DNA of 64,000 nucleotides. Source: Spirochaetota bacterium (GTDB lineage: Bacteria; Spirochaetota; UBA4802; UBA5550). Position numbers and translations under genes: made by a program. Where the stretch lies: assembly GCA_016933025.1 (NCBI GenBank), contig JAFGBT010000030.1, forward strand, positions 1-64,000. Reading direction: 5' to 3'. The notes below the pieces were generated by a model. It ran no database searches, was not told where the DNA came from, and was given only the letters and a program-made list of their open reading frames with translations. Below are positions 1 through 64,000 of the stretch, piece after piece; positions within the stretch are counted from its first letter, which is position 1; every line of letters begins with the position of its first letter.

Positions 1-1129
1 AATCATCGACAATTTTCAGATCCCGGTCGTAGCCAAAACCGTCTAATGCGAGAGCGCCGTTGTACATCCCCTTGCTGCAGCTCAGGTCGCCTTTGACGTT
101 TCCGAAAAGTTTTACCGGGATGAATTTTAGCAGTGGCGCGACATCTTCAACGGATGCATTGACCTTTTTTATATCGAACCCAATGAGTTTGCCGTCAAAA
201 GTAAAATGAAGCGATTCGACATAGAACGATGAACGGTCAACACCGCCGGCGGCCCTGCCGATGAAGACGGTTCTGCCCGGTATATCGACATGGCAAAATC
301 CGTCGGCCCTGAGAATCTTGCGGGTATTGAGAAGCGTTGATGTAGCGTTCACATCTCCCTTCACGCCTTCTTTTGTGATAACCAGGTTCCTGACGCTGCC
401 GTTGATGATGTTGTAGGGGAGGGTGAGGTTCCTTCCCCAACGATAGACCCAGAGAAGCGATGTAGAATCGATATCGACAGAGCCGTTGATTTTAAAGCCG
501 CCCGATGTCGTTATCTCCAACTCTGGCCTGAGAGTCCCCCTGTTTTCAGGAAGATGAATCACGCAGTCCTCAATCATTATCCCGTCAGCCATGTTTAGTA
601 TGCAGTCAACCTTATAGGTCCCGGCAAGGGGCGACAGGTATGCCGGACACGTTGAGAGGGTTATAATCGCATCGTCAAATTGTATCTCGGAGATTTTTGC
701 AGATAGGCCGGAAGACCTTTTATTTGAGATTCCGGAAATCAACCTGCCGATGTTCGATTCTCCCTGTGTGTTAAAGGAGATATTGCACCGCGGACCTTGC
801 AGCAGAATTGAGCTGAAATCCAATTTCATGCTCAGCAGGGAAAGCAGAGAGAGTCGGAGTTCGGCTTTCTCGACGCTCGCCAGCACCGGTGAATCGGACG
901 ACATTTCCTCATGAACTGAAACGCCTTCGAGTGTTACGCCCCCCAGGCTGTAATTAAGCTCCTTGACGGTGATTTTTCTCCCGAGCGCGGCCTCGACCTT
1001 CTCGTTCACCATCTTTAATATATTTTCCGTTGGATAGAACTTGATGAAAAGGGTTGCAATGATGGCTAAAACAATGAAGGCTGATGCCAGTATGAGGAAG
1101 GTTATCTTAAATATTCTTACTGGCTTCAC
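1..1129 (-). CDS. AsmA-like membrane-anchored protein, C-terminus cut by the window edge
   Basis: About 376 codons are open from a GTG start to the window edge, so the C-terminus is missing. The first 25 residues form one hydrophobic helix (FLILASAFIVLAIIATLF), then come residues reading VNEKVEAALGRKITVKEL and long beta-rich stretches. This N-terminal pattern is typical of AsmA/DUF748-type proteins that sit in the inner membrane and reach into the periplasm, where relatives help lipid transport to the outer membrane. GTG at 1129 is chosen because AAAGGAAAC lies just upstream and no ATG is nearby. It overlaps the end of the cNMP-binding gene by 23 bases, so the two are probably cotranscribed. 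Family assignment is by overall pattern only. Confidence 0.6.
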   Translation of the reverse strand, partial: MKPVRIFKITFLILASAFIVLAIIATLFIKFYPTENILKMVNEKVEAALGRKITVKELNYSLGGVTLEGVSVHEEMSSDSPVLASVEKAELRLSLLSLLSMKLDFSSILLQGPRCNISFNTQGESNIGRLISGISNKRSSGLSAKISEIQFDDAIITLSTCPAYLSPLAGTYKVDCILNMADGIMIEDCVIHLPENRGTLRPELEITTSGGFKINGSVDIDSTSLLWVYRWGRNLTLPYNIINGSVRNLVITKEGVKGDVNATSTLLNTRKILRADGFCHVDIPGRTVFIGRAAGGVDRSSFYVESLHFTFDGKLIGFDIKKVNASVEDVAPLLKFIPVKLFGNVKGDLSCSKGMYNGALALDGFGYDRDLKIVDD

Positions 1130-2327
1130 GTTTCCTTTCCATCGCGGATTTCTTTCTGAAGAACTGAACAGTCTTTTCAAGCTCGAGGATATCGTTACAT
1201 ATGATCTTTCCCTCATGGAGCATGAAGTGCTTGTCCTCCAGGAGCTGAACGACGTACATGTCGCCTTTTTCTGGCGGTAAACCGACCATGTTGATGAGTT
1301 CCTTGGTTCCGAACTCGAAGTTGTGCGTCTGCTTCGCGTCGATCCGTACCTTCTGTTTCTCGAGCTGGATGAGAAGCGTATCGTATATGCGGCCGAGCGG
1401 GTCCCTGATCATGAGGTTCTCGAGCTGGCGGTAGGCCGTCCAGATCCTCTCGCTGAGAAGTTGTATGAGTCGATTTGCCAGCTGAGGCTGGGACTGGACC
1501 ATACCCTCGAAGTTGGACTTGTTAATCGCCATCACCTCGACTTCGCCGAATGTGATGGCGGAGGCGCTCCGCGGCTTGTTGTCGAGAATAGCCATTTCAC
1601 CGAATATATCCCCAGCCTTTAGGACCGCGAGGAGGACCTCCTCGTTGACTATTTTGGTGATCTTGACTTTTCCGGTTTGTATGATGAATAACTCCTCGCC
1701 CGGTTCATATTCGCAAAATATCATCGTGTTATCTTTAAACCGGCGGTTCATTCCAACCTGCACCCCCGGGGAAGGGGCTTTAAGCGGAGCCTTGAGAGAC
1801 TGGAGCCGCTCGATTGCCCGGTCCCTGTTTTCGCCATCGGGACGATGCTGCAGATATTTTTGGAACGCATACGACGCGTGATTGAATACCTTTTTCTTAA
1901 TGTAGTATTCTCCGATATTGAAGAGGTGAGCGGGGTCCTCTTCAGCGACATTTTTAAATGTCAGGTTCGTTATCGCCTTGTCGAAATCCCTGAGCTGTCG
2001 GCTGAAAAACCTGATTATCTTCATGGCGACGGCCGGATTTTTCTGTATCAGAAGGCCGAATTTTTCCCGCTCGACGGATATGAGTGAAACGTTTTCAAGT
2101 GCCATCGCCGACTCGTTCCTGGCATGTGCGCTCATGCAGGAGACTACACCGAAGAAGTCGCCCGGACCGAGAAGAGAATAGGGCTCTGCCGCAACTATCG
2201 GATTCTCTTTAGAGATTTTAACCTTGCCCTTGAGTATGATATAGAAATTGTTCGAGTTCTTTTTGCCCTCAACGATGACAAAAGAATTGGCGAGGTAGTT
2301 TTCGACTTTAAACTGGGTATCGGCCAT
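1107..2327 (-). CDS. Protein with two cyclic-nucleotide-binding domains and a TPR-like linker
   Basis: 406 aa. Residues about 5-120 and 190-310 are two Crp-type beta-barrel domains; the second carries the clearer phosphate-binding-cassette signature (GDIFGEMAILDNKPRSASA). Between them, about 130-170, is a TPR-like helical stretch (LFNIGEYYIKKKVFNHASYAF). The C-terminal 90 residues resemble the Crp winged-helix region but I cannot identify a clean helix-turn-helix, so it may be a sensor or scaffold rather than a DNA-binding regulator. The ATG has GAGGAAGA just upstream. Multi-domain cNMP proteins of this sort are frequent in spirochaetes (family knowledge). The first cassette is degenerate and may not bind nucleotide. 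Confidence 0.75.
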   Translation of the reverse strand: MADTQFKVENYLANSFVIVEGKKNSNNFYIILKGKVKISKENPIVAAEPYSLLGPGDFFGVVSCMSAHARNESAMALENVSLISVEREKFGLLIQKNPAVAMKIIRFFSRQLRDFDKAITNLTFKNVAEEDPAHLFNIGEYYIKKKVFNHASYAFQKYLQHRPDGENRDRAIERLQSLKAPLKAPSPGVQVGMNRRFKDNTMIFCEYEPGEELFIIQTGKVKITKIVNEEVLLAVLKAGDIFGEMAILDNKPRSASAITFGEVEVMAINKSNFEGMVQSQPQLANRLIQLLSERIWTAYRQLENLMIRDPLGRIYDTLLIQLEKQKVRIDAKQTHNFEFGTKELINMVGLPPEKGDMYVVQLLEDKHFMLHEGKIICNDILELEKTVQFFRKKSAMERKREASKNI

Positions 2328-2401
2328 TCTTCCTCTTACTGGGTCATATTGATATATAGAACACTATGAATAAAATCGGCAAAAAATCAAGTAATTTTAA
2401 G

Positions 2402-2430
2402 ATTTTAATACTTCTTTATAATTTAATCAA
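2402..2430 (-). promoter_or_regulatory. Candidate sigma-70 promoter for the cNMP-binding gene
   Basis: On the minus strand TTGATT (2430-2425) and TAAAAT (2407-2402) are separated by 17 bases in an AT-rich stretch, about 75 bases upstream of the start at 2327. Confidence 0.45.
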
Positions 2431-2495
2431 CATTATTCGGATAATAATCAATCAGGCCATATAAAAAGCCGTCTGTCTGCTGTTGCAGCCTCATA

Positions 2496-2516
2496 TCCCG
2501 GGTGATTAATCCGGGA
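2496..2516 (-). terminator. Weak hairpin after mutS
   Basis: TCCCGG/CCGGGA stem with a 9-base loop, shortly after the mutS stop on the minus strand. There is no T-run, so it would be a poor intrinsic terminator; it may only protect the 3' end. Confidence 0.3.
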
Positions 2517-2524
2517 ACCGGAGA

Positions 2525-5101
2525 TTATTCTATCATCTTTTTCAGCCGTGACAGCTCGTTCAGGGCTTCTATCGGCGTTATCGAGTCAAGGTCAATGTTT
2601 TGTATCGCCTGCACCACGAGGTGATTTGACGCGTTGAAAATCTCAAGCTGTTCCGATGCGCGTTCCTCTTTGGTGGAGGTCGTCCTTATTTCCTTTCCCC
2701 CTTTTTCAAGCTTCTGGAGTATCTGTTCCGCTTTGCCTATTATCGGCTTGGGTATGCCGGCGAGGTTGGCCACATGTATTCCGTACGATTTATCGGCCGC
2801 GCCGCGTACGACTTTGTGAAGGAAATCAACGCCGCTCAGGTTTTCTTTCACGAGTACATTGTAATTGGCGATACCCTTCCGCGATCCGAGCTGGGTGAGC
2901 TCGTGGTAATGCGTTGCGAACAGAGTTCTGGCCTTCAGATATCGCAAGATGTATTCCACGACCGCCCAGGCTATCGAAAGCCCGTCGTAGGTGCTGGTGC
3001 CCCTGCCGATTTCATCCATTATGATGAGGCTCTTTCCGGTCGCGTTGTTCAATATGTTCGCAGTCTCGTTCATCTCGACGAGAAACGTCGACTCGCCGCG
3101 CGATATGTTGTCAGAAGCGCCGATGCGGGTAAATATGCGGTCGACAATCGAGAGGCGCGCCTCACGCGCAGGCACAAACGATCCCATCTGCGCCATGAGC
3201 TGCATAATGGCGGCCATACGGATATAGGTAGATTTGCCGGACATGTTCGGGCCCGTGATGATCTTGATGATGTTCTCGGTTCCGTCAAGGTGTATATCGT
3301 TAGGGATAAAAACCTCGCGCGTATAATATTTTTCCACCACGGGATGTCTGCCATCCCGAATAAGTGTTTCACCGTCATCGCTGAAGGTCGGACGAACGAA
3401 CCGGTTTTCAATTGCCGAAAAGGCAAGTGAGCAGTAAACGTCAATATCTCCGATGGCCTCCGCAGCAGTCTGGAGCCGTTCCCGGTCATTCAGGACCGAT
3501 TTCCTGAGCCTTTCAATTTCCTCGTTTTCGATTGTGATTATTTTCTCTGAGGCGGAAAGTATCTCCGATTCGAAATTCTGTAGCTTCTCGGTGGTATAAC
3601 GCTCTGACCCGACAAGCGTCTGCTTCCGGTAATATGATTCCGGGATGCCCGACGCCTGTCCCTTGCTGACCTCAATATAATATCCGAGGATCTTGTTGTA
3701 TCGTATTTTCAGGGTTGAGATGGAGAGCTTTTGTTTCTCCTCTTCCTGATATTCGACTATCCAGTTCTTTGCGTTGGTCTTGATCTCGTATATTCTGTCG
3801 AGCTCTGCATTGAATCCTCTGCGGATAACCCTCCCATGCTCGGGTGAAATTGCCGGCTCGTCCTCAATTGCCGAACCGATCATGTCGGCAATCTCCGAAA
3901 GGTCCGGCAGGCTCGCGGCGAGCTCCGCTATACCCTCGTGCGGCTGTCCGCCGAGGAGATCTTTTATCTTCATCGAAGACCTGATGGAATTCATCAGAGC
4001 GACGAAATTACGCGGAAAAAGCTTCCCGATGATGAAACGAGAAAGCAGTCGTTCGATGTCATGGATGCCGCTCAGGTGTTCGTGGATCTGTCCCGCAAGA
4101 TCATGGAACTCGTGAAAATACTGAACGATATCGAGCCGCCTGTCGATGATCGCGTAATCGAGGAGTGGTCCCAATATGCTTCGTTCGAGTGCGCGCTTGC
4201 CCATCGCTGTATTCGTGTAATCAAGGACTGAATAAAGTGTCCGGTTTCTTGAAGAGTCCTGAGAGTTCCAGACCAGCTCCAGATTGGCGATGCTGGCATC
4301 GTCCAGCGTCATAATTCCGCCGGAATGCAGGCGCCTTGGGAACTTGAGGTGATCGAATGTTTTTTTGTGCGTCTCGCGGAGGTATTGTAAGATCGAGCCC
4401 GCCGCCATGATCTCCAGTGAAGAAGTTATGCCGAGCCCCTTGGTGCCGGCTATCTTATATGTCTCGCATATAATTGAGGACATAAAATCATCGTCGTAGA
4501 GCCATTCGTTTATCCGGAAAAGGGGGACGCCCCGCAGTGTAAGAAACTCAGCGAAAGACTCGGCATCAGGCGAACCGCCGCCATAGAAAACGGCCTCGCG
4601 CGGATTGAACTTGACGATTTCTCCGCGGAACAGGTCGATGCTTTTTTCGATCGAGGAAATGAAGAAGTCGCCGGTTGAGACGTCCACGAAGGCTATGCCG
4701 ATGCGTTCACTGGCGATTATGACCGATGCGAGAAAGTTGTTCTCATCAGACTGTATGAGGTTAGCTTCAACAACCGTTCCCGGGGTGATTACGCGAACGA
4801 CATCTCGTCTGACAACAGGCCCGTTGGAAGGGACAGCCTCCATCTGTTCGCATATCGCAATGCGTTTCCCCGCCTTGATGAGCCGTGCTATGTAGCTCTC
4901 GGCGGCATGATATGGTATGCCGCACATGGGAATATCGTTCTGGCGGGAGGTGAGGGCGATGTCGAGTATTTTAGAGGCCGTATGCGCGTCCTCGAAGAAC
5001 ATTTCGTAAAAGTCACCCATGCGGAAGAAGAGTATCTCTTCCGGGTACCGTTTTTTCATATCAAGGTACTGCTTCATGGCTGGAGTGACTTTGGAATCCA
5101 T
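2525..5101 (-). CDS. mutS: DNA mismatch repair protein MutS
   Basis: 858 aa, the usual length of bacterial MutS (about 850). It recognises mispairs and small loops as an ATP-dependent dimer. The mismatch-reading motif GDFYEMF is at residues 29-35 (F31, E33). The ABC-type ATPase has Walker A GPNMSGKST near 617 and Walker B with IIMDEIGRGTSTYDG near 690, followed by the conserved ATHYHEL. The C-terminus keeps the helix-turn-helix dimer region. The ATG follows the stop of the TPR-SPOR gene by two bases, so translation is probably coupled to it. No mutL is in the window. No oddity seen. Confidence 0.98.
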   Translation of the reverse strand: MDSKVTPAMKQYLDMKKRYPEEILFFRMGDFYEMFFEDAHTASKILDIALTSRQNDIPMCGIPYHAAESYIARLIKAGKRIAICEQMEAVPSNGPVVRRDVVRVITPGTVVEANLIQSDENNFLASVIIASERIGIAFVDVSTGDFFISSIEKSIDLFRGEIVKFNPREAVFYGGGSPDAESFAEFLTLRGVPLFRINEWLYDDDFMSSIICETYKIAGTKGLGITSSLEIMAAGSILQYLRETHKKTFDHLKFPRRLHSGGIMTLDDASIANLELVWNSQDSSRNRTLYSVLDYTNTAMGKRALERSILGPLLDYAIIDRRLDIVQYFHEFHDLAGQIHEHLSGIHDIERLLSRFIIGKLFPRNFVALMNSIRSSMKIKDLLGGQPHEGIAELAASLPDLSEIADMIGSAIEDEPAISPEHGRVIRRGFNAELDRIYEIKTNAKNWIVEYQEEEKQKLSISTLKIRYNKILGYYIEVSKGQASGIPESYYRKQTLVGSERYTTEKLQNFESEILSASEKIITIENEEIERLRKSVLNDRERLQTAAEAIGDIDVYCSLAFSAIENRFVRPTFSDDGETLIRDGRHPVVEKYYTREVFIPNDIHLDGTENIIKIITGPNMSGKSTYIRMAAIMQLMAQMGSFVPAREARLSIVDRIFTRIGASDNISRGESTFLVEMNETANILNNATGKSLIIMDEIGRGTSTYDGLSIAWAVVEYILRYLKARTLFATHYHELTQLGSRKGIANYNVLVKENLSGVDFLHKVVRGAADKSYGIHVANLAGIPKPIIGKAEQILQKLEKGGKEIRTTSTKEERASEQLEIFNASNHLVVQAIQNIDLDSITPIEALNELSRLKKMIE

Positions 5102-5103
5102 CT

Positions 5104-6252
5104 CTATTCACCGTAAATGTACGAACGGCGTCCGTCGCTCGAGATCCTGACGATACGCCCGTTTATCCCGTACTCTTCAGCGAGCCTTATTCTCAGCTTG
5201 AGCGCCGTTTCCTCGTTCGAGCACCTGCCCACGTACAGTGAGAACCCCTTGTTCAGCCTTACGGTCGTAATTCCGTCGAAGTCTTTAAGAAGCTCTCGGA
5301 GCTCGGCAGCTCTTTTCGCGCTCGGGAAGGGCCCGACCGAAATTGAGTAGGACTGTTCCTGCACCTCGTTGTCGGGCAGGCTTATCTCCGGATGTATTTC
5401 GATATGCTCGGTCTTGTCAACTATCGTTTTATCCGGCAGGTAAAAAACATAGTGCGGATTATGCCGTGCGAGAAGCCTCATTTTTTTCAGGGCTTCAACG
5501 GCTTCCGGGGAATTAGGATATTTTGCGACCAGGTCTGAATAGGCCGAGTATGACTCATCATGCAGCTTTTTCTGTTCATAAAACTCCCCTAATAAAAAGA
5601 GGGTTGCGGGAAGAGCGTCGGATTCCCCATAGCCCATTGCGATCTCGCGTATGGTCCGTATGTACGAGCGCGACATCCCTGATGTGGCTTTGTATATGTG
5701 CGCGAGCATCAACAGAGACCTTGCAAGATTATGGTAGTCGTGGTTTTTGTCAATAGCGGCGCGGCATTCTTCCTCCGCCGCGCCGTACTTCCCGAGGTGC
5801 ATCAGGGCGATGATCAAGAAGTACCTGAATCGGCATGCATTGATGCTTTTAGGATAACCCGTACCCTCACGGGCGCTTTCTGCCAGTTCATTCCATTTAG
5901 ATTGGAGATACAGAATTTCGCATAGCCGACAGAGCGCCTGGTCCCTGCGCGGAAAATATCTGTATAAATCAACCACCGTTCGGTATTTTTTTACCGCATC
6001 CTCCGGGGATGACTCTATGTCTGCCAGGACAAGCCGAACATCCGGAACGAGCCGGCTTTCCGGCCATGTTTTAAGAAAGGCGTAACATTCTTTTTCAGCA
6101 TCGTTGAAATTTTTATCGCTGACCAGATTTTTAATTACGGCAAAATCCTTCCTGTCGGCTCGTACGCCACGGTAGGCAGGTTTTGTCAGGAGCTGGACGC
6201 CTGTACCGAATAATATTATAAGCGCGATAAATATGATGACAAAATTACGCAA
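5104..6252 (-). CDS. Membrane-anchored TPR protein with C-terminal SPOR domain
   Basis: 382 aa. One N-terminal hydrophobic segment (VIIFIALIILFGTGVQLL) acts as signal or anchor. Residues about 40-270 are TPR-like helical repeats (for example LGEFYEQKKLHDESYSAYSD). The last 75 residues resemble a SPOR peptidoglycan-binding domain (YSISVGPFPSAKRAAELREL ... FSLYVGRCSNEETALKLR). SPOR proteins bind denuded glycan at division sites (family knowledge), so a periplasmic cell-envelope role is likely. The start is a TTG overlapping the miaB stop by 8 bases; no ATG lies nearby. It sits tightly between miaB and mutS. Confidence 0.7.
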   Translation of the reverse strand: MRNFVIIFIALIILFGTGVQLLTKPAYRGVRADRKDFAVIKNLVSDKNFNDAEKECYAFLKTWPESRLVPDVRLVLADIESSPEDAVKKYRTVVDLYRYFPRRDQALCRLCEILYLQSKWNELAESAREGTGYPKSINACRFRYFLIIALMHLGKYGAAEEECRAAIDKNHDYHNLARSLLMLAHIYKATSGMSRSYIRTIREIAMGYGESDALPATLFLLGEFYEQKKLHDESYSAYSDLVAKYPNSPEAVEALKKMRLLARHNPHYVFYLPDKTIVDKTEHIEIHPEISLPDNEVQEQSYSISVGPFPSAKRAAELRELLKDFDGITTVRLNKGFSLYVGRCSNEETALKLRIRLAEEYGINGRIVRISSDGRRSYIYGE

Positions 6253-7582
6253 TTCGTGTCCCCTGCAGGGTGTTACCCCGTATACCGTCGATTTTGATCA
6301 TTACTTTTTTCCCGAAATCGTCCTCGGTGCCTTCCGTGATGACGATATGGTTCAGGTTCGTCCGCCCCATGACGCGGTCATCCGACTTTTTGCTGAAACG
6401 TTCAATTATGGTTTCCTCAACAAGGTCGATTCTTTCTTTCAGCTTCAGACGGGAAATGCCCCGCTGGAGAGCAATGAGCTCCTGGAGCCGGGCAATTTTT
6501 TCCCTGCGTGATATCGTCTCCTTGAGAGGGAACGCGGGCGTCCCCTCCCGGGGTGAATATGCGTAGGTAAAAGCCTCGTCAAAGCGTATCGATTCAACGG
6601 CTCGAAGAGTGGCGTCAAACTCATCGCGGCTCTCGCCGGGAAACCCGACGATGAGGTCTGTGGAGAGCGAGTAGTTCCCGAGTTCCCTGTCGATTTTTTC
6701 CACTATAGTCATGTAGTCCCGCAACTGGTAGCCCCTGTTCATAATCTTTAGTATTCGGTCAGAACCGCTCTGCAGAGGAAGGTGGATTGAACGTGATATG
6801 TTGCCGTGTTCCGAGATTGCACGTATAATTCCGTCATTAAAGTCTTTCGGGTGTGATGTGAGAAAATTGACTCTCTCGATTCCCGGGATAGCTGCCGCGT
6901 GTCCGAGAAGAACGTGAAATGGCATGTCGCCGCTATCTGTACCGTACTGGTTAACATTCTGCCCGAGAAGGGTTATTTCCTTCGCGCCGTGTTCTGACAG
7001 GCCTCTGATATACCCGAGTATCTGTGCGGAAGGGAAGGAGATAAGGTCGCCGCGCACTCTCGGCACTATGCAGTACGAGCAGTTGTTTTCGCACCCGTGC
7101 GTTATGGTCACCCACCGGTGCCATGCTGAGTCTCCCCCAATGGTGTAGAGCCCGGGGTTTATTCTTCCAGAAAAATCATCCATCTCTTGAGATAGAAAAG
7201 AACGCCCGCCGGCTGAATCGAGATAATTCCGTATGAAACGGCCGATGCCGGGCGACTGGTAAGGCCCTACGACGATATCGGCGATTTTATTTTCTATCAA
7301 GACAATTCCTATTCTCTGCGCCATGCAGCCTGCGACCACAATAATTTGCCTCTCATCGCTGGCCGCCCTTCTGCGGGAGCGTATTCGCGATATTACGCGA
7401 TTTTCAGCATGCTCACGTACAGAGCAGGTGTTGTAAATCACGATATCTGCAGTATCAACGTCGGCGGCGGTTGTGAAACCGTTTTGAGACAGAGAGAGAG
7501 ACATCAGCTCGGAATCGCTTTTATTCATCTGGCATCCGAAGGTTTCGATAAAAAAGGTCTTTTTCACGTCGGTACTCATCAT
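6245..7582 (-). CDS. miaB: tRNA-2-methylthio-N6-dimethylallyladenosine synthase MiaB
   Basis: 445 aa methylthiotransferase that adds the 2-methylthio group to i6A37 of tRNAs. The N-terminal UPF0004 domain shows three auxiliary cluster cysteines (FGCQMNKSDSE near residue 16, NTCSVREHAENR, VAGCMAQR). The radical SAM CX3CX2C is CENNCSYC near residue 163. A C-terminal TRAM-like domain follows after about residue 375. Length and order match MiaB rather than RimO or MtaB. Two adjacent ATGs (7582, 7579) are possible starts; no strong ribosome binding site is seen. Confidence 0.95.
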   Translation of the reverse strand: MMSTDVKKTFFIETFGCQMNKSDSELMSLSLSQNGFTTAADVDTADIVIYNTCSVREHAENRVISRIRSRRRAASDERQIIVVAGCMAQRIGIVLIENKIADIVVGPYQSPGIGRFIRNYLDSAGGRSFLSQEMDDFSGRINPGLYTIGGDSAWHRWVTITHGCENNCSYCIVPRVRGDLISFPSAQILGYIRGLSEHGAKEITLLGQNVNQYGTDSGDMPFHVLLGHAAAIPGIERVNFLTSHPKDFNDGIIRAISEHGNISRSIHLPLQSGSDRILKIMNRGYQLRDYMTIVEKIDRELGNYSLSTDLIVGFPGESRDEFDATLRAVESIRFDEAFTYAYSPREGTPAFPLKETISRREKIARLQELIALQRGISRLKLKERIDLVEETIIERFSKKSDDRVMGRTNLNHIVITEGTEDDFGKKVMIKIDGIRGNTLQGTRIA

Positions 7583-7759
7583 ATCATTGGCGTTCTGTGA
7601 TAGTTAGACATTTTTTTGCGTAAAAAAATCAAGAATAATTTTAAATTATCACCTGACGGCGTATAATTGATTTTTTTCTTGAATATTTTTCGGCCATATG
7701 GTATTTTATAATTACGCGGTGCTGATCGTTGTAGCATGTATATATAAAGGGAGGTATAT

Positions 7760-7921
7760 ATGGTTGTCGAGAAGCTTGACATGAATGTAATCCGTCATGG
7801 AGCTATTGAAAAGATACGTCAAGACGCGAGCAAATTGACCAAAGAGGTTATACATACCAGCAGCAGGCCTGAAACAGCCAAGGCGATAAACAAGGGCATT
7901 AAAATAGATACAAAAGCATAG
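7760..7921 (+). CDS. Small protein of unknown function, 53 aa
   Basis: Reads MVVEKLDMNVIRHGAIEKIR and continues charged, with many Lys, Thr and Ala, ending at TAG. It is preceded by AAAGGGAGG at good spacing, has a TATAAT at 7707-7712, and is followed within 25 bases by a textbook terminator. These flanking signals are the best argument that it is a real monocistronic gene. It is predicted soluble and helical, with no signal peptide. I do not recognise a family. Confidence 0.6.
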   Translation: MVVEKLDMNVIRHGAIEKIRQDASKLTKEVIHTSSRPETAKAINKGIKIDTKA

Positions 7922-7942
7922 CAATAGTACAATAATACTGCT

Positions 7943-7966
7943 GGATGCCTTTGGCATCCTTTTTTT
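7943..7966 (+). terminator. Rho-independent terminator after the 53-aa gene
   Basis: Perfect 7-bp stem GGATGCC/GGCATCC with a TTT loop, followed by seven T. Confidence 0.9.
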
Positions 7967-8117
7967 CGGTTCATACCCGCAAATTGCGGAATAACGCGTT
8001 GAGGCTTAATCTATCCATCAATCAGGTTATCCGCTTAAATATGATCGCAGGGCCTATTTCAGACGGGATTAAAAATTTAAAATTCCAACAATAGATAATT
8101 GACAATCTGACAAATTG

Positions 8118-8147
8118 TTGAATATTTGAATTGGTTATCGATACAAT
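8118..8147 (+). promoter_or_regulatory. Candidate promoter of the lipoprotein/PilZ pair
   Basis: TTGAAT (8118-8123), an 18-base spacer and TACAAT (8142-8147), about 30 bases before the ATG at 8179. A second TTGACA lies at 8099-8104 with a poorer -10. Confidence 0.4.
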
Positions 8148-8178
8148 GACATGTAACGGCGCTGTCGATTTCAGGAAT

Positions 8179-8640
8179 ATGAAAAATACATATGCATATG
8201 CGTTGTTACCGGTAATCATTGCCATCGGAATCGCGTTCGTTAGTTGTTCCGCTATTGAGCAGCGCAGGGCGGCGCAGCATTGCAGGTTCGAAATCGCTGA
8301 TATCGAGGTGGCAAAATTTTCGTTATCGGATATGAGTCTATCTCTTCAGTTAAAGGTCGCCAATCCCGGCACGAAGGTTGCCGTTATCGATAAAATGGAT
8401 CTCTATCTTTACATAGAGGATAGAAAAACGGTAAACGTTATTTTCAGCGGAGTGTCGGTGCCGCCAGGCGCGACAAAAACCATGAACGCCCTGTTGTCTG
8501 TTCCATACAGCGCCATGGGGATGTCACTGGCAAACATCGCAAAGAGCAACGGCGCCATTCGGTATCGTCTCGCGGGCACGGCATATATGAATACAACTAT
8601 GGGAGTGGTAAAGCTTCCGGTAACCATAACAAAGAATTAG
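8179..8640 (+). CDS. LEA type 2/WHy-domain lipoprotein
   Basis: 153 aa. The start at 8179 is chosen because it gives a clean lipoprotein signal (MKNTYAYALLPVIIAIGIAF then VSC) with AGGA just upstream; an upstream TTG would add 16 unlikely residues. The mature part has the LEA14/WHy pattern: FEIADIEVAKFSLSDMSLSL, then LKVANPGTKVAVIDKMDLYL. Such domains are beta-sandwiches anchored to a membrane; their role in bacteria is not settled. The PilZ gene follows after 13 bases, so the two are likely cotranscribed. Confidence 0.75.
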   Translation: MKNTYAYALLPVIIAIGIAFVSCSAIEQRRAAQHCRFEIADIEVAKFSLSDMSLSLQLKVANPGTKVAVIDKMDLYLYIEDRKTVNVIFSGVSVPPGATKTMNALLSVPYSAMGMSLANIAKSNGAIRYRLAGTAYMNTTMGVVKLPVTITKN

Positions 8641-8653
8641 ATGGAGGTGCGGG

Positions 8654-9010
8654 ATGCCTCAAGGCGAAGGGAAAAGAGAATATGTCCGTGTCGATGATGA
8701 ATTCAGCGTAAGGCTGGTCAAAAGAGATGACAAGTCGATGAAAAACAGTCTTGAAATCAATACGTCTAAATCCATTAATATTAGCGCGAAGGGTATTCTG
8801 GTAAATACTGATGAGAAGCTTGATGTTGGTACGGTCATTAATATAACCTTCATAAAGCCAAACTCATTTGATTTTTTCAAGGGCACCGGGCAAGTGCTCA
8901 GAGTTGAAGAGGAGAGCGACAAGTCTTACAACGTGGCGATTAACTTTATTGACCTCACTCCCGAGGACATGCGCACCCTCGACTATTACATCAAGCTCGG
9001 GCAAAAATAA
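8654..9010 (+). CDS. PilZ-domain protein
   Basis: 118 aa, almost entirely one PilZ domain. The RxxxR-type motif is near the N-terminus (KREYVRVDDEFSVRL), followed by SINISAKGILVNT in place of the usual DxSxxG and a closing hydrophobic strand (YNVAINFIDLTPEDMRTL). PilZ domains bind cyclic di-GMP; the second motif is altered (INISAKG), so binding is probable but unproven. GGAGG lies 6 bases before the ATG. Confidence 0.8.
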   Translation: MPQGEGKREYVRVDDEFSVRLVKRDDKSMKNSLEINTSKSINISAKGILVNTDEKLDVGTVINITFIKPNSFDFFKGTGQVLRVEEESDKSYNVAINFIDLTPEDMRTLDYYIKLGQK

Positions 9011-9056
9011 ATCATCTTACGGGCCTACCGCTCCGGCGGGTAAACAGCGTAAAATA

Positions 9057-9085
9057 ATACGGGCAGGAATATTCCCTGCCCGTAT
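9057..9085. terminator. Bidirectional terminator hairpin between the convergent PilZ and ilvD genes
   Basis: Perfect 11-bp stem (ATACGGGCAGG/CCTGCCCGTAT) with a 7-base loop. Short T-rich stretches follow on both strands, stronger on the minus strand (TATTTTA). Confidence 0.75.
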
Positions 9086-9109
9086 TTGTCCTGGAGAATT
9101 TCTTTTCTG

Positions 9110-10759
9110 TCAATCCCTGAGGACCGCTCCTTTTGCCGCAGAGGTCACCATCTTGATATATCGCTTCATGTAGGAGCCCGCAACTTCACGCTGCGGCTTT
9201 TTGTATTCTGCAACGCGCTTCTTGATATCATGGTCCGTTAGATTGATGCTCAACGAGCGGGCCGGTATGTCGATTGTAATCTCGTCACCGTCCCTGACGG
9301 CAGCTATCGGTCCGCCGTCAAAGGCCTCGGGCGAGATATGTCCGATGCAGGGTCCGGCCGAAGCGCCCGAGAAACGGCCATCTGTGATCATTGCAACCCG
9401 CTTGAGTCCTGATACGTCAAGTGCAAGGGTGATGGCCAGCGTTTCAGGCATTCCGGGCCCGCCCTTCGGGCCCTCGTTGCGTATTACCATCACAGTCCCG
9501 TCTGCTATCGACTTTTCCCTGAAGGCCAGGAGCGCGTCGTGCTCTGATTCAAAGACACGGGCCTTGCCGGTGAATGTATGCATCTCTGGTATCACCGAGC
9601 TCTGCTTTACCACGGACCCTTCGGGTGCCAGGTTCCCGGTCAGGACGACTGTGCCGCCTTCTGGCTGGAACGGCTTTTCGCGCGGCGGGATGATCGATTC
9701 GTCTTTTATTAGGACGAATTCAAGTATGTCGCGCAGCTTCATGTTGTTCACCAGCAGGCAATCGAGGTTGAGATCGTTTTGAAGGGTCTTCATGACCCCC
9801 ATCGTCCCACCTGCCTTGAAAAGATCTATCATGCCATGCGGACCGCTCGGGCTTATCGAGCATAGGGTGGGTATCTTCTTATTGTATTCATTAAACAGGG
9901 AGAGTGGAAAATCTATACCGAGATTGTGCGCAATGGCAGGGAGATGGAGCGTCGTATTCGTCGATCCGCCGATTGCGAGATCGACAATAAGGGCATTGAT
10001 CAGCGCCTCGCGGGTCATGATCTTCCTTGCCGTGAGGCCGTCCTCGACCATCTTGACGATGCGCATACCTGTCTTCCGGGCGAACAGGAGCTTCTCGGAA
10101 TGGAACGCGGGCACGTTTGCTGAACCTGGTATGCACATGCCCATCGCCTCGACAAGGCACTGCATCGTGTTGGCCGTCCCCATCACCTCGCAGGAGCCAC
10201 AGGTGGCGAGCGTGGCGCAGGCCAGCTTCGCGCCGTAATCCGTGGTGTAGTCCTTGTGGTCAACGCTTGCTTTCATGGATGGGAGGAACCTTACGCTGAA
10301 TGAGCTCGGTCCGCCGGTAATGAATATCGCCGGAAGATCGAGGCGTGCCGCGGCTATGAGCATACCGGGTATGATCTTGTCGCAGCTGGCGACAAAGACC
10401 AGTCCGTCGAACATCATGCACCTGACATGCGTTTCCACTAGGTCGGCTATCAGATCTCGGTGGGGCAGTACATAGCGCATACCCTCGTGTCCCTCGGTCA
10501 TGCCGTCGCACGGCGCAGGAACGTTGAACTCGAAGGGGACGCCCCCTGCGGCGTTGACGCCGTCCCTGACACGTGCAGCAACCTCACGGAGGTGCATGTG
10601 GCCGGGGTTGATATCTGTATGCGAATTGACAATCGCAATCATCGGTTTTTCCTTGAGCTCATCCGGGTCTGCGCCGGTGCCCCTGAATATGCCGGTGCGC
10701 ATCAGGCCGACCGGGAAGTCGGAAGTGTCGAATATCGCCAGGCTTCTTTTTTTCTTCAT
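9110..10759 (-). CDS. ilvD: IlvD/Edd-family dehydratase (dihydroxy-acid dehydratase or sugar-acid dehydratase)
   Basis: 549 aa, normal length for the family. Fe-S ligand motifs are visible: ASCDKIIPGM near residue 125 and TCGSCEVMGTANTM near 190. The C-terminal GRFSGASAGPCIGHISPEA is the conserved active-site region. Dihydroxy-acid dehydratase makes 2-oxoacids in branched-chain amino acid synthesis. The middle motif GSCxxMGTANTM is closer to that of Edd and sugar-acid dehydratases than to classical IlvD (GxCGGMYTANTM), so the substrate may be an aldonic acid. GAGGGAA lies 6 bases upstream. It is 13 bases downstream of a D-2-hydroxyacid dehydrogenase, unlike a normal ilv operon. Confidence 0.85.
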   Translation of the reverse strand: MKKKRSLAIFDTSDFPVGLMRTGIFRGTGADPDELKEKPMIAIVNSHTDINPGHMHLREVAARVRDGVNAAGGVPFEFNVPAPCDGMTEGHEGMRYVLPHRDLIADLVETHVRCMMFDGLVFVASCDKIIPGMLIAAARLDLPAIFITGGPSSFSVRFLPSMKASVDHKDYTTDYGAKLACATLATCGSCEVMGTANTMQCLVEAMGMCIPGSANVPAFHSEKLLFARKTGMRIVKMVEDGLTARKIMTREALINALIVDLAIGGSTNTTLHLPAIAHNLGIDFPLSLFNEYNKKIPTLCSISPSGPHGMIDLFKAGGTMGVMKTLQNDLNLDCLLVNNMKLRDILEFVLIKDESIIPPREKPFQPEGGTVVLTGNLAPEGSVVKQSSVIPEMHTFTGKARVFESEHDALLAFREKSIADGTVMVIRNEGPKGGPGMPETLAITLALDVSGLKRVAMITDGRFSGASAGPCIGHISPEAFDGGPIAAVRDGDEITIDIPARSLSINLTDHDIKKRVAEYKKPQREVAGSYMKRYIKMVTSAAKGAVLRD

Positions 10760-10772
10760 CTACGTTCCCTCG

Positions 10773-11759
10773 CTATTTAATGTTTACAATGAAATCAGGC
10801 TTATTGCCGTTGAGTACATTCACGATGTTATTGATCGCAGTTGATATAATTCTCATCTTGGACTCGTTGGTTACCCCTGCCGTGTGCGGGGTCAGTATCA
10901 ATTTGTCGGAATCGACGGCCAGGAGGGGGTTGTCCCTGTTTATCGGCTCAAACTGGAAAACATCCAGGGCAGCCCCGCCGATCTTGCCGTCGCTGAGCGC
11001 ACGGGCCAGCGCCGCCTCGTCTACAATCTCGCCGCGGGAGAGATTGATTATCAGGGACGCGGCTTTCATTTGCGCGATATGCTTTTCACCGATGAGCCCG
11101 CGCGTTTCCTCGGTAAGGGGGCAGTGGAGGCTGATGATGTCAGCTGACTGCATGATCTCATCAATAGTCCCGTACTCTGCGCTGAATGCCTTCTCGTCCT
11201 CGGCGCTCAGCCGGGCTATGTCATGGTACTTCATCCGCACGCCGAAGGGTATCAGCCGCTCCGCAAGAGCGCGGCCGATCCGTCCCATGCCGATGATTCC
11301 CCAGAGCTTGCCACTGAGCTCCCCGGCGCCGAGGTCCAGCTGCTTCCATTCGCCCGCAAAAGTTGTACGGTGGGCTGTAATAAGCTTTTTCAGAAGGCAT
11401 AGTGCGGCCATGATCGCGTGCTCTGCCACCGCGTTGGTATTGGCCCCTGCCGTATTGGCCACCGGGATACCGGCCTCGGCGCAGGCCTGCACGTCTATGT
11501 GCTGGTATCCGACACTCGGCTGCTGGATAAGCTTTACCTGCTTCGCAGCGATGGCGATTTCCTTTGATATCTTCTTATTGAATGAGTAGTCGCCCAGAAT
11601 GATTTCCGCGTCTCTGACCAGCTCTACGATCTCCGGGTCGGGGAGAGGGTTCACGTTGATGATCTCGATATCGTCCGGTATCGAAATCCCCGCGTTCTTG
11701 ATCATCACTTTGAGCACTTCGGCGTTGAGCGGTGACATTGAAACGATTTTTACGGTCAT
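10773..11759 (-). CDS. D-isomer-specific 2-hydroxyacid dehydrogenase
   Basis: 328 aa NAD(P)-dependent enzyme of the PGDH/LDH-D superfamily, interconverting a 2-oxoacid and a D-2-hydroxyacid. The Rossmann motif GIIGMGRIGRAL is near residue 155. Catalytic Arg is in INLSRGEIVDE, the acid is in the FQFEPINRDNPL stretch, and His is in LTPHTAGVT. There is no C-terminal ACT domain, so it is not a standard SerA. GGAGG lies upstream of the ATG. It is the first gene of a two-gene unit with the IlvD-family dehydratase, suggesting a shared sugar-acid or 2-oxoacid pathway. Confidence 0.85.
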   Translation of the reverse strand: MTVKIVSMSPLNAEVLKVMIKNAGISIPDDIEIINVNPLPDPEIVELVRDAEIILGDYSFNKKISKEIAIAAKQVKLIQQPSVGYQHIDVQACAEAGIPVANTAGANTNAVAEHAIMAALCLLKKLITAHRTTFAGEWKQLDLGAGELSGKLWGIIGMGRIGRALAERLIPFGVRMKYHDIARLSAEDEKAFSAEYGTIDEIMQSADIISLHCPLTEETRGLIGEKHIAQMKAASLIINLSRGEIVDEAALARALSDGKIGGAALDVFQFEPINRDNPLLAVDSDKLILTPHTAGVTNESKMRIISTAINNIVNVLNGNKPDFIVNIK

Positions 11760-11920
11760 GGAAAACCTCCGGTCCGGCGCGCATATCCTATGCGATCAAC
11801 TGTCGGTTGCTCACCGTCGCAGTATGAGAACAATATCAATTGATTTGAATCGTGAATATACGCGACAAAAATAATTTTGTCTAATCAATATGTATTTGAA
11901 TTGTAAATGACTACGGAGTA

Positions 11921-12745
11921 CTATTCAATATGTATCCTCTGTCTGATGCGCCACATTATCTCGCCGACGGCCTCTTCAATATCATCCACCTCCATGGCGA
12001 CGGCATCATGGGGACATGCGTTTGCGCACATCCCGCATCCCTTGCAGAGTGTTTCATCTCTTGCGATCCTGCTGTTCTGTATCGAGAGAGCGCCCATGAA
12101 GCATGTCTCGACGCAGGTACCGCATCGGAGACATTTACTCCCGTCAACGATAATCCTCAGGCCTTTGAGCCTGACAAGAGAATCCTGTGCCTCAGCCGGA
12201 ATATACCTGACTGACTTGAAGAGGACGCAGCAGCAGGGGCAGCAGAAGCAGATGGTGAGTGAGCGTCCGGTGTTTGGGGTGCCGTAAAAAAAATCGTCCA
12301 TTCGCACTCTGCCGAGCATGGGGATGAGTCCCCTGCCGATCATCATGCGGACGTGCCCGATTGCCTCCTCGACCGTGCGCGGCGTCGCAATGTGCCGATC
12401 GAGATATCGCGCGCCTTCCCCCAGGTGAAGGCATGCGTTTTCAACCGGATGGTTTTTGCACTTCTCCGTTTCCCGGCAGGTGCAACGGTTTATGGTCGCC
12501 CGATACGAGGAACGCCGTATCAGCTCTTCGAGAACCCTTTCCGGCAGGAAGGTGCTCCCAACGCCCCTGATGTCACGGTTAATCGGGATGTAGGTGATAT
12601 TGAAATTCTTGCCGGTGAACAGCGGCCGCATTACTTGATAGAACAGCCTTCCGATTATCGGCAGCCGGGTCATTTTGGCGCTTATATAGTTCAAAGGCCA
12701 TATGATCCTTAAAAAATCGAGCCACCATGTGGGTCGCTTGTGCAT
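11921..12745 (-). CDS. 4Fe-4S binding protein
   Basis: 274 aa. The C-terminal 65 residues hold two ferredoxin-type motifs: CLRCGTCVETC and CKGCGMCANACPHDAV. The middle has further cysteines (CTCRETEKCKNHPVENACLH and ICFCCPCCCVLF), suggesting another cluster or metal site. The N-terminus is basic and aromatic (WWLDFLRIIWPLNYISAK), perhaps membrane-associated. It is probably an electron carrier or reductase subunit; partner unknown. It lies 13 bases after the glutamine synthetase-like gene, likely in one transcript. Confidence 0.7.
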   Translation of the reverse strand: MHKRPTWWLDFLRIIWPLNYISAKMTRLPIIGRLFYQVMRPLFTGKNFNITYIPINRDIRGVGSTFLPERVLEELIRRSSYRATINRCTCRETEKCKNHPVENACLHLGEGARYLDRHIATPRTVEEAIGHVRMMIGRGLIPMLGRVRMDDFFYGTPNTGRSLTICFCCPCCCVLFKSVRYIPAEAQDSLVRLKGLRIIVDGSKCLRCGTCVETCFMGALSIQNSRIARDETLCKGCGMCANACPHDAVAMEVDDIEEAVGEIMWRIRQRIHIE

Positions 12746-12758
12746 GATACATACACCA

Positions 12759-14150
12759 TCAAATTTGCTCGAAATATCTTCGCCTCTCCCAGTCCGTTAC
12801 TGCACGATCGTAGGCGCTCTGCTCGGTTTTATAGAAGTGGAGGTAATGCTCGATGACATCTTCACCGAAAGCGGCGCGAGCAAATTCGCTCTTTTCAAGA
12901 CGGGCGATGGCGTCGCGCAGGGTGGCCGGAACGCGGGGCAACTCTGAAGATGAATACATGTCCCCCTTAAAACATTCAGGCGGCTCGATCCTGTTACAGA
13001 TTCCGTCGAGACCAGACGCGAGAGCCGCAGCGAAAGCGAGGTACGGGTTGATATCAGCTCCGGGTATGCGGGATTCTATGCGGAGGGACTCGTCTTCGCC
13101 GACCACGCGGAAACCGGCGGTTCTATTGTCGTAGCTCCAGGAGAGTGCCGTCGGCGCCCATGAGCCTGCCTGGTATCTTTTGTAGGAATTGACGGTGGGT
13201 GCGTAAAAGGGCATCAGGTCCGGCGCGTGCCGTATCCATCCCCCCATGAACCAGCGGAAGACTTCCGAGCAGGCCACCGGACCAAGTACATCGCGTCCGG
13301 CGAAGAGGTTGTTCTTCCCGGCAAAATCCCACAGGCTCAGATGAAGGTGACAACTCGATCCCGCAAGGTCAGTGTCGAACTTGGCCATGAAGGTCACTGA
13401 CAGGCCGAGCGAGCCTGCGACATCTTTAAAGCACTGCTTGTACACGGTCTGGTTGTCCGCCATCGTCATTACATCGTCATAGCGTACATTGAGTTCATGC
13501 TGTCCGGGGCCCCATTCTCCCTTGCTGAATTCTACCGGCACACCGCTTTCGGACAGGAATTTCCGTACCGAGGCATTAAGCGGTTCCTCCCTGGTCCCCT
13601 GAAGAATATGGTAATCTTCGATATACGAGCCGAAGGGCCTGATGTCCCGGTAATTCTTTGAGCGCGCCGTTTCGAAGGTATCGTTGAATATGTAATATTC
13701 AAGTTCAGACGCGCCCATGGCTCTAAAGCCCATTTGTTCAGCCAGTTTTATCTGCTTTTTCAGCATGTTCCTGGGCGCGATTGAGGTCTCCGCTGTGCCC
13801 CGTGTTTCATGGATATCGCAGATGACCAGCGCAGTCCGGTCGAGCCAGGCTGCCAGTCGCAGCGTGTCCATGTCCGGTATGCAGTGGAAGTCTCCATAGC
13901 CGGTTTCCCAGTTTGCGTAACGGTACCCGGAAACCGGGTTCATCTCCATGTCTGTGGTGAGAAGATAATTGCAGGCGTGCATGCCGGAGTCGGCCACTTG
14001 ATCAAGAAAGAAATCGGTTGTTATTCTTTTTCCGAAGAGTCGCCCGTAGATGTCCGGAAAGGCGGCGATAACAGTCTCGATTTCGCCTGAAGCCGCCTTT
14101 TTCTGCAGCTCCGCCATTGTCAGCATTCCTCTGTTCTGTTTTTTACTCAT
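12759..14150 (-). CDS. Glutamine synthetase family protein
   Basis: 463 aa, the length of GSI-type enzymes. The beta-grasp N-terminus includes FPDIYGRLFGKRI; the ATP/glutamate site is GASELEYYIF; then GPGQHELNVRY, the MAKFDTDLAGSSCHLHLSL region and SYKRYQAGSWAP. The catalytic site appears complete. The usual MPKP before the GSxxH is changed (MAKF), and no adenylylation-loop sequence is evident. This is closer to GlnT-like or gamma-glutamyl-amine ligases than to housekeeping GlnA, so the amine acceptor may not be ammonia. It lies between a trkA-like gene and an Fe-S protein on the same strand. Confidence 0.8.
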   Translation of the reverse strand: MSKKQNRGMLTMAELQKKAASGEIETVIAAFPDIYGRLFGKRITTDFFLDQVADSGMHACNYLLTTDMEMNPVSGYRYANWETGYGDFHCIPDMDTLRLAAWLDRTALVICDIHETRGTAETSIAPRNMLKKQIKLAEQMGFRAMGASELEYYIFNDTFETARSKNYRDIRPFGSYIEDYHILQGTREEPLNASVRKFLSESGVPVEFSKGEWGPGQHELNVRYDDVMTMADNQTVYKQCFKDVAGSLGLSVTFMAKFDTDLAGSSCHLHLSLWDFAGKNNLFAGRDVLGPVACSEVFRWFMGGWIRHAPDLMPFYAPTVNSYKRYQAGSWAPTALSWSYDNRTAGFRVVGEDESLRIESRIPGADINPYLAFAAALASGLDGICNRIEPPECFKGDMYSSSELPRVPATLRDAIARLEKSEFARAAFGEDVIEHYLHFYKTEQSAYDRAVTDWERRRYFEQI

Positions 14151-14168
14151 CGGGGCCGTCTCCCGCGT

Positions 14169-14858
14169 TTAATCGAGCTGCTGGATGCGGAGGAGGTCAG
14201 ACTTTTTCCCGAGGAATAGAAGAACGGAATGCTCCGGTATGATATCGTCCGCGGTCGGAGCGATCTTCATGTTTTCCCATTCGGGGGACTCCGCGTTCCA
14301 CTTGGCGTTTCCCTGGAGATATTTAATGCCGAGTATCTGGCACTGGAACCGCGCTCCGATCTGCAGATCCCTGATGTTCTTGCCAATGAAGCTCTTCGGC
14401 GGGTGTATGTTCATGACCACGTAGTCGCCGGTCAGCGGAATGTAATCGAGCACATTGCGCATGGAAAGTGTCTTGCCGACCCGAATGGCCGTGTCGCGAT
14501 CGGGAAAAATTACATCGGATACCCCGAGCCGCTCTATCGCCCTGCAGTGGTTCTCCGAGTAGGCGCAGGCGATCACCTTCTTGAGGTCCAGCTCCTTAAG
14601 AGCGAGAAGGATGAGGATGAGCGCGCCCATGTCCCTGCCGACGCTGACCAGTACACCGTCCATGTTCTTCAGTGAAATCGTCTGCAAAAACGACATGTCA
14701 GTCGCGTCCCCGGTGATCGCGTGGTTCAGGTGCTCTCTCACCTCGAGAAGACGTTCCTTGTTAATATCGATGCCGGTAACTTCGCTTCCGTATTCTCTGA
14801 GCGATTTCGCGATATGTGAGCCGAAATTACCGAGCCCGATCACCGTGTATTTTTGCAT
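14169..14858 (-). CDS. TrkA/KtrA-type potassium channel regulatory subunit
   Basis: 229 aa. RCK-N Rossmann domain at residues 1-120 with GLGNFGSHIAKSL and an acidic residue after beta-2 (TGIDINKERL), the NAD(H)/ATP-binding pattern. RCK-C domain follows (NIHPPKSFIGKNIRDLQIG). Such proteins gate TrkH/KtrB potassium channels from the cytoplasm. No channel gene is in the window, so the partner is elsewhere. GAGGAAGAC precedes the ATG. It is the first gene of a trkA-like/GS-like/Fe-S unit. Confidence 0.85.
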   Translation of the reverse strand: MQKYTVIGLGNFGSHIAKSLREYGSEVTGIDINKERLLEVREHLNHAITGDATDMSFLQTISLKNMDGVLVSVGRDMGALILILLALKELDLKKVIACAYSENHCRAIERLGVSDVIFPDRDTAIRVGKTLSMRNVLDYIPLTGDYVVMNIHPPKSFIGKNIRDLQIGARFQCQILGIKYLQGNAKWNAESPEWENMKIAPTADDIIPEHSVLLFLGKKSDLLRIQQLD

Positions 14859-15111
14859 TTAGTCTTCCTCCGGCGCATGATGCCAATATTCAGGCAATCT
14901 TTAAAATCTATAAAATCTGGCGTTTAAAAATGTGCAAATGTCAAGCGGAAAAAAGGATGACGAATCGGCGCATCGTGGCGTAAATCACTAAATTTTTATA
15001 CGACATAAAATTTTTAACTTGTGTTTTTTCCCGATTTTTTTAGTCTTATTCATGTTCATTCCTAAAAAATCGTGTTGTGAATATCATATCAACCGGTTTT
15101 ATGGTGGAATC

Positions 15112-15654
15112 ATGAAAGCATATTTGGTACTGACGGCTATAGGACCTGACCGCCCCGGTCTCGTGGATGAAATCAGCGCATTTCTCTCTTCAAAAAAAAT
15201 TAATATTGAAGAAAGCAGGATGGCTGTGCTGGGGGGCGAATTTGCGGTAATACTTCTCGCATCCGGCGAGCCTGGCATCATTGACAGGTTCGGCGCCGAA
15301 TTCAACGCGCTCCAGAAGAATACGGGCCTGAGCATTCAGATCAAACCGACAATGTCTCCCGGCGAACGAAGAGTCGCGCCGTCATTTCCGCACCGACTCG
15401 AGGCTACCAGCATGGACCATCCCGGCATCGTTCATTATATCACCAGCATTCTGCACAAAAGGAATATAAATATTGAATCCCTTGAGTCTCGGGTCACCAA
15501 CGCTCCGCTCAGCGGAGCGCCGATATTCAAAATGATATGCATTATTAATATCCCGGCTGAAGAGAAGATGTCTTCAATACGCAAAGAGCTTGAGAAACTG
15601 GGCGATAAAATGGACATAGATATCGAAATGGAGGCGATAGATTTGTACAAATAA
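15112..15654 (+). CDS. ACT-domain protein, GcvR-like (glycine cleavage system regulator)
   Basis: 180 aa from the ATG at 15112, which has GGTGG upstream; a TTG at 15019 would add an implausible 31-residue lead. Two ACT domains: residues 1-75 (KAYLVLTAIGPDRPGLVDEI) and 88-175 (MDHPGIVHYITSILHKRNIN). This arrangement matches GcvR, which in Escherichia coli modulates gcv expression through GcvA. No GcvA-like LysR gene is present, so the mechanism here is open. It lies 30 bases before gcvT and probably heads the operon. I see no glycine riboswitch in the 250 bases before it. Confidence 0.8.
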   Translation: MKAYLVLTAIGPDRPGLVDEISAFLSSKKINIEESRMAVLGGEFAVILLASGEPGIIDRFGAEFNALQKNTGLSIQIKPTMSPGERRVAPSFPHRLEATSMDHPGIVHYITSILHKRNINIESLESRVTNAPLSGAPIFKMICIINIPAEEKMSSIRKELEKLGDKMDIDIEMEAIDLYK

Positions 15655-15684
15655 TATTTTCAATGGCAATGGAATAATTTAATA

Positions 15685-16782
15685 ATGGAACCAAAGAACA
15701 CCCCACTATACCAGGAACACGTTAAGCTCAAGGCGCTCATCGCGCCATTCGCGGGCTGGAACATGCCAATACACTACGGCAGCATCCTCGAAGATGCAAA
15801 ACATACCCGTTCGATGGTTTCAATATTCGACATTTCCCACATGGGCGAATTCATCATTAAGGAAGACCCGGCGCGTTCATCCCTTGATCGGATCATATCC
15901 ACACCGGTTATCAAAATGAAAAACCGCCGATGCAAATACGGTTTTCTCCTCAATGAAGAAGGCGAGATTATAGACGACCTGATCACATACCGAATAGCGG
16001 ATAACGAGTGGATGCTGGTCGTAAATGCGGCAAACGAGCTGACAGACTTTGAGGCAATCAGCCGGCAGATTTCACCGGAAGCGTCGTTTGAGAACATATC
16101 CTCCAGCATAGTCAAAATCGACGTGCAGGGACCGCGGTCCCTCGATGTCATGAAGCGGATTGCCGGCGAGGGCGTGAAGCAACTGACCTATTACGGATTT
16201 CAGCATTTTGATTTCATGGGAGGCAGCTACATCGTCAGCCGTACCGGCTATACCGGCGAGCTCGGGTTCGAGATCTACATCGACTTCGTCAAGGGTGAAG
16301 AGCTATGGAAGGCGCTGCTTCAGCATCCGGATGTAAAGCCTGCTGGCCTGGGAGCCCGCGATATCCTGCGCCTCGAGATGGGGCTCCCCCTCTGCGGCAA
16401 TGAGTTCACGAAGGATACAACGCCGGTAGATGCCGGAATGGATCGTTTCCTCGATATGGATAAGGAATTCACCGGGAAAAGGGCTCTGCTTGACCGGCAG
16501 AAGCGCGGCGTGTCCCGGCGACTCATAGGCTTCGCGGTGGAAGGTCGGAGAACGCCCCGTCACGAGAACAGGATAGTCTCCGGCGGCGGAACTGTCGGGT
16601 TTGTAACCAGCGGCGTTTTCTCCCCCCACGTTAACAGGGGAATCGGTATGGGGTATATCGACGCCGCCCTCGGCGCCGAGGGCACAACGATAACGATAGA
16701 CAGCGGCAAGGACGTTATACATGCGACTGTTGTACCGCTTCCTTTCCTGAAAAACACGTCAATAAAATATACGGAGGTATAA
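15685..16782 (+). CDS. gcvT: Glycine cleavage system T protein (aminomethyltransferase)
   Basis: 365 aa, the normal length. It moves the methylene group from aminomethyl-lipoyl-GcvH to tetrahydrofolate and releases ammonia. Family sequences are clear: YQEHVKLKALIAPFAGWNMP near the start, the folate site region DDLITYRIADNEWMLVVNA, SRTGYTGELGFEIYI, and LRLEMGLPLCGNE. gcvH begins 6 bases after the stop. Confidence 0.97.
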   Translation: MEPKNTPLYQEHVKLKALIAPFAGWNMPIHYGSILEDAKHTRSMVSIFDISHMGEFIIKEDPARSSLDRIISTPVIKMKNRRCKYGFLLNEEGEIIDDLITYRIADNEWMLVVNAANELTDFEAISRQISPEASFENISSSIVKIDVQGPRSLDVMKRIAGEGVKQLTYYGFQHFDFMGGSYIVSRTGYTGELGFEIYIDFVKGEELWKALLQHPDVKPAGLGARDILRLEMGLPLCGNEFTKDTTPVDAGMDRFLDMDKEFTGKRALLDRQKRGVSRRLIGFAVEGRRTPRHENRIVSGGGTVGFVTSGVFSPHVNRGIGMGYIDAALGAEGTTITIDSGKDVIHATVVPLPFLKNTSIKYTEV

Positions 16783-16788
16783 TCGGAC

Positions 16789-17181
16789 ATGGACATAACG
16801 GTGCTCGACGGATATTATTACACCAAGGAACACGAGTGGGCCAGAATTGAGGGGACAACGGCGACTGTAGGAATCACCGACTACGCTCAGCAGAAATTGG
16901 GCGATATCACCTACGTCGATCCACCGGCAATCGGCAATGAGCTCAAGCAGTTCGAATTTCTGACCGGAATCGAATCCGTGAAGGCGGCCAGCGACATTTA
17001 TTCGCCGATCTCCGGGAAGATTGCGGCGTACAATAGCGCTCTTGATGAGAATCCCGAGCTTGTCAACAAGTCCTGTTACACTGACGGTTGGATCGTGCAG
17101 GTTGAGATATCCGATCCGTCCGAAATTAAAAACCTTATGGACGCCGCCGCCTACCGCTCGTATGCGGCCGGTCTTGAGTAG
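16789..17181 (+). CDS. gcvH: Glycine cleavage system H protein (lipoyl carrier)
   Basis: 130 aa. It carries the aminomethyl group on a lipoyl-lysine between GcvP, GcvT and Lpd. The modified Lys is K65 in GIESVKAASDIYSPISGKI. N-terminal YYTKEHEWARIEG is typical. GGAGG lies about 11 bases before the ATG, inside the end of gcvT. Lipoylation enzymes are encoded just downstream in the same operon. Confidence 0.98.
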   Translation: MDITVLDGYYYTKEHEWARIEGTTATVGITDYAQQKLGDITYVDPPAIGNELKQFEFLTGIESVKAASDIYSPISGKIAAYNSALDENPELVNKSCYTDGWIVQVEISDPSEIKNLMDAAAYRSYAAGLE

Positions 17182-17183
17182 CC

Positions 17184-18518
17184 ATGGCACTATTTACGCC
17201 CCACACAGAGAACGAAATCCGCGAGATGCTCGACGCCATCGGAGTTGGATCAATGGAAGAGCTGTTCTCAGATATCCCGGGGGTTCTTCGGCCAAAATCA
17301 TTCGATCTCCCGGCAGGCACGACCGAGAACGAAACAGCGCGTATCTTCGGGGAATTGGAACGCCGGAACCGTTTGGATTACGTGTCGTTTCTCGGCGGCG
17401 GCTACTACGATCATTTCATCCCGGCGGCGGTTGACACCATAACCTCCCGATCGGAGTTCGTTACTGCGTATACGCCATACCAGCCCGAAGCCTCGCAGGG
17501 TACTCTTCGTGCAATATTCGAATACCAGACCATGATTGCCGGAATCACAAGCCTTGAATTCGCAAATGCGTCCCTCTATGACGGCGGCACAGGCCTGTAC
17601 GAGGCCATCGCAATGGCTGTCCGTACAAACGGCCGTAAGAAAATCATTGTCGATGCCGGTGTAAACCCGTTATTCCGGAGCATCGTGAAGACGTACATCA
17701 CAAACCTCGATCTGGAGATACGGGAGGTAGAGCTACAAGACATATCCACGGACACTGAATCAATCGGCGGCCTTCTCGATGATGGGGTTGCCGCGGTGGT
17801 TGTGCAGAACCCAAATTTTTTCGGTATGGTCGACGATTACGAAGAGCTTTTCTCGCTTGCCCGCACAAGGGGCGTGGTGAGCATAGCTGTTTTTTACCCG
17901 ATTTCCCTCGGTATAATAAAAACTCCTGGAGAGATGAAGGCGGATATTGCAGTGGGCGAGGGGCAGTCTCTTGGTCTACCGCTTTCATTCGGAGGGCCCT
18001 ACCTGGGCATTATGGCAGTCGAAAAGAAATTCGTCCGCAAAATGCCGGGCAGGATTGTCGGCGAAACCGTCGACAAAAACGGCAAGCGCGCGTTCGTTCT
18101 CACGCTTCAGGCGCGCGAACAGCACATCAGGAGGGAAAAGGCGACATCAAATATCTGCTCGAACCAGGCCCTCTGTGCGCTCCGCGCCGTCGTCTATCTA
18201 TCGCTTATGGGGAAAAATGGTTTCCGCAATACAGCGCTCATCAACCTCGAGCGGGCGGAATACCTGAAAGAAAAGATCGGGAATATCAGGGGTGTAGAGA
18301 TCATTGCGGGCCAGACCTTCAACGAATTCACCGTTCGCCTCCCGATGTCCGCAGTGGATTTTGCGCACAAGATGCTCGGCCACGGATACGCTGCCGGCAT
18401 TCCTGCATCGCTGTTTTACCAGGATAAACCGAATCATCTGATACTCTCTGCCACTGAAAAACGGACGGAACAGGAGATGGACGGCTTTGTCGCAGTCGCG
18501 AGGAAGGTGCTGCCATGA
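17184..18518 (+). CDS. gcvPA: Glycine dehydrogenase (decarboxylating) subunit 1
   Basis: 444 aa, the N-terminal half of the two-subunit P protein found in Firmicutes, Thermotoga and many anaerobes. It starts FTPHTENEIREMLDAIGV and has FLGGGYYDHFIPAAVD and SLYDGGTGLYEA. It works with GcvPB to decarboxylate glycine and load GcvH. The stop overlaps the gcvPB start (ATGA). It begins two bases after the gcvH stop. Confidence 0.97.
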   Translation: MALFTPHTENEIREMLDAIGVGSMEELFSDIPGVLRPKSFDLPAGTTENETARIFGELERRNRLDYVSFLGGGYYDHFIPAAVDTITSRSEFVTAYTPYQPEASQGTLRAIFEYQTMIAGITSLEFANASLYDGGTGLYEAIAMAVRTNGRKKIIVDAGVNPLFRSIVKTYITNLDLEIREVELQDISTDTESIGGLLDDGVAAVVVQNPNFFGMVDDYEELFSLARTRGVVSIAVFYPISLGIIKTPGEMKADIAVGEGQSLGLPLSFGGPYLGIMAVEKKFVRKMPGRIVGETVDKNGKRAFVLTLQAREQHIRREKATSNICSNQALCALRAVVYLSLMGKNGFRNTALINLERAEYLKEKIGNIRGVEIIAGQTFNEFTVRLPMSAVDFAHKMLGHGYAAGIPASLFYQDKPNHLILSATEKRTEQEMDGFVAVARKVLP

Positions 18519-19960
18519 AAAATATATACGAAAAGAGCGTTCCCGGCAGAAGGGGCGTTGATCCCGGTACCGCTAAAAAGGAGACCGAAAAGAAGCTTGC
18601 TGACCGCTACCGTCGCATAAGCGACAACGGTCTCCCCGAACTCTCGGAGCTTGACGTAATAAGACATTATATACGCCTTTCACAGCTCAATTTTTCTGTC
18701 GATACGCATTTTTATCCGCTCGGATCGTGCACCATGAAATACAATCCGAAGGTAAACGAGGCGCTCAGCTCGCTGCCCGGGTTCGCGGGAACGCACCCAT
18801 TTATGGCGTACCTTGACGTGGACGCAGTACAGGGTTCGCTCGAGCTGATTTACTCCCTCTCAGAGCTGCTGGCCGAGATAACCGGGATGAAAGGAGTAAC
18901 GACGCAGCCCTACGCCGGAGCACATGGCGAACTGACCGGGATACTCCTGATGGCGGCATACCACGGGACAAAGGGCAACAGAAAAAAATATGTCATTGTA
19001 CCCGACGAGGCTCACGGCACCAATCCAGCCAGCGCGGCAATGGGAGGCTTCTCCGTAATTTCAATACCGGTCGACCGCGACGGAGGCATGGACGTTAATA
19101 TATTCAGGGAAAAGATGAGCGACGAGGTGGCCGGTGTAATGCTTACTCTGCCGAACACACTGGGGCTCTTTCCCCGCAATATATCAGAAATCGTCAAGAT
19201 AGCGAAAAAACACGACGCGCTCCTTTACAACGACGGTGCGAACCTCAACGCGATACTCGGCAAGGCCAGACCTGGCGATATCGGGTTCGACATCGTTCAC
19301 ATGAACCTTCACAAGACCTTTGCGACGCCCCATGGCGGCGGCGGACCTGGCGCCGGGGTTGTCGCGGTTTCTGAAAAACTCGTCGATTTTCTTCCCGTGC
19401 CGATCGTCACAAAAACAAAGGGAGGCGCCTATACCCTTGACTTCAAGGTCAAACGAAGCATCGGACGGGTGGCTTCTTTTTTCGGCAATTTCGCCGTTCT
19501 CGTGCGCGCCTACGCCTATATCATGATGCTCGGAAGGGAAGGTCTTACAGACGCTTCTGAGAAGGCTGTGCTGAACGCCAATTACATACGGGTAAAGCTT
19601 AAGAAATACTATGACGCGCCGTTCGACAGGAACTGCATGCACGAATGCGTCTTCTCGGCAAGGCGCCAGGTCCAGAAATACGGCGTGCACGCCATTGACA
19701 TAGCAAAGGCCCTTATCGAAAGAGGCATACATCCGCCCACAATTTACTTCCCCCTGGTTGTCGATGAGGCCCTTATGATCGAGCCGACTGAGACCGAGTC
19801 CAAGGAGACCCTCGACGAATTCATCAGGGCGATGGTTGAAATCGCAGAGACTGCAGAGAAGAACCCGGGGATGCTTAAAAATGCCCCTGAAAACACGCCG
19901 GTCTCGCGGCCCGACGAGACTAAGGCCGCCCGAGAGTTAAAGCTGACATGCAACCGTTGA
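18515..19960 (+). CDS. gcvPB: Glycine dehydrogenase (decarboxylating) subunit 2, PLP-binding
   Basis: 481 aa. The pyridoxal-phosphate lysine is K267 in HMNLHKTFATPHGGGGPGAG. Other family marks are FYPLGSCTMKYNPKVNE and DEAHGTNPASAAMGGF. It forms the alpha2beta2 P protein with GcvPA. The stop overlaps the start of the lipoyl ligase gene by 13 bases. Confidence 0.97.
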   Translation: MKNIYEKSVPGRRGVDPGTAKKETEKKLADRYRRISDNGLPELSELDVIRHYIRLSQLNFSVDTHFYPLGSCTMKYNPKVNEALSSLPGFAGTHPFMAYLDVDAVQGSLELIYSLSELLAEITGMKGVTTQPYAGAHGELTGILLMAAYHGTKGNRKKYVIVPDEAHGTNPASAAMGGFSVISIPVDRDGGMDVNIFREKMSDEVAGVMLTLPNTLGLFPRNISEIVKIAKKHDALLYNDGANLNAILGKARPGDIGFDIVHMNLHKTFATPHGGGGPGAGVVAVSEKLVDFLPVPIVTKTKGGAYTLDFKVKRSIGRVASFFGNFAVLVRAYAYIMMLGREGLTDASEKAVLNANYIRVKLKKYYDAPFDRNCMHECVFSARRQVQKYGVHAIDIAKALIERGIHPPTIYFPLVVDEALMIEPTETESKETLDEFIRAMVEIAETAEKNPGMLKNAPENTPVSRPDETKAARELKLTCNR

Positions 19961-20787
19961 GGGCGCGGTTTGTTCCTTACCGATGCGCCAGCGGTTTTGA
20001 GAACATGGCCGCCGACGAGTACCTTATATCGTGCTACCAGCGATATCGTGTACCGGTACTCAGAATTTATGGGTGGGATCCCCCGTCTATAAGCCTCGGG
20101 AGGTATCAGAAGGCAGCGTGCCTCCACGTAGACGCGTGCCGGTCGGACTCGGTGAACATAGTCCGCCGCGTTACCGGTGGCGGCGCAATATTTCATTTTA
20201 GCGAGGTGACCTATTCCCTTGCGGTGGGGGAGCGAGACCTCGGGAAAGGCGCTGTCTCAATTAAGGATTCATTCGGCATTCTGAACGGTTTTATCATCGA
20301 GGCGTACCACATGCTGGGACTTGACGCTTCGTACGCGAAAGATTCCGCGGTGCGAGGTGCGGCTGCTGGAAGCTCGCAGCCTTTTTGCTTTGCCGGCAAC
20401 GAGGAATTCGACATTCTAATAAGGGGCAAAAAAATAGGAGGCAACGCACAGCGTAGAACAGAGGGGGTCATATTCCAGCACGGCTCCATCCCCCTGACGA
20501 TTGACGCGGATAGAATTATGAGGTATTTCCGCGGGACCATAGACTTTGATAATTTCACGTGCCTGGAAGAGCTCCTTTCGCGCAAAGTCCCGCCGTATGA
20601 CGTGATCAAGGTACTCCCTAAAGCTTTCTCAGCAGTAATGAAATATGAATGCCATGAAAAGGATTTTTCGCCATCAGAAAAAAAAGATATTACATTTATA
20701 ATGAAAAACAGATACCGAGCCGATTCGTGGATGAAAGATAGAAGGGGATACGCCCATGAGGAACGCCAGGCCGGTCTGGCTCAATAA
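19948..20787 (+). CDS. Lipoate-protein ligase A / octanoyltransferase (LipM-like)
   Basis: 279 aa of the LplA/LipB/LipM superfamily, which attaches lipoate or octanoate to carrier-protein lysines such as K65 of GcvH. The lipoyl-binding motif VRRVTGGGAIFH is at residues 72-83; the conserved lysine is K162 in GKKIGGNAQRR, followed by GVIFQHGSIPL. C147 just before (QPFCFAGNEEF) aligns in my reading with the catalytic Cys of Bacillus LipM, and there is no LplA C-terminal accessory domain. With lipA next door, an octanoyl-ACP:protein transferase role (LipM) is at least as likely as lipoate scavenging. It overlaps both neighbours (13 and 32 bases). Confidence 0.8.
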   Translation: MQPLRARFVPYRCASGFENMAADEYLISCYQRYRVPVLRIYGWDPPSISLGRYQKAACLHVDACRSDSVNIVRRVTGGGAIFHFSEVTYSLAVGERDLGKGAVSIKDSFGILNGFIIEAYHMLGLDASYAKDSAVRGAAAGSSQPFCFAGNEEFDILIRGKKIGGNAQRRTEGVIFQHGSIPLTIDADRIMRYFRGTIDFDNFTCLEELLSRKVPPYDVIKVLPKAFSAVMKYECHEKDFSPSEKKDITFIMKNRYRADSWMKDRRGYAHEERQAGLAQ

Positions 20788-21652
20788 AAAAATCGATTTT
20801 CGTGCCATGCATGTTATGGAAGAACGCCTCGCGGGCCTTTCCCTTCGTACGGTATGCCATCAGGCCCGCTGTCCGAATATATCTGAATGCTTTTGCCGTG
20901 GCACCGCGACGTTCCTCATTCTCGGCGACATCTGCACGAGGGGGTGCGGGTTCTGCTCCGTGAAGAGGGGTTCGCCATCCCAGCCGGACACCGGCGAGCC
21001 GACGCGTGTAGCAGAGGCTGTGCGTCGCCTGCAATTGCGCCATGTCGTGGTCACATCGGTAACAAGGGACGATCTCGCTGACGGCGGCGCGTCGTTATTC
21101 GCGACCGTGATTCGGGCTATCAGGGAGTACGATGACAGCATTACTGTCGAAACACTGACGCCGGATTTCCTGGGGGATGCGAATGCCGTGAAAACAGTTG
21201 TGGAAGCGCGACCCGATATTTTCGGCCACAACCTTGAAACCGTCCCCTCTCTCTACGGCGTGAGAACACGCTGCGACTACAGGCGCAGCCTGAAGGTTCT
21301 CGAGTCAGCAAAGGCCTATGCGGATCGCGTCCGTACAAAATCTGCGATCATGCTTGGACTCGGCGAAACGGAGCGCGAGGTCATTGACGTCTTCAGGGAC
21401 CTCCGCAACGCCGGCTGCGATTACCTTGCGATCGGCCAGTACCTTCAGCCGGACAGGCGCGCCGTACCGGTAAAGGAATACCTGGATCCGTTCCGTTTCG
21501 TGCAGTACCGCAAGGCGGCTGAATCGCTCGGATTCAAGCATGTTGAAAGCGGCGTGTACGTGCGGAGCTCCTACATGGCTGACCGGTATGGCGAAAGCGA
21601 AATCTCCGAATCGCGTGAATCTGAAAACCTGATATCAGGAATCAGAATATGA
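20756..21652 (+). CDS. lipA: Lipoyl synthase LipA
   Basis: 298 aa radical SAM enzyme that inserts two sulfurs into protein-bound octanoate. The auxiliary cluster motif is CHQARCPNISEC near residue 34 and the radical SAM CX3CX2C is CTRGCGFC near residue 60. The C-terminal RSSYMAD carries the family's RSSYxA serine ligand. The ATG at 20756 gives the expected N-terminus (RPVWLNKKIDF). It overlaps the ligase gene by 32 bases and ends in ATGA with lpd. Confidence 0.96.
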   Translation: MRNARPVWLNKKIDFRAMHVMEERLAGLSLRTVCHQARCPNISECFCRGTATFLILGDICTRGCGFCSVKRGSPSQPDTGEPTRVAEAVRRLQLRHVVVTSVTRDDLADGGASLFATVIRAIREYDDSITVETLTPDFLGDANAVKTVVEARPDIFGHNLETVPSLYGVRTRCDYRRSLKVLESAKAYADRVRTKSAIMLGLGETEREVIDVFRDLRNAGCDYLAIGQYLQPDRRAVPVKEYLDPFRFVQYRKAAESLGFKHVESGVYVRSSYMADRYGESEISESRESENLISGIRI

Positions 21653-22947
21653 AAGAATACGATCTTGCAATCATCGGCTCTGGACCTGCCGGATATACTG
21701 CCGCGTTTGAGGCGGCTAAGCATAGATTAAAAACGGCTATAATCGAGCGTGATCTCTCGCGCCTCGGCGGCGTCTGTCTCGGCGAGGGCTGCATTCCGCT
21801 CAAGGGACTTCTCTATCATTCCCGCGCCAATAAGGACTACCTTCCTCTGCGCGATATGGTCATCAAGCGCGTGGAACAGATCCGGGCCGGTCTGAAATCG
21901 CGAATAGATTCAGTCGGTATTGACCTGATCCAGGGGGAGGGCCGTTTCGTTTCGCGCGACCGGCTGGACGTCGCCGGCGTGACCATACGGGCGCAAAAAT
22001 ATCTTATCGCGACCGGGTCCTCCCCCAAAAGGTATTTTAATCAGCCGAACGTGTTCCCGTCAGAAAAAATATTTTCACTCGATAAAACGCCGGGCAGCGT
22101 TCTGATAATCGGCGGCGGCGTGGTCGGCTGCGAGTACGCCTCGTTTCTGAGCTCGATCGGAGTCAGGGTCACTATCGTCGAGATGCTCGGGTCTCTCCTC
22201 GCCGGGGAGGATGAAGAATCTGTCCGGGTTCTCGCCCGCGAGTTCAGGAAGAATAACGTTGCCGTGCATGTGAACAGCCGTGTGACAGGAATCACCCAGA
22301 CAAATGAAGCGACATACAGCAACGGCCAGGGCGAGATAAAGAAAACGTTCGACCTGATATTTGAAACAACCGGAAGGAATCCAAACACGGCAGGTTTAGG
22401 TCTCGATGCGGCAGGCGTCATGCTCGATGAAAATGGCTTTATAAGTGTCGACAAGGTCATGCAGACCTCTGCTTCCGGCATCTATGCTGCGGGAGACTGC
22501 ATAAACACGCCTATGCTGGCCTACACCGCCTACAAGGAGGCTGCGGCGGCGGTTCGGCACATGGCTGAAGGAAAAACGACTGCGATTGACTACCAATCGA
22601 TGCCGCGGCTCGTCTTTTCCGATCCGCAGGTAGGAAGCGTCGGAGCCTCGGCAAGTACCGCGAAAGAGCGAAACATCACACCAAGGATATACAAATACTT
22701 TTTCAAGGCACTTGGCAAGGCGGTCATGGAAGGACATGACGCCGGCTTTGTCAAGATCGTCGCTGACGCCGACTCGGACAGGATTGTCGGCGCCTCGGCT
22801 GTTGGCAATGACATTACCGATATAATCAACCATCTTGCCACGATAATCTGGTGCGGGATCACGGTTTCACAAATAAAGGACTGCATGTTCGTCCATCCAT
22901 CGTATTCAGAGATACTATTGGAGGCGATCCATTACGGTAAGCAGTAA
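21649..22947 (+). CDS. lpdA: Dihydrolipoamide dehydrogenase (L protein)
   Basis: 432 aa flavoprotein that reoxidises dihydrolipoyl-GcvH with NAD+. FAD motif IIGSGPAGYTAAFEA at residues 8-22. Redox disulfide C43/C48 in GGVCLGEGCIPLK. NAD-binding GGGVVGCEYASFL near 153. C-terminal His/Glu dyad in HPSYSEILLEA. It is somewhat short for the family (usually 460-475). Its place as the last gcv/lip gene marks it as the glycine-cleavage L protein. Confidence 0.95.
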   Translation: MKEYDLAIIGSGPAGYTAAFEAAKHRLKTAIIERDLSRLGGVCLGEGCIPLKGLLYHSRANKDYLPLRDMVIKRVEQIRAGLKSRIDSVGIDLIQGEGRFVSRDRLDVAGVTIRAQKYLIATGSSPKRYFNQPNVFPSEKIFSLDKTPGSVLIIGGGVVGCEYASFLSSIGVRVTIVEMLGSLLAGEDEESVRVLAREFRKNNVAVHVNSRVTGITQTNEATYSNGQGEIKKTFDLIFETTGRNPNTAGLGLDAAGVMLDENGFISVDKVMQTSASGIYAAGDCINTPMLAYTAYKEAAAAVRHMAEGKTTAIDYQSMPRLVFSDPQVGSVGASASTAKERNITPRIYKYFFKALGKAVMEGHDAGFVKIVADADSDRIVGASAVGNDITDIINHLATIIWCGITVSQIKDCMFVHPSYSEILLEAIHYGKQ

Positions 22948-22989
22948 TGCGGGTTTTTCAATTTTATGGATCATATTTCGAGGTTTGCA

Positions 22990-24861
22990 ATGAAAAACGG
23001 CCGTTGTGATGCGATACTCGATGTCAATCTGAGTACCGGCGCCATTGAAACTACGAACCCGGGTGACGATTTCCTTCGCATGTATTGCGGCGGAAGCGGA
23101 ATCGGGGCCTATTATCTCTTGAAAGATACCCTCCCGGACACCGATCCTCTGTCAATAAACAATATCATTATCATCGCACCGGGCATAACGACCGGCGCCG
23201 CTATTTCAGGGGTAAGCCGCTGTTGCATGACATCTCTGTCGCCCCTCACGGGAATGGCGGCCGACAGCCAGGCCGGCGGAAGCATCGGCCCGATGATAAA
23301 GAGGAGCGGGTACGACGCCATCGTGATCAGAGGACGGGCCGACCGGGCATCATACATCCTGGTTGACGGCATGAAGACATCGATACTCGACGCGGCGGAA
23401 TGTGCGGGCAAAACAGTATCGGCCGCGCGGGCCGCGCTATTAGAGAAGCACGGCGCGAAAAACGTCAGCATAATACAGTGCGGCCCTGCCGGAGAGAAAC
23501 TCGTCCGCTACGCCAATGTCATGGCTGACGGCAATGACGCCTTCGGCCGGGGTGGGATGGGGGCAGTCTTCGGAAGCAAAAACCTGAGGGCAGTTGTCGT
23601 GATAGGCTCAGGCGAGTTGACATTTGCAGACCCGGACGGACTGAGGGAACTTGCCAGGGCGGGGGCGAAGCGCATTCCAAGTTCCGGTTTCCCGGAAACC
23701 CTGAAAAAATACGGCACGCCGGGAGTTGTCAAATTTCAGGCTGAAGCGGGAAACTTCGCGACACACAATTACTCTCGCGGCTGGCATCCGGAATATATGA
23801 AACTGGACGGGTCCGTCTTCGAGTCTGAGATCGGGGCGGGGGCTGCGACCTGTTTCGGATGCGCCGTGTCGTGCAGGAAAAAAGTCAAAACCGACGATGG
23901 ATATAATCTCTCAGATGCGCTGGGCGGGCCGGAATTCGAAACCCTTGGAATGCTCGGGGCGAACCTCGACATCACCGACGCCTCGGCGGTAGCGAAAGCA
24001 AACGAACTCTGCAATGAATACGGTATCGACACCATTACCATGGGATGCGTGGCGGGTTATCTGTTCGAGTGCGCTGAACAGGGCATGATGGCGCCGGCAG
24101 ATACCGGCGGAACAAAACTTTCATTCGGAGACCCGAAGAGCCTTTTCAATCTGATCGAGGCGGTCGCGCGCCGTGATGGCTTCGGCGACACCTGCGCGGA
24201 CGGTTTTGAGTCAATGATACGAAAATACGGAGAAAAGACGCGCCCCTTCGCAATCAACGTGAAGGGCGCCGGCCTGGCCGTGCACCTGCCTCAGTACAAG
24301 CCGAGCCAGGCGCTGATGTATGCCGTCTGCCCGATCGGCCCCGACCACATGTCATCTGAGCATGACTGGCTCCTCGCGAGCGCTTCGGAGGCGAGCAGGG
24401 GGCTCGGCATACTCGGGCAGGAAGACAATCCTTCAACAACACCAAACAAGGTCCGCATGACGGCGTACTCTCAGATATATTACAGCCTTCTTGACGCCCT
24501 GTCACTCTGCATGTTCTGCTGGGGGCCCGGAAATCTCTTCACATACCGCGATCTCGAGGACCTTGTGCGATTCGCCACCGGTTGGGACATGACCTTCTGG
24601 GAGCTTATGAAGGCGGGGGAACGCCGCATCACCATGCTGCGTCACGTCAACGCGAAACGCGGATTCGATAAATCGCAGGACCTTCTTCCGGACCGCCTCT
24701 TTGAAAAACTTCCGGACGGCCCGAGCAAGGGCCGGCATGTCGACCGGGATGATTTTGCGCGTATGAAGGATCAGTACTACGCCTTCATGGGCTGGGACGC
24801 TCAAACAGGAAATCCGACGGAGGGTAAGTTGATGGAGCTCGGTCTGGAATGGGCGATTTGA
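22990..24861 (+). CDS. Tungsten-containing aldehyde:ferredoxin oxidoreductase (AOR family)
   Basis: 623 aa from the ATG at 22990, which has GAGG upstream; an ATG at 22966 lacks one. The N-terminal domain has MYCGGSGIGAYYLL and the tungstopterin-binding stretch FGRGGMGAVFGSKNLRAVV. 4Fe-4S ligands are C288, C291 and C295 (CFGCAVSC), with the fourth likely C507 or C510 (SLCMFCWGPGNL). AORs oxidise aldehydes to acids with ferredoxin, or run in reverse. Following lpd by only 42 bases, it may be read with the glycine-cleavage genes, an unusual partnership. Confidence 0.9.
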   Translation: MKNGRCDAILDVNLSTGAIETTNPGDDFLRMYCGGSGIGAYYLLKDTLPDTDPLSINNIIIIAPGITTGAAISGVSRCCMTSLSPLTGMAADSQAGGSIGPMIKRSGYDAIVIRGRADRASYILVDGMKTSILDAAECAGKTVSAARAALLEKHGAKNVSIIQCGPAGEKLVRYANVMADGNDAFGRGGMGAVFGSKNLRAVVVIGSGELTFADPDGLRELARAGAKRIPSSGFPETLKKYGTPGVVKFQAEAGNFATHNYSRGWHPEYMKLDGSVFESEIGAGAATCFGCAVSCRKKVKTDDGYNLSDALGGPEFETLGMLGANLDITDASAVAKANELCNEYGIDTITMGCVAGYLFECAEQGMMAPADTGGTKLSFGDPKSLFNLIEAVARRDGFGDTCADGFESMIRKYGEKTRPFAINVKGAGLAVHLPQYKPSQALMYAVCPIGPDHMSSEHDWLLASASEASRGLGILGQEDNPSTTPNKVRMTAYSQIYYSLLDALSLCMFCWGPGNLFTYRDLEDLVRFATGWDMTFWELMKAGERRITMLRHVNAKRGFDKSQDLLPDRLFEKLPDGPSKGRHVDRDDFARMKDQYYAFMGWDAQTGNPTEGKLMELGLEWAI

Positions 24862-25219
24862 AGGAAATCAGGTACCGCCCCTTCCAGATTAAAATCCTGA
24901 CGGCCACGTTTCTCGCCTACGCCGGTTATTATCTCTGCCGCAGGCCCTTCTATATAGTCAAAGCTGATCTGGCGGCGACGTTTGGCTTCACGGCCGTAGA
25001 CCTCGCGAACCTCGGCACCGCATGTCTCCATCGGATTTGCGGGATTCATGCTGTTCGGGCCTGATGCCCTGCTCTCGGGGGTCGGCGCTATTGCTGTACC
25101 GCATCTACGATCGAGACATCCTCCCGATACTTGTCATGCAGGTGATGGTTGCCGCTATGACCGCCCTTTTGATGTTTCCACTCCGGATCAGGTCGTTGCG
25201 GGGCAAGGCAGACCTGTAG
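24849..25219 (+). pseudogene. Remnant of an OPA-family (GlpT/UhpC-like) MFS transporter
   Basis: The first 55 codons read like the N-terminus of a sugar-phosphate permease (RPFQIKILTATFLAYAGYYL, then CRRPFY). After about 25015 the frame is lost. The next recognisable piece (GFAGFMLFGPDALLSGVGAI, around 25032-25098) belongs far downstream in intact OPA transporters and is in another frame. The last piece (about 25100-25219) is in the third frame and looks like the final transmembrane helix, ending at TAG. So the gene has one large internal deletion and at least one further frameshift. Its ATG overlaps the end of the AOR gene by 13 bases. Confidence 0.8.
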
Positions 25220-25252
25220 CGGTTCGGACGCGGGCAAAGACATGTAATTTTG

Positions 25253-25283
25253 TTGACAGATAATCCTGATAATTATCTAGAAT
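25253..25283 (+). promoter_or_regulatory. Candidate promoter and operator region upstream of the alcohol dehydrogenase
   Basis: TTGACA (25253-25258) and TAGAAT (25278-25283) with a long 19-base spacer. An inverted repeat flanks it: GATAATCCTGAT at 25259-25270 and ATCAGGTTATC at 25296-25306, differing by one inserted base. The gene starts 230 bases later, with the repeat at 25339-25395 in between. Confidence 0.35.
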
Positions 25284-25338
25284 AATTAATATATGATCAG
25301 GTTATCCCTGCGTGAATAAAGTAATTGCTTATTCCGCG

Positions 25339-25395
25339 GTCACCCTTCGACTACGCTCAGAGTGACCGGCGATATGTCATGCCGAGCGTAGTCGA
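25339..25395. repeat. Palindromic REP-like intergenic element
   Basis: Two nested inverted pairs: TCGACTACGCTC (25347-25358) with GAGCGTAGTCGA (25384-25395), a perfect 12-bp match, and GTCAC (25339) with GTGAC (25362). Sequences of this look (GTCACCCTTCGACTACGCTC) recur as short dispersed palindromes in many bacterial genomes; only this copy is in the window. Confidence 0.6.
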
Positions 25396-25513
25396 GGCAT
25401 GCGCCATAACGATGCCTACCTTGCGTGAATCGCGAGTCTAATCGGGACAAGGAAGCATGTTCGTTATCTATATCCATGAATGTTTTAATCATTATTACAC
25501 AAAGAGGAAAGCC

Positions 25514-26665
25514 ATGGTACAGTACAATTATCCGACAATCATATTGCTTGGCGAAGGGTCTCTTGCTGAATTCGGCAGGCGGCTGAAAGACAGGGATCAT
25601 AAAAAAGCGCTCATAGTGACAGATAAAACAGTGGAAGAGATAGGCATTGTCAAAAAGGTCACGGATGTAATAGCCGCAGCAGGGCTTCAATATGAAGTAT
25701 TTGATGAAACCCATCCAAACCCGATCGAGGAAGACGTGGAGAAGGGCGTTGCCGCCTACCGGAAGGGCGCGTGCGACAGCATCATCGGCCTCGGCGGCGG
25801 CAGCCCTATCGATGTCGCCAAGGTAATCAAGATTATGGTCGCAAACCCGCCGCCCCTATCGCAGTACGACGACAGCAAGGGGGGCGATAGACTCATCACG
25901 CAGCCGATGCCTTCTCTCTACGCCGTCCCGACCACGTCAGGCACCGGGAGCGAGGTTGGCAGGTCAGGCGTTATCATACTTCGCGAAACCGGAAGAAAAA
26001 CCATCTTCTTCCATCCGGAGATCCTCCCCGCGATCGCCGTGCTCGAGCCGGCTCTCACGGTCGGGATGCCGCCCCTTCTCACGGCGGCCACCGGCATGGA
26101 CGCATTCGTCCACTGTCTGGAGGCGTACTTCGTGAACATGTTCCATCCCATGGCCGATGGTATCGCACTCCAGGGCATGGAGCTGGTGCTCAAATGGCTA
26201 ACCGAGGCCTGCAGGAACGGCAGGAACATCGAGGCGCGCGAGAAGATGCAGATAGCGGCATCCATGGGAGCCGTTGCCTTCCAGAAGGGGCTCGGCATGA
26301 TCCATTCTATGGCGCACCCGCTTTCAAGCCTCTACGGACTCCACCATGGTCTTGCGAACGCCCTGGTGCTCCCGGACTCAGTACTGCTCCTGGAGCAGTC
26401 CTCTCTCAACGTCGAGCAGATCGCCAAGATTCAAAAGGTGCGTTCCATCTTCGCTGAATGCGGCATGGGGAGAGGGAGCCTGTCGGAAAGCTGCAGGGCT
26501 TTCTGCGACAGCGTCGGCATCCAGATGGGCCTCTCGAAGCACGACGTACCGTCAGACGGGATTGACATGTTAAGCGCAGAGGCACTGAAGGATTCATGCC
26601 ATGCCGGCAATATGGTGCCGGTCACCATAAATGACTTCAAGAAGGTTCTTACCGCCGCACTGTAA
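25514..26665 (+). CDS. Iron-containing alcohol dehydrogenase
   Basis: 383 aa from the ATG at 25514, which has AGAGGAAA upstream and gives the standard family length; a start 57 bases earlier is unlikely. The NAD motif is GLGGGSPIDVAK near residue 95. Metal ligands of the Fe-ADH fold are visible: the ATGMDAFVHCLEAYF stretch, and two histidines in GMIHSMAHPLSSLYGLHHG. It interconverts an alcohol and an aldehyde or ketone; the substrate is not predictable. AOR upstream would make aldehyde oxidation a natural partner reaction. Confidence 0.9.
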   Translation: MVQYNYPTIILLGEGSLAEFGRRLKDRDHKKALIVTDKTVEEIGIVKKVTDVIAAAGLQYEVFDETHPNPIEEDVEKGVAAYRKGACDSIIGLGGGSPIDVAKVIKIMVANPPPLSQYDDSKGGDRLITQPMPSLYAVPTTSGTGSEVGRSGVIILRETGRKTIFFHPEILPAIAVLEPALTVGMPPLLTAATGMDAFVHCLEAYFVNMFHPMADGIALQGMELVLKWLTEACRNGRNIEAREKMQIAASMGAVAFQKGLGMIHSMAHPLSSLYGLHHGLANALVLPDSVLLLEQSSLNVEQIAKIQKVRSIFAECGMGRGSLSESCRAFCDSVGIQMGLSKHDVPSDGIDMLSAEALKDSCHAGNMVPVTINDFKKVLTAAL

Positions 26666-26670
26666 GAAAA

Positions 26671-26698
26671 CAGTGCCCCGCCATTTTGCGGGGCACTG
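26671..26698 (-). terminator. Terminator hairpin between convergent adh and esterase genes
   Basis: Perfect 11-bp stem CAGTGCCCCGC/GCGGGGCACTG with a 6-base loop. A T-run (TTTTCTTA) follows only on the minus strand, so it best serves the esterase gene; it may also stop the plus-strand transcript. Confidence 0.75.
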
Positions 26699-26735
26699 CT
26701 GAAGCGTCGACGTAAATCAGACGTTGTACGTTCCG

Positions 26736-27656
26736 TCAGGGCAGGGTAAATTGCGACATGAAATCCCATGCCATATCGGTCACGTGAATATCGTCCCTGG
26801 AATAGAGAGTGTTATGGTCACCTCCCTGAACCGTGCATAGAGTTACCTTCACGCCTTCGGCGCAATCCTCATACGTCTCGCAACGGCTCCTGTCATAATA
26901 GACGGTCACGGGTGTCCCCGAGCAGCCGTTGACAGTGGCCCAATCCTGTAAACTCTCCTGAGCTCCCATGTATGAAGTGTCTTCAAAGGGAATCAGGCCT
27001 CCGCCGTAGTAAATCGTCGTATCGGCCGTACCGTGGAACTGTATAATCGGTACCGCGCGAGTTGGGATCGAGTCAGGGACAAGGACCGGCATTGATTTCG
27101 GCGAAACGGCGGCGAATACATCTGCCGCCTCCCGGCCCAATCGGTGGGCCATGCCGGCGCCGTTCGAATGTCCGTGGGCATAGACCCTCTTGAGGTCTAT
27201 AGAACACCGGGACGAAATCAGGTCAACAATGCCGCGGGCAAGACTGACATCATCGACTTTGTAATCAACGGCGGAACCACAGCAGGCTTTCCCAGCGTTC
27301 CAGCTTTGGAAACCACTGGATCCGAAGCCTTCCGGATATGCTGCAATAAAGCACTCCTCATCCGCCTTTTGCATGAATCCGTCCGTGTTGGACTGGTTGG
27401 TGGCGGTATCCATATAACCGTGAAAGATAACGACAAGCGGCACAGCCTCCGTACCGTCATAGCATGCCGGCACATGGACATACACGGTTCTCGTTCTGCC
27501 GTCCTGATCTAGAGTAAGCTCCCAGTCCCCGGAGGCAAGACTGCCTGCCGGAGGAGTCTCCCAATTCCCTCCGCTGCATGATATGAGAGAAATGAACAAC
27601 GTAAAAAATGTTGATAAAAATAGCATTCGCGATGTAATTCTATTATTTAACATCAT
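26736..27656 (-). CDS. Secreted lipoprotein esterase, PHB-depolymerase/LpqC family
   Basis: 306 aa. Lipoprotein signal peptide ends FTLFISLISC, so the mature protein is lipid-anchored outside the cytoplasm. The alpha/beta-hydrolase core follows: oxyanion region VVIFHGYMDTATNQS, nucleophile Ser in HGHSNGAG, Asp in the FHGTADTTIYY stretch, and His in VQGGDHNTL. Relatives are polyhydroxybutyrate depolymerases, feruloyl and acetylxylan esterases; the substrate is not predictable. AGGGAG precedes the two adjacent ATGs. It is alone on its strand. Confidence 0.85.
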   Translation of the reverse strand: MMLNNRITSRMLFLSTFFTLFISLISCSGGNWETPPAGSLASGDWELTLDQDGRTRTVYVHVPACYDGTEAVPLVVIFHGYMDTATNQSNTDGFMQKADEECFIAAYPEGFGSSGFQSWNAGKACCGSAVDYKVDDVSLARGIVDLISSRCSIDLKRVYAHGHSNGAGMAHRLGREAADVFAAVSPKSMPVLVPDSIPTRAVPIIQFHGTADTTIYYGGGLIPFEDTSYMGAQESLQDWATVNGCSGTPVTVYYDRSRCETYEDCAEGVKVTLCTVQGGDHNTLYSRDDIHVTDMAWDFMSQFTLP

Positions 27657-27920
27657 GGCATTCTCCCTGTAAAATATTGATATAATATGTATGAGAATTT
27701 ATTAATTTAACACATATTCGCTTCATAACCACTAATCAAAATCTGACACGCACTGTTCAAATTCTGATCACTATCAGATAAAAGCAATTCATTGATTTTG
27801 CATCGCATGCATAAATCCGGCAGCCGGAATTTGCCGATCCCCATAGTGAAACATAAAAGGTATTGACATCATCCGGCATTATCGCGATGTATGATATACG
27901 GCGGCGGCCGGAGGTATGAA

Positions 27921-29027
27921 ATGAGAGCAGGCGGACCACATGAGCTGCTGGGCGGCGTTTTTGACAGGGACCTCTGCATAGGATGCGGGGCCTGTGTTTC
28001 CCTCTGTCCTTACTTTAAATCCTACAAGGGAAAAACTTCGATGCTCTTCCCCTGCACCCGTTCAGAAGGAAGGTGTTTTGCCTATTGCCCCAAAATCGAG
28101 GTTGATCTGGACGACATTTCACGCGCTATGTTCGGCGAGCCCTACGCGGCCGATTCGCTTGGACGCTACCGTTCGGTGCATATCGCCCGCGCCGGGAAAA
28201 ACGTCGGTTCTGGAACCTTCCAGGCGGGCGGGACCGTGTCGGGACTGGTGATGCACGCTCTCAAAACCGGGAGCATCGATGCGGCCGTACTGACCGGTAG
28301 AAATGGCCTGAACCCGGTTCCAGCAGTTGTCACAGACATTAATGAGGTCGCGAAACACGCCACATCAACCTACACCGCGGCCCCTACGATTGCGATGTTC
28401 AACAGGGCGTCTCAAGAAGGTTATGAAAGGATCGGGATAGTCGTGACACCCTGCCAGGCTCTCGCACTCGCACAGATACGCCGCAATCCCACAAATGAGA
28501 AAAATTACAAGGATCGGTCGGCCCTGGTTGTCGGGCTTTTTTGCACCTGGTCATTAGATTATAGAAAATTCAGGACACTTATTGCCGAACATGTCGGCGT
28601 CGCCGCCGTACGTAAATTCGATTTGCCCCCCCCGCCGGCAGAGATCATGGAGGTGCACACGGATAACGGTATAATCGAAATCCCGCTTCCCCAGGTGCGC
28701 GAGCGCGTTCCCCATTCATGCGATTACTGTTTCGACATGACTGCAGAATTCGCCGATGTATCCGTCGGTGTTCTCGAGGGCCGCACTGACATGAATACCC
28801 TGATAATCAGGACAGAACGGGGCGAAAAGGCGGTCGAGGAGGCGGTGCGAGACGGCTATATCACGCTCGGCGAACTGCCGGCCGAGAATCTCGATCATCT
28901 GCGAGCCGCCGCTGGCAACAAGAAAATGCGCGCGTTTAAAAAGGCGAATGACGAAGGACTGATCAACACACCGCCGGATAAAAACGCACTCTTTAGGATC
29001 CCCAAGGAAACTATAAAAAGGATTTAA
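27921..29027 (+). CDS. FrhB-family Fe-S flavoprotein (coenzyme F420 hydrogenase/dehydrogenase beta subunit-like)
   Basis: 368 aa from the ATG at 27921 (GGAGG upstream). N-terminal ferredoxin motif CIGCGACVSLCPYFKSYKG, extra cysteines (CTRSEGRCFAYC), then the FrhB N domain (SGTFQAGGTVSGLV; VVTPCQALALAQIRR) and C domain (VPHSCDYCFDMTAEFADVSV). Family members bind FAD and Fe-S and pass electrons between ferredoxin and another carrier. In organisms without F420 the acceptor is usually unknown. It stands 26 bases before iorA, pointing to a role as an electron-transfer partner of that enzyme. Confidence 0.8.
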   Translation: MRAGGPHELLGGVFDRDLCIGCGACVSLCPYFKSYKGKTSMLFPCTRSEGRCFAYCPKIEVDLDDISRAMFGEPYAADSLGRYRSVHIARAGKNVGSGTFQAGGTVSGLVMHALKTGSIDAAVLTGRNGLNPVPAVVTDINEVAKHATSTYTAAPTIAMFNRASQEGYERIGIVVTPCQALALAQIRRNPTNEKNYKDRSALVVGLFCTWSLDYRKFRTLIAEHVGVAAVRKFDLPPPPAEIMEVHTDNGIIEIPLPQVRERVPHSCDYCFDMTAEFADVSVGVLEGRTDMNTLIIRTERGEKAVEEAVRDGYITLGELPAENLDHLRAAAGNKKMRAFKKANDEGLINTPPDKNALFRIPKETIKRI

Positions 29028-29053
29028 CACACTAAGCGTTGAGGAATCATTTC

Positions 29054-30991
29054 ATGTCGTACCACACAGACACAAATGAAGGCGCTGAATACCTGCTAAT
29101 GGGAAACGACGCAATCGTCCGCGGCGCCCTCGAGGCTGGCGTCAGCGTCGCGAGCGCGTATCCAGGGACCCCTTCTTCAGAGATTATTGAGAACCTTGCC
29201 AAGGCCTCTGCAGACCGCAATCTTTATGTCGAGTGGTCGGTCAATGAAAAAGTCGCGCTCGAGGTATCGTTCGCCGCTTCAATCGCAGGGCTACGCGCTA
29301 TCTGCGCCATGAAGCAGAACGGCGTGAACGTCGCGTCCGATTTTCTCCTGCATGTCGCACTCTCCGGAACCAGGGGAGGCCTCGTCCTCGTCCACTGCGA
29401 GGATCCGGGCGCTCTTTCGAGCATTAACGAGGGTGAATCGAGGCACTTCGCGAAGATGAACGAGGTGCCGCTTCTTGAGCCGGGGGATTTCCAGGAGGCC
29501 AAGGACATGACGAAGTGGGCCTTCGATCTCTCGGAAGAGCTCCGCTCCATAGTCATGATGAGGAGCGTGACGCGGCTCTCCCACGCGAGCGGTAACGTGA
29601 AAATCGGAAGGCTCCCGGTCCCGAAGACCAGGGCGTTCTTTTCATACAGCGGCCCGATGCTCGATCCCGAGACCGGCCCGGTGCTCACCATGCCGGTCCC
29701 GCCGCACCATGCTCTTCTTCAAGAGAAGATCAGGAAAGCCGCAGAAATCTTCGAGGACTCGCCGTTCAACACCTATACGGGCCCTGCGCGTCCCGAGCTC
29801 ATGATAATTACCTGCAGCGCCTGCAGCCTCTACTGCCGCGAGGCCGTTCATCTGCTCGGCGCCGAGAAGAGAACCGGTATTCTAAAGCTCGGTACGACCT
29901 GGCCGCTCCCGCCAAAGCTTATCCGGAAATATCTGTCATCAACTGACACCATTTTGTTCGCCGAAGAGGTGCTCCCGTTCATGGAAGAAAACGTGAAGGT
30001 CCTTGCCTCAGAGATGGCCTCTGATATCGGAATCAAAAAATTCTACGGCAAGAACGACGGAACCATTCCGATGATCAACGAATTGAATCCCGACATACTA
30101 GTTGAAGCGATAAAAAAGATCCTTTCGATCGATTATACCGCAGTCGATCCCGCATATGCCGCAAAGGCGAAATCATTCGTTTCGTCGATGGCTCCGGTCA
30201 GGGACCTGACCTTTTGCCCCGGCTGCCCGCACCGCGCCTCCTTCTGGAACATACACAACGCCCTGGCGATGGACGCCCGTAGCGGCTTTGTCTGCGGCGA
30301 TATCGGTTGTTACACGCTAGGCTTCCTTCCCTGCGGATTCAACACCATGAAGACCTCTCATTCAATGGGCTCAGGGATCGGCATTGCCTGCGGATTCGGC
30401 AAGCTCACTCGCTTCGGCATGGACCAGCCGATACTCGCCGTGTGCGGCGATTCAACCTTCTTCCACGCGGCCATTCCGGCGCTGGTGAACGCGATCCACA
30501 CAAAATCTGACGTTATTTTCGTTCTTCTCGACAACAGCGGAACTGCCATGACCGGCTTCCAGCCTCACCCCGGCACATCGTTCGACGCGATGGGAAACGG
30601 CGTGATCCAGATCGATCCTGCCGCAATCTGCCGCTCAATGGGCGCCACCGTGGAATTCGCCGACCCGTTCGATATCGAGGCGACCCAGGATTCTCTGCTG
30701 AGGCTCCTGGAAGAGAAGGGGGCGCGGGTACTCATCATGAGGCAGATGTGCGCGCTTTCCCCGGAAAAAAAAGGGAAAAAGAAATACGATGTCTCAGTTG
30801 ACCAGGCAATCTGCGTCGGGGAAAATTGCGGCTGCGATAGGCTCTGCACCAGGATATTCCGATGTCCCGGACTGGTATGGGACTTCGAACGCGGGGCTGC
30901 GAAGATCGACGATGTCATCTGCGCCGGCTGCGGCGTATGCGCCTCCATCTGCCCGTCCGGCGCCATAAAGAAGACGGAGGCGTCAGGATGA
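29054..30991 (+). CDS. iorA: Indolepyruvate:ferredoxin oxidoreductase, alpha subunit
   Basis: 645 aa from the ATG at 29054 (TGAGGAA upstream); an in-frame TTG lies 15 bases earlier. Pyrimidine-binding region at the N-terminus (SAYPGTPSSEIIENLAK), TPP-binding region VCGDIGCYTLGFLPCG and VCGDSTFFHAAIPALVNA, and a C-terminal Fe-S domain with CVGENCGCDRLC and CAGCGVCASICPSGA. The enzyme oxidatively decarboxylates aromatic or other 2-oxoacids to acyl-CoA, reducing ferredoxin. The stop overlaps iorB (ATGA). Confidence 0.93.
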   Translation: MSYHTDTNEGAEYLLMGNDAIVRGALEAGVSVASAYPGTPSSEIIENLAKASADRNLYVEWSVNEKVALEVSFAASIAGLRAICAMKQNGVNVASDFLLHVALSGTRGGLVLVHCEDPGALSSINEGESRHFAKMNEVPLLEPGDFQEAKDMTKWAFDLSEELRSIVMMRSVTRLSHASGNVKIGRLPVPKTRAFFSYSGPMLDPETGPVLTMPVPPHHALLQEKIRKAAEIFEDSPFNTYTGPARPELMIITCSACSLYCREAVHLLGAEKRTGILKLGTTWPLPPKLIRKYLSSTDTILFAEEVLPFMEENVKVLASEMASDIGIKKFYGKNDGTIPMINELNPDILVEAIKKILSIDYTAVDPAYAAKAKSFVSSMAPVRDLTFCPGCPHRASFWNIHNALAMDARSGFVCGDIGCYTLGFLPCGFNTMKTSHSMGSGIGIACGFGKLTRFGMDQPILAVCGDSTFFHAAIPALVNAIHTKSDVIFVLLDNSGTAMTGFQPHPGTSFDAMGNGVIQIDPAAICRSMGATVEFADPFDIEATQDSLLRLLEEKGARVLIMRQMCALSPEKKGKKKYDVSVDQAICVGENCGCDRLCTRIFRCPGLVWDFERGAAKIDDVICAGCGVCASICPSGAIKKTEASG

Positions 30992-31620
30992 AAAAGGTCG
31001 CCCTGTTGAAAGATCCTTACAATCTGATAATCACCGGCGTCGGCGGGCAGGGCAACGTGATGGCCTCCCGTATGTTAGGAAATGCACTCGCGTGCAAAGG
31101 ATTCTATATCACCATCGGCGAGACCTTTGGGGTGTCCCAGCGCGGCGGTTCGGTAATGAGCCATCTCCGTATATCAAAAAAATCTGCCTGGAGCCCGCAG
31201 ATCCCTTCCGGACAGGCGGACGTTATCGTTGCGCTCGAGCCGACCGAAGCGATCAGGGTAATTGCTTCCTACGGAAATCCCGACGTTACCGTGCTCAGCA
31301 ATACCAGGCCTATCTACCCGGTCGGCGTCATCGCCGGCGAATTGAAGTACCCCGGGATAGATGAAATTCGAGCTGCACTCGGCGGTCTGGCAGGCACTGT
31401 TATGTTCATAAACGCCACCGAAGAGGCAATCAGACTCGGCCAGCCGATCCTCGGGAACGTGATCATGATGGGGGCCGTGGCTGGAACGGGCCTCATACCG
31501 TTTGATACGGACGATTTCTGCGCGGTCATGTCGGAAAGCATGTCAGGCGATAAGCTCGCGTCCAACATTGAGGCCTTCGAACGGGGCAAGACACTCGTGC
31601 GCGCTCCAAAAAGTGAGTGA
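30988..31620 (+). CDS. iorB: Indolepyruvate:ferredoxin oxidoreductase, beta subunit
   Basis: 210 aa from the ATG at 30988, which sits after GGAGGCGTCAGG and overlaps the iorA stop. The gamma-type domain begins NLIITGVGGQGNVMASRMLG and continues FGVSQRGGSVMSHLRI, both standard for the POR/KOR gamma fold. It forms the active enzyme with IorA. The radical SAM gene starts 6 bases later. Confidence 0.93.
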   Translation: MKKVALLKDPYNLIITGVGGQGNVMASRMLGNALACKGFYITIGETFGVSQRGGSVMSHLRISKKSAWSPQIPSGQADVIVALEPTEAIRVIASYGNPDVTVLSNTRPIYPVGVIAGELKYPGIDEIRAALGGLAGTVMFINATEEAIRLGQPILGNVIMMGAVAGTGLIPFDTDDFCAVMSESMSGDKLASNIEAFERGKTLVRAPKSE

Positions 31621-31626
31621 CTCCTC

Positions 31627-32505
31627 ATGCGCTACGAGGGAAACATATTCAGGCCCTTCAGCGAGGCGAACAGTTACCTGCTCCAGTGTACCATAGGATG
31701 CTCCCATAACGCCTGTACTTTCTGCGGGATGTACAAGGACAAGAAATACCGTGTTCGAAGCCTTGATGAAATAACGACCGATATTAGAATGGCCGCTGAC
31801 GCCTACGGGGACGTTGAGAAGGTATTTCTGTGTGATGGCGACGCCATAGATATGGATACCGATCTGCTTATCGAGGTACTCCATGAGCTCAAGCGGTCTT
31901 TTCCATCGCTGCGGCATGTCGGCGCCTATGTCGGTCCGGTCAGCACACTGAAAAAGAGCGCCGACGAGCTTGCGGCACTTCGTGCGTCAGGTCTTACCAA
32001 GGCCTACCTCGGAGTCGAGACAGGCGACGACAGGCTCCTCAAAGAGGTTCGCAAGGGCGTTACTGCCTCTGAAATGCTTCGAGCCGGCAGGAGCATAATC
32101 GAAGCCGAAATCAACCTCTCTTCAATGATCCTCCTGGGACTGGCGGGAAAAGGCGACCGGTCGCGCGAGCATGCCATCGCGACCGCGGCGATTACCAACG
32201 AGATGAAACCACACTATCTCGCCGCGCTCACGGTTACCCCGGTGCCGGGAACGGTCCTGTACCGGCGGGTTGAGGCGGGAGAGTTTTGCGTTCTCGATCC
32301 GATGGAGACGCTCGCTGAGATGAAAATTCTTTTCGAAAATCTCACAGTCGACAACATGAAGTTTGTCGGGATTCACGCCTCCAATTATTTGCCGATAAAC
32401 GGAATTCTCCAGAAGGACAGAGATGCCATGCTGTCCACCATAAATGCGGCGCTCTCAGGAGATGACCGAATACGACTGAGGCCGGAGCACATGCGGGGCT
32501 TATAG
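31627..32505 (+). CDS. Radical SAM protein with a CX4CX2C motif
   Basis: 292 aa. The cluster motif is C25/C30/C33 ([18 protein letters not shown]), the CX4CX2C variant seen in a family of uncharacterised B12-independent radical SAM proteins (related to COG1032). The barrel includes [20 protein letters not shown] and [20 protein letters not shown]. No extra Fe-S domain follows. The reaction is unknown. Its place directly after iorB hints at a role with that enzyme, but it may only be a passenger. Confidence 0.75.
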
Positions 32506-32541
32506 ACGCCGTCAGGCTGTTCAGCGAGTATCATGAAATCG

Positions 32542-32570
32542 TTGACAAAATTCTCAATTCAATTTGTTAT
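32542..32570 (+). promoter_or_regulatory. Promoter of the SDR/hydrolase/thiolase operon
   Basis: TTGACA (32542-32547), 17-base spacer, TGTTAT (32565-32570), about 34 bases before the SDR ATG, which has AGGGGGG upstream. Confidence 0.6.
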
Positions 32571-32603
32571 TACCATAATTTAACGGGATCAGGGGGGCTA
32601 CGC

Positions 32604-33371
32604 ATGAAAATTTCCGAGGCGAGAGCGATAGTCACCGGCGGAGCGTCAGGGCTCGGCGAGTCCGTCGTCAAGGCTATTGTCGCGCGCGGGGGCAGGGTCG
32701 CGATACTGGATATCGACGATGAACGCGGCCGGGCACTGGAAAGCAAGCTTGGCGACGCGGCCCTGTACTGCAGAACCGATGTCTCTAACGAAGGGGATGT
32801 CGGCAGCGCAATAGACAGCGCGGTTAACAAATTCGGCGGGGTAAACGTGGCGGTAAACGCCGCAGGCATAGCCCCGGCCGCAAAGATAATCGGGAAGAAA
32901 GGCCCGGCAGACCTCAAACATTTCGAACGGGCAATAACCGTCAACCTGATAGGGACCTTCAATGTAATCAGGCTGGCCGCCATGAAAATGTCTGAGAATG
33001 CGCCAAACGACGACGGCGAGCGCGGCGTTATTATCAGCACCGCATCGGTCGCGGCGTTCGACGGACAAATAGGCCAGGCGGCCTATGCCGCGTCAAAGGC
33101 CGGCGTGGTCGGGATGACCCTCCCGGTCGCCCGAGACCTTGCCGCTCACGGCATCCGGAACATAACGATCGCTCCCGGAATTTTCGACACTCCGATGATG
33201 GCATCCTTTTCGGATGAAGTTAAAAAGTCGCTCGGAGCAAGCGTCCCGTTCCCGCCGCGGCTGGGTAAACCGGATGAATTTGCGCTTCTGGCGCTTCACG
33301 TGATCGAAAATTGCATGCTGAACGGCGAGACCATTCGGCTTGACGGCGCTCTCAGGATGCCGCCAAAATAG
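32604..33371 (+). CDS. Short-chain dehydrogenase, 3-hydroxyacyl-CoA dehydrogenase type II-like
   Basis: 255 aa SDR. NAD motif [11 protein letters not shown] at residues 12-22, D in DIDDERG (NAD rather than NADP), NAAG near residue 90, and catalytic Ser/Tyr/Lys in [24 protein letters not shown]. The overall sequence resembles HSD17B10-type enzymes that oxidise 3-hydroxyacyl-CoA. A downstream thiolase supports a beta-oxidation-like role. The next gene's ATG is 17 bases after the stop. Confidence 0.85.
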
Positions 33372-33388
33372 CATTGCGGGACAAACAT

Positions 33389-34189
33389 ATGCCTATCATA
33401 AAAAAACACGACATTGATATATATTACGAATCTCACGGCGAAGGGGAACCCCTCTTGTTCGTCAGCGGTCTCGGCCAGAAGAGCTCCGCGTGGCAATTCC
33501 AGATCCCGCATTTTTCGAAAACAATGCGCGTTATCGTATTCGATAACAGGGGAGTCGGCAAGAGCTCACGCCCTGACGTTCCATATACGATGGATATGTA
33601 CGTGGAAGATATCGCTTTTTTGCTTGATTCACTCGGCATCACCGAGCCGATCAATCTCTGCGGCCTGAGCATGGGCGGCATGATATCGCAGAATTTCACC
33701 CTTGCGCACCCGGAGCGAGTGAAATCACTGATGCTCCTCTCCACCACTTCGAAAGTCGATGCGACTCCGCTTATCGATGGTATACGACTGATGGAAGGCA
33801 TGGAGGAAGAAAGGAGGGTCCGTTCGGTCTTCGTGGTCTATTACTCAAAGGAATTCAGGAACAGGGTCAAAAAAGACACGGTGCTGTTCAATCGCCTCAG
33901 GGATGACGTGCTGGTCGACGAAACGCTCGTGAAGGACTACATCAACCAGGCGAGCGCGGTAACGGAGACCCATAACACCACGGCATCGCTCGGCAAAATT
34001 AAAGTGCCGGTACTCATCATGGCTGGAACGGCGGATCTGATCATACATCCGGACCACTCCCGGTCCATGCGGGCAGAAATCCCGAACGCGCGGCTCGAGA
34101 TAATCGAGGGCGCCGGGCATGTCATAAGCATCGAGTCACATGAAAAGGTTAACGCAACAATCGATGAATTTTTAAAACAGAATGCATGA
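33389..34189 (+). CDS. Alpha/beta-fold hydrolase
   Basis: 266 aa from the ATG at 33389. Nucleophile Ser in LCGLSMGGMISQNF, oxyanion region LLFVSGLGQKSSAW, Asp in IMAGTADLIIHPDHS, and His in EGAGHVISIESHEKV. Similar to the 3-oxoadipate enol-lactonase/esterase branch (family-level call only). It sits between an SDR and a thiolase, so it may hydrolyse a CoA or lactone intermediate; the substrate is unknown. Confidence 0.8.
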   Translation: MPIIKKHDIDIYYESHGEGEPLLFVSGLGQKSSAWQFQIPHFSKTMRVIVFDNRGVGKSSRPDVPYTMDMYVEDIAFLLDSLGITEPINLCGLSMGGMISQNFTLAHPERVKSLMLLSTTSKVDATPLIDGIRLMEGMEEERRVRSVFVVYYSKEFRNRVKKDTVLFNRLRDDVLVDETLVKDYINQASAVTETHNTTASLGKIKVPVLIMAGTADLIIHPDHSRSMRAEIPNARLEIIEGAGHVISIESHEKVNATIDEFLKQNA

Positions 34190-34217
34190 TTTTACACAAT
34201 GCTATGGGGGCAATGCG

Positions 34218-35393
34218 GTGAAAGAGGCGGTACTAGTAAGCGGATGCCGAACGGCACTCGGTAATTTTAACGGGGCACTTACGGGCGTGGGTGCTACGCG
34301 GCTCGGGGCGATCGTTATCACCGAAGCGGTGAGGCGCGCCGGTATTAGCCCTGAGGTCGTAAACGAGATTATCATGGGAAACGTTCTTCCCTGCGGGTAT
34401 GGACAGAATCCGGCGAAGCAGGCGGCGATACAGGCCGGCATGCCATGGAACGCAGAATGCTGCACAATCAACAAGGTGTGCGGCTCCGCACTGAAGTCGG
34501 TTATGCTCGCCGCCCATGCGATAGCTGTCGGGGACGCGGATGTGGTGGTTGCCGGCGGGATGGAGAGCATGACCATGGCGCCCTATTATCTGGAAAAGGC
34601 GCGCTTCGGCTATCGCATGAACGCGGGCAGGATCGAAGACCACATGGTCCACGACGGCCTCTGGGACATAGTGAACGATTTTCACATGGGCATGTCTAAT
34701 GAACTCTGCTCTGAGAAATATAGTGTCACGCGCGAAGAGCAGGACCGGCACGCTGCCGAATCGTACCGCCGGGCGCTTGCCGCTATTAAAGAGGGAAGGT
34801 TCAAAGAAGAAATCGTTCCGGTCCCGGTTCCGCAGCGGAAAGGTCCACCGGTGATGTTCGACACCGACGAATGCCCGCAGGAAACATCCTACGAAATTCT
34901 TTCAAAAATGAGACCGGTATTCAAGGAAGGAGGCCTGGGCACTGCCGGGAACGCCTCTATCATAAGCGACGGCGCGGCAGCCGTAGTGGTGATGTCGCGG
35001 GAAAAGGCGGAGGAACTCGGATGCACGGTCCGTGCCGTTATCGGCGCGCAGGCCTCATACGGAATTGATATGAAGTACGTGCTGGTGGCGCCGATATGGG
35101 CCGTTCCGAAGTGCCTCAAGAAGGAGGGTATCACGATCAACGACGTCGACCTGGTCGAAATCAACGAGGCATTCAGCGGTTCCTCGGTCGCGGTCGTGAG
35201 GGAACTCGGTCTCGACTGGTCCAGGGTGAACGTAAACGGCGGTGCTGTTGCCCTCGGTCACCCTATCGGAGCGAGCGGGTGCCGCGTACTAGTCTCTCTC
35301 CTTCATGAAATGGAGCGGCGAGATGTCCACACCGGCCTCGCCACACTCTGCCTCGGAGGCGGGGAGGCCGTCGCGATGGTCATACGGCGATAG
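34218..35393 (+). CDS. Thiolase (acetyl-CoA C-acyltransferase)
   Basis: 391 aa from GTG at 34218, chosen because it matches the usual thiolase N-terminus (KEAVLVSGCRTALGNF) and has GGGGG upstream; an ATG at 34182 overlapping the hydrolase stop would add 12 residues. Active-site Cys in NKVCGSALKSVMLAA near residue 87, His in VALGHPIGASG, second Cys in LCLGGGEAVAMV. It condenses or cleaves 3-oxoacyl-CoA. It is convergent with the broken acyl-CoA dehydrogenase, one base apart. Confidence 0.93.
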   Translation: MKEAVLVSGCRTALGNFNGALTGVGATRLGAIVITEAVRRAGISPEVVNEIIMGNVLPCGYGQNPAKQAAIQAGMPWNAECCTINKVCGSALKSVMLAAHAIAVGDADVVVAGGMESMTMAPYYLEKARFGYRMNAGRIEDHMVHDGLWDIVNDFHMGMSNELCSEKYSVTREEQDRHAAESYRRALAAIKEGRFKEEIVPVPVPQRKGPPVMFDTDECPQETSYEILSKMRPVFKEGGLGTAGNASIISDGAAAVVVMSREKAEELGCTVRAVIGAQASYGIDMKYVLVAPIWAVPKCLKKEGITINDVDLVEINEAFSGSSVAVVRELGLDWSRVNVNGGAVALGHPIGASGCRVLVSLLHEMERRDVHTGLATLCLGGGEAVAMVIRR

Positions 35394-35394
35394 C

Positions 35395-36532
35395 CTACGA
35401 TTCGGATTCAGTCTCCCGTGCTATAACCATCCTCTGCACCTCGGAGGTCCCCTCGTAGATGGTGGTCACCCTCGCATCGCGGTATATACGCTCGATCTTG
35501 TTGCCTCTGATGTAGCCGTAGCCGCCGAAGACTTGGAGCGCGGCGTACGCGCACCGGTTCAACGCCTCAGTGGCGTAAAGCTTTGCGATCGACGCCTCTC
35601 GTGAGAATTCGACCTTCTTGTCCTTGAGCGATGCGGCGCTCCACGTCAGGAGACCGGCGGCCTCCCGGTCTACGGCCATATCGGCGATCATGTTTCTGAT
35701 CGTCTGGTGCTTGATAATGGCCTTCCCGAACTGCCGGCGCTCTGAGGCGTACGCGATCGACTCGTGCAGGCACGCGTCGATCATGCCCGCGGCCTGCGAG
35801 GCAATACCTATCCGGCCGCTGTCGAGCGCATTGAGCGCTATCGCGAGGTCCCATGCCGGGCCTGCCCAGCACGTTCTTCTCCGAAACCTCGCAATCCTCG
35901 AGCAGTACCTCCACGGTACTAGAGGCACAGAGACCCATTTTTTTCTCTTCCGTACCGATGATTATCCCCTTCGTCCCGGCCGGCACAAGAAAAGCCGTCA
36001 GCCCGTTTTTCCCCTGCGAGGTCCTTGCTATCAGAATAAAGAGGCCTGCGTGCGTTCCGTTGGTGATGAATTGCTTCGAACCATTTACAATGTATGATTT
36101 ACCCTTTTTGACGGCCTTTGCCCTGAGCGAGGACGGGTCCGATCCTGACTCCGGCTCGGTAAGTGCGAATGCGCCGACATGCTCCCCGGATGCGATCGGA
36201 TAGAGGAACGTCCTCTTCTGCTCGTCGGTGCCGAAATTCATTATCGGATCGGTGGTGAGATTGGTGACGCTGAGCGTAACGGCTACCGAAGCGCACGAGA
36301 AGGCGATCTCCCGCAGGGCAAGTGTGTAACTCACTGCCCCGGCTCCAGAACCGCCGTATGCCTCCGGGACCATCATGCCGAAGAGGCCGAGCTCACCCAG
36401 CCTGCGGATGATCTTCTCGGGGTACTCGCTCCGGTCGTTATATGACTGAGCGTAGGGCTCGATCTCGCTCCGGGCGAACTCGCGGATCATGTCCCGTATC
36501 ATTATCTGTTCGTCTGTCAGCTGGAGTTTCAT
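35395..36532 (-). pseudogene. Acyl-CoA dehydrogenase interrupted by a +1 frameshift
   Basis: Two minus-strand frames together make one full acyl-CoA dehydrogenase. The first runs from 36532 through FAD-binding ALTEPESGSDPSSLRAKA to VLGRPGMG. The second continues LAIALNALDSGRIGIASQAAG to the end, including the catalytic Glu in IYEGTSEVQRM. The join needs one base removed near 35848-35853 (plus strand GAGGTCCC); this gives a 378-residue protein, the standard length. A single extra base can be a real recent lesion or a sequencing error. The gene lies 7 bases after the HTH-cupin regulator. Confidence 0.85.
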
Positions 36533-36539
36533 GGCGTCC

Positions 36540-37085
36540 CTACGGTGTGTATATGGTGACGATAAGCTCTGTCGTCACGTTCCCAGGGTTTTTGAGAGTA
36601 TGTCTAATACCGGAATTGAAATGAAGTGATTGATCCTTTTTGAGCCGGTGCCTTTTCCTGCCAACCTGGATCACGACTTCGCCTTTAAGCGTGTAGACAA
36701 ACTCTTCACCCTCATGCTGGTAATTCGTCCCCGGGTGCACCGACCGCGGCGGGATCAATACCCTGAAAGCTCTGAGGTGGTCCTTCACGGCGCGGGGCGT
36801 CAATACCTCGTACTGGTACGCCTCTTCACGCTTCCTGAAGTCACTGACCCTCCGCTTCTCAAGCTCTTTCGCGCGTTCTCCCCCGGCCGGAAGCAACTCT
36901 CCGGGGTCGACCGTAAGGGCACGGGCGATTCTCAATATGTCGCCGACCGGTGCGAATCCCTTTCCCTCCTCGATTTTTTTCAGATGGGCCGAAGGCAGCC
37001 CTGTCTTTTCTGACAACTCGTCGATAGTGATCTTCTTTTTCTTGCGCATCGCGGTGAGCTTACGGCCGATCGGTCTTTGTTCCAT
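36540..37085 (-). CDS. XRE-family regulator with C-terminal cupin domain
   Basis: 181 aa from the ATG at 37085 (AGAGG upstream). Helix-turn-helix at residues 8-62 (ITIDELSEKTGLPSAHLKKI), cupin domain about 105-180 (VHPGTNYQHEGEEFVYTLKG, then LHFNSGIRHTLKNPG). Such proteins sense a small ligand in the cupin and regulate nearby metabolic genes. Here it heads a unit with the acyl-CoA dehydrogenase and is likely its regulator, perhaps also of the thiolase operon facing it. Confidence 0.85.
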   Translation of the reverse strand: MEQRPIGRKLTAMRKKKKITIDELSEKTGLPSAHLKKIEEGKGFAPVGDILRIARALTVDPGELLPAGGERAKELEKRRVSDFRKREEAYQYEVLTPRAVKDHLRAFRVLIPPRSVHPGTNYQHEGEEFVYTLKGEVVIQVGRKRHRLKKDQSLHFNSGIRHTLKNPGNVTTELIVTIYTP

Positions 37086-37270
37086 GATGACCTCTTGGTT
37101 TATAAGGTACTGCTTATTATCGACTATTGAGAATCTCCCGTCAATCATGATTGATACTGTTTTCCCGGAAATATTAAAATAACAAAAATACGCTTGCAAA
37201 CAGAGGCCCCTCCGTTACAAAACGCCATCCGGTCGTTTCCGTGATGAATATATATAATACGATGCATGCA

Positions 37271-39103
37271 ATGCAACATATCAGAAATATCGCGATAATA
37301 GCCCACGTCGACCATGGCAAGACAACGCTCGTCGACGCAATGCTCCGGCAATCCGGCACGTTCCGCTCCAACGAAAGGGTCGAGGAGCGGATCATGGATT
37401 CTAACGACTTGGAGAAAGAGCGGGGAATTACGATTTTTTCAAAAAACGCTTCCTTCTTCTATCGTGACCATAAAATCAACATCGTTGACACTCCGGGGCA
37501 CGCTGATTTCGGAGGCGAGGTCCAGAGGATTCTCAACATGGTCGATTCGGTCCTCTTGGTCGTCGATGCATTTGAGGGCCCCATGCCCCAGACGAAATAT
37601 GTTCTTAAAAAATCTCTCGAGGCCGGACACAGGCCGATAGTCGTGGTAAACAAGATCGACCGCCCGAACTGCCGCCCCGAGCAGGTGGTGGACATGCTGT
37701 TCGATCTCTTCATCGAACTCAACGCCACAGACGAGCAGCTCGATTTCCCGGTGATATACGCATCAGCAAAAACAGGGGAGTCTCACTATTCACTGAACGA
37801 TGAGCATGGAGACATGGTGCCGCTTTTCGAAACCATTATCAGGCATGTTTGTGCTCCCGGCGGAGATACCGGCGCCGACCCCCGATTTCTCATATCCGCA
37901 ATCGAGTACGATAACTATGTCGGTAAAATCGGCACCGGCAAGCTCCACCACGGCGTCATACGTTCCGGCGACGAGGTCAAGCTGGTAAAACAGAAGGGCG
38001 CTCTGGTCAACGGCAAGATCACGCACCTCTACGAATACCGCGGGCTCAAGAAAATCGAGGTCGAGGAGGCAACGGCCGGCGACATCGTCGCAATCGCGGG
38101 CTTCGATACAATCGATCTTGGCGACACCATCGCCGGCGGCGACAATCCGACGGCGCTCCCGTCAATCAGGATTGATGAACCGACCATAGCGATTACCTTC
38201 CAGGTCAACGATTCCCCCTTCCTGGGCCGCGAGGGCAAGTACGTGACATCGCGACATATATGGGAGCGGCTGGAACGCGAGACCGAAACCAACGTCAGCC
38301 TTGTAATAGAGAGGGCCCAGACAAAAGATTCCTTCACCGTCAAGGGACGGGGAGAGCTTCAGCTTTCAATACTTATTGAAAACATGCGCCGCGAGGGGTA
38401 CGAGTTCCAGATATCGAGGCCGCAGGTAATCTATCGGGAAATCGAAGGTAACATATCCGAACCGATGGAAATAGCGATCGTCGACGTGGCGGACGAATTT
38501 TCCGGCGTCGTAATCGAGAAGCTGGGAAAGCGCAGGGCGGAGCTCGCCTCAATGGTTCAGGGGAGTGACGGATATACGCGGCTCGAGTTCAGGATACCCT
38601 CCCGGGGCCTCATCGGTTGCAGAAACGAATTTTTGACAGACACCCGCGGTACCGGCATTCTCAACCATGTCTTCGACGGTTACGAACCGTTTCGTGGACC
38701 GATCCCCTCCCGCAGCAGGGGCGTGCTTATTGCCATTGAAGATGGCGTATCGAACGCTTATGCCCTCGATAATTTACAGGAGCGCGGCAACCTCTTCATC
38801 GGGCCCGGCGTACCCGTCTACGAAGGCATGATAATCGGTGAAAACAGCCGTGAAAACGACATGGAAGTTAACCCCTGCAAGACGAAGAAGCTGACCAACA
38901 TGCGCGCATCCGGCTCGGACGAAGCGATACGCCTTACACCGCCGAGGCTCTTCTCGCTTGAACAGGCCATAGAATATATCGACGACGATGAGCTCCTGGA
39001 AGTTACGCCCAAGAGCATACGAATGAGAAAGCGCATTCTTAAATGCCTTGACAGAAAGCGCTTCGAAAAAGCTAAAATGAATGATGTTGTCAAAGTGGTA
39101 TAA
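37271..39103 (+). CDS. typA: Translational GTPase TypA/BipA
   Basis: 610 aa from the ATG at 37271, which gives the family N-terminus MQHIRNIAIIAHVDHGKTTL; GTG and ATG codons up to 30 bases earlier are possible. G1 AHVDHGKTT, G2 region KERGITI, G3 DTPGHADFGGEV, G4 NKIDR, then domains II, III, V and the BipA C-terminal domain (LFIGPGVPVYEGMIIGENSR). It is a ribosome-binding GTPase involved in stress and 50S assembly. No good ribosome binding site is seen. Its end overlaps the next gene by 23 bases. Confidence 0.96.
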   Translation: MQHIRNIAIIAHVDHGKTTLVDAMLRQSGTFRSNERVEERIMDSNDLEKERGITIFSKNASFFYRDHKINIVDTPGHADFGGEVQRILNMVDSVLLVVDAFEGPMPQTKYVLKKSLEAGHRPIVVVNKIDRPNCRPEQVVDMLFDLFIELNATDEQLDFPVIYASAKTGESHYSLNDEHGDMVPLFETIIRHVCAPGGDTGADPRFLISAIEYDNYVGKIGTGKLHHGVIRSGDEVKLVKQKGALVNGKITHLYEYRGLKKIEVEEATAGDIVAIAGFDTIDLGDTIAGGDNPTALPSIRIDEPTIAITFQVNDSPFLGREGKYVTSRHIWERLERETETNVSLVIERAQTKDSFTVKGRGELQLSILIENMRREGYEFQISRPQVIYREIEGNISEPMEIAIVDVADEFSGVVIEKLGKRRAELASMVQGSDGYTRLEFRIPSRGLIGCRNEFLTDTRGTGILNHVFDGYEPFRGPIPSRSRGVLIAIEDGVSNAYALDNLQERGNLFIGPGVPVYEGMIIGENSRENDMEVNPCKTKKLTNMRASGSDEAIRLTPPRLFSLEQAIEYIDDDELLEVTPKSIRMRKRILKCLDRKRFEKAKMNDVVKVV

Positions 39104-40418
39104 ACGGCCCTCACCGCTCATCATCAACACGGGCACGCATGGAGTCTATTACGGATGGGTCATCGTCCTTGTCGCTTTTGTCTGCAATTTCATGGGAACC
39201 GGGACCGGTTTCTATATATTCAACGCATTTATCGAGCCGCTTTGCGCCGCGCGGGGATGGACCAGGGCCCAGATCAATATCGCCCCAATGCTCGGATACA
39301 TACTTAACCTGTTCGGCATTCTCTTCTATGGTACGCTCGTTGCGCGAATCGGCCCCAGGATCATCCTCGCCGTCTGCTCTGTGCTCACTGCCGTTTCCTT
39401 TTATATTCTTGGTATAACCGAAAGCATACTCCCGTTCTATGTTGCCTTCATGTTTCTCTATCTCGGCATGAACGGCATGAGCGGAATCGTCACGGCTACA
39501 GCCGTAAACAACTGGTTTGTTCTCAGACGCGGAAACGCGCTTGGCATCGCGACGGCCGGCGTTTCGCTTTCTGGGGTCGTAATGCCAGCCGTCGCTCTCG
39601 CCATCATCGAAGGATACAGCATGTATCACGCGTTCCTCTGGATAAGTATCGTTATACTGTTTGTCACCCCTCTCGTGTGGGCTTTCGTCCGGACAAGGCC
39701 CGAGGACTACGGACTGCTTCCCGACGGCGTCAGTCATGACGATGATCGGTTATACGACGACATCCCTTTCCGCGCCGGTCCGGCGCACGGGCAGGGCAAC
39801 GGCATGACGGCGGCCGCGCACTGGTCCCTTCCCATGGCAGTTCGTTGCGCGAGCTTCTGGAAGATCGGTCTCGCCTATGGATTGAGCATGGGCACCGTTC
39901 TCGGCGTAATGTTTCAGCTCAAACCGCGCTTTACTGATGTCGGCTATGACAACGCAACCGCAATGAAGCTGATGGCGGCCACTGCCCTCGCGGGAGCGGC
40001 GGGGAAATACGCATGGGCCTTCCTGTGTGACCGGTTCACCTCGCGCAGAATCGCCATGGTGCTGTTCGCGTGCAATGCAGTCGGGCTTGCCCTCGCCCTG
40101 CTGCCCAAATCCATGACGTCGGTAATCATCTTCGTCGTACTGTACGGTTTCTCGATGGGAGGCGTCGTATCCACACAGCCGGTCATTATTGCTGAATTTT
40201 TCGGGAGGGAATCGTATCCGACAATAGCTCGGTATATCGGAATCCTGGTCGGAATAAATTTCATCGGCTATCCGATTATGGGAGGAAGCTTCGATATGAC
40301 GGGATCCTATGATTCGGCATATTTTCTTTTTATTGCACTAAACTGCGTTGCATTCCTCATGGTCAGCTTGCTGCCAAAAACTGCTCCTTCCGTAAAAACT
40401 GGGGGGGCGCATGTCTGA
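39081..40418 (+). CDS. MFS transporter, oxalate/formate antiporter-like
   Basis: 445 aa with about 12 hydrophobic helices. The first reads GVYYGWVIVLVAFVCNFMGT, a pattern typical of the OFA/monocarboxylate branch of MFS. A loop motif LCDRFTSRRIAMVLFA sits mid-protein. Substrate is probably a small carboxylate, but this is not predictable. Two adjacent ATGs at 39081 and 39084 lie inside the end of typA; no strong ribosome binding site is seen. The next gene overlaps by 8 bases. Confidence 0.8.
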   Translation: MMLSKWYKRPSPLIINTGTHGVYYGWVIVLVAFVCNFMGTGTGFYIFNAFIEPLCAARGWTRAQINIAPMLGYILNLFGILFYGTLVARIGPRIILAVCSVLTAVSFYILGITESILPFYVAFMFLYLGMNGMSGIVTATAVNNWFVLRRGNALGIATAGVSLSGVVMPAVALAIIEGYSMYHAFLWISIVILFVTPLVWAFVRTRPEDYGLLPDGVSHDDDRLYDDIPFRAGPAHGQGNGMTAAAHWSLPMAVRCASFWKIGLAYGLSMGTVLGVMFQLKPRFTDVGYDNATAMKLMAATALAGAAGKYAWAFLCDRFTSRRIAMVLFACNAVGLALALLPKSMTSVIIFVVLYGFSMGGVVSTQPVIIAEFFGRESYPTIARYIGILVGINFIGYPIMGGSFDMTGSYDSAYFLFIALNCVAFLMVSLLPKTAPSVKTGGAHV

Positions 40419-40980
40419 ACTTATCGTTAACAATTTCTTCATTCTGGATTTCATCATCGGCTTCGGAACTCCGGCGGTCATCATCATTCTCCATATTGCG
40501 AGGAAAGTTTCCACGTTCACCTGGCGGATGTTCTGGGTCGGCACGGCGATCGGACTCACATGGGAAATTCCACTGTCGACGCTGGACGGCCTCGGCATAG
40601 TCGATATCTTCAGTTTCCTGACCCATCCTCCCGCTCACTTCTCGTTCATCATCGCAAGCCATTCTTTCTGGGACGGCGGCCTTTTCCTCGCTGGTATATT
40701 AATCGTGCGCATGGTGCTCAAGGGTGAGGAACATTTTACCCGTTTCAGATCACGGGAGCTCGGCATTCTGCTGCTATGGGGTCAGGTACAGGAACTGTGC
40801 GTCGAGTTGCTCAGCACCGGAAATGGGGGATGGTCGTACAACCCCGCATGGTGGAATCCACAACTCTTTCACTTCAACGGCCGGCCCATAACTCTCCTGC
40901 CCCAGCTCATATGGCTGGCTGCCCCTGTCCTTTTTTATGTCGCGGCGCTGAGGATTCAGAAAATATCACGTCATCCATGA
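40411..40980 (+). CDS. Integral membrane protein of unknown function
   Basis: 189 aa with five or six hydrophobic helices (FFILDFIIGFGTPAVIIIL at the start; GILLLWGQVQELCVELL late). It is rich in Trp, with acidic residues at helix ends (WEIPLSTLDGLG; FWDGGLFL). I do not recognise a family. It starts inside the end of the MFS gene after a run of seven G and is presumably cotranslated with it, so it may be an accessory to that transporter. Confidence 0.7.
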   Translation: MSELIVNNFFILDFIIGFGTPAVIIILHIARKVSTFTWRMFWVGTAIGLTWEIPLSTLDGLGIVDIFSFLTHPPAHFSFIIASHSFWDGGLFLAGILIVRMVLKGEEHFTRFRSRELGILLLWGQVQELCVELLSTGNGGWSYNPAWWNPQLFHFNGRPITLLPQLIWLAAPVLFYVAALRIQKISRHP

Positions 40981-41042
40981 AATCAATATTCGTGCGAAAA
41001 ATGCTTTGACTTTTACCAATGTATTCGTGTAGGATTGACGAC

Positions 41043-41414
41043 ATGGAAATCGCTACACAAATCGTCATATTAATTGTCGCCCTCTCTTTTTCAGCCGGGA
41101 TTATCGCGCTGGTGGTCGTCCTGGTGCCAGCCATAAGGGAGCTCAAAAACCTGTTCATCGAGATAAGGAAGACGACATCAGAGGTGCGCGTTATTACTGA
41201 GGATACAAAAAAGATTATCTCTAATGTCGAGAGTAAAATCGAAAGTTTCGACGGCATATTCGAAAATTCCAAGCAGATTGCCGCGAATGTCGACAAGGCC
41301 TTCGCCATGGTGAACGACGCGTTCGGTAAACATGCCGAGTGGCTCGCCCTTATTCCCGCCGCTCTGGTCGGGTGGAAGGCTGTCAGCGCCCTTTTAAGGA
41401 GGAAGAATGAGTAA
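41043..41414 (+). CDS. DUF948/YtxG-like membrane protein
   Basis: 123 aa from the ATG at 41043 (AGGA upstream); an ATG at 41019 would add 8 residues. One N-terminal transmembrane helix (VILIVALSFSAGIIALVVVL), then a long coiled-coil-like stretch (LKNLFIEIRKTTSEVRVITE), then a short hydrophobic segment near the C-terminus. This and the following YtxH gene are the same pair as ytxG-ytxH of Bacillus, which belong to general stress genes. A TTGACT/TAGGAT pair (41006/41030) could be a promoter but would put the start almost at the 5' end. Confidence 0.7.
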   Translation: MEIATQIVILIVALSFSAGIIALVVVLVPAIRELKNLFIEIRKTTSEVRVITEDTKKIISNVESKIESFDGIFENSKQIAANVDKAFAMVNDAFGKHAEWLALIPAALVGWKAVSALLRRKNE

Positions 41415-41682
41415 TAATAACGACGGTTTCAAAACATTTGTCAGTTTTGTCCTGGGTGCGGCTGTTGGCGCCGTGTGTGGTCTGCTCTTGGCTCCCAAAC
41501 CAGGTAAGCAGCTGCGCGATGACCTGAAAGAATTCACGGACAAAATTGCGGACGACGCCAGAGCGGAGTACGAAAAAGCAAGCGCGAAGGTCAGGGAAAT
41601 GGGAGATAAGGCAAAAAATATTGCCGAAGAGACGAAAGAAAAAATACGCAGGAGCGGCAAAGACACTGAACCTGCCGGTTGA
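41407..41682 (+). CDS. YtxH-domain protein
   Basis: 91 aa. N-terminal hydrophobic helix with the YtxH signature (FVLGAAVGAVCGLLLAPKPG then KQLRDDL), followed by a charged amphipathic helix (KASAKVREMGDKAKNIAEET) resembling stress and LEA-like repeats. GGAGGAAG precedes the ATG, which overlaps the YtxG-like gene by 8 bases. Probably a membrane-associated stress protein. Confidence 0.85.
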   Translation: MSNNNDGFKTFVSFVLGAAVGAVCGLLLAPKPGKQLRDDLKEFTDKIADDARAEYEKASAKVREMGDKAKNIAEETKEKIRRSGKDTEPAG

Positions 41683-41690
41683 ACAGCCGC

Positions 41691-43010
41691 TCAGATGATA
41701 TAGTAATCCTTCAACTCCGTAAAGAGAGTCGCGATAAATTCCTTCACCACAACTATGGTCGGTATTGCCAGAATCAGCCCCGCGAATCCGAACAGCATGG
41801 AGCCGCCGATTATCCCGAGGAACACCGCGAGGGGGTGAATCTGCACCGCGCCTCCAACCACAAACGGCTGGAAAATGACGTTGTCCATCGCCATCACGAT
41901 TATCACGCAGACGAGGACGGCAAGTATAAGGTTGTCGGCCGTAATGAAGGGAAGCACTGAATTGACGTTCTCGGCGATGAGGGCGTACGAGGCGCCGCAC
42001 GCCAGAGCAATACCCGCACCCATGAGCGGTATCGCGTTTGCTATGCCGGCAAAAAGACCGATCATGACGGCCATTTTGATCTCGAATCCGAAGATTGAGA
42101 GTAAAATAGCGTAGGACAGGCCGACAAGTGAGCATTCCATGAGGATCCCGCGCAGATAATTGCCTATCGCTTTGTTTACCTTGTCGAAAACCGCGAGTGA
42201 GACCTCGAAATAGCGGTTCGGGACAAGGGCAACAAAAAATCTTTTGATTTCGCCGTCATCGATCAGCAGGAACAGGAATACCAGCGGCATAATGATCCAG
42301 AGCTTGAAGGCCGCCATGATGGCGGCAAGAGGGGACGTTTCGTTATCTTCACCGGCGGGAGTGGTTTTATTCTCCCCGTCGTTTTTCGCGGATTCCGTCG
42401 GTTGTTCACGGTCAACCACCGAATGGGTGTTCTTCAAAAAATACTCGTAGTATTTGTCCTTTATCGGGGCAAGGTGGTTATAGCCTATGCGGTACTTCAT
42501 GAACAACATGCGTTCTTCACGGTTCAGGCTGAGGGCGGCATTTATGCTTCCCATGAAGTGATCCAGGTCGTCACCGAGATACTTGTACACGATGTTTCCC
42601 GTGTCCCCCTGCTTCGATATCCCCATGAAGGCATGATAACGCTCGTTGAGCTTGTACTGGAAGCGAGTTCTGAGGACCAGCTGTTCCTTCTCGTTCGGGA
42701 GAATCGCGCCGACCAGGTTTGCTACGACCATTACGACTATAAAAAAAGTGCCGAACAGGAGGAGTATTCCGGCTGCGCGCGGAATGCCGATCTTGGTAAA
42801 GAGCTTGAGGACCGGGAAGCAGAGGTATGCAACGAACATGCCGACGATGGCCGGAAGTATTATGGGCCGGAGCGACCATATGAAGAAAAGCAGCGTCAGT
42901 ACTGCGAGGATTGCGGTAATTATAAAGACGATACGACGCGTCTGTTTCCGTTTATCCGTCTGGTGGATGTCTGAATTGCCGCGACCGTGCGGACCCGTGC
43001 CGTGAGTCAT
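41691..43010 (-). CDS. AI-2E family transporter (PerM/YdiK-like)
   Basis: 439 aa from the ATG at 43010, preceded by AAGGGTGA; a GTG at 43019 is the alternative. It has the family layout: paired N-terminal helices (IVFIITAILAVLTLLFFIWS), a polar middle with an unusually long acidic insert (TESAKNDGENKTTPAGEDNE), and C-terminal helices with MGAGIALACGASYALI and GGSMLFGFAGLILAIPTIVV. Members export autoinducer-2 or act as Na+/H+ exchangers; function here is not assignable. Overlapping stop/start with the cNMP gene suggests one transcript. Confidence 0.85.
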   Translation of the reverse strand: MTHGTGPHGRGNSDIHQTDKRKQTRRIVFIITAILAVLTLLFFIWSLRPIILPAIVGMFVAYLCFPVLKLFTKIGIPRAAGILLLFGTFFIVVMVVANLVGAILPNEKEQLVLRTRFQYKLNERYHAFMGISKQGDTGNIVYKYLGDDLDHFMGSINAALSLNREERMLFMKYRIGYNHLAPIKDKYYEYFLKNTHSVVDREQPTESAKNDGENKTTPAGEDNETSPLAAIMAAFKLWIIMPLVFLFLLIDDGEIKRFFVALVPNRYFEVSLAVFDKVNKAIGNYLRGILMECSLVGLSYAILLSIFGFEIKMAVMIGLFAGIANAIPLMGAGIALACGASYALIAENVNSVLPFITADNLILAVLVCVIIVMAMDNVIFQPFVVGGAVQIHPLAVFLGIIGGSMLFGFAGLILAIPTIVVVKEFIATLFTELKDYYII

Positions 43011-43011
43011 C

Positions 43012-43539
43012 TCAATCACCCTTAGAATAAATCTGCTCGTTAACGGCCTTGAGGCGCTGTCCGATAATGATCGACAAATCCTTTAAAATCTTGCTTCCGA
43101 TAGCGGGGTGGGTTTCAACCAGCTCGTTAAGATCTTCCCTGAAGAAAGCGAGCGCTTCGGTTTTTTCCGTCGCCTTCGCCGATGCTGAGCGGGGAGTATC
43201 GTCCAGGAGCGCGAGTTCTCCGAGAAAATCCTCAGGTTTGATTGTCGCGAGTTCAATTTCCTGACTTGTATGGCCTGGAACGACCACTTTTACCAGACCG
43301 CTTTTAATGATGAACATTGCCGTGCCCGGCTGATCCATTTCAAAAAGGTATTCGCCGGCATGGTATTTCCTCTCGTATATAAGGCCGGCAACCTTTTTCA
43401 GCTCCCGGGCACTCAGGTGCTGGAATATAGGGCATAGCTTCAGAACCTCGATATTGGGAATTTTTTTCCCGGCCTTGAATCTTGAAAACACGTTGCCCCA
43501 GAAGGCATTGATCTGTTTTTTCTCTTTAATAGTTGCCAT
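43012..43539 (-). CDS. Single-domain cyclic-nucleotide-binding protein
   Basis: 175 aa. Crp-type cNMP domain at about residues 35-150 with phosphate-binding cassette FLGELALLDDTPRSASAKA (the E and R are kept). There is no C-terminal helix-turn-helix; only a helix remains (ILKDLSIIIGQRLKAVNEQI). So it is a stand-alone sensor and may regulate a partner protein, perhaps the adjacent transporter, whose gene overlaps. AGAGG precedes the ATG. Confidence 0.8.
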   Translation of the reverse strand: MATIKEKKQINAFWGNVFSRFKAGKKIPNIEVLKLCPIFQHLSARELKKVAGLIYERKYHAGEYLFEMDQPGTAMFIIKSGLVKVVVPGHTSQEIELATIKPEDFLGELALLDDTPRSASAKATEKTEALAFFREDLNELVETHPAIGSKILKDLSIIIGQRLKAVNEQIYSKGD

Positions 43540-43583
43540 GGCCTCTGATTGATGAATGTGGTATTTGCACTAATAATTGCTTA

Positions 43584-43613
43584 ATAGTAGGCAGATTAAA
43601 TAATAAGTGTCAA
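43584..43613 (-). promoter_or_regulatory. Promoter of the cNMP-binding/AI-2E transporter unit
   Basis: On the minus strand TTGACA (43613-43608), 18 bases, TACTAT (43589-43584), 45 bases before the ATG at 43539. Confidence 0.55.
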
Positions 43614-43636
43614 TATTTTTTTTATACCGGCATATC

Positions 43637-43660
43637 ACGGTTCATCGTCACGTGAACCGT
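43637..43660. repeat. Inverted repeat in the divergent cNMP/mla intergenic region
   Basis: Perfect 8-bp arms ACGGTTCA/TGAACCGT with an 8-base loop, midway between two divergent promoters. It could be an operator; it has no T-run and lies upstream of both genes, so it is unlikely to be a terminator. Confidence 0.5.
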
Positions 43661-43684
43661 TCAAAACATCTTAAAATTGCTTGA

Positions 43685-43713
43685 TTTATATGATATTCCA
43701 TGATAGGTATGAT
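43685..43713 (+). promoter_or_regulatory. Candidate promoter of the Mla-like operon
   Basis: TTTATA (43685-43690), 17 bases, TATGAT (43708-43713), about 65 bases before the ATG at 43780. Confidence 0.35.
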
Positions 43714-43779
43714 TTAATAGATGCAGGAAAGCCAACCGCACGGTGATGCATCGTTAGATTGATAATTAATATTACAGTT

Positions 43780-44562
43780 ATGATTCAGCATCAAGACAGA
43801 CTAAATACATTATTGAACCGCGTTTCTCCCCTTGAAATCATCAGGATAATTTTTTCTAAATCGGCCGCCGAAGCCAAAGAATTTTCACGTGTCGTGTTGA
43901 ACCAGGTCTATTTCACCTTCAACCAGGCCCTGCTGCTGCTGGCCATCATGGCGCTGCTTATTGCGGCAAGCGTATCGGTTCAGGCCGGATACGGTCTTTC
44001 CGTCATTGGCGCGTCCAGCCGCATAGGCGAGCTCTGGGTCTGGATGGTTGTGCGCATTTTCGGCCCTCTGCTTTCAGCCATCCTTATTATCGCCCGTTCC
44101 TGCACAGCCGTGGCCACCGAGACCGCGGTCATGAAGTACAACAAGGAGATCGAAGCGTTAGAATTGATGGGAATACCGACGGTCGATTATGTTTTTACCC
44201 CCCGTATCGTTGCGGGAGCCATAAGCAATTTCTGCATGGCCACATCGTTCGTTGTTATAGCGTTCGTCGGGACATGGCTTTCCAAAAACTGGTTCTCCTC
44301 GATGTCGATGAGGCACCTGTATGAACAGATATGGCGAGCGATGACCCCGGAAGACGTCATCTTTTTTCTACTCAAAACATTAATTGTCGGGGCCGGTATT
44401 TTCTGGATTGCCTGTAAAAAAGGGCTCTCGCTGAACAGGGGATCCTACGAGGTCCCAATAATCGCGATGCACGCGGTTGTTGACGGTTTTATCTGGGCCA
44501 TAGTGACACATATTTTTTTCACGACCCTGTTTATTATGATTCACGGATTCCACCTGCTGTAA
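43780..44562 (+). CDS. mlaE: MlaE-family ABC permease (MCE/lipid transport)
   Basis: 260 aa from the ATG at 43780; a TTG 21 bases earlier is possible and neither has a clear ribosome binding site. It has about five or six hydrophobic helices and the MlaE/YrbE core: ILIIARSCTAVATETAVMKY, then EIEALELMGIPTVDYVFTPR. In Mla systems two MlaE subunits form the inner-membrane channel for phospholipids moving to or from the outer membrane. It is followed by MlaF- and MlaD-like genes. Confidence 0.88.
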   Translation: MIQHQDRLNTLLNRVSPLEIIRIIFSKSAAEAKEFSRVVLNQVYFTFNQALLLLAIMALLIAASVSVQAGYGLSVIGASSRIGELWVWMVVRIFGPLLSAILIIARSCTAVATETAVMKYNKEIEALELMGIPTVDYVFTPRIVAGAISNFCMATSFVVIAFVGTWLSKNWFSSMSMRHLYEQIWRAMTPEDVIFFLLKTLIVGAGIFWIACKKGLSLNRGSYEVPIIAMHAVVDGFIWAIVTHIFFTTLFIMIHGFHLL

Positions 44563-44565
44563 GGA

Positions 44566-45360
44566 GTGACCGTTACGGAAGCGATGCTCACATTCGATAA
44601 CGTTGTCGGTTTGGCTCACGAATGCCTATTCGACGAGCATTTTCCGGTCAGCTTTGACCTGAGACCGGGTGAGATTGGAATTATCAGGGGAGGGTTCAAG
44701 GCCTCTTCGCTCATCCGAATCGCCGCGATCAGAGGCATACTCATCCGAGGTTCGATTACACTCCTGGGGAACACTATTGAATCCGGCGACAATCCGGCCC
44801 GCTATCTCTCCCCGCATTTCACCAAGAAATTCAGGCCGTCCATAGGATTCTGCCACCAGAACGGCGGTCTTCTCGCCAACATGACCATCGTCCAGAATGT
44901 CATGCTCCCCGCGCATTACCATTCTGGCCATCGCTCGCCTGAACCTTTTTATGCATTGGCCCGCGAGCGCCTGCAAGAAGCGGACGTTCCGGAGGAGTAC
45001 TGGGGCCTCCGCCCCTCCGATGTGCCTCCTGAATACCAGAAACGCGCCCTGTTCGCCCGCTCGATCATACATGAACCAAAGATATTGATCCTCGACGAGC
45101 CGACGGCCGGCATTCCATGGGAACAGACCCATGAAATAGCTTCATGGTTGTTGGGCCAGAAGGGGATGGGCAGGGGAATCCTCATCGCCACCGACAACGA
45201 CCCCTTTGCGGCGCTCGTAGGAGACTGGCTGGTCGACCTCGACCGCTCTGCCTACAAATCATGCAATAATGAAATCAGGCTGTTTTTAGGAGACATTGTT
45301 GATAAAAGCAGCGCGCTTATAAAAAAACAGATGAAAGCAGGTAAAAAAAATGCACAATAA
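44566..45360 (+). CDS. MlaF-like ABC ATPase with degenerate nucleotide-binding motifs
   Basis: 264 aa from GTG at 44566 after AAGGA. The fold of an ABC ATPase is clear: Q-loop region IGFCHQNGGLLANMTIVQNV and intact Walker B ILILDEPTAGI (D177, E178). The Walker A site reads IIRGGFKASSLIRI (about residues 39-52) and lacks GxGK(S/T). The signature is SDVPPEYQKRALFARSI instead of LSGGxxxR. The H-loop is IATDN without His. The protein therefore probably does not hydrolyse ATP in the usual way, yet its place between mlaE- and mlaD-like genes is exactly that of MlaF. No second ATPase gene is adjacent. Confidence 0.85.
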   Translation: MTVTEAMLTFDNVVGLAHECLFDEHFPVSFDLRPGEIGIIRGGFKASSLIRIAAIRGILIRGSITLLGNTIESGDNPARYLSPHFTKKFRPSIGFCHQNGGLLANMTIVQNVMLPAHYHSGHRSPEPFYALARERLQEADVPEEYWGLRPSDVPPEYQKRALFARSIIHEPKILILDEPTAGIPWEQTHEIASWLLGQKGMGRGILIATDNDPFAALVGDWLVDLDRSAYKSCNNEIRLFLGDIVDKSSALIKKQMKAGKKNAQ

Positions 45361-45985
45361 AGCCTTGATCGGAATAATAATCATCACTCTGTTGTTCGCC
45401 GCCAACGTGGCGTACATCGGCTATAAAAACCTCTGGTTCGAGCCGAAGAACAGATACTGGACGCTCCTGAAAACAGCTGATGGCCTCAGGGAGGGCACTC
45501 TGGTGACATTTCACGGACTCAAGATGGGCGAGGTCACGGAGCTTGCCGTGACCGAAAGAAATTTTATCAAGGTGAATTTCTATGTGCGGAAATCAATGGC
45601 TAAAAAGATAACCATCGGGTCCCTTGTCAGGGTTTCCAGGTCCATGATGATCGGTGAGAAAAAACTGGAGATCATTCCGGGTCCGGTTGTAAACGCCCTG
45701 GTGCCGAACCACAGTTTTATCCGGGGGCAGGACGTCAGGGAAATATCCGACCTGCTGACAAGCGGCGAACAGCTCCAGCGGTTCGTGCCGCAGCTCGAGA
45801 GGATTCTCAATAATGTTGACATGATTATGGGCAGCGTGGCCGAAAATCCGGACATGATTCCAAAGGTTATAAAAATCCTGGACGAGGCAAATGTTCTGAT
45901 GAAAACGGTGGAGCGCTCCTGGCTCTTCAAGGGCAGCTATAAAAACTTCATCAACGAGCAGAAGAACAAAGCGGAAGCGAAGTGA
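45350..45985 (+). CDS. MCE-domain protein (MlaD-like)
   Basis: 211 aa. N-terminal transmembrane anchor (LIGIIIITLLFAANVAYIGY), then one MCE domain: LKTADGLREGTLVTFHGLKM, GEVTELAVTERNFIKVNFYV, and LVRVSRSMMIGEKKLEIIPG. The last 80 residues form a helix as in MlaD, where hexamers make a lipid tunnel in the periplasm. It overlaps the ATPase gene by 11 bases. Confidence 0.88.
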   Translation: MHNKALIGIIIITLLFAANVAYIGYKNLWFEPKNRYWTLLKTADGLREGTLVTFHGLKMGEVTELAVTERNFIKVNFYVRKSMAKKITIGSLVRVSRSMMIGEKKLEIIPGPVVNALVPNHSFIRGQDVREISDLLTSGEQLQRFVPQLERILNNVDMIMGSVAENPDMIPKVIKILDEANVLMKTVERSWLFKGSYKNFINEQKNKAEAK

Positions 45986-45990
45986 CCGAT

Positions 45991-46806
45991 TTACCCGAGC
46001 GCCACGTCGAGGAGCATCATGACGGCGAACCCGAGCATCGCCCCGATGGTGGACAGATCCGTGTTTTTGTCCCGCTGTGACTCGGGGATAAGCTCCTCCA
46101 CGACAACGTATATCATGGCTCCGGCCGCAAAGGAAAGCGCATAGGGCAGGATCTGCTTCATCGACACCACCAGTACTGCGCCTACCAGCGCCGCTACAGG
46201 CTCAACGATGCCGGACAGCTGGCCGTAGAAAAAGCTCTTCATCCTCGAGAAGCCCTCGCGCCTGAGCGGGATGGATACAGCCGCTCCCTCCGGGAAATTC
46301 TGCAAACCGATACCGATGGCGAGGGCCACAGCACCTGCCAGCGACGCGGAGGGGATATCTGCGGCCAGGGCGCCAAACGCGACCCCGACCGCAAGTCCTT
46401 CCGGGATATTATGCAGCGTAATGGCGAGAATGATCAATACGCTTCTCTTCCAGGTCGTTTTCAAGCCCTCAGCGTCCTCGACCGGGAGACCGCCATGCAA
46501 GTGGGGGAGTATTCTGTCCATGAGCAGTAAAAACGCCCCGCCGGCAAGGAATCCCGTCACGGCCGGCAGCCAGGACGGCCCCCCATTCTCCTCTGCCATT
46601 TCAATTGCCGGTTCGAGTAGAGACCAGAAGCTTGCCGCTATCATAACGCCCGCTGCGAAACCGAGCATTGAATCCAGGACGCCTCGGTTAATGGTTTTAA
46701 AGAAAAATACCATGCAGGCACCGCAAGCGGTTAACGCCCAGGTAAACAGGGTCGCAAAAAGCGCCATCACAACCGGGCTGAATCCGCTCAACCATGAAAA
46801 ATCCAT
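45991..46806 (-). CDS. ZIP-family metal transporter
   Basis: 271 aa with about eight hydrophobic helices. Metal-binding helices carry [18 protein letters not shown] and [19 protein letters not shown], the ZIP TM4/TM5 signatures. A His-containing loop ([15 protein letters not shown]) lies before them. It probably imports zinc or other divalent cations (ZupT-like). AAGGTCGAT precedes the ATG. It is convergent with the MCE gene, 5 bases apart. Confidence 0.92.
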
Positions 46807-46892
46807 ATCGACCTTCCATTAATACGTTGAATGATTGACAGGATAGTGCTCTCCCGGGATAATTTCCATAATTTTTTCAAAAAATAACATTA

Positions 46893-48116
46893 ATGTTCAA
46901 ACGGAAACCAATCATCATTGCCCTTCTGGGGACAGGCCTTATTGCCGTTATTAGCTGTTCGAGCCAGGAACGCTTATCTCGCTACCAGTCTGCAATCGAC
47001 GCGGTCAATAATAACGACCTCGTCGCCGTCAGCAGAGCAGTTGAAGCCGGAGATGCCGCGAAGCGAAGATACCTCGATGGCTGGACGCTCCTTCATATCG
47101 CCGCGAGATGGGACCTCGAAAAAGTTTCCAGGCTCTGTTTCGGCTTCCCGATGAACTCCTCAACCGGCATTTTCCCCGAACAGGGCGATCATACCGCAAC
47201 CGCTCATGCCGCGGCCGATATCATTTACTCCATTATCGCAAAGGGTGGAGATGTAACGGCTCTCAACGACAAGGGCGACACCCCGCTTCATGTCGCCCTT
47301 GCCTCACTGAAGAAGGACTCTACCGATATCCCCTCAATAGCCCCTCTGGCCGGAAGGATTACCTCCGGCTTCGGATGGCGCGGCTCGCCGTTCGACAACA
47401 ACAGCGATTATCACCGCGCGCTCGACATAGCGGCAAAAAACGGAACACCGGTTCGCTCGACCGCTGACGGTATAGTTTCGGAAACCGGGGTGAGCAAAGA
47501 ACTCGGCAATTATATTGTGGTACGCCATAAAGGCGGATACTGTTCGGTGTACGGCCATTGCCATCTTTTCGCAGTAAAAAAAATGTCATACGTCAGGCGC
47601 GGCGATGTTGTCGGGTACGTGGGAAGAACGGGCGCAACCACCGGCGATCACTGTCATTATGAAATACGTCTTAACGGTTCTCCGGTAGATCCCTCCGGTT
47701 ACATCAACCTAAAGGCCGTGCACCAGGCGCAGCATGCCGTCGTTGCGGCCGCAGTCGGCCTCCTTCTTTCAAAGCAGGCTCCCGTCGATGCGCGCAATGA
47801 AACGGGCCGCACCCCGCTCCTGGAATCTGCCGGGAAAAGCCGCGCGATTTCGATTCTTCTCATCGAGCACGGAGCAGATGTAAACATATGCGATGAAAAC
47901 GGCGTGACCCCGCTGCATGTCGCGGCAGCCGCCGATGCAGAACTTGTCAGGATCCTCATTGACAGGGGGGCGCGGATCGACGCACGCACCAGGAACCGTT
48001 ATACGTCGATCGCCGGAAAACTCTGCCGTCCCTCCACAACCCCGCTCGACGTTGCGATCAGTGCCGGCAACAACGCCGCAGCCGACATCCTTAAAGGCCG
48101 CGCGGCAGTAGAATAA
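46893..48116 (+). CDS. Lipoprotein with an M23 (LytM) peptidase domain between ankyrin repeats
   Basis: 407 aa. Lipoprotein signal ends VISC (C22). Residues about 33-140 are ankyrin-like (LDGWTLLHIAARWDLEKVSR; NDKGDTPLHVALASL). Residues about 151-271 are a complete M23 domain with GRITSGFGWRG, H174 and D178 (YHRALDIAAKNGTPV), YGHCH at 220-224, and H253/H255 in GDHCHYEIRL. Residues about 282-405 are ankyrin repeats again (NETGRTPLLESAGKSRAISI; NGVTPLHVAAAADAELVRIL). The zinc ligands are kept, so it may cleave peptidoglycan cross-links, held on a membrane by its lipid. Ankyrins on both sides of one peptidase domain are an arrangement I do not recall. Confidence 0.85.
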   Translation: MFKRKPIIIALLGTGLIAVISCSSQERLSRYQSAIDAVNNNDLVAVSRAVEAGDAAKRRYLDGWTLLHIAARWDLEKVSRLCFGFPMNSSTGIFPEQGDHTATAHAAADIIYSIIAKGGDVTALNDKGDTPLHVALASLKKDSTDIPSIAPLAGRITSGFGWRGSPFDNNSDYHRALDIAAKNGTPVRSTADGIVSETGVSKELGNYIVVRHKGGYCSVYGHCHLFAVKKMSYVRRGDVVGYVGRTGATTGDHCHYEIRLNGSPVDPSGYINLKAVHQAQHAVVAAAVGLLLSKQAPVDARNETGRTPLLESAGKSRAISILLIEHGADVNICDENGVTPLHVAAAADAELVRILIDRGARIDARTRNRYTSIAGKLCRPSTTPLDVAISAGNNAAADILKGRAAVE

Positions 48117-48264
48117 TATAACTGCGAAATATTTTGATAATAAATTAGGCTTGATTATAACAAATTTTCCTATAGTATGGTAGGGAAGAACTCATGAGGC
48201 GCAGAGTGGGGAAAATATATATAGATACGATACGGCTGTAACAACACCGGCTTGGGAGCGGCGT

Positions 48265-48296
48265 GGATGCTCGTCACAGCCCCCGAATGAGCATCC
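48265..48296. repeat. Inverted repeat in the gap after the ankyrin/M23 gene
   Basis: GGATGCTC/GAGCATCC, 8-bp perfect arms with a 16-base loop and no T-run. It may be a weak terminator or a transcript-end structure. The rest of the 206-base gap holds nothing else I recognise. Confidence 0.35.
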
Positions 48297-48322
48297 GTCT
48301 CCTGTTTGATTAAATTACCGAT

Positions 48323-48550
48323 ATGAAAGGGACACGCATAAAAATATTAACATCCCTTATTCTTTTCTTCGCCATATTAATTCCGATCGGATGCTCCAGG
48401 CGCGCGCCCGACCAGCCTGTAGCTGACGCTGGTGTGATCAATCTTGCAAAATGGGATTTTGAATCACTCGGGCCGGTCGAGCTTAACGGCATCTGGTCGT
48501 CGATTTTCCTCGGGACCGAGAGGCGGGTCATTCTGCGCAAATACTTCTGA
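48323..48550 (+). pseudogene. N-terminal remnant of a 7TM-DISM-type lipoprotein sensor
   Basis: 75 codons. A lipoprotein signal (LILFFAILIPIGC) is followed by GVINLAKWDFESLGPVELNG then IW, which matches the start of the 7TMR-DISMED2 ligand-binding domain that leads into membrane sensors such as adenylate cyclases or histidine kinases. After that (near 48495) the resemblance stops and the frame ends within 20 codons. No seven-helix or output domain follows, so the rest has been lost. A short functional lipoprotein is possible but less likely. Confidence 0.55.
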
Positions 48551-48735
48551 CATATCTCGGACCATATAGCGCCGCATACGATCGTGAATTCTCGCTACTT
48601 CCCTCTTCCCGGATCGTTCATAATACGTGACTGACCCTTCGTCGTGCAGGTGGCCATAATTGGGTTTACCTTCTTTTGTCATTATAGTCTTATTTGGGTT
48701 TACCCGCATGCTGCCAGACAATTCAACTTTACTAT

Positions 48736-48751
48736 TGTATAAATTTATACA
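48736..48751. promoter_or_regulatory. 16-bp perfect palindrome, candidate operator of the dehydratase operon
   Basis: TGTATAAATTTATACA lies 77 bases before the start of the dehydratase activator gene, in an AT-rich stretch that overlaps possible -10 sequences (TATACA at 48746). No promoter with good spacing is clear. Confidence 0.45.
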
Positions 48752-48828
48752 GGATACAAAAAATCGAATTTTAACCGGGTCTTACGAGCCCATGGATAAA
48801 AATGTATAAAAAAGCAGGAGTGTTTATA

Positions 48829-50451
48829 ATGAAAGGAAAAAAGATTTATTACAGGTTTCCGTATAATTTATTGAAAGCTCTCGAAAACCAGAACAGCAGT
48901 ACTGGCCAGGATCCGGAGAAGAATTCTTCTAAAGAAGGATTATTGGCCTCTATTAACGACGGCATATCAAATTCCAACCAGAAACTATCCGTTGCTTTTC
49001 TCGATATTTTAAAGAAGGTACTCACAGATACGCATGTCACTATGAGCGATGATGAATACAATAAATGGCACAGTTTTATCATGGATTTTGTTGAAAAGCA
49101 GGAGATCGAATACCTTGAAGACGGCGAAGAAAGCCTGAGGTTCAGAATTGGTGAAGATATCCTTTGCTTCACCAACGAGATCAATAAAACAAGCATGTCA
49201 ATCGTTATTGAGAGAGAGACACCGGGTGACAACGGCGTCGCGGGGAACCTGATCAGCAGGCTTGATTCGATAATTAAGGATATGGACATGATTGCGTATA
49301 AATACGTATCCGACAACGGCACAGTCCAGGCGTTCCTCAACGAAAAAACCGGGTTTTCAAGTGAAATGAAGGGCTACCTTGGCGTGGACGTCGGCTCTGT
49401 CTCGACCAACGTGGTATTTGTCGATGAAAACCAGCACGTCATCGAGACAGTGTACACCTATACCCGCGGCCGTGTTCTTGACGCTCTTAAAAACGGATTG
49501 AAGGAAATGATGACCAAGCTGCCGGCCAATGCAGTGGTCATGGGCGTCGGCGTGACCGGGAGCTCAGGTGAACTCGCCAAGTCAATTTTAAACGCGGACA
49601 TATACAAGACCGAGATATACAGCCATGCCGCCGCCACCATACACCAGATTCCTGATGTCAGAACAATCCTCGAAATCGGCGGCCAGGATTCCAAGGTTAT
49701 TTACATAAATAACGGCATCCCCGAAAAATCGAAGATGAACGAGTGGTGCGGCGCCGGCACCGGGGCGATGCTGGACGCCCAGGCGAACAGGCTGGGCCTG
49801 ACAATACAGGAATTCAGCGAACTTGCCGTGAAGGCCAAAAAGTCCATCGATTTCAGAACCAGATGCGGCGTGTTCATGGATTCATGCATGATTGACGCAC
49901 AGGCCAAGGGATATCCGATCGAGGTCATCATCCGCGGTCTCTGCAACGCGTGCGCGCATAATTTCATCAGCACACTCGGCATCAACAGGAAGACAATCGA
50001 GGAGCCGATCGCCTTCCAGGGCGGAGTATCTGCGAACAAGGGCGTGCGGCGCGAACTGGAGGACTACATATCAGAGGCCCGGGACAAGAAGGTCAACCTC
50101 GTCGTGCCGCTGCACCATGATGTCATGGGAGCGTTCGGTATGGCGCTGATCGTCGGCAAGCTCCACAAAAAGACAGGCAAGCAGACGAGCTTCAGGGGGC
50201 TCGATGAAGTCGAGAAAATTATGCCGGAAGTAACGGAATGCGCCAGGAAGGAGTGTCCGAAAAATCTCGGCAAGGATCGGCGGTGCGATATCGTCAGGCT
50301 GCGTATCGGCGGAAACACGATTGCCGCCATAGGCGCCTGCGACGAGTATACCGTCGAGATCCTTTCAGATAAGGACGCGGCTACCAGGAAGGAAACATCC
50401 GCCGCTGACAGCAGGGAATACACGGGATCGAGTGCGAGAATGATGGAGTAA
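48829..50451 (+). CDS. 2-hydroxyacyl-CoA dehydratase activator (BadF/BadG/HgdC family) with N-terminal extension
   Basis: 540 aa from the ATG at 48829 (GGAG upstream); an ATG at 48802 lacks one. Residues about 1-180 are an extension I do not recognise. The ASKHA-type ATPase starts at GYLGVDVGSVSTNVVFVDE and includes ILEIGGQDSKVI and GAGTGAMLDAQANRLG. Cluster-binding cysteines are in EWCGAGTG and in TRCGVFMDSCMI. The C-terminus has a further Cys-rich patch (CARKECPKNLGKDRRC). The activator uses ATP to push one electron from ferredoxin into the dehydratase. It lies directly before two dehydratase subunits. Standard HgdC is about 260 aa. Confidence 0.88.
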   Translation: MKGKKIYYRFPYNLLKALENQNSSTGQDPEKNSSKEGLLASINDGISNSNQKLSVAFLDILKKVLTDTHVTMSDDEYNKWHSFIMDFVEKQEIEYLEDGEESLRFRIGEDILCFTNEINKTSMSIVIERETPGDNGVAGNLISRLDSIIKDMDMIAYKYVSDNGTVQAFLNEKTGFSSEMKGYLGVDVGSVSTNVVFVDENQHVIETVYTYTRGRVLDALKNGLKEMMTKLPANAVVMGVGVTGSSGELAKSILNADIYKTEIYSHAAATIHQIPDVRTILEIGGQDSKVIYINNGIPEKSKMNEWCGAGTGAMLDAQANRLGLTIQEFSELAVKAKKSIDFRTRCGVFMDSCMIDAQAKGYPIEVIIRGLCNACAHNFISTLGINRKTIEEPIAFQGGVSANKGVRRELEDYISEARDKKVNLVVPLHHDVMGAFGMALIVGKLHKKTGKQTSFRGLDEVEKIMPEVTECARKECPKNLGKDRRCDIVRLRIGGNTIAAIGACDEYTVEILSDKDAATRKETSAADSREYTGSSARMME

Positions 50452-50455
50452 CCAT

Positions 50456-51562
50456 ATGGACTATTCAACATTAAAACAGAGTCTTGAGCAGCTCAGGAAA
50501 AAGGGACCTTCGATCGGGTGGTTCTGCACCTACACCCCGGAGGAGATAATCCACGCTGCCGGCTACACGCCGGTCGGGATAAGGGTGAGCAGCGGTTTCG
50601 AGGACGATGATGTGCATCTCGGAAGGAACATGTGCTCGTTCGTCCACAGCATATTCGGCGCCGCGCTGAACGGTGAATACGAATACCTGGATGGCGTCAT
50701 CATCCCACACTGCTGCGAATGCATGCGGCGCCTCTATGACGGGTGGGAACTGTTGAACGATAGCGTCAAACCGCGATTTGCGTACCAGCTCGATGTGCCG
50801 GACGCGAACACGCAGATATCGGTCGAATATTTTACAACGGTTTTACGCCGATTCATGAATGCCATGGAAGATAAATCGCAGATGAAGATCACCGATGAGA
50901 CGCTGATGCAATCCATTGATATCTACAATGAAACCCGCAGCCTTCTGCGGAGGCTCTATGATCTCAGGAAGAGAGACAACCCGCCCGTCACCGGCGAGCA
51001 GGTGCTTGAAATTCTCGACCTCTGTATGACGGTTCCGAAAGAGGACTTCAACAGGGAATTTGGTGCCTGGCTGGCAGGGATCGAAGCGGGCAGCGAGCCA
51101 GCCTTTCATGACTACCGCAGCAAAATTGCCATATACGGCGGCATGTTCAACCCGGAGATCATTAAATACGTAGAAAAGGACGGGACCGGCGGCATCGTGG
51201 TGTGCGAAGACGCATGCAACGGCATTAGATACTTCGAGAGCGCCGTTGACCTGACACGGGACGAAGACCCGGTCAAGGCGCTCGCGCGCCGCTATCTGAG
51301 CAAGATGCCGTGCCCGCGTATGGCCGGCCGCAGGTACGGCGACAGGATGCCGGAGGACCTATTGAAACTCGTCCAGGAATTCCGCGCAGAGGGCGTCGTC
51401 TATTATATCACCAAGCGGTGCGAGAATCTCTACTGGGAATTCCCGTTTATCAAGGAAACACTCGATAAGCACAATATTCCCCTCAAGAGGCTCGAGGGTG
51501 ACATTTCAGGCGACATCCGCACGAGAGAGATTAAATCGTTTATCGAACTACTTGATTTCTAG
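50456..51562 (+). CDS. 2-hydroxyacyl-CoA dehydratase / benzoyl-CoA reductase-like subunit (HgdB/FldC family)
   Basis: 368 aa. Family sequences include IGWFCTYTPEEIIHAAGYTP, cluster cysteines in IPHCCECMRRLYDGW, then GIVVCEDACNGIRYFES and YYITKRCENLYWEFPF. With its partner it binds two 4Fe-4S clusters and removes water from an (R)-2-hydroxyacyl-CoA by a ketyl radical route. Benzoyl-CoA reductase subunits (BadD/BadE) share the fold, so that reaction cannot be excluded. It begins 4 bases after the activator gene. Confidence 0.88.
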   Translation: MDYSTLKQSLEQLRKKGPSIGWFCTYTPEEIIHAAGYTPVGIRVSSGFEDDDVHLGRNMCSFVHSIFGAALNGEYEYLDGVIIPHCCECMRRLYDGWELLNDSVKPRFAYQLDVPDANTQISVEYFTTVLRRFMNAMEDKSQMKITDETLMQSIDIYNETRSLLRRLYDLRKRDNPPVTGEQVLEILDLCMTVPKEDFNREFGAWLAGIEAGSEPAFHDYRSKIAIYGGMFNPEIIKYVEKDGTGGIVVCEDACNGIRYFESAVDLTRDEDPVKALARRYLSKMPCPRMAGRRYGDRMPEDLLKLVQEFRAEGVVYYITKRCENLYWEFPFIKETLDKHNIPLKRLEGDISGDIRTREIKSFIELLDF

Positions 51563-51567
51563 AAGAG

Positions 51568-52878
51568 GTGAATGATATGACACACAGAGCGATACGGAGC
51601 AAGCAATTCGGCGAATTCCTGGCGCTTGCGAAGGCCAAGAAGGACCGGTCGACCATGAAGGACGCGACCGAAAAGATGGGTGAGCTTTCGAATATACCGT
51701 ATGACAAACTGACCGCGGCGCAGAAGAGGGGGAGGCTGATCACGAAATTGATCACGAGAGCATACGATCCGAACGAGTACGTTATCTGGCACAGCCTCTT
51801 CATGCCGAGCGAGATATTCTATGGCATGGGCATGGTCCCATTCTCGACCGAGATGGTTTCGGCCGGCCTCGCCGGCGCAGGTCTGAGCAAGGGGCTTGTG
51901 GAAATGGGAGAGATGTACACCCAATGCATGGACAGCTGCTCCTTCTCGACCTGCACTATCGGCGCCATAACAAGCGACGTCTTTCCGATCCCGGATTTTC
52001 TCATCACCACGTCACAGCTCTGCGACCCGGAAAAGAAGCTCGGACGCTTCGCCTCCGAAAACTACAAGCGGAAGGACTTCTTCATCGACATCCCGTACGG
52101 CGGCTGTCTGCTCGAGGGGGATGCCTACGATACCGCTGTTGACTATGTCGCGAAGCAGCTTGAGTACATGGTCGCTTTTTTCGAGCGAGAGACCGGGATG
52201 AAGCTCGACAACGAGAAGCTTGCCAGGGCGCTGGACAATTCCAACAAGGCGCGGGAATGGTTCCTGAAGATCGACGAGCTTCGCGCCAACAACCCGGCCC
52301 TGATCAAGGGGACCAAAATACTCGATTTTTCCGCGGTGCTCCTCGATATCTGGGGCAGCGAGGAAGCGGTCGATATATTCAAGACGCTGCATGATGAACT
52401 GGTAGAGTCGGCGGCAAAGGGAGGGATGTCAGAGCAATACCGCATCGGCTGGATCCACCTCCGGCCCTATTACGACAACACAATTATAAATTACTTGGAA
52501 GAGGAGTGCGGCGCGTATATTGTGAAGGAGGAGATCAATTACATCTTCTGGGAGGCCCATGACCTCAACGACCCGTTCAGGAGCATCGCCCGCAAGGTCC
52601 TTGCTAATCCAGCATATTCCCCGCTGACCGTAAAGAACAAGATATATTCTGATGTTATAAAGAAGTTTCGTCTTGATGGTATGTTCGGCTTCGCGCACAA
52701 GGGCTGCAGGCATTTTTACAGCAGCCTTCACATAGCCTCCGATTCCTTCAAGGGCAAATGCCCGTTTATCGTCATAGATGGCGACTGCGTAGATCCGCGG
52801 GCATACTCGTTCCCGTTGATCAAAACAAGGGTCGATTCCTTTGTTGATACGATGAAAATTCGGAAGGAAGGCATGTGA
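51568..52878 (+). CDS. 2-hydroxyacyl-CoA dehydratase, second subunit
   Basis: 436 aa of the same family as its neighbour. WHSLFMPSEIFYGMGMVPFS is the shared N-terminal motif. Cysteines in YTQCMDSCSFSTCTIG and the late HKGCRHFYSSLHIASDSFKG with VIDGDCVDPRAY are the likely cluster ligands. It probably pairs with the 368-aa protein as a heterodimer. GAGGTGAATGAT precedes the ATG. Confidence 0.88.
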   Translation: MNDMTHRAIRSKQFGEFLALAKAKKDRSTMKDATEKMGELSNIPYDKLTAAQKRGRLITKLITRAYDPNEYVIWHSLFMPSEIFYGMGMVPFSTEMVSAGLAGAGLSKGLVEMGEMYTQCMDSCSFSTCTIGAITSDVFPIPDFLITTSQLCDPEKKLGRFASENYKRKDFFIDIPYGGCLLEGDAYDTAVDYVAKQLEYMVAFFERETGMKLDNEKLARALDNSNKAREWFLKIDELRANNPALIKGTKILDFSAVLLDIWGSEEAVDIFKTLHDELVESAAKGGMSEQYRIGWIHLRPYYDNTIINYLEEECGAYIVKEEINYIFWEAHDLNDPFRSIARKVLANPAYSPLTVKNKIYSDVIKKFRLDGMFGFAHKGCRHFYSSLHIASDSFKGKCPFIVIDGDCVDPRAYSFPLIKTRVDSFVDTMKIRKEGM

Positions 52879-52883
52879 TCCGC

Positions 52884-52913
52884 CGCCCGGCACCGTCCCA
52901 TACGTGCCGGGCG
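52884..52913 (+). terminator. Hairpin at the end of the dehydratase operon
   Basis: Perfect 10-bp GC-rich stem CGCCCGGCAC/GTGCCGGGCG with a 10-base loop, starting 5 bases after the stop. It is followed by AAATAATAATT rather than a T-run, so it is not a classical intrinsic terminator. Confidence 0.5.
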
Positions 52914-52957
52914 AAATAATAATTGCCTGACCGCCTTGTATACGGCATAGTGTCCCC

Positions 52958-53827
52958 ATGAGGATACCGGGGACCAGGATCGAGGTCGATAATTTTTATC
53001 CGGCTGACGCGAGCCATTACGCCCTTACGCACTATCATGCGGATCACCGGCGCGGCCTGAGAAAAGGCGACGTGCGTCCTATACTGTGCTCCAGGATCAC
53101 AAAACGGCTTCTGGTGGGTCTGCGCAGCGTACCATGCGACAATATAATCGTCATCGATCATGGCGATGAAATTATTCTCGATGGCCATGTCAGGATCAGG
53201 GCATTTGACGCCAATCATTGCCCGGGCGCCCTGATGTTTTTATTCAGCCTTAACGGACTGAACTACCTTCACACCGGGGATTTCAGGTATTGCGCCTCCC
53301 ATGATGCCTATCCGGAACTTTTCCAGGACATAGACACCCTTTATATCGACTCCACGTATAAAAGCGAGGAAAATCTATACGACCATCCACCCCAGGAAGA
53401 AGCGATAGACGATATCCTCTCATTAATCGAGAAACACCCGGATAAAACAATTTATATCGGTCTGTATCAGATCGGGAAGAACAGGATAATCCAATCGATT
53501 TTTGAGCGCCTGCGCACCAGGGTCTATGTGACCAAAGAGCAGAAGCATATCTATTCCCTCATGGGCATGGACGAGGCCGTAACCACCGACGCATCAGAGA
53601 CCAGGATTAAAGGATATTCTATGCATTATTTTTATCGCAATTTCAAGCTCGCGCACCCGGATTACAGGAAAGACAGCATCGTGATTATTCCTACGGGTTG
53701 GTCGAACGGCAGTCACAACAACAACGGTTTTTTCTATATACCATATTCAGAGCACAATAGCAGCCAGGAACTACGAAAATTTATAGACAGAGTCAAACCC
53801 GCCAATATAGTGGAAACAAATATATAG
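52958..53827 (+). CDS. SNM1/Pso2/Artemis-like metallo-beta-lactamase nuclease
   Basis: 289 aa. Metal motif HxHxDH is H25-Y-H27-A-D29-H30. Motif 3 is FDANHCPGALMFLF, motif 4 is LHTGDFRYC, followed by IDSTYKSEENL. The second half carries the beta-CASP and DRMBL features, including IPYSEHNSSQELRKFIDRVK. This is the layout of the DCLRE1 family, the 5' exonucleases that act on DNA crosslinks and hairpins in eukaryotes, and is uncommon in bacteria (family knowledge). It ends soon after the DRMBL motif. No ribosome binding site is clear. It follows the dehydratase operon and has no repair neighbours. Confidence 0.85.
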   Translation: MRIPGTRIEVDNFYPADASHYALTHYHADHRRGLRKGDVRPILCSRITKRLLVGLRSVPCDNIIVIDHGDEIILDGHVRIRAFDANHCPGALMFLFSLNGLNYLHTGDFRYCASHDAYPELFQDIDTLYIDSTYKSEENLYDHPPQEEAIDDILSLIEKHPDKTIYIGLYQIGKNRIIQSIFERLRTRVYVTKEQKHIYSLMGMDEAVTTDASETRIKGYSMHYFYRNFKLAHPDYRKDSIVIIPTGWSNGSHNNNGFFYIPYSEHNSSQELRKFIDRVKPANIVETNI

Positions 53828-53901
53828 CCGGTGTTTCGAAAAGCGTGTCCTGTGACATACCCCCGGCGGTCGGCACATTAACATTTCGAGGAGGAACCAT
53901 T

Positions 53902-54603
53902 ATGACCGGCATGTTTATTTACTGGGTGACGCTTATCATCGGCATCGCCGCGACAATTCTTTTCATTGTTTCGCGGGTTAAAAAAGGCGGTGTGCCCGGT
54001 CTGATCACAAAGGCAATCGCGAGCCTGCTTTTTATTGCGACGGCAGGGGCGGCCCTGACGGCAAATCCGGGGGAATACCGTTACGGTCTCCTCATTATTG
54101 TCGGGCTCGCCTGCGGCATGCTTGGAGACGTCTGGCTCGACCTTAAATGGATATACGAACAGGACATGGACGTATACCTGTATGCCGGCTTCTATTCATT
54201 TTTTACTGGCCATCTCTTCTTCATTGCTGCCATATTCATGCACTACCGATGGACGGCTCTGACACTCGCGCTCTCAATAATCCTTGCGCTCATCGGTGCC
54301 TCAGGAGCAACCCTGATGGAAAAGCCGCTGAAAATGAATTACGGAAAATTCAGGCCAACCTGCTTTATCTACGGCTTTATCTTGATGATGACGGCAGCAT
54401 CATCAATCGTTGCGTTCGCATCGACCGGTGAAACGGTCTGGATGGCAATGTCGATCGGCAGCGTTCTGTTCCTGCTTTCCGACCTTGTTCTCTCGGGGAT
54501 GTATTTCGGCGAGGGTAAAAACACGTCCCTCAATGTAATCATCAATCACGGCCTGTACTACGCGGCGCAGTTTGTGATAGCTTCTTCCGTTATTTGCCTT
54601 TAA
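53902..54603 (+). CDS. YhhN/TMEM86-family membrane protein (lysoplasmalogenase-like)
   Basis: 233 aa from the ATG at 53902 (GAGGAGG upstream). Seven or eight hydrophobic helices with family sequences GLACGMLGDVWLDLKWIYEQ, AGFYSFFTGHLFFIAAIF and IGSVLFLLSDLVLSGMYFGE; the Asp residues in these helices are characteristic. Animal TMEM86 members hydrolyse lysoplasmalogens and some bacterial YhhN proteins do the same; the role here is inferred. Plasmalogens occur in strict anaerobes, which would suit this genome. Confidence 0.8.
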   Translation: MTGMFIYWVTLIIGIAATILFIVSRVKKGGVPGLITKAIASLLFIATAGAALTANPGEYRYGLLIIVGLACGMLGDVWLDLKWIYEQDMDVYLYAGFYSFFTGHLFFIAAIFMHYRWTALTLALSIILALIGASGATLMEKPLKMNYGKFRPTCFIYGFILMMTAASSIVAFASTGETVWMAMSIGSVLFLLSDLVLSGMYFGEGKNTSLNVIINHGLYYAAQFVIASSVICL

Positions 54604-54927
54604 AATAATTTTATCGACGCGGCGATAAACGAAAAAGGGTTGCGGGCAATTTATACTACGCTGGCTTTACTGTCTTGTAGACCAGGTTAAACGCCCTGAA
54701 AATCATCGTCTTTATTACTTTGACAAGAAAGATTTTCAGGCATTCTCCTGTTTCATTCCCCATGCTGGTTAGATTCATTATCGCATGTATGTGCGATACT
54801 TCATTAAACTATCTTCTCTATTGCTTTTTGCTATTGACAAAAATGATATACCACCAAGTGTGTCTAACGAGTATACGCGTAAAAGGTTTTGTTTAACGCG
54901 TCATAGATCAACCTCGGAGTATTCATT
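54604..54927. other. 324-base intergenic region before the PurF-like gene
   Basis: I see no gene. It holds a 10-bp inverted repeat CCTGAAAATC/GATTTTCAGG (54695-54704, 54731-54740), a hairpin TATCGCA/TGCGATA (54779-54798), and a TTGACA at 54834 with no well-spaced -10. These may be a terminator for the YhhN gene and a regulatory site for the next gene. I see no PurR-box-like sequence. Confidence 0.5.
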
Positions 54928-56328
54928 ATGGGCGGATTTTTTGGTGTAGTTTCCAAGGACGACTGCGTGAACGACCTGTATTTCGGAACCGACTATCATT
55001 CGCATCTCGGTACCAAGCGGGGAGGGATGGCGGTCCTTGGGGAGGATGGATACAAGCGCAGCATTCACGACATCTCCAACACCCAGTTCCGCTCAAAATT
55101 CGACGGCGATCTCCCGAAGTTCAAGGGCCGCAAGGGGATTGGTGTCATCAGCGATTACGAGGACCAGCCCCTTATCATCAGGTCGCATCTCGGGGTCTAT
55201 GCCGTAATCACCGTCGGCGTCATAAAGAATCTTGAAGCCATAGCAAAAATGGCTTTCGGGAAACGCACCACGCACTTCTCCGAGATGAGCGGGGGTGAGA
55301 TCAATCCGACCGAGCTGGTGGCCACGCTCATCAATCAGGAGGCGAGTTTCGTAGATGGAATCTATCGCGCACAGGAGTCGATCGAAGGCTCCTGCTCGCT
55401 TCTTCTGCTGACCGAAAACGGAATCTATGCCGCCCGCGACCGTATGGGACGGACCCCCGTGGTGATAGGCAGCAAACCTGGTTCATATGCCGCTGCGTTT
55501 GAAACATCATCGTTCCCCAATTTAAATTATGAGGTCGAAAAATACCTCGGCCCCGGAGAAATAGTTCACATAACCGAGGACGGATTTACCACAGTCCAAA
55601 AGCCGGGGGCCCGCATGCAGATCTGCGCGTTTCTCTGGGTGTATTACGGCTATCCTCCATCATGCTATGAGGAAATCAACGTCGAGGCTGTACGGTACCG
55701 GTGCGGGGCGGCCCTGGCCCGAAACGATTCAACCGAGATCGACCTCGTGGCGGGCATTCCCGATTCCGGTGTCGCCCATGCCATCGGATACGCCAACCAG
55801 GCGAAGAAACCCTACGGCCGCCCCTTTGTTAAATACACCCCGACCTGGCCCCGCAGTTTCATGCCTCAGGAGCAGTCTATCCGCGACCTTGTTGCCCGTA
55901 TGAAACTGATACCGGTCCGCGAATTAATTGAAGGAAAGCGTATCCTGTTTTGCGACGATTCCATTGTGCGGGGAACCCAGTTGAGAGACACCATCAAGAG
56001 GCTTTTTGACTACGGAGCGACTGAAGTGCACATGCGCCCGGCATGTCCGCCTCTCGTGTACGGATGTAAATTCCTGAACTTTTCCCGATCCAGGTCGGCC
56101 CTTGACCTGGCAGGCAGGTTGGCCATCAGGGAGATGGAAGGCACGGATGACGCGCATCTTGAAGAATACGCCTCCGGTCGCGGAGAGCGTTACAGCGCCA
56201 TGATCGAAAAAATACGCTCCCGCCTGGGATTGACGACCCTGCAATATCAGAAACTCGAAGACCTCGTTGAGGCCATCGGACTGCCCCGCGATCAAATTTG
56301 CACCTACTGCTGGGATGGAAGAGAATAA
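54928..56328 (+). CDS. PurF-like amidophosphoribosyltransferase lacking the N-terminal nucleophile
   Basis: 466 aa with the PurF layout: an Ntn-type glutaminase-like half and a PRTase half. The PRPP loop is ILFCDDSIVRGTQL near residue 340; PDSGVAHAIGYA and TPTWPRSFMPQEQSIR are also standard. The N-terminus reads MGGFFGVVSKDDC, with Gly where PurF has the catalytic Cys (MCGIxGI), so glutamine hydrolysis by the usual route is impossible. A PurF-like clade with this N-terminus occurs in several anaerobes as I recall; it may use ammonia or do something else. No other purine gene is nearby. Confidence 0.8.
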   Translation: MGGFFGVVSKDDCVNDLYFGTDYHSHLGTKRGGMAVLGEDGYKRSIHDISNTQFRSKFDGDLPKFKGRKGIGVISDYEDQPLIIRSHLGVYAVITVGVIKNLEAIAKMAFGKRTTHFSEMSGGEINPTELVATLINQEASFVDGIYRAQESIEGSCSLLLLTENGIYAARDRMGRTPVVIGSKPGSYAAAFETSSFPNLNYEVEKYLGPGEIVHITEDGFTTVQKPGARMQICAFLWVYYGYPPSCYEEINVEAVRYRCGAALARNDSTEIDLVAGIPDSGVAHAIGYANQAKKPYGRPFVKYTPTWPRSFMPQEQSIRDLVARMKLIPVRELIEGKRILFCDDSIVRGTQLRDTIKRLFDYGATEVHMRPACPPLVYGCKFLNFSRSRSALDLAGRLAIREMEGTDDAHLEEYASGRGERYSAMIEKIRSRLGLTTLQYQKLEDLVEAIGLPRDQICTYCWDGRE

Positions 56329-56343
56329 ACGTCTATCAATATA

Positions 56344-56387
56344 TCAATGAAAGACTCCCGGCCTTAAAGCCGGGAGTCTTTCATTGA
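56344..56387. terminator. Strong 19-bp hairpin after the PurF-like gene
   Basis: Perfect 19-bp stem with a 6-base loop; arms at 56344-56362 and 56369-56387 (core GACTCCCGGC/GCCGGGAGTC), with the T-rich part (CTTTCATTGA) inside the right arm. Starts 16 bases after the stop codon. Confidence 0.85.
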
Positions 56388-56519
56388 TCATTGCTTTAGA
56401 TGCTCCCACAAGACAGTATTCTAACCAGGTTATAGATGATTTACTGTTGGATTATATAATATGGATTCGTTGCGGGAACAATGTTCATGCAAAAATTTAC
56501 CATACTATTAAATAAATAC

Positions 56520-56547
56520 TTGACCTATCATTATTAGAATGTATATT
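56520..56547 (+). promoter_or_regulatory. Promoter of mazEF
   Basis: TTGACC (56520-56525), 16-base spacer, TATATT (56542-56547), about 35 bases before the antitoxin ATG. A second -10, TACAAT, lies at 56557-56562. GTAT/ATAC half-palindromes around 56541-56560 could be the autoregulatory MazE site. Confidence 0.45.
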
Positions 56548-56579
56548 CAATGTAGATACAATACTATTCGGGGAATACC

Positions 56580-56819
56580 ATGAGGGTCAAGATACAGAAA
56601 TGGGGAAATAGTCTGGCAATACGCATACCGTCCTCGTATGCAAAAGATGCTGGGATAACAAACGGAACGGTTGCAGATATAAAAGTATCCAATGAATCGT
56701 TAGTTGTTAAGCCGATAAAAAAGAATTATAGACTCGACGATCTTCTCCGGGGTATCAAACGCTCAAACCTTCATGTCGAAACTGATAGCGGCTCTTCAAC
56801 CGGTAATGAATCATGGTAA
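56580..56819 (+). CDS. mazE: MazE-type antitoxin (AbrB fold)
   Basis: 79 aa. N-terminal AbrB/MazE DNA-binding domain: VKIQKWGNSLAIRIPSSYAK, then LVVKPIKKNYRLDDLL; the C-terminus is polar and would wrap around the toxin. MazE neutralises MazF and represses the operon. The end overlaps the toxin start by 7 bases. Confidence 0.93.
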   Translation: MRVKIQKWGNSLAIRIPSSYAKDAGITNGTVADIKVSNESLVVKPIKKNYRLDDLLRGIKRSNLHVETDSGSSTGNESW

Positions 56820-57157
56820 AATCAAAATCCTACATTCCTGGGCGAGGGGATATTGTATGGCTTGATTTTACTCCTCAATCAGGACATGAACAGCGTGGCA
56901 GAAGACCGGCGGTGGTAATCTCTCCTAAATCGTACAATTCAAAAACAAATCTTGCTCTTTTCTGTCCGATAACATCAAAGGTAAAAGGCTATCCCTTTGA
57001 AGTATCTGTTCAGTCTAAATCCAAAATCAATGGAGTAATACTTTCAGACCAGATCAAAAACCTTGACTGGAATGCCCGCAGTGCCGAGCTCATTGATTGT
57101 TTGGATGAAGAGACGATGGATGAATTGATTGCAAAAATACGCACACTGATAGATTGA
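56813..57157 (+). CDS. mazF: MazF/PemK-type endoribonuclease toxin
   Basis: 114 aa, typical length. PGRGDIVWLDFTPQSGHEQR then GRRPAVVISP is the MazF signature; the Arg and Thr residues needed for RNA cleavage (R in EQRGRRP, T in FCPITSKVKGYPFEV) are kept, so the toxin looks active. Cleavage specificity cannot be predicted. Confidence 0.94.
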   Translation: MVKSKSYIPGRGDIVWLDFTPQSGHEQRGRRPAVVISPKSYNSKTNLALFCPITSKVKGYPFEVSVQSKSKINGVILSDQIKNLDWNARSAELIDCLDEETMDELIAKIRTLID

Positions 57158-57202
57158 CAACCTGCATTAATACTGACCCCAATGAACATCGATCGCATAA
57201 AT

Positions 57203-57236
57203 AAAAAAAGGCGCTTTCCGGAGTTCGAAAAGCGCC
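57203..57236 (-). terminator. Minus-strand terminator for the XRE regulator transcript
   Basis: GGCGCTTT/AAAGCGCC stem with an 11-base loop (57210-57236), followed on the minus strand by seven T (57209-57203). It lies between mazF and the 77-bp repeat and would stop minus-strand transcription. Confidence 0.75.
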
Positions 57237-57245
57237 CATGCTCCC

Positions 57246-57322
57246 AGAATCCGATAAAGCGAGAACCGCGTTAGAGGACCTTATTTTAAACCTGAAAATA
57301 TGGTATAATAGCAAAGCAGCAT
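57246..57322. repeat. 77-bp dispersed repeat, copy 1
   Basis: Aligns without gaps to 58613-58689 with 66 of 77 bases identical (about 86%). Shared core segments include AATATGGTATAA and AGCGAGAA. No ORF of its own is convincing; minus-strand translation is open but has no start signals. Confidence 0.8.
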
Positions 57323-57386
57323 GAAAAATATGACCGATTTTGTATGGTGCCACAAAAACAAAGGTTTTCACAGTAGTGGAGAATTC

Positions 57387-57599
57387 CTAATCATCTGTCC
57401 TTTTCAAGAAGAATTCGAGCGGCTTTTTATATAGTTTTGCAAATTTTGCGGCCTCAACAATATCCACGCGTCGTTCTCCCGATTCGCATTTCGAAATGTA
57501 TGACTGGTGCTGCTTTAATTTTTTCGAGACTTCGCCCTGGGTCATTCCCGACTCTTTCCGGGCCTGCCTCAATCGTTTCAGGAATGATTGATATTCCAT
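57387..57599 (-). CDS. XRE-family helix-turn-helix regulator, small
   Basis: 70 aa from the ATG at 57599; a GTG at 57620 would add 7 residues but falls at the predicted transcription start. Nearly the whole protein is one HTH_3 domain: LRQARKESGMTQGEVSKKLK, then HQSYISKCESGERRVDIVEA. It is probably a repressor of its own promoter and of the divergent lipoprotein gene, through the palindrome at 57647-57667. The usual toxin partner of such antitoxin-like proteins is not seen. Confidence 0.8.
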   Translation of the reverse strand: MEYQSFLKRLRQARKESGMTQGEVSKKLKQHQSYISKCESGERRVDIVEAAKFAKLYKKPLEFFLKRTDD

Positions 57600-57627
57600 T
57601 GTATAAATCGAGTTTTTCACTTGTCAT

Positions 57628-57656
57628 ATTATAAATCCCATATTAGAATATCCCAA
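57628..57656 (-). promoter_or_regulatory. Promoter of the XRE regulator
   Basis: Minus strand: TTGGGA (57656-57651), 17 bases, TATAAT (57633-57628). The -35 lies inside the palindrome, as expected for self-repression. Confidence 0.6.
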
Positions 57657-57667
57657 ATTGGGATATT
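57647..57667. promoter_or_regulatory. 21-base palindromic operator between divergent genes
   Basis: AATATCCCAA, one central A, TTGGGATATT: perfect arms. It covers the -35 of the minus-strand promoter and abuts a plus-strand TATAAT (57668-57673). A related half site (AATCCCATATT) lies nearby at about 57634. Confidence 0.65.
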
Positions 57668-57707
57668 TATAATTTCGGAAAAAGTTAATAATCCGGGGGA
57701 TATTATC

Positions 57708-58325
57708 ATGAAAAGCATACTGCCGTGCCTTGTTATCGGAATGCTGCTCTCATGCAGCGGTATGAGTATCCGTTCAGAATCAAAGGCCGATTATAAAAGC
57801 TATTTAAGTTATAAAAGCAAAACAGATTATTGGGACGAAAGAGAATTCTGCTTCCTCCATGCCCTTTATATTGATTGTGAGGCCGCCAAAAGAGAGGGGA
57901 TTGAAGTATCAGAATGCGGCATGGTAGACTTTGATAAAGAATTTGCCGCAATGAGAGAGAAATATGCAATAAACAAAGAATATCCAAATATATTTATCAT
58001 TCCCGATTCAACATATACTGTCTATACAGGCAAGGCGGGGCTTTCTCCAATGAACAATCCCCATGTAAAGGCGTATGCTGTAACCGCCCGGATATACAAC
58101 CTCGGTGATGAGCCAATTAACGCGATAAAAGTGACGTATGTTCTGTTCGATAATTTTGACAAACCAATCGCAACCGGCTCAATTGAGGCATCTTTCAGCG
58201 GGCATCCATACTATAAGCCGGTAGGGAAGAATCAGATGGCTGTCATTCAAAGTGAAAAATATTTTGATGACATATCGCCAAATACCGTTGGAAGAATTAA
58301 ATTAGGAGTAAGCATGGTTCGGTAA
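57708..58325 (+). CDS. Lipoprotein of unknown function
   Basis: 205 aa from the ATG at 57708 (GGGGGA upstream). Signal peptide ends IGMLLSC. The middle is charged and aromatic (DERNF-like DEREFCFLHALYIDCEA); the C-terminal half is a beta-rich domain (AYAVTARIYNLGDEPINAIK, then VTYVLFDNFDKPIATG) similar in style to FxLYD/DUF-type sandwich domains, which I cannot name firmly. It is divergent from the XRE regulator and is followed by a 60-aa ORF. Confidence 0.7.
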   Translation: MKSILPCLVIGMLLSCSGMSIRSESKADYKSYLSYKSKTDYWDEREFCFLHALYIDCEAAKREGIEVSECGMVDFDKEFAAMREKYAINKEYPNIFIIPDSTYTVYTGKAGLSPMNNPHVKAYAVTARIYNLGDEPINAIKVTYVLFDNFDKPIATGSIEASFSGHPYYKPVGKNQMAVIQSEKYFDDISPNTVGRIKLGVSMVR

Positions 58326-58343
58326 CTGAAATAGGAGGAATTT

Positions 58344-58526
58344 ATGACGGAAAGCGACGGGAAGATAACCATAACCGTTGACCGTGGACTTTATCCAAAG
58401 GCAAGCAGATACTCGCCGGAAGCCCTTAAAAATATATTATTTAACCTGGCAGAACTTCACCGTGTCGAGCCGACCGTGAATAATCTTACTATGATGTTAA
58501 ACCTGCTGGAAAGTGACTTGGAATAA
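58344..58526 (+). CDS. Small protein of unknown function, 60 aa
   Basis: Begins MTESDGKITITVDRGLYPKA; helical in its second half (LKNILFNLAELHRVEPTVNN). AGGAGGA sits at ideal spacing before the ATG, 18 bases after the lipoprotein stop, so it is probably expressed with it. The N-terminus is reminiscent of His-Xaa-Ser or GatB-type small domains, but I would not name it. Confidence 0.6.
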   Translation: MTESDGKITITVDRGLYPKASRYSPEALKNILFNLAELHRVEPTVNNLTMMLNLLESDLE

Positions 58527-58612
58527 TACTTGCGAATCAGATGGTATGAGCATCCACCGCCCACCACAAAATAAACAAGCGGGAAAGTTCCCACTCGTCC
58601 AGACCTTCTGAT

Positions 58613-58689
58613 AGAATTCGATATAGCGAGAATCGCGTTATAGGGCCTTATTCTCAACCTCAAAATATGGTATAACAGTAAAGCCGCAT
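58613..58689. repeat. 77-bp dispersed repeat, copy 2
   Basis: Same orientation as 57246-57322, 11 substitutions, no gaps. The two copies bracket the XRE regulator, the lipoprotein and the 60-aa gene. Confidence 0.8.
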
Positions 58690-58768
58690 AACAATATAAA
58701 ATAATTGACATCAACCGAAAAATATGTATGTAATTCTGAAATATTTCATTTATTTCTGATAGTTGGCT

Positions 58769-59392
58769 ATGGAAAATTATTCAAAAGACATATTGATTCT
58801 AATCCAATATTTATTACCTGGCTTTGTCACAGCATGGATTTTTTATGCATTTACGTCTTACATTAAACCTTCTCAATTTGAACGTGTTATTCAAGCATTG
58901 ATTTATACAATCATAGTTCAAGCAATTGTATATGTTATACAAAAAATATTATACTGGATTGGAGAATGGGAGAAAATACAAAAATGTGTTGGAGAATGGA
59001 ATAGTTCTGTAAACTTAATTTATTCGTTAATCATAGCCATACTTCTTGGCTTTCTTTTTACTTATTTTGCAAATAACGATAAATTTCATAACCTGATACG
59101 CCGTGTAAATATTACAAGAGAAACATCCTATCCCTCTGAATGGTTCCGTGCTTTTTTGAAAAATATAACTTTTATTGTTCTTCATCTGAAAGATGAAAGG
59201 AGAATAATGGGTTGGCCCGTTGAGTGGCCTTCTAACCCTAAACATGGTCATTTCATGTTAACGAATGCATCTTGGTTAGATGGGAATAAAGCAATAAAAA
59301 TAAAAGGTTCTGAATACATTTTAATCAATAATGATGATGTTAAATGGGTTGAATTTTTAGAAAAAACATGGGAGAAAAAACATGGGAAATGA
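58769..59392 (+). CDS. DUF6338-like membrane protein
   Basis: 207 aa from the ATG at 58769. Three hydrophobic helices in the first 110 residues (LILIQYLLPGFVTAWIFYAF at the start, the P-G-F turn being typical of DUF6338; LIYSLIIAILLGFLFTYFA). The rest is a soluble domain with GWPVEWPSNPKHGHFMLTNA. The coding region is strongly AT-rich compared with the chromosome to the left, a sign of transfer. Function unknown. It overlaps a proline-rich microgene. Confidence 0.7.
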   Translation: MENYSKDILILIQYLLPGFVTAWIFYAFTSYIKPSQFERVIQALIYTIIVQAIVYVIQKILYWIGEWEKIQKCVGEWNSSVNLIYSLIIAILLGFLFTYFANNDKFHNLIRRVNITRETSYPSEWFRAFLKNITFIVLHLKDERRIMGWPVEWPSNPKHGHFMLTNASWLDGNKAIKIKGSEYILINNDDVKWVEFLEKTWEKKHGK

Positions 59393-59540
59393 CAAGCCAA
59401 AGCCGCCAGCAACAAATCCACCAAAACCAAATCAAGTACTAAAAAAGGGTATAAACGAAGGGGTCAATGTAAATGTTAATCCACCCCCTCCCAATTATAC
59501 TCCAAAGCCACCAACGGCACCACCAAAACCAAAAAAATAA
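59382..59540 (+). CDS. Proline-rich 52-aa microprotein overlapping the DUF6338-like gene
   Basis: MGNDKPKPPATNPPKPNQVL, then a short GINEGVNVNVNPPPP stretch and a KPPTAPPKPKK-type tail. GGGAGA precedes the ATG, which lies 11 bases inside the end of the upstream gene in another frame. The composition (about a third proline, plus lysine and asparagine) suggests a disordered, cationic peptide, perhaps binding the cytoplasmic domain of its neighbour. No homologue known to me. Confidence 0.6.
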   Translation: MGNDKPKPPATNPPKPNQVLKKGINEGVNVNVNPPPPNYTPKPPTAPPKPKK

Positions 59541-59543
59541 TAA

Positions 59544-59579
59544 TCAAGAATATTGAATGCTTGATATTTATATTCTTGA
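59544..59579. repeat. Inverted repeat after the proline-rich gene
   Basis: TCAAGAATAT/ATATTCTTGA, 10-bp perfect arms with a 16-base loop, immediately after the stop. Probably a transcript-end structure. The rest of 59541-59816 shows no convincing gene. Confidence 0.5.
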
Positions 59580-59816
59580 AGAAGATGTATTTGCTGGTAA
59601 AGAGCCGACGGTTAGCTGTGTTACTGACAGTTTAGCTATTGGTGGCATTCATAATAATAAAGTAAAATAAAGATTAACTTTTAATGATGAAAAAAGTTTT
59701 TTCAAGTGCATCTCCCGACTAATCAGTGAGATGTTATTATCAAAATCAAGGGTTAAAAATATCTTGATTATAAGTGCTCATGGCATCCAACAGCAGGAGT
59801 AACCTAAATAGAATTT

Positions 59817-60287
59817 ATGAGCATCCCCTGGTCCGACATTGAAGCCGATTATCTCACCGGCATGAAGCCAAAAGCTATCGTAAAGAAGTATAGCCGGTAC
59901 AAACTACTCCCTAAAACCCTCGACAGCCGTATTACCCGGAACAAGTTGAAGCCCCTGCAAAGTGAAATGCGGGAGAAATGCAGGGAAAAAATGATGGATG
60001 AATTTGCCAGGGAAATGGCATGGGAGCAGATTAGGGTAAGGCAGATGTGGGCGGAGACAAGCGAGGCCGCTCATGACATCATTCTTGCCAAATTGAAGAA
60101 GACGAAAAAGGCGAGAGAGATTGCGCAGCTCGTCAATTCCCTCGAAACCTGCCGCAAGACGATGTGGCAGGTTTATGAAATGCCGGACATCAAGGCAGAG
60201 TCCCCATCGTCCGGGCCGAGCGGTCCTCAACCACTGGTCGTGAACTTCCATACTATCCAGGATGCAGAGCTATGGGACGCTGAATGA
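59817..60287 (+). CDS. Terminase small subunit-like / HTH protein
   Basis: 156 aa. The N-terminus (IPWSDIEADYLTGMKPKAIV, then KKYSRYKLLPKTLDSRITRN) reads like the DNA-binding helix-turn-helix of phage terminase small subunits; the rest is helical and charged, ending in a proline/serine-rich tail. No terminase large subunit or other phage gene follows, so it may be a prophage relic or a regulator. The nearest ribosome-binding-like sequence is too far upstream. Confidence 0.5.
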   Translation: MSIPWSDIEADYLTGMKPKAIVKKYSRYKLLPKTLDSRITRNKLKPLQSEMREKCREKMMDEFAREMAWEQIRVRQMWAETSEAAHDIILAKLKKTKKAREIAQLVNSLETCRKTMWQVYEMPDIKAESPSSGPSGPQPLVVNFHTIQDAELWDAE

Positions 60288-60341
60288 CCGAAGTTTATTT
60301 CCCCGCCTTTTAAATATTTAGTTGCATTGTGCGTCGTGTTA

Positions 60342-60385
60342 TGTCATGTTATACACAGAATATTCCTTTTGTGTACAATATGACA
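60342..60385. repeat. 44-bp inverted repeat resembling a tyrosine-recombinase core site
   Basis: 19-base arms at 60342-60360 and 60367-60385, 16 of 19 positions complementary, around a 6-base centre TATTCC. Outer ends are TGTCAT/ATGACA and inner parts TACACA/TGTGTA-like. It ends 7 bases before the recombinase ATG. Inverted arms around a 6-8 base centre is the layout of Xer/Cre-type crossover sites; it could instead be the recombinase's own operator. Confidence 0.6.
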
Positions 60386-60392
60386 GGAACGT

Positions 60393-61232
60393 ATGAGTGA
60401 CTACGGAATAGTTAAACAGACTACCCGGCAGGAAGCAATTGCCTTCCGAAACAAGAAGCTTCTCGCCAGTTCCCGAGGCCGGTACCGGAACGCGGTCAAT
60501 AATTATTACGCCTACCTGGCCCGGAATGGCCTTCCAGACGCAATAGAATCGGTCAGGGAGTGGCTTGCCACTATAAGCAACCCATCTACCTACAATTTGA
60601 GCCTGCAAGCCCTTAAAGAGTTCCTGTTAAAGCGCTTCGAAAATGAGTCCCCGGAACGCCGCCTCGAACTGCGGGAATCCCTTGAATCTATACGCCGCAA
60701 GCGGGCAAAGGAAGCCAAGACCAACCTCGAATATCTGAACAAGACCCAGATAGACACCCTCTGCCAGCTCGCCACGCCGACGATATCCATGTTTATTCAG
60801 GCAATGTTCTGGTCCGGCTGCCGGGTCAGCGAGCTGGTGAACATCAAGCTTAAAGATTGCACGGTCGGCAGCTCCGTGGCCATCAGGGTGGTCGGCAAGG
60901 GGAATAAGGAGCGTGAAGTGTATATCCCCAGGAAGCTCTATAACACGATTACAGGACTGTTCAAGGGTACCGTGTACCTCTTCGAGACCAAAGAGAAGCG
61001 GCCCTATCGCCGCGAGTTCATAACCCATGAGATAACCCGGCAGGCAAAGCAGAAAATGGACATCAAGATTAGCGCCCATACGTTGCGTCATTCAAAAGCC
61101 ATGTTCCTGAAAGAGATTCAGGGACTGTCGGCGGACAGGATTGCCAAGGCATTGGGGCATAGCTCCGTGGTGACGACATTGAAATACTACTTCCATGGGA
61201 CCCCGACGGCGGCAGAGCAGGGGATAGAGTAA
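60393..61232 (+). CDS. Tyrosine recombinase/phage-type integrase
   Basis: 279 aa. N-terminal SAM-like core-binding domain (residues 20-100), catalytic domain with R144 (SGCRVSELVN), K169 (VVGKGNKERE), H229-xx-R232 (SAHTLRHSKA), H256 (LGHSSVVTTL) and Y265 or Y266 (LKYYFHG), so all catalytic residues are present. Short length and no arm-binding domain resemble XerC/D-type and archaeal-type integrases. AGGA precedes the ATG. It faces into the GIY-YIG, membrane and hsdM genes. Confidence 0.93.
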   Translation: MSDYGIVKQTTRQEAIAFRNKKLLASSRGRYRNAVNNYYAYLARNGLPDAIESVREWLATISNPSTYNLSLQALKEFLLKRFENESPERRLELRESLESIRRKRAKEAKTNLEYLNKTQIDTLCQLATPTISMFIQAMFWSGCRVSELVNIKLKDCTVGSSVAIRVVGKGNKEREVYIPRKLYNTITGLFKGTVYLFETKEKRPYRREFITHEITRQAKQKMDIKISAHTLRHSKAMFLKEIQGLSADRIAKALGHSSVVTTLKYYFHGTPTAAEQGIE

Positions 61233-61241
61233 TTTACCATC

Positions 61242-61640
61242 ATGGATAATTATATGGATAAAGATGATGTTTATAGAAACTTGATTAAATTATTTGATGA
61301 AATTCTCGCTCAACCATTTTTAAAGAAAGGTGCCGAATGGGCTGGAAAAAGTTGGCCTGAATGGGATGAAGGTAAAACATGGAAACCAGAAGAAAATGGA
61401 GTTTATATTTTATGGAACGAGAAAACTGATAATTCAAAAGGAATTCAGCCAATATATATTGGTGAAGGAATTACGGGGAAAAGAGTTTGGGATAGTTTCC
61501 AAAAGCGTGTAAATTGGCATTATGCGCAAATTCTATATTCAGATATTATATCCAATAAGACCAAAGAAGCTACGCAATGGAGAAAGTTATTAGAACGGTT
61601 TTGCATTGTAGTATTGAACCCTATCGAAAATAAGAATTAG
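61242..61640 (+). CDS. GIY-YIG-like nuclease domain protein
   Basis: 132 aa. NGVYILWNEKTDNSKGIQPI followed by YIGEGITGKRVWDSFQKR matches the GIY-YIG core (GVY, YIG, then Arg). A later Glu (LLERFCIVVLNP) and Asn fit the rest of the active site. The first 50 residues are an extension. Single-domain GIY-YIG proteins can act in restriction or repair; the role here is unknown. It follows the integrase by 9 bases and is AT-rich. An ATG at 61254 is an alternative start. Confidence 0.7.
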   Translation: MDNYMDKDDVYRNLIKLFDEILAQPFLKKGAEWAGKSWPEWDEGKTWKPEENGVYILWNEKTDNSKGIQPIYIGEGITGKRVWDSFQKRVNWHYAQILYSDIISNKTKEATQWRKLLERFCIVVLNPIENKN

Positions 61641-61654
61641 GATTTCAATATCGC

Positions 61655-62548
61655 ATGAATGAGAAACAAAAAATTGAAGCAGCAACAATCGACTATTTCA
61701 TTGAGTCATATAATGCCATGTTCAATACTTATATTGAAAAAGTTGAACATAAAGATAAACCAGATTTTACATTGATAAATCGGTATACCAATTCAACCAT
61801 CGGCGTAGAGGTTGCAACATTATTATTCGACGACGATGAAGCAAAGATGCTTCTCGGTCGCTCCGATAAAAAGATGCATGGCATGATGGCATTCTCGTCT
61901 TTAATAGAAACCTTGAATTTTAGAATAAAAACGAAATGCGAAAAAGCGAAAAACTACAAAAAGCATGACGAATTGTTTTTGGTCGTACGATGTGCATCAC
62001 CTGTATTCGATAAAAGTAGTTTTGATATTGAAGAATATAAAATAAAAATATGTAAAGATAATCCATTCGATGAAATATGGATGGTCTTCTATGATTTTAA
62101 AAAACAAAAGTGGGGAGTTCTAAAAAGATTAACCATGAAACAAGAAACAATTACCTATTTGCAGCTATTATCCGAGCAGATAAGATTTATTAAATCTCAA
62201 CAATTGCGTATATCAAATTACTCGCTCTTATTGCAAGCTGGATTAGTTTCAATATTTCGGCTGGATTATTTTCCATATGCATGGGTATTGATTTTATTTT
62301 CTGTTGTACTTTCTTCATATGCTGTTGCTTTCATCATTCATTCTCAATATAGCATGATGAAGTGCCGGAAGAGAGAGAAACGCATTATTGATACCGGTAC
62401 AGATGAATTGAAATTCGTTATTACCGGCGAATATGGAGAATACCCTGAATCAAATACAAAATTCTGGAAAGATTGGCTATTCTTCATTCCTTTTACAATT
62501 ATCAATATAATTGCATGTGTAATCGCAATTATTATAATTTTAAGATAG
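61655..62548 (+). CDS. Membrane protein with a possible PD-(D/E)XK-like N-terminal domain
   Basis: 297 aa, unrecognised. Residues 1-175 look soluble and contain DKPDFTLINRYTNSTIGVEV then ATL, which has the spacing of a PD...(D/E)x nuclease core although the following Lys is replaced by Ala. VRCASPVFDKSS and DEIWMVFYDF follow. Residues about 205-235 and 270-297 are transmembrane helices (WVLILFSVVLSSYAVAFIIH; IINIIACVIAIIIIL) around a short charged loop. A nuclease-like domain tethered to the membrane would be unusual. It lies 11 bases before hsdM and is AT-rich. Confidence 0.55.
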   Translation: MNEKQKIEAATIDYFIESYNAMFNTYIEKVEHKDKPDFTLINRYTNSTIGVEVATLLFDDDEAKMLLGRSDKKMHGMMAFSSLIETLNFRIKTKCEKAKNYKKHDELFLVVRCASPVFDKSSFDIEEYKIKICKDNPFDEIWMVFYDFKKQKWGVLKRLTMKQETITYLQLLSEQIRFIKSQQLRISNYSLLLQAGLVSIFRLDYFPYAWVLILFSVVLSSYAVAFIIHSQYSMMKCRKREKRIIDTGTDELKFVITGEYGEYPESNTKFWKDWLFFIPFTIINIIACVIAIIIILR

Positions 62549-62559
62549 AGAAATTACCT

Positions 62560-64000
62560 ATGTCCCAAAACGTCCGTGAATTAGCAAACTTCATCTGGTC
62601 CGTGGCCGACGAACTGCTGCGGGACCACTACAAGCGCAGTAAATACGCCGATGTCATTTACCCTTTTACCGTGTTCCGGCGGCTCGATTGCATACTTGAA
62701 AAGAACCACGAAAAGGTGCTGGAAGCCTATAATAAATACAAGAAGCAGTTGAAAGACCTGACCGGCGTACTGACCAAGGCTTCCGGGTACAGCTTTTACA
62801 ATACCTCGAAATATACGTTCGAAAAGCTGTTGAACGATTCAGTCAACATCAAAGAAAACATGCTCCATTACCTTAACGGCTTTTCAGACAACATTCAGGA
62901 AATCATCGACAAGTTTAAGTTTCGCCAGGAGATACAGAGCCTCTACGAAAAAGAGCTGCTATACAAGGTCGTGAAGAAATTCGCGGACCCGCAGATAAAC
63001 CTTCACCCGGATAACATCACCCACATGGAAATGGGATATGTTTTCGAAGAGCTTATTAGGAAGTTCAACGAGGCCACGAACGAAAACCCAGGCGAGCACT
63101 TTACGCCGCGTGAAATAATCCATCTGATGGTCAATGTCCTTATATCGAAAGACAGGGACAAGCTCGGAAAGAAAGGCATAATAACAACCGTGTATGACCC
63201 CGCCTGCGGTACCGGCGGCATGCTCACGGTCGCGAAGGAAGAGCTGATAAACCTGAACCCTGACGCGAAGATTGAGCTGTTCGGTCAGGAAAGCCAGGAA
63301 GAGACATACGCGGCATGTAAATCCGACATGTTAATCAAGAACGAAGACCCGGATAAGATAAAATTCGGCTCTTCGTTTTCAAAGGACGGATTCCCGCGCC
63401 AGCACTTTGACTATATTCTTTCAAATCCGCCCTATGGCAAGAACTGGAAATACGATGAGGAATTCATCAAGGAAGAAGCCAAAAAAGGCGAGGCCGGGCG
63501 CTTCGAGGCGGGTCTGCCGGGCATAAGCGACGGCCAGCTCCTATTCCTCCAACACATGATTTCCAAGATGCACAGGGACGGCCACCAGACGCGCATAGCC
63601 ATCGTTTTCAACGGTTCTCCGCTCTTCAACGGCGACGCGGGGGAAGGGGAGTCGGAAATCCGCCGCTGGATATGTGAGAACGACTGGATGGAAGCGATAA
63701 TCGGCCTTCCGAACCAGCTATTCTACAATACCGGCATTTTCACCTACATCTGGGTGCTGACGAACAAGAAAGAACCGGACCGCAAGGGCAAGATAGCCCT
63801 CATCGATGCCCGCGACCTGTATGAAAAGATGGGCAAGAGCCTGGGCGACAAGCGTAATTATATTACGAATGACCAGATTAAGGAAATCACAGCCCTCTAT
63901 CTTGGCAACGTACCCAATGGAAGGGTGAAGCTGTTCAGCAACACAGACTTCGCGTATCGCAAGGTCCAGATTGAACGGCCCCTGCGATTAAACTTTCTCG
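62560..64000 (+). CDS. hsdM: Type I restriction-modification methylase subunit HsdM (N6-adenine), 3' end beyond window
   Basis: 480 codons are present and open. HsdM N-terminal helical domain (RELANFIWSVADELLRDHYK), then the methylase: FTPREIIHLMVN, SAM-binding motif DPACGTGGM near residue 215, and catalytic NPPYGKNW near residue 290. It methylates adenine with HsdS and protects against HsdR. hsdS and hsdR are expected to the right. GC content is higher than in the two genes before it. An upstream recombinase raises the possibility of specificity switching. Confidence 0.93.
   Translation, partial: MSQNVRELANFIWSVADELLRDHYKRSKYADVIYPFTVFRRLDCILEKNHEKVLEAYNKYKKQLKDLTGVLTKASGYSFYNTSKYTFEKLLNDSVNIKENMLHYLNGFSDNIQEIIDKFKFRQEIQSLYEKELLYKVVKKFADPQINLHPDNITHMEMGYVFEELIRKFNEATNENPGEHFTPREIIHLMVNVLISKDRDKLGKKGIITTVYDPACGTGGMLTVAKEELINLNPDAKIELFGQESQEETYAACKSDMLIKNEDPDKIKFGSSFSKDGFPRQHFDYILSNPPYGKNWKYDEEFIKEEAKKGEAGRFEAGLPGISDGQLLFLQHMISKMHRDGHQTRIAIVFNGSPLFNGDAGEGESEIRRWICENDWMEAIIGLPNQLFYNTGIFTYIWVLTNKKEPDRKGKIALIDARDLYEKMGKSLGDKRNYITNDQIKEITALYLGNVPNGRVKLFSNTDFAYRKVQIERPLRLNFL

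Follow-up and report, generated by a model that had tools for sequence, protein, structure and literature searches.

A spirochaete MlaE-MCE gene set with an MlaF-position protein lacking key ATPase motifs, and similarly degenerate NBDs across its order

The window (the whole 64,000-nucleotide stretch of DNA that was analysed) belongs to a draft spirochaete genome, here called G000, of 4.06 Mb in 55 contigs and 92% complete. Assignment to Spirochaetota is indicated by the flagellar sheath protein FlaA (PF04620), which 58 of the 59 genomes searched carry, as against 0 of 14 control genomes. It carries three contiguous genes on the forward strand (43759-45985) that encode, in order, an MlaE permease, an ABC-type NBD (P0001), and a short MCE protein. 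The P0001 gene starts 3 nt past the MlaE stop codon, and its reading frame overlaps that of the MCE gene by 11 nt. No MlaB gene was seen adjoining this set. The genes and the motifs of P0001, whose positions were set by alignment with LolD/MlaF-type NBDs, are as follows.

43759-44562, + strand: MlaE-type permease, 267 aa, start codon uncertain (Pfam PF02405, 1.3e-45, 156 bits)
44566-45360, + strand: P0001, MlaF-position pseudo-ATPase, 264 aa, GTG start (PF00005)
44686-44709, + strand: Walker A position, residues 41-48, RGGFKASS versus GxxGxGK[S/T], glycines and Lys replaced
44857-44859, + strand: Q-loop Gln (Q98), kept
45022-45045, + strand: signature position, residues 153-160, VPPEYQKR versus LSGGxxxR
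45082-45102, + strand: Walker B, residues 173-179, ILILDEP, kept, with the catalytic Glu present
45193-45195, + strand: H-loop position, Asp (D210) in place of His
45350-45985, + strand: MCE (MlaD-type) protein, 211 aa, ATG at 45350 (PF02470, 3.2e-11; MlaD, 43.7 bits)

P0001 is recognised as an NBD by its profile match (PF00005, ABC_tran, 36.5 bits against a cut-off of 25). Its best NCBIfam match is FtsE (50.7 bits), and the NCBIfam MlaF equivalog (PRK11831, cut-off 441 bits) is absent among its 25 best NCBIfam matches. The upstream permease scores 100 bits with NCBIfam TIGR00056, which is under the cut-off of that model. Use of an alternative ATG start at 44584 would leave all motifs of P0001 unaffected. 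A preliminary description of this DNA, made from its sequence, had placed P0001 in the middle of an mlaE/mlaF/mlaD-like set with an intact frame that overlaps the MCE gene, and had reported that Walker B and the Q-loop are kept while Walker A, the signature, and the H-loop His are lost. The Pfam matches, the overlap, and the motif readings listed above bear out each of these points. The fold model it proposed goes only part of the way: Foldseek returns ABC NBDs, with the best 50 matches all being ABC proteins (including MlaF, 6xgz and 6xbd), but the AF2 model used for this search was built from few ABC homologues and is of low confidence (pLDDT 56).

The codon usage of the P0001 frame is the best of all six frames (0.146 versus 0.014 or less for the others). 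Neither of the other two frames across the P-loop encodes GKS/T, and thus a single indel would not restore this motif. As a control, eight other ABC ATPases of G000 carry an intact GxxxxGK[S/T], which indicates that the missing P-loop is not a fault of the analysis; the one clear exception is a second dead copy on contig C6. Judged by its motifs, P0001 is almost certainly a pseudo-ATPase, and it is predicted neither to bind nor to hydrolyse ATP.

No match to P0001 was found in 58 relatives at 1e-15, and no close homologue was found in 393 genomes of the phylum, where the only matches were canonical proteins or proteins of the P5 group (described below) at about 30% identity. A scan of genome contigs likewise yielded no close match, and a set of the window type is present in 1 of the 46 genomes of the order. 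The trio is flanked by a block of DUF948, YtxH-like, AI-2E transporter, and cNMP-binding genes (41019-43539) that is conserved in all five congeners at 46-80% identity. None of these five congeners has MlaE, NBD, or MCE genes at this block, and the window set is either a gain in G000 or a loss elsewhere. Also present in the window (46893-48116, + strand) is a gene whose product is predicted to be a lipoprotein. It has an M23 peptidase domain, with ankyrin repeats after this domain and probably also before it.

MlaE and MCE are each encoded by three genes in G000. The additional mla genes of this genome are as follows.

Contig C6 (L052), minus strand: complete trio of the type called set A, with MCE at 288007-288768, NBD at 288743-289498, and MlaE at 289502-290575
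Contig C8, L053:4671-5546: orphan MlaE, a single gene beside a gene that we take from its sequence to be dnaB
Contig C29, L054:4513-5412: orphan MCE, a single gene beside one that is presumably radA, again from its sequence
Contig C19, about 12037-12792 (L010:1438-2193): canonical MlaF-like ATPase, standing alone beside rsgA

The C6 NBD is also dead, and it is more degenerate than P0001 (GIERSGLKT, LTNSQ, LIIEHA, VTYEP). The motifs of the C19 protein are intact (GKNGSGKS, LSGGMQKR, FFDDP, TTHD) and its best NCBIfam match is MlaF, so that a search of the genome for a second MlaF does recover one canonical candidate. The scattered C8 MlaE, C19 MlaF, and C29 MCE genes probably constitute the one ordinary system of G000. 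Relatives carry a canonical trio, called set B (GMSGTGKT, ISGGMKKR, LYDEP, VTHD), which was not found in the 92% complete assembly of G000.

Set A is distributed far more widely than the window set. A profile of the C6-type NBD, applied with a cut-off of 1e-45, detects set A NBDs in 42 of the 46 genomes of the order (260-393 bits), and beyond these it matches only two other families, f22 and f38 (164-244 bits). The Walker A Lys is absent from all 29 aligned set A NBDs and from four members read later (33/33). Within the alignment, some rows of which are near-duplicates from one genus, signature Gly4 has become Ser (27/29), the Walker B Asp has become Glu and the catalytic Glu has become His (27/29 each), the H-loop His has become Tyr (28/29), and the Q-loop Gln is lost throughout (29/29). 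Two of the four members read later still have the H-loop His. These replacement residues are conserved across families, which is unlike random decay. In at least 28 of 29 sequences, the set A MlaE proteins retain the canonical residues at 20 of 26 conserved columns, and dN/dS values are 0.14-0.33 for the NBD, 0.18-0.31 for MlaE, and 0.14-0.24 for MCE. A C-terminal GPM tail is invariant in 20 of 20 aligned set A NBDs; in E. coli, the C-terminal extension of MlaF stabilises the NBD dimer (PMC7367683). An internal deletion that keeps the frame has removed the H-loop region from one 216-aa member of set A (NBD at L148:2872-3522 in G013, also L035).

Both set A and the window locus are MlaE-NBD-MCE trios with a dead NBD, the NBDs being about 25-28% identical and the MlaE proteins 33% identical. 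Set A differs in having also lost Walker B and the Q-loop Gln and in keeping the MlaF-like GPM tail, whereas the C-terminal tail of P0001 lacks the GP[IM] ending of sets A and B and is not readily recognisable as an MlaF tail.

The sister lineage f22/f38 (L137-L145, L152) forms a clade with set A (99/95) in a tree computed without the motif columns. Its NBDs have already lost the signature, the H-loop His, and most of Walker B, but GPExSGK is kept in 9 of 10. Because this clade combines a retained Lys with the loss of the other motifs, the Lys appears to have been the last to go in the set A lineage. At the f22/f38 loci the NBD gene is followed by an MCE gene, and no MlaE was seen adjoining the NBD there. 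Among other spirochaete MlaF proteins with an intact Walker A, signatures are mostly LS[LMYI]GE-like, and 7 of 15 have lost the H-loop His to Q, N, D, E, or Y (L024, L064, L065, L071, L092, L093, and L132).

P0001-like NBDs outside the order, collectively P5, occur in five genomes (G046, G105, G070, G093, and G080). A P0001+P0002 profile gives 408 bits for G105, 346 for G046, 160 for G070, 149 for G093, and at most 86 for the rest, a gap that partly reflects closeness to G105 because the profile includes the G105 sequence. The G080 protein is the first below this gap, and its NBD is dead too. All P5 NBDs have lost the P-loop, signature, and His, with P-loop readings such as GQNDKNRT, GHDDKERS, and GHSDKERT; the Lys is replaced by Arg in four of five, Walker B is kept in four of five, and the H-loop His is Glu in all five. 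The Lys-to-Arg change equals K47R of E. coli MlaF, which abolishes ATPase activity (PMC5016091) and thus speaks for dead NBDs in P5. An MlaE gene adjoins each of them, as with P0001, and MCE is next in G070, G093, and G080. G046 and G105 have no adjacent MCE gene and also possess a separate canonical trio, so that the dead set was added rather than substituted. For this one measurable pair, dN/dS is 0.083 versus 0.085 for canonical MlaF of the same genomes, and the pair is thus under purifying selection like the live MlaF. P5 differs from P0001 in sequence (27-33% identity) and in its Lys-to-Arg change, where P0001 has Ser.

P0001 and P5 group with support of 93/83 when all columns are used. 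Without the motif columns the grouping is gone, or drops to 61/78 with more taxa. The MlaE-only tree instead places the window copy with set A (89/86), and a grouping of set A with the window is not rejected by concatenated data (p 0.44). Depending on gene, columns, and taxa, P0001 would belong with P5, with set A, or with neither, and we rejected a firm assignment. A concatenated tree separates sets A, P5, and the window from B and C (95/92), which is compatible with one origin of all dead NBDs. P0001 and its MlaE lie on very long branches, and these are compatible with relaxed constraint. The stronger result lies in the spread of set A across the order and in the stepwise loss behind it, rather than in the window gene.

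We lean toward the reading that P0001 is a pseudo-ATPase under selection, serving as the scaffold of an MlaE-MCE lipid conduit that works with no hydrolysis of ATP. That lipid transport here might not be powered by P0001 was one of two options offered in the preliminary description, and the three broken motifs, together with analogous losses in conserved relatives, favour it. By analogy, the complex would be MlaE2-P0001(2)-MCE6 and would serve as a second-line MCE lipid transporter. P0001 would still dimerise, dock on the coupling helix of MlaE, and keep the permease assembled. In the nucleotide-free structure of E. coli MlaE, the permease is outward-open and its lipid-containing channel runs on into the MlaD pore (PMC7790496); the window MlaE would probably be held in a similar outward-open, MCE-connected state. 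A dead NBD dimer could in this way make MlaE a permanent lipid port that serves the MCE ring. Phospholipid would then cross the pore formed by MlaE and MCE along its own gradient, or under some drive other than hydrolysis of ATP by P0001. Against this scaffold reading stands the fact that ATPase mutants of the studied Mla and Mce systems are inactive or unstable. E. coli MlaF K47R forms a complex that has no ATPase activity and does not complement (PMC5016091), K47A and E170Q also fail (PMC7367683), and in Mtb, Mce1/4 become unstable when Walker B of the shared ATPase MceG is mutated (PMC9947336). An ATP-free version must presumably have compensated for the instability seen with MceG.

The window set might instead be a redundant extra copy in decay, whose motifs were lost first while the frame is still open. 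This explanation is unlikely, but it draws on the singleton status of the set, on the congeners that keep the cNMP/AI-2E flank with no such set, and on the long MlaE and P0001 branches. On the other side, the three genes are in frame and overlapping with normal coding bias, and a neutral 264-codon frame would be open at saturation with odds of about (61/64)^264 = 3e-6 (by arithmetic). In addition, Walker B is untouched even though the P-loop is almost wholly replaced, and losses of this kind have been stably retained among conserved relatives. The earlier argument that an intact frame speaks against decay thus stands for the frame and its coding bias, but it does not dispose of decay for a singleton. 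Likewise, the expectation that the substitutions recur holds in that set A and P5 show similar losses, but nothing close to the window copy itself turned up in the genomes searched; accordingly, none with normal motifs was found, and there are many relatives with similar losses. That the motif loss is an assembly or sequencing error is barely conceivable. Although G000 is a draft of 55 contigs with a completeness of about 92%, none of the three frames restores GKS, three separate motifs are changed by many substitutions within one intact frame, and a similar pattern is seen in independent genomes.

Two further explanations retain a role for nucleotide. In an NBD dimer, each site combines Walker A, Walker B, and the H-loop from one subunit with the signature from its partner. 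Since P0001 has neither Walker A nor a signature, no partner NBD completes a site. This weighs against the second option of the preliminary description, a separate ATPase that pairs with P0001, by which P0001 would be the non-catalytic half of a mixed dimer with the C19 MlaF, or C19 would be shared between systems like MceG. The intact motifs and MlaF match of C19 suit such a partner, and one MceG does serve two MCE transporters (PMC9947336). However, neither site of the mixed dimer would be complete, whereas known one-sided transporters keep one consensus site (PMC7756269), and C19 fits better with the MlaE (C8) and MCE (C29) that would otherwise stand unpaired. We consider this pairing improbable and the original proposal unsupported. 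It is highly improbable that P0001 has an altered pocket for nucleotide or some other ligand and regulates the permease, or acts as its sensor, through binding there. The Walker B and Q-loop of P0001, the Walker B of most P5 proteins (4/5), and the change of the H-loop His to an acid in all six (P0001 and P5) would agree with a binding role. Nevertheless, phosphate binding is unlikely without the P-loop Lys and glycines, and Walker B is lost in set A too, so that ligand binding would not be the common function.

With regard to the phylum, we give an even chance to a broader proposal: that Spirochaetota have a whole class of ABC-architecture MCE lipid transporters, made up of MlaE, a pseudo-NBD, and MCE, whose own NBD hydrolyses no ATP. 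The class would have arisen by stepwise motif loss, with signature, Walker B, and His going before the Lys in the set A lineage, and selection would now maintain it across the order as a conduit that accompanies ordinary MlaEFD sets. ABC transporters are by definition driven by ATP, and there is open dispute over both the direction and the energetics of lipid traffic through Mla/MCE systems. If true, an order-conserved MlaE-MCE machine with an ATP-incapable NBD would allow what the NBD does structurally to be told apart from its work as motor, and it would provide a native system in which to ask whether an MCE conduit moves lipid passively. We know of no description of order-wide dead-NBD MlaE-MCE sets, and no description of a dead MlaF or of a spirochaete Mla system was found in the open-access literature (subscription papers were outside the search).

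The known systems nearest to the window set are MlaFEDB of E. coli and A. baumannii and MlaEFD of Veillonella parvula, which share with it the MlaE-MlaF-MlaD trio, the MlaF/MlaD overlap, and the NBD fold. The window set differs in that its NBD lacks Walker A, the signature, and the H-loop, there is no adjacent MlaB, and its single MCE protein is short; non-proteobacterial MlaD proteins are mostly long (PMC10665443). The degenerate-site ABC exporters TAP, CFTR, and TM287/288 resemble P0001 in having lost catalytic residues in an NBD under selection. These heterodimers have one consensus site left, whereas no complete site is possible with P0001. The membrane proteins of LetAB and PqiABC are LetA and PqiA, in contrast to the MlaE and NBD-like protein at the window. 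LetAB and PqiABC transport lipid by way of MCE proteins and have no ABC ATPase (PMC10897342); MCE transport with no working ABC ATPase is proposed here for the window set too.
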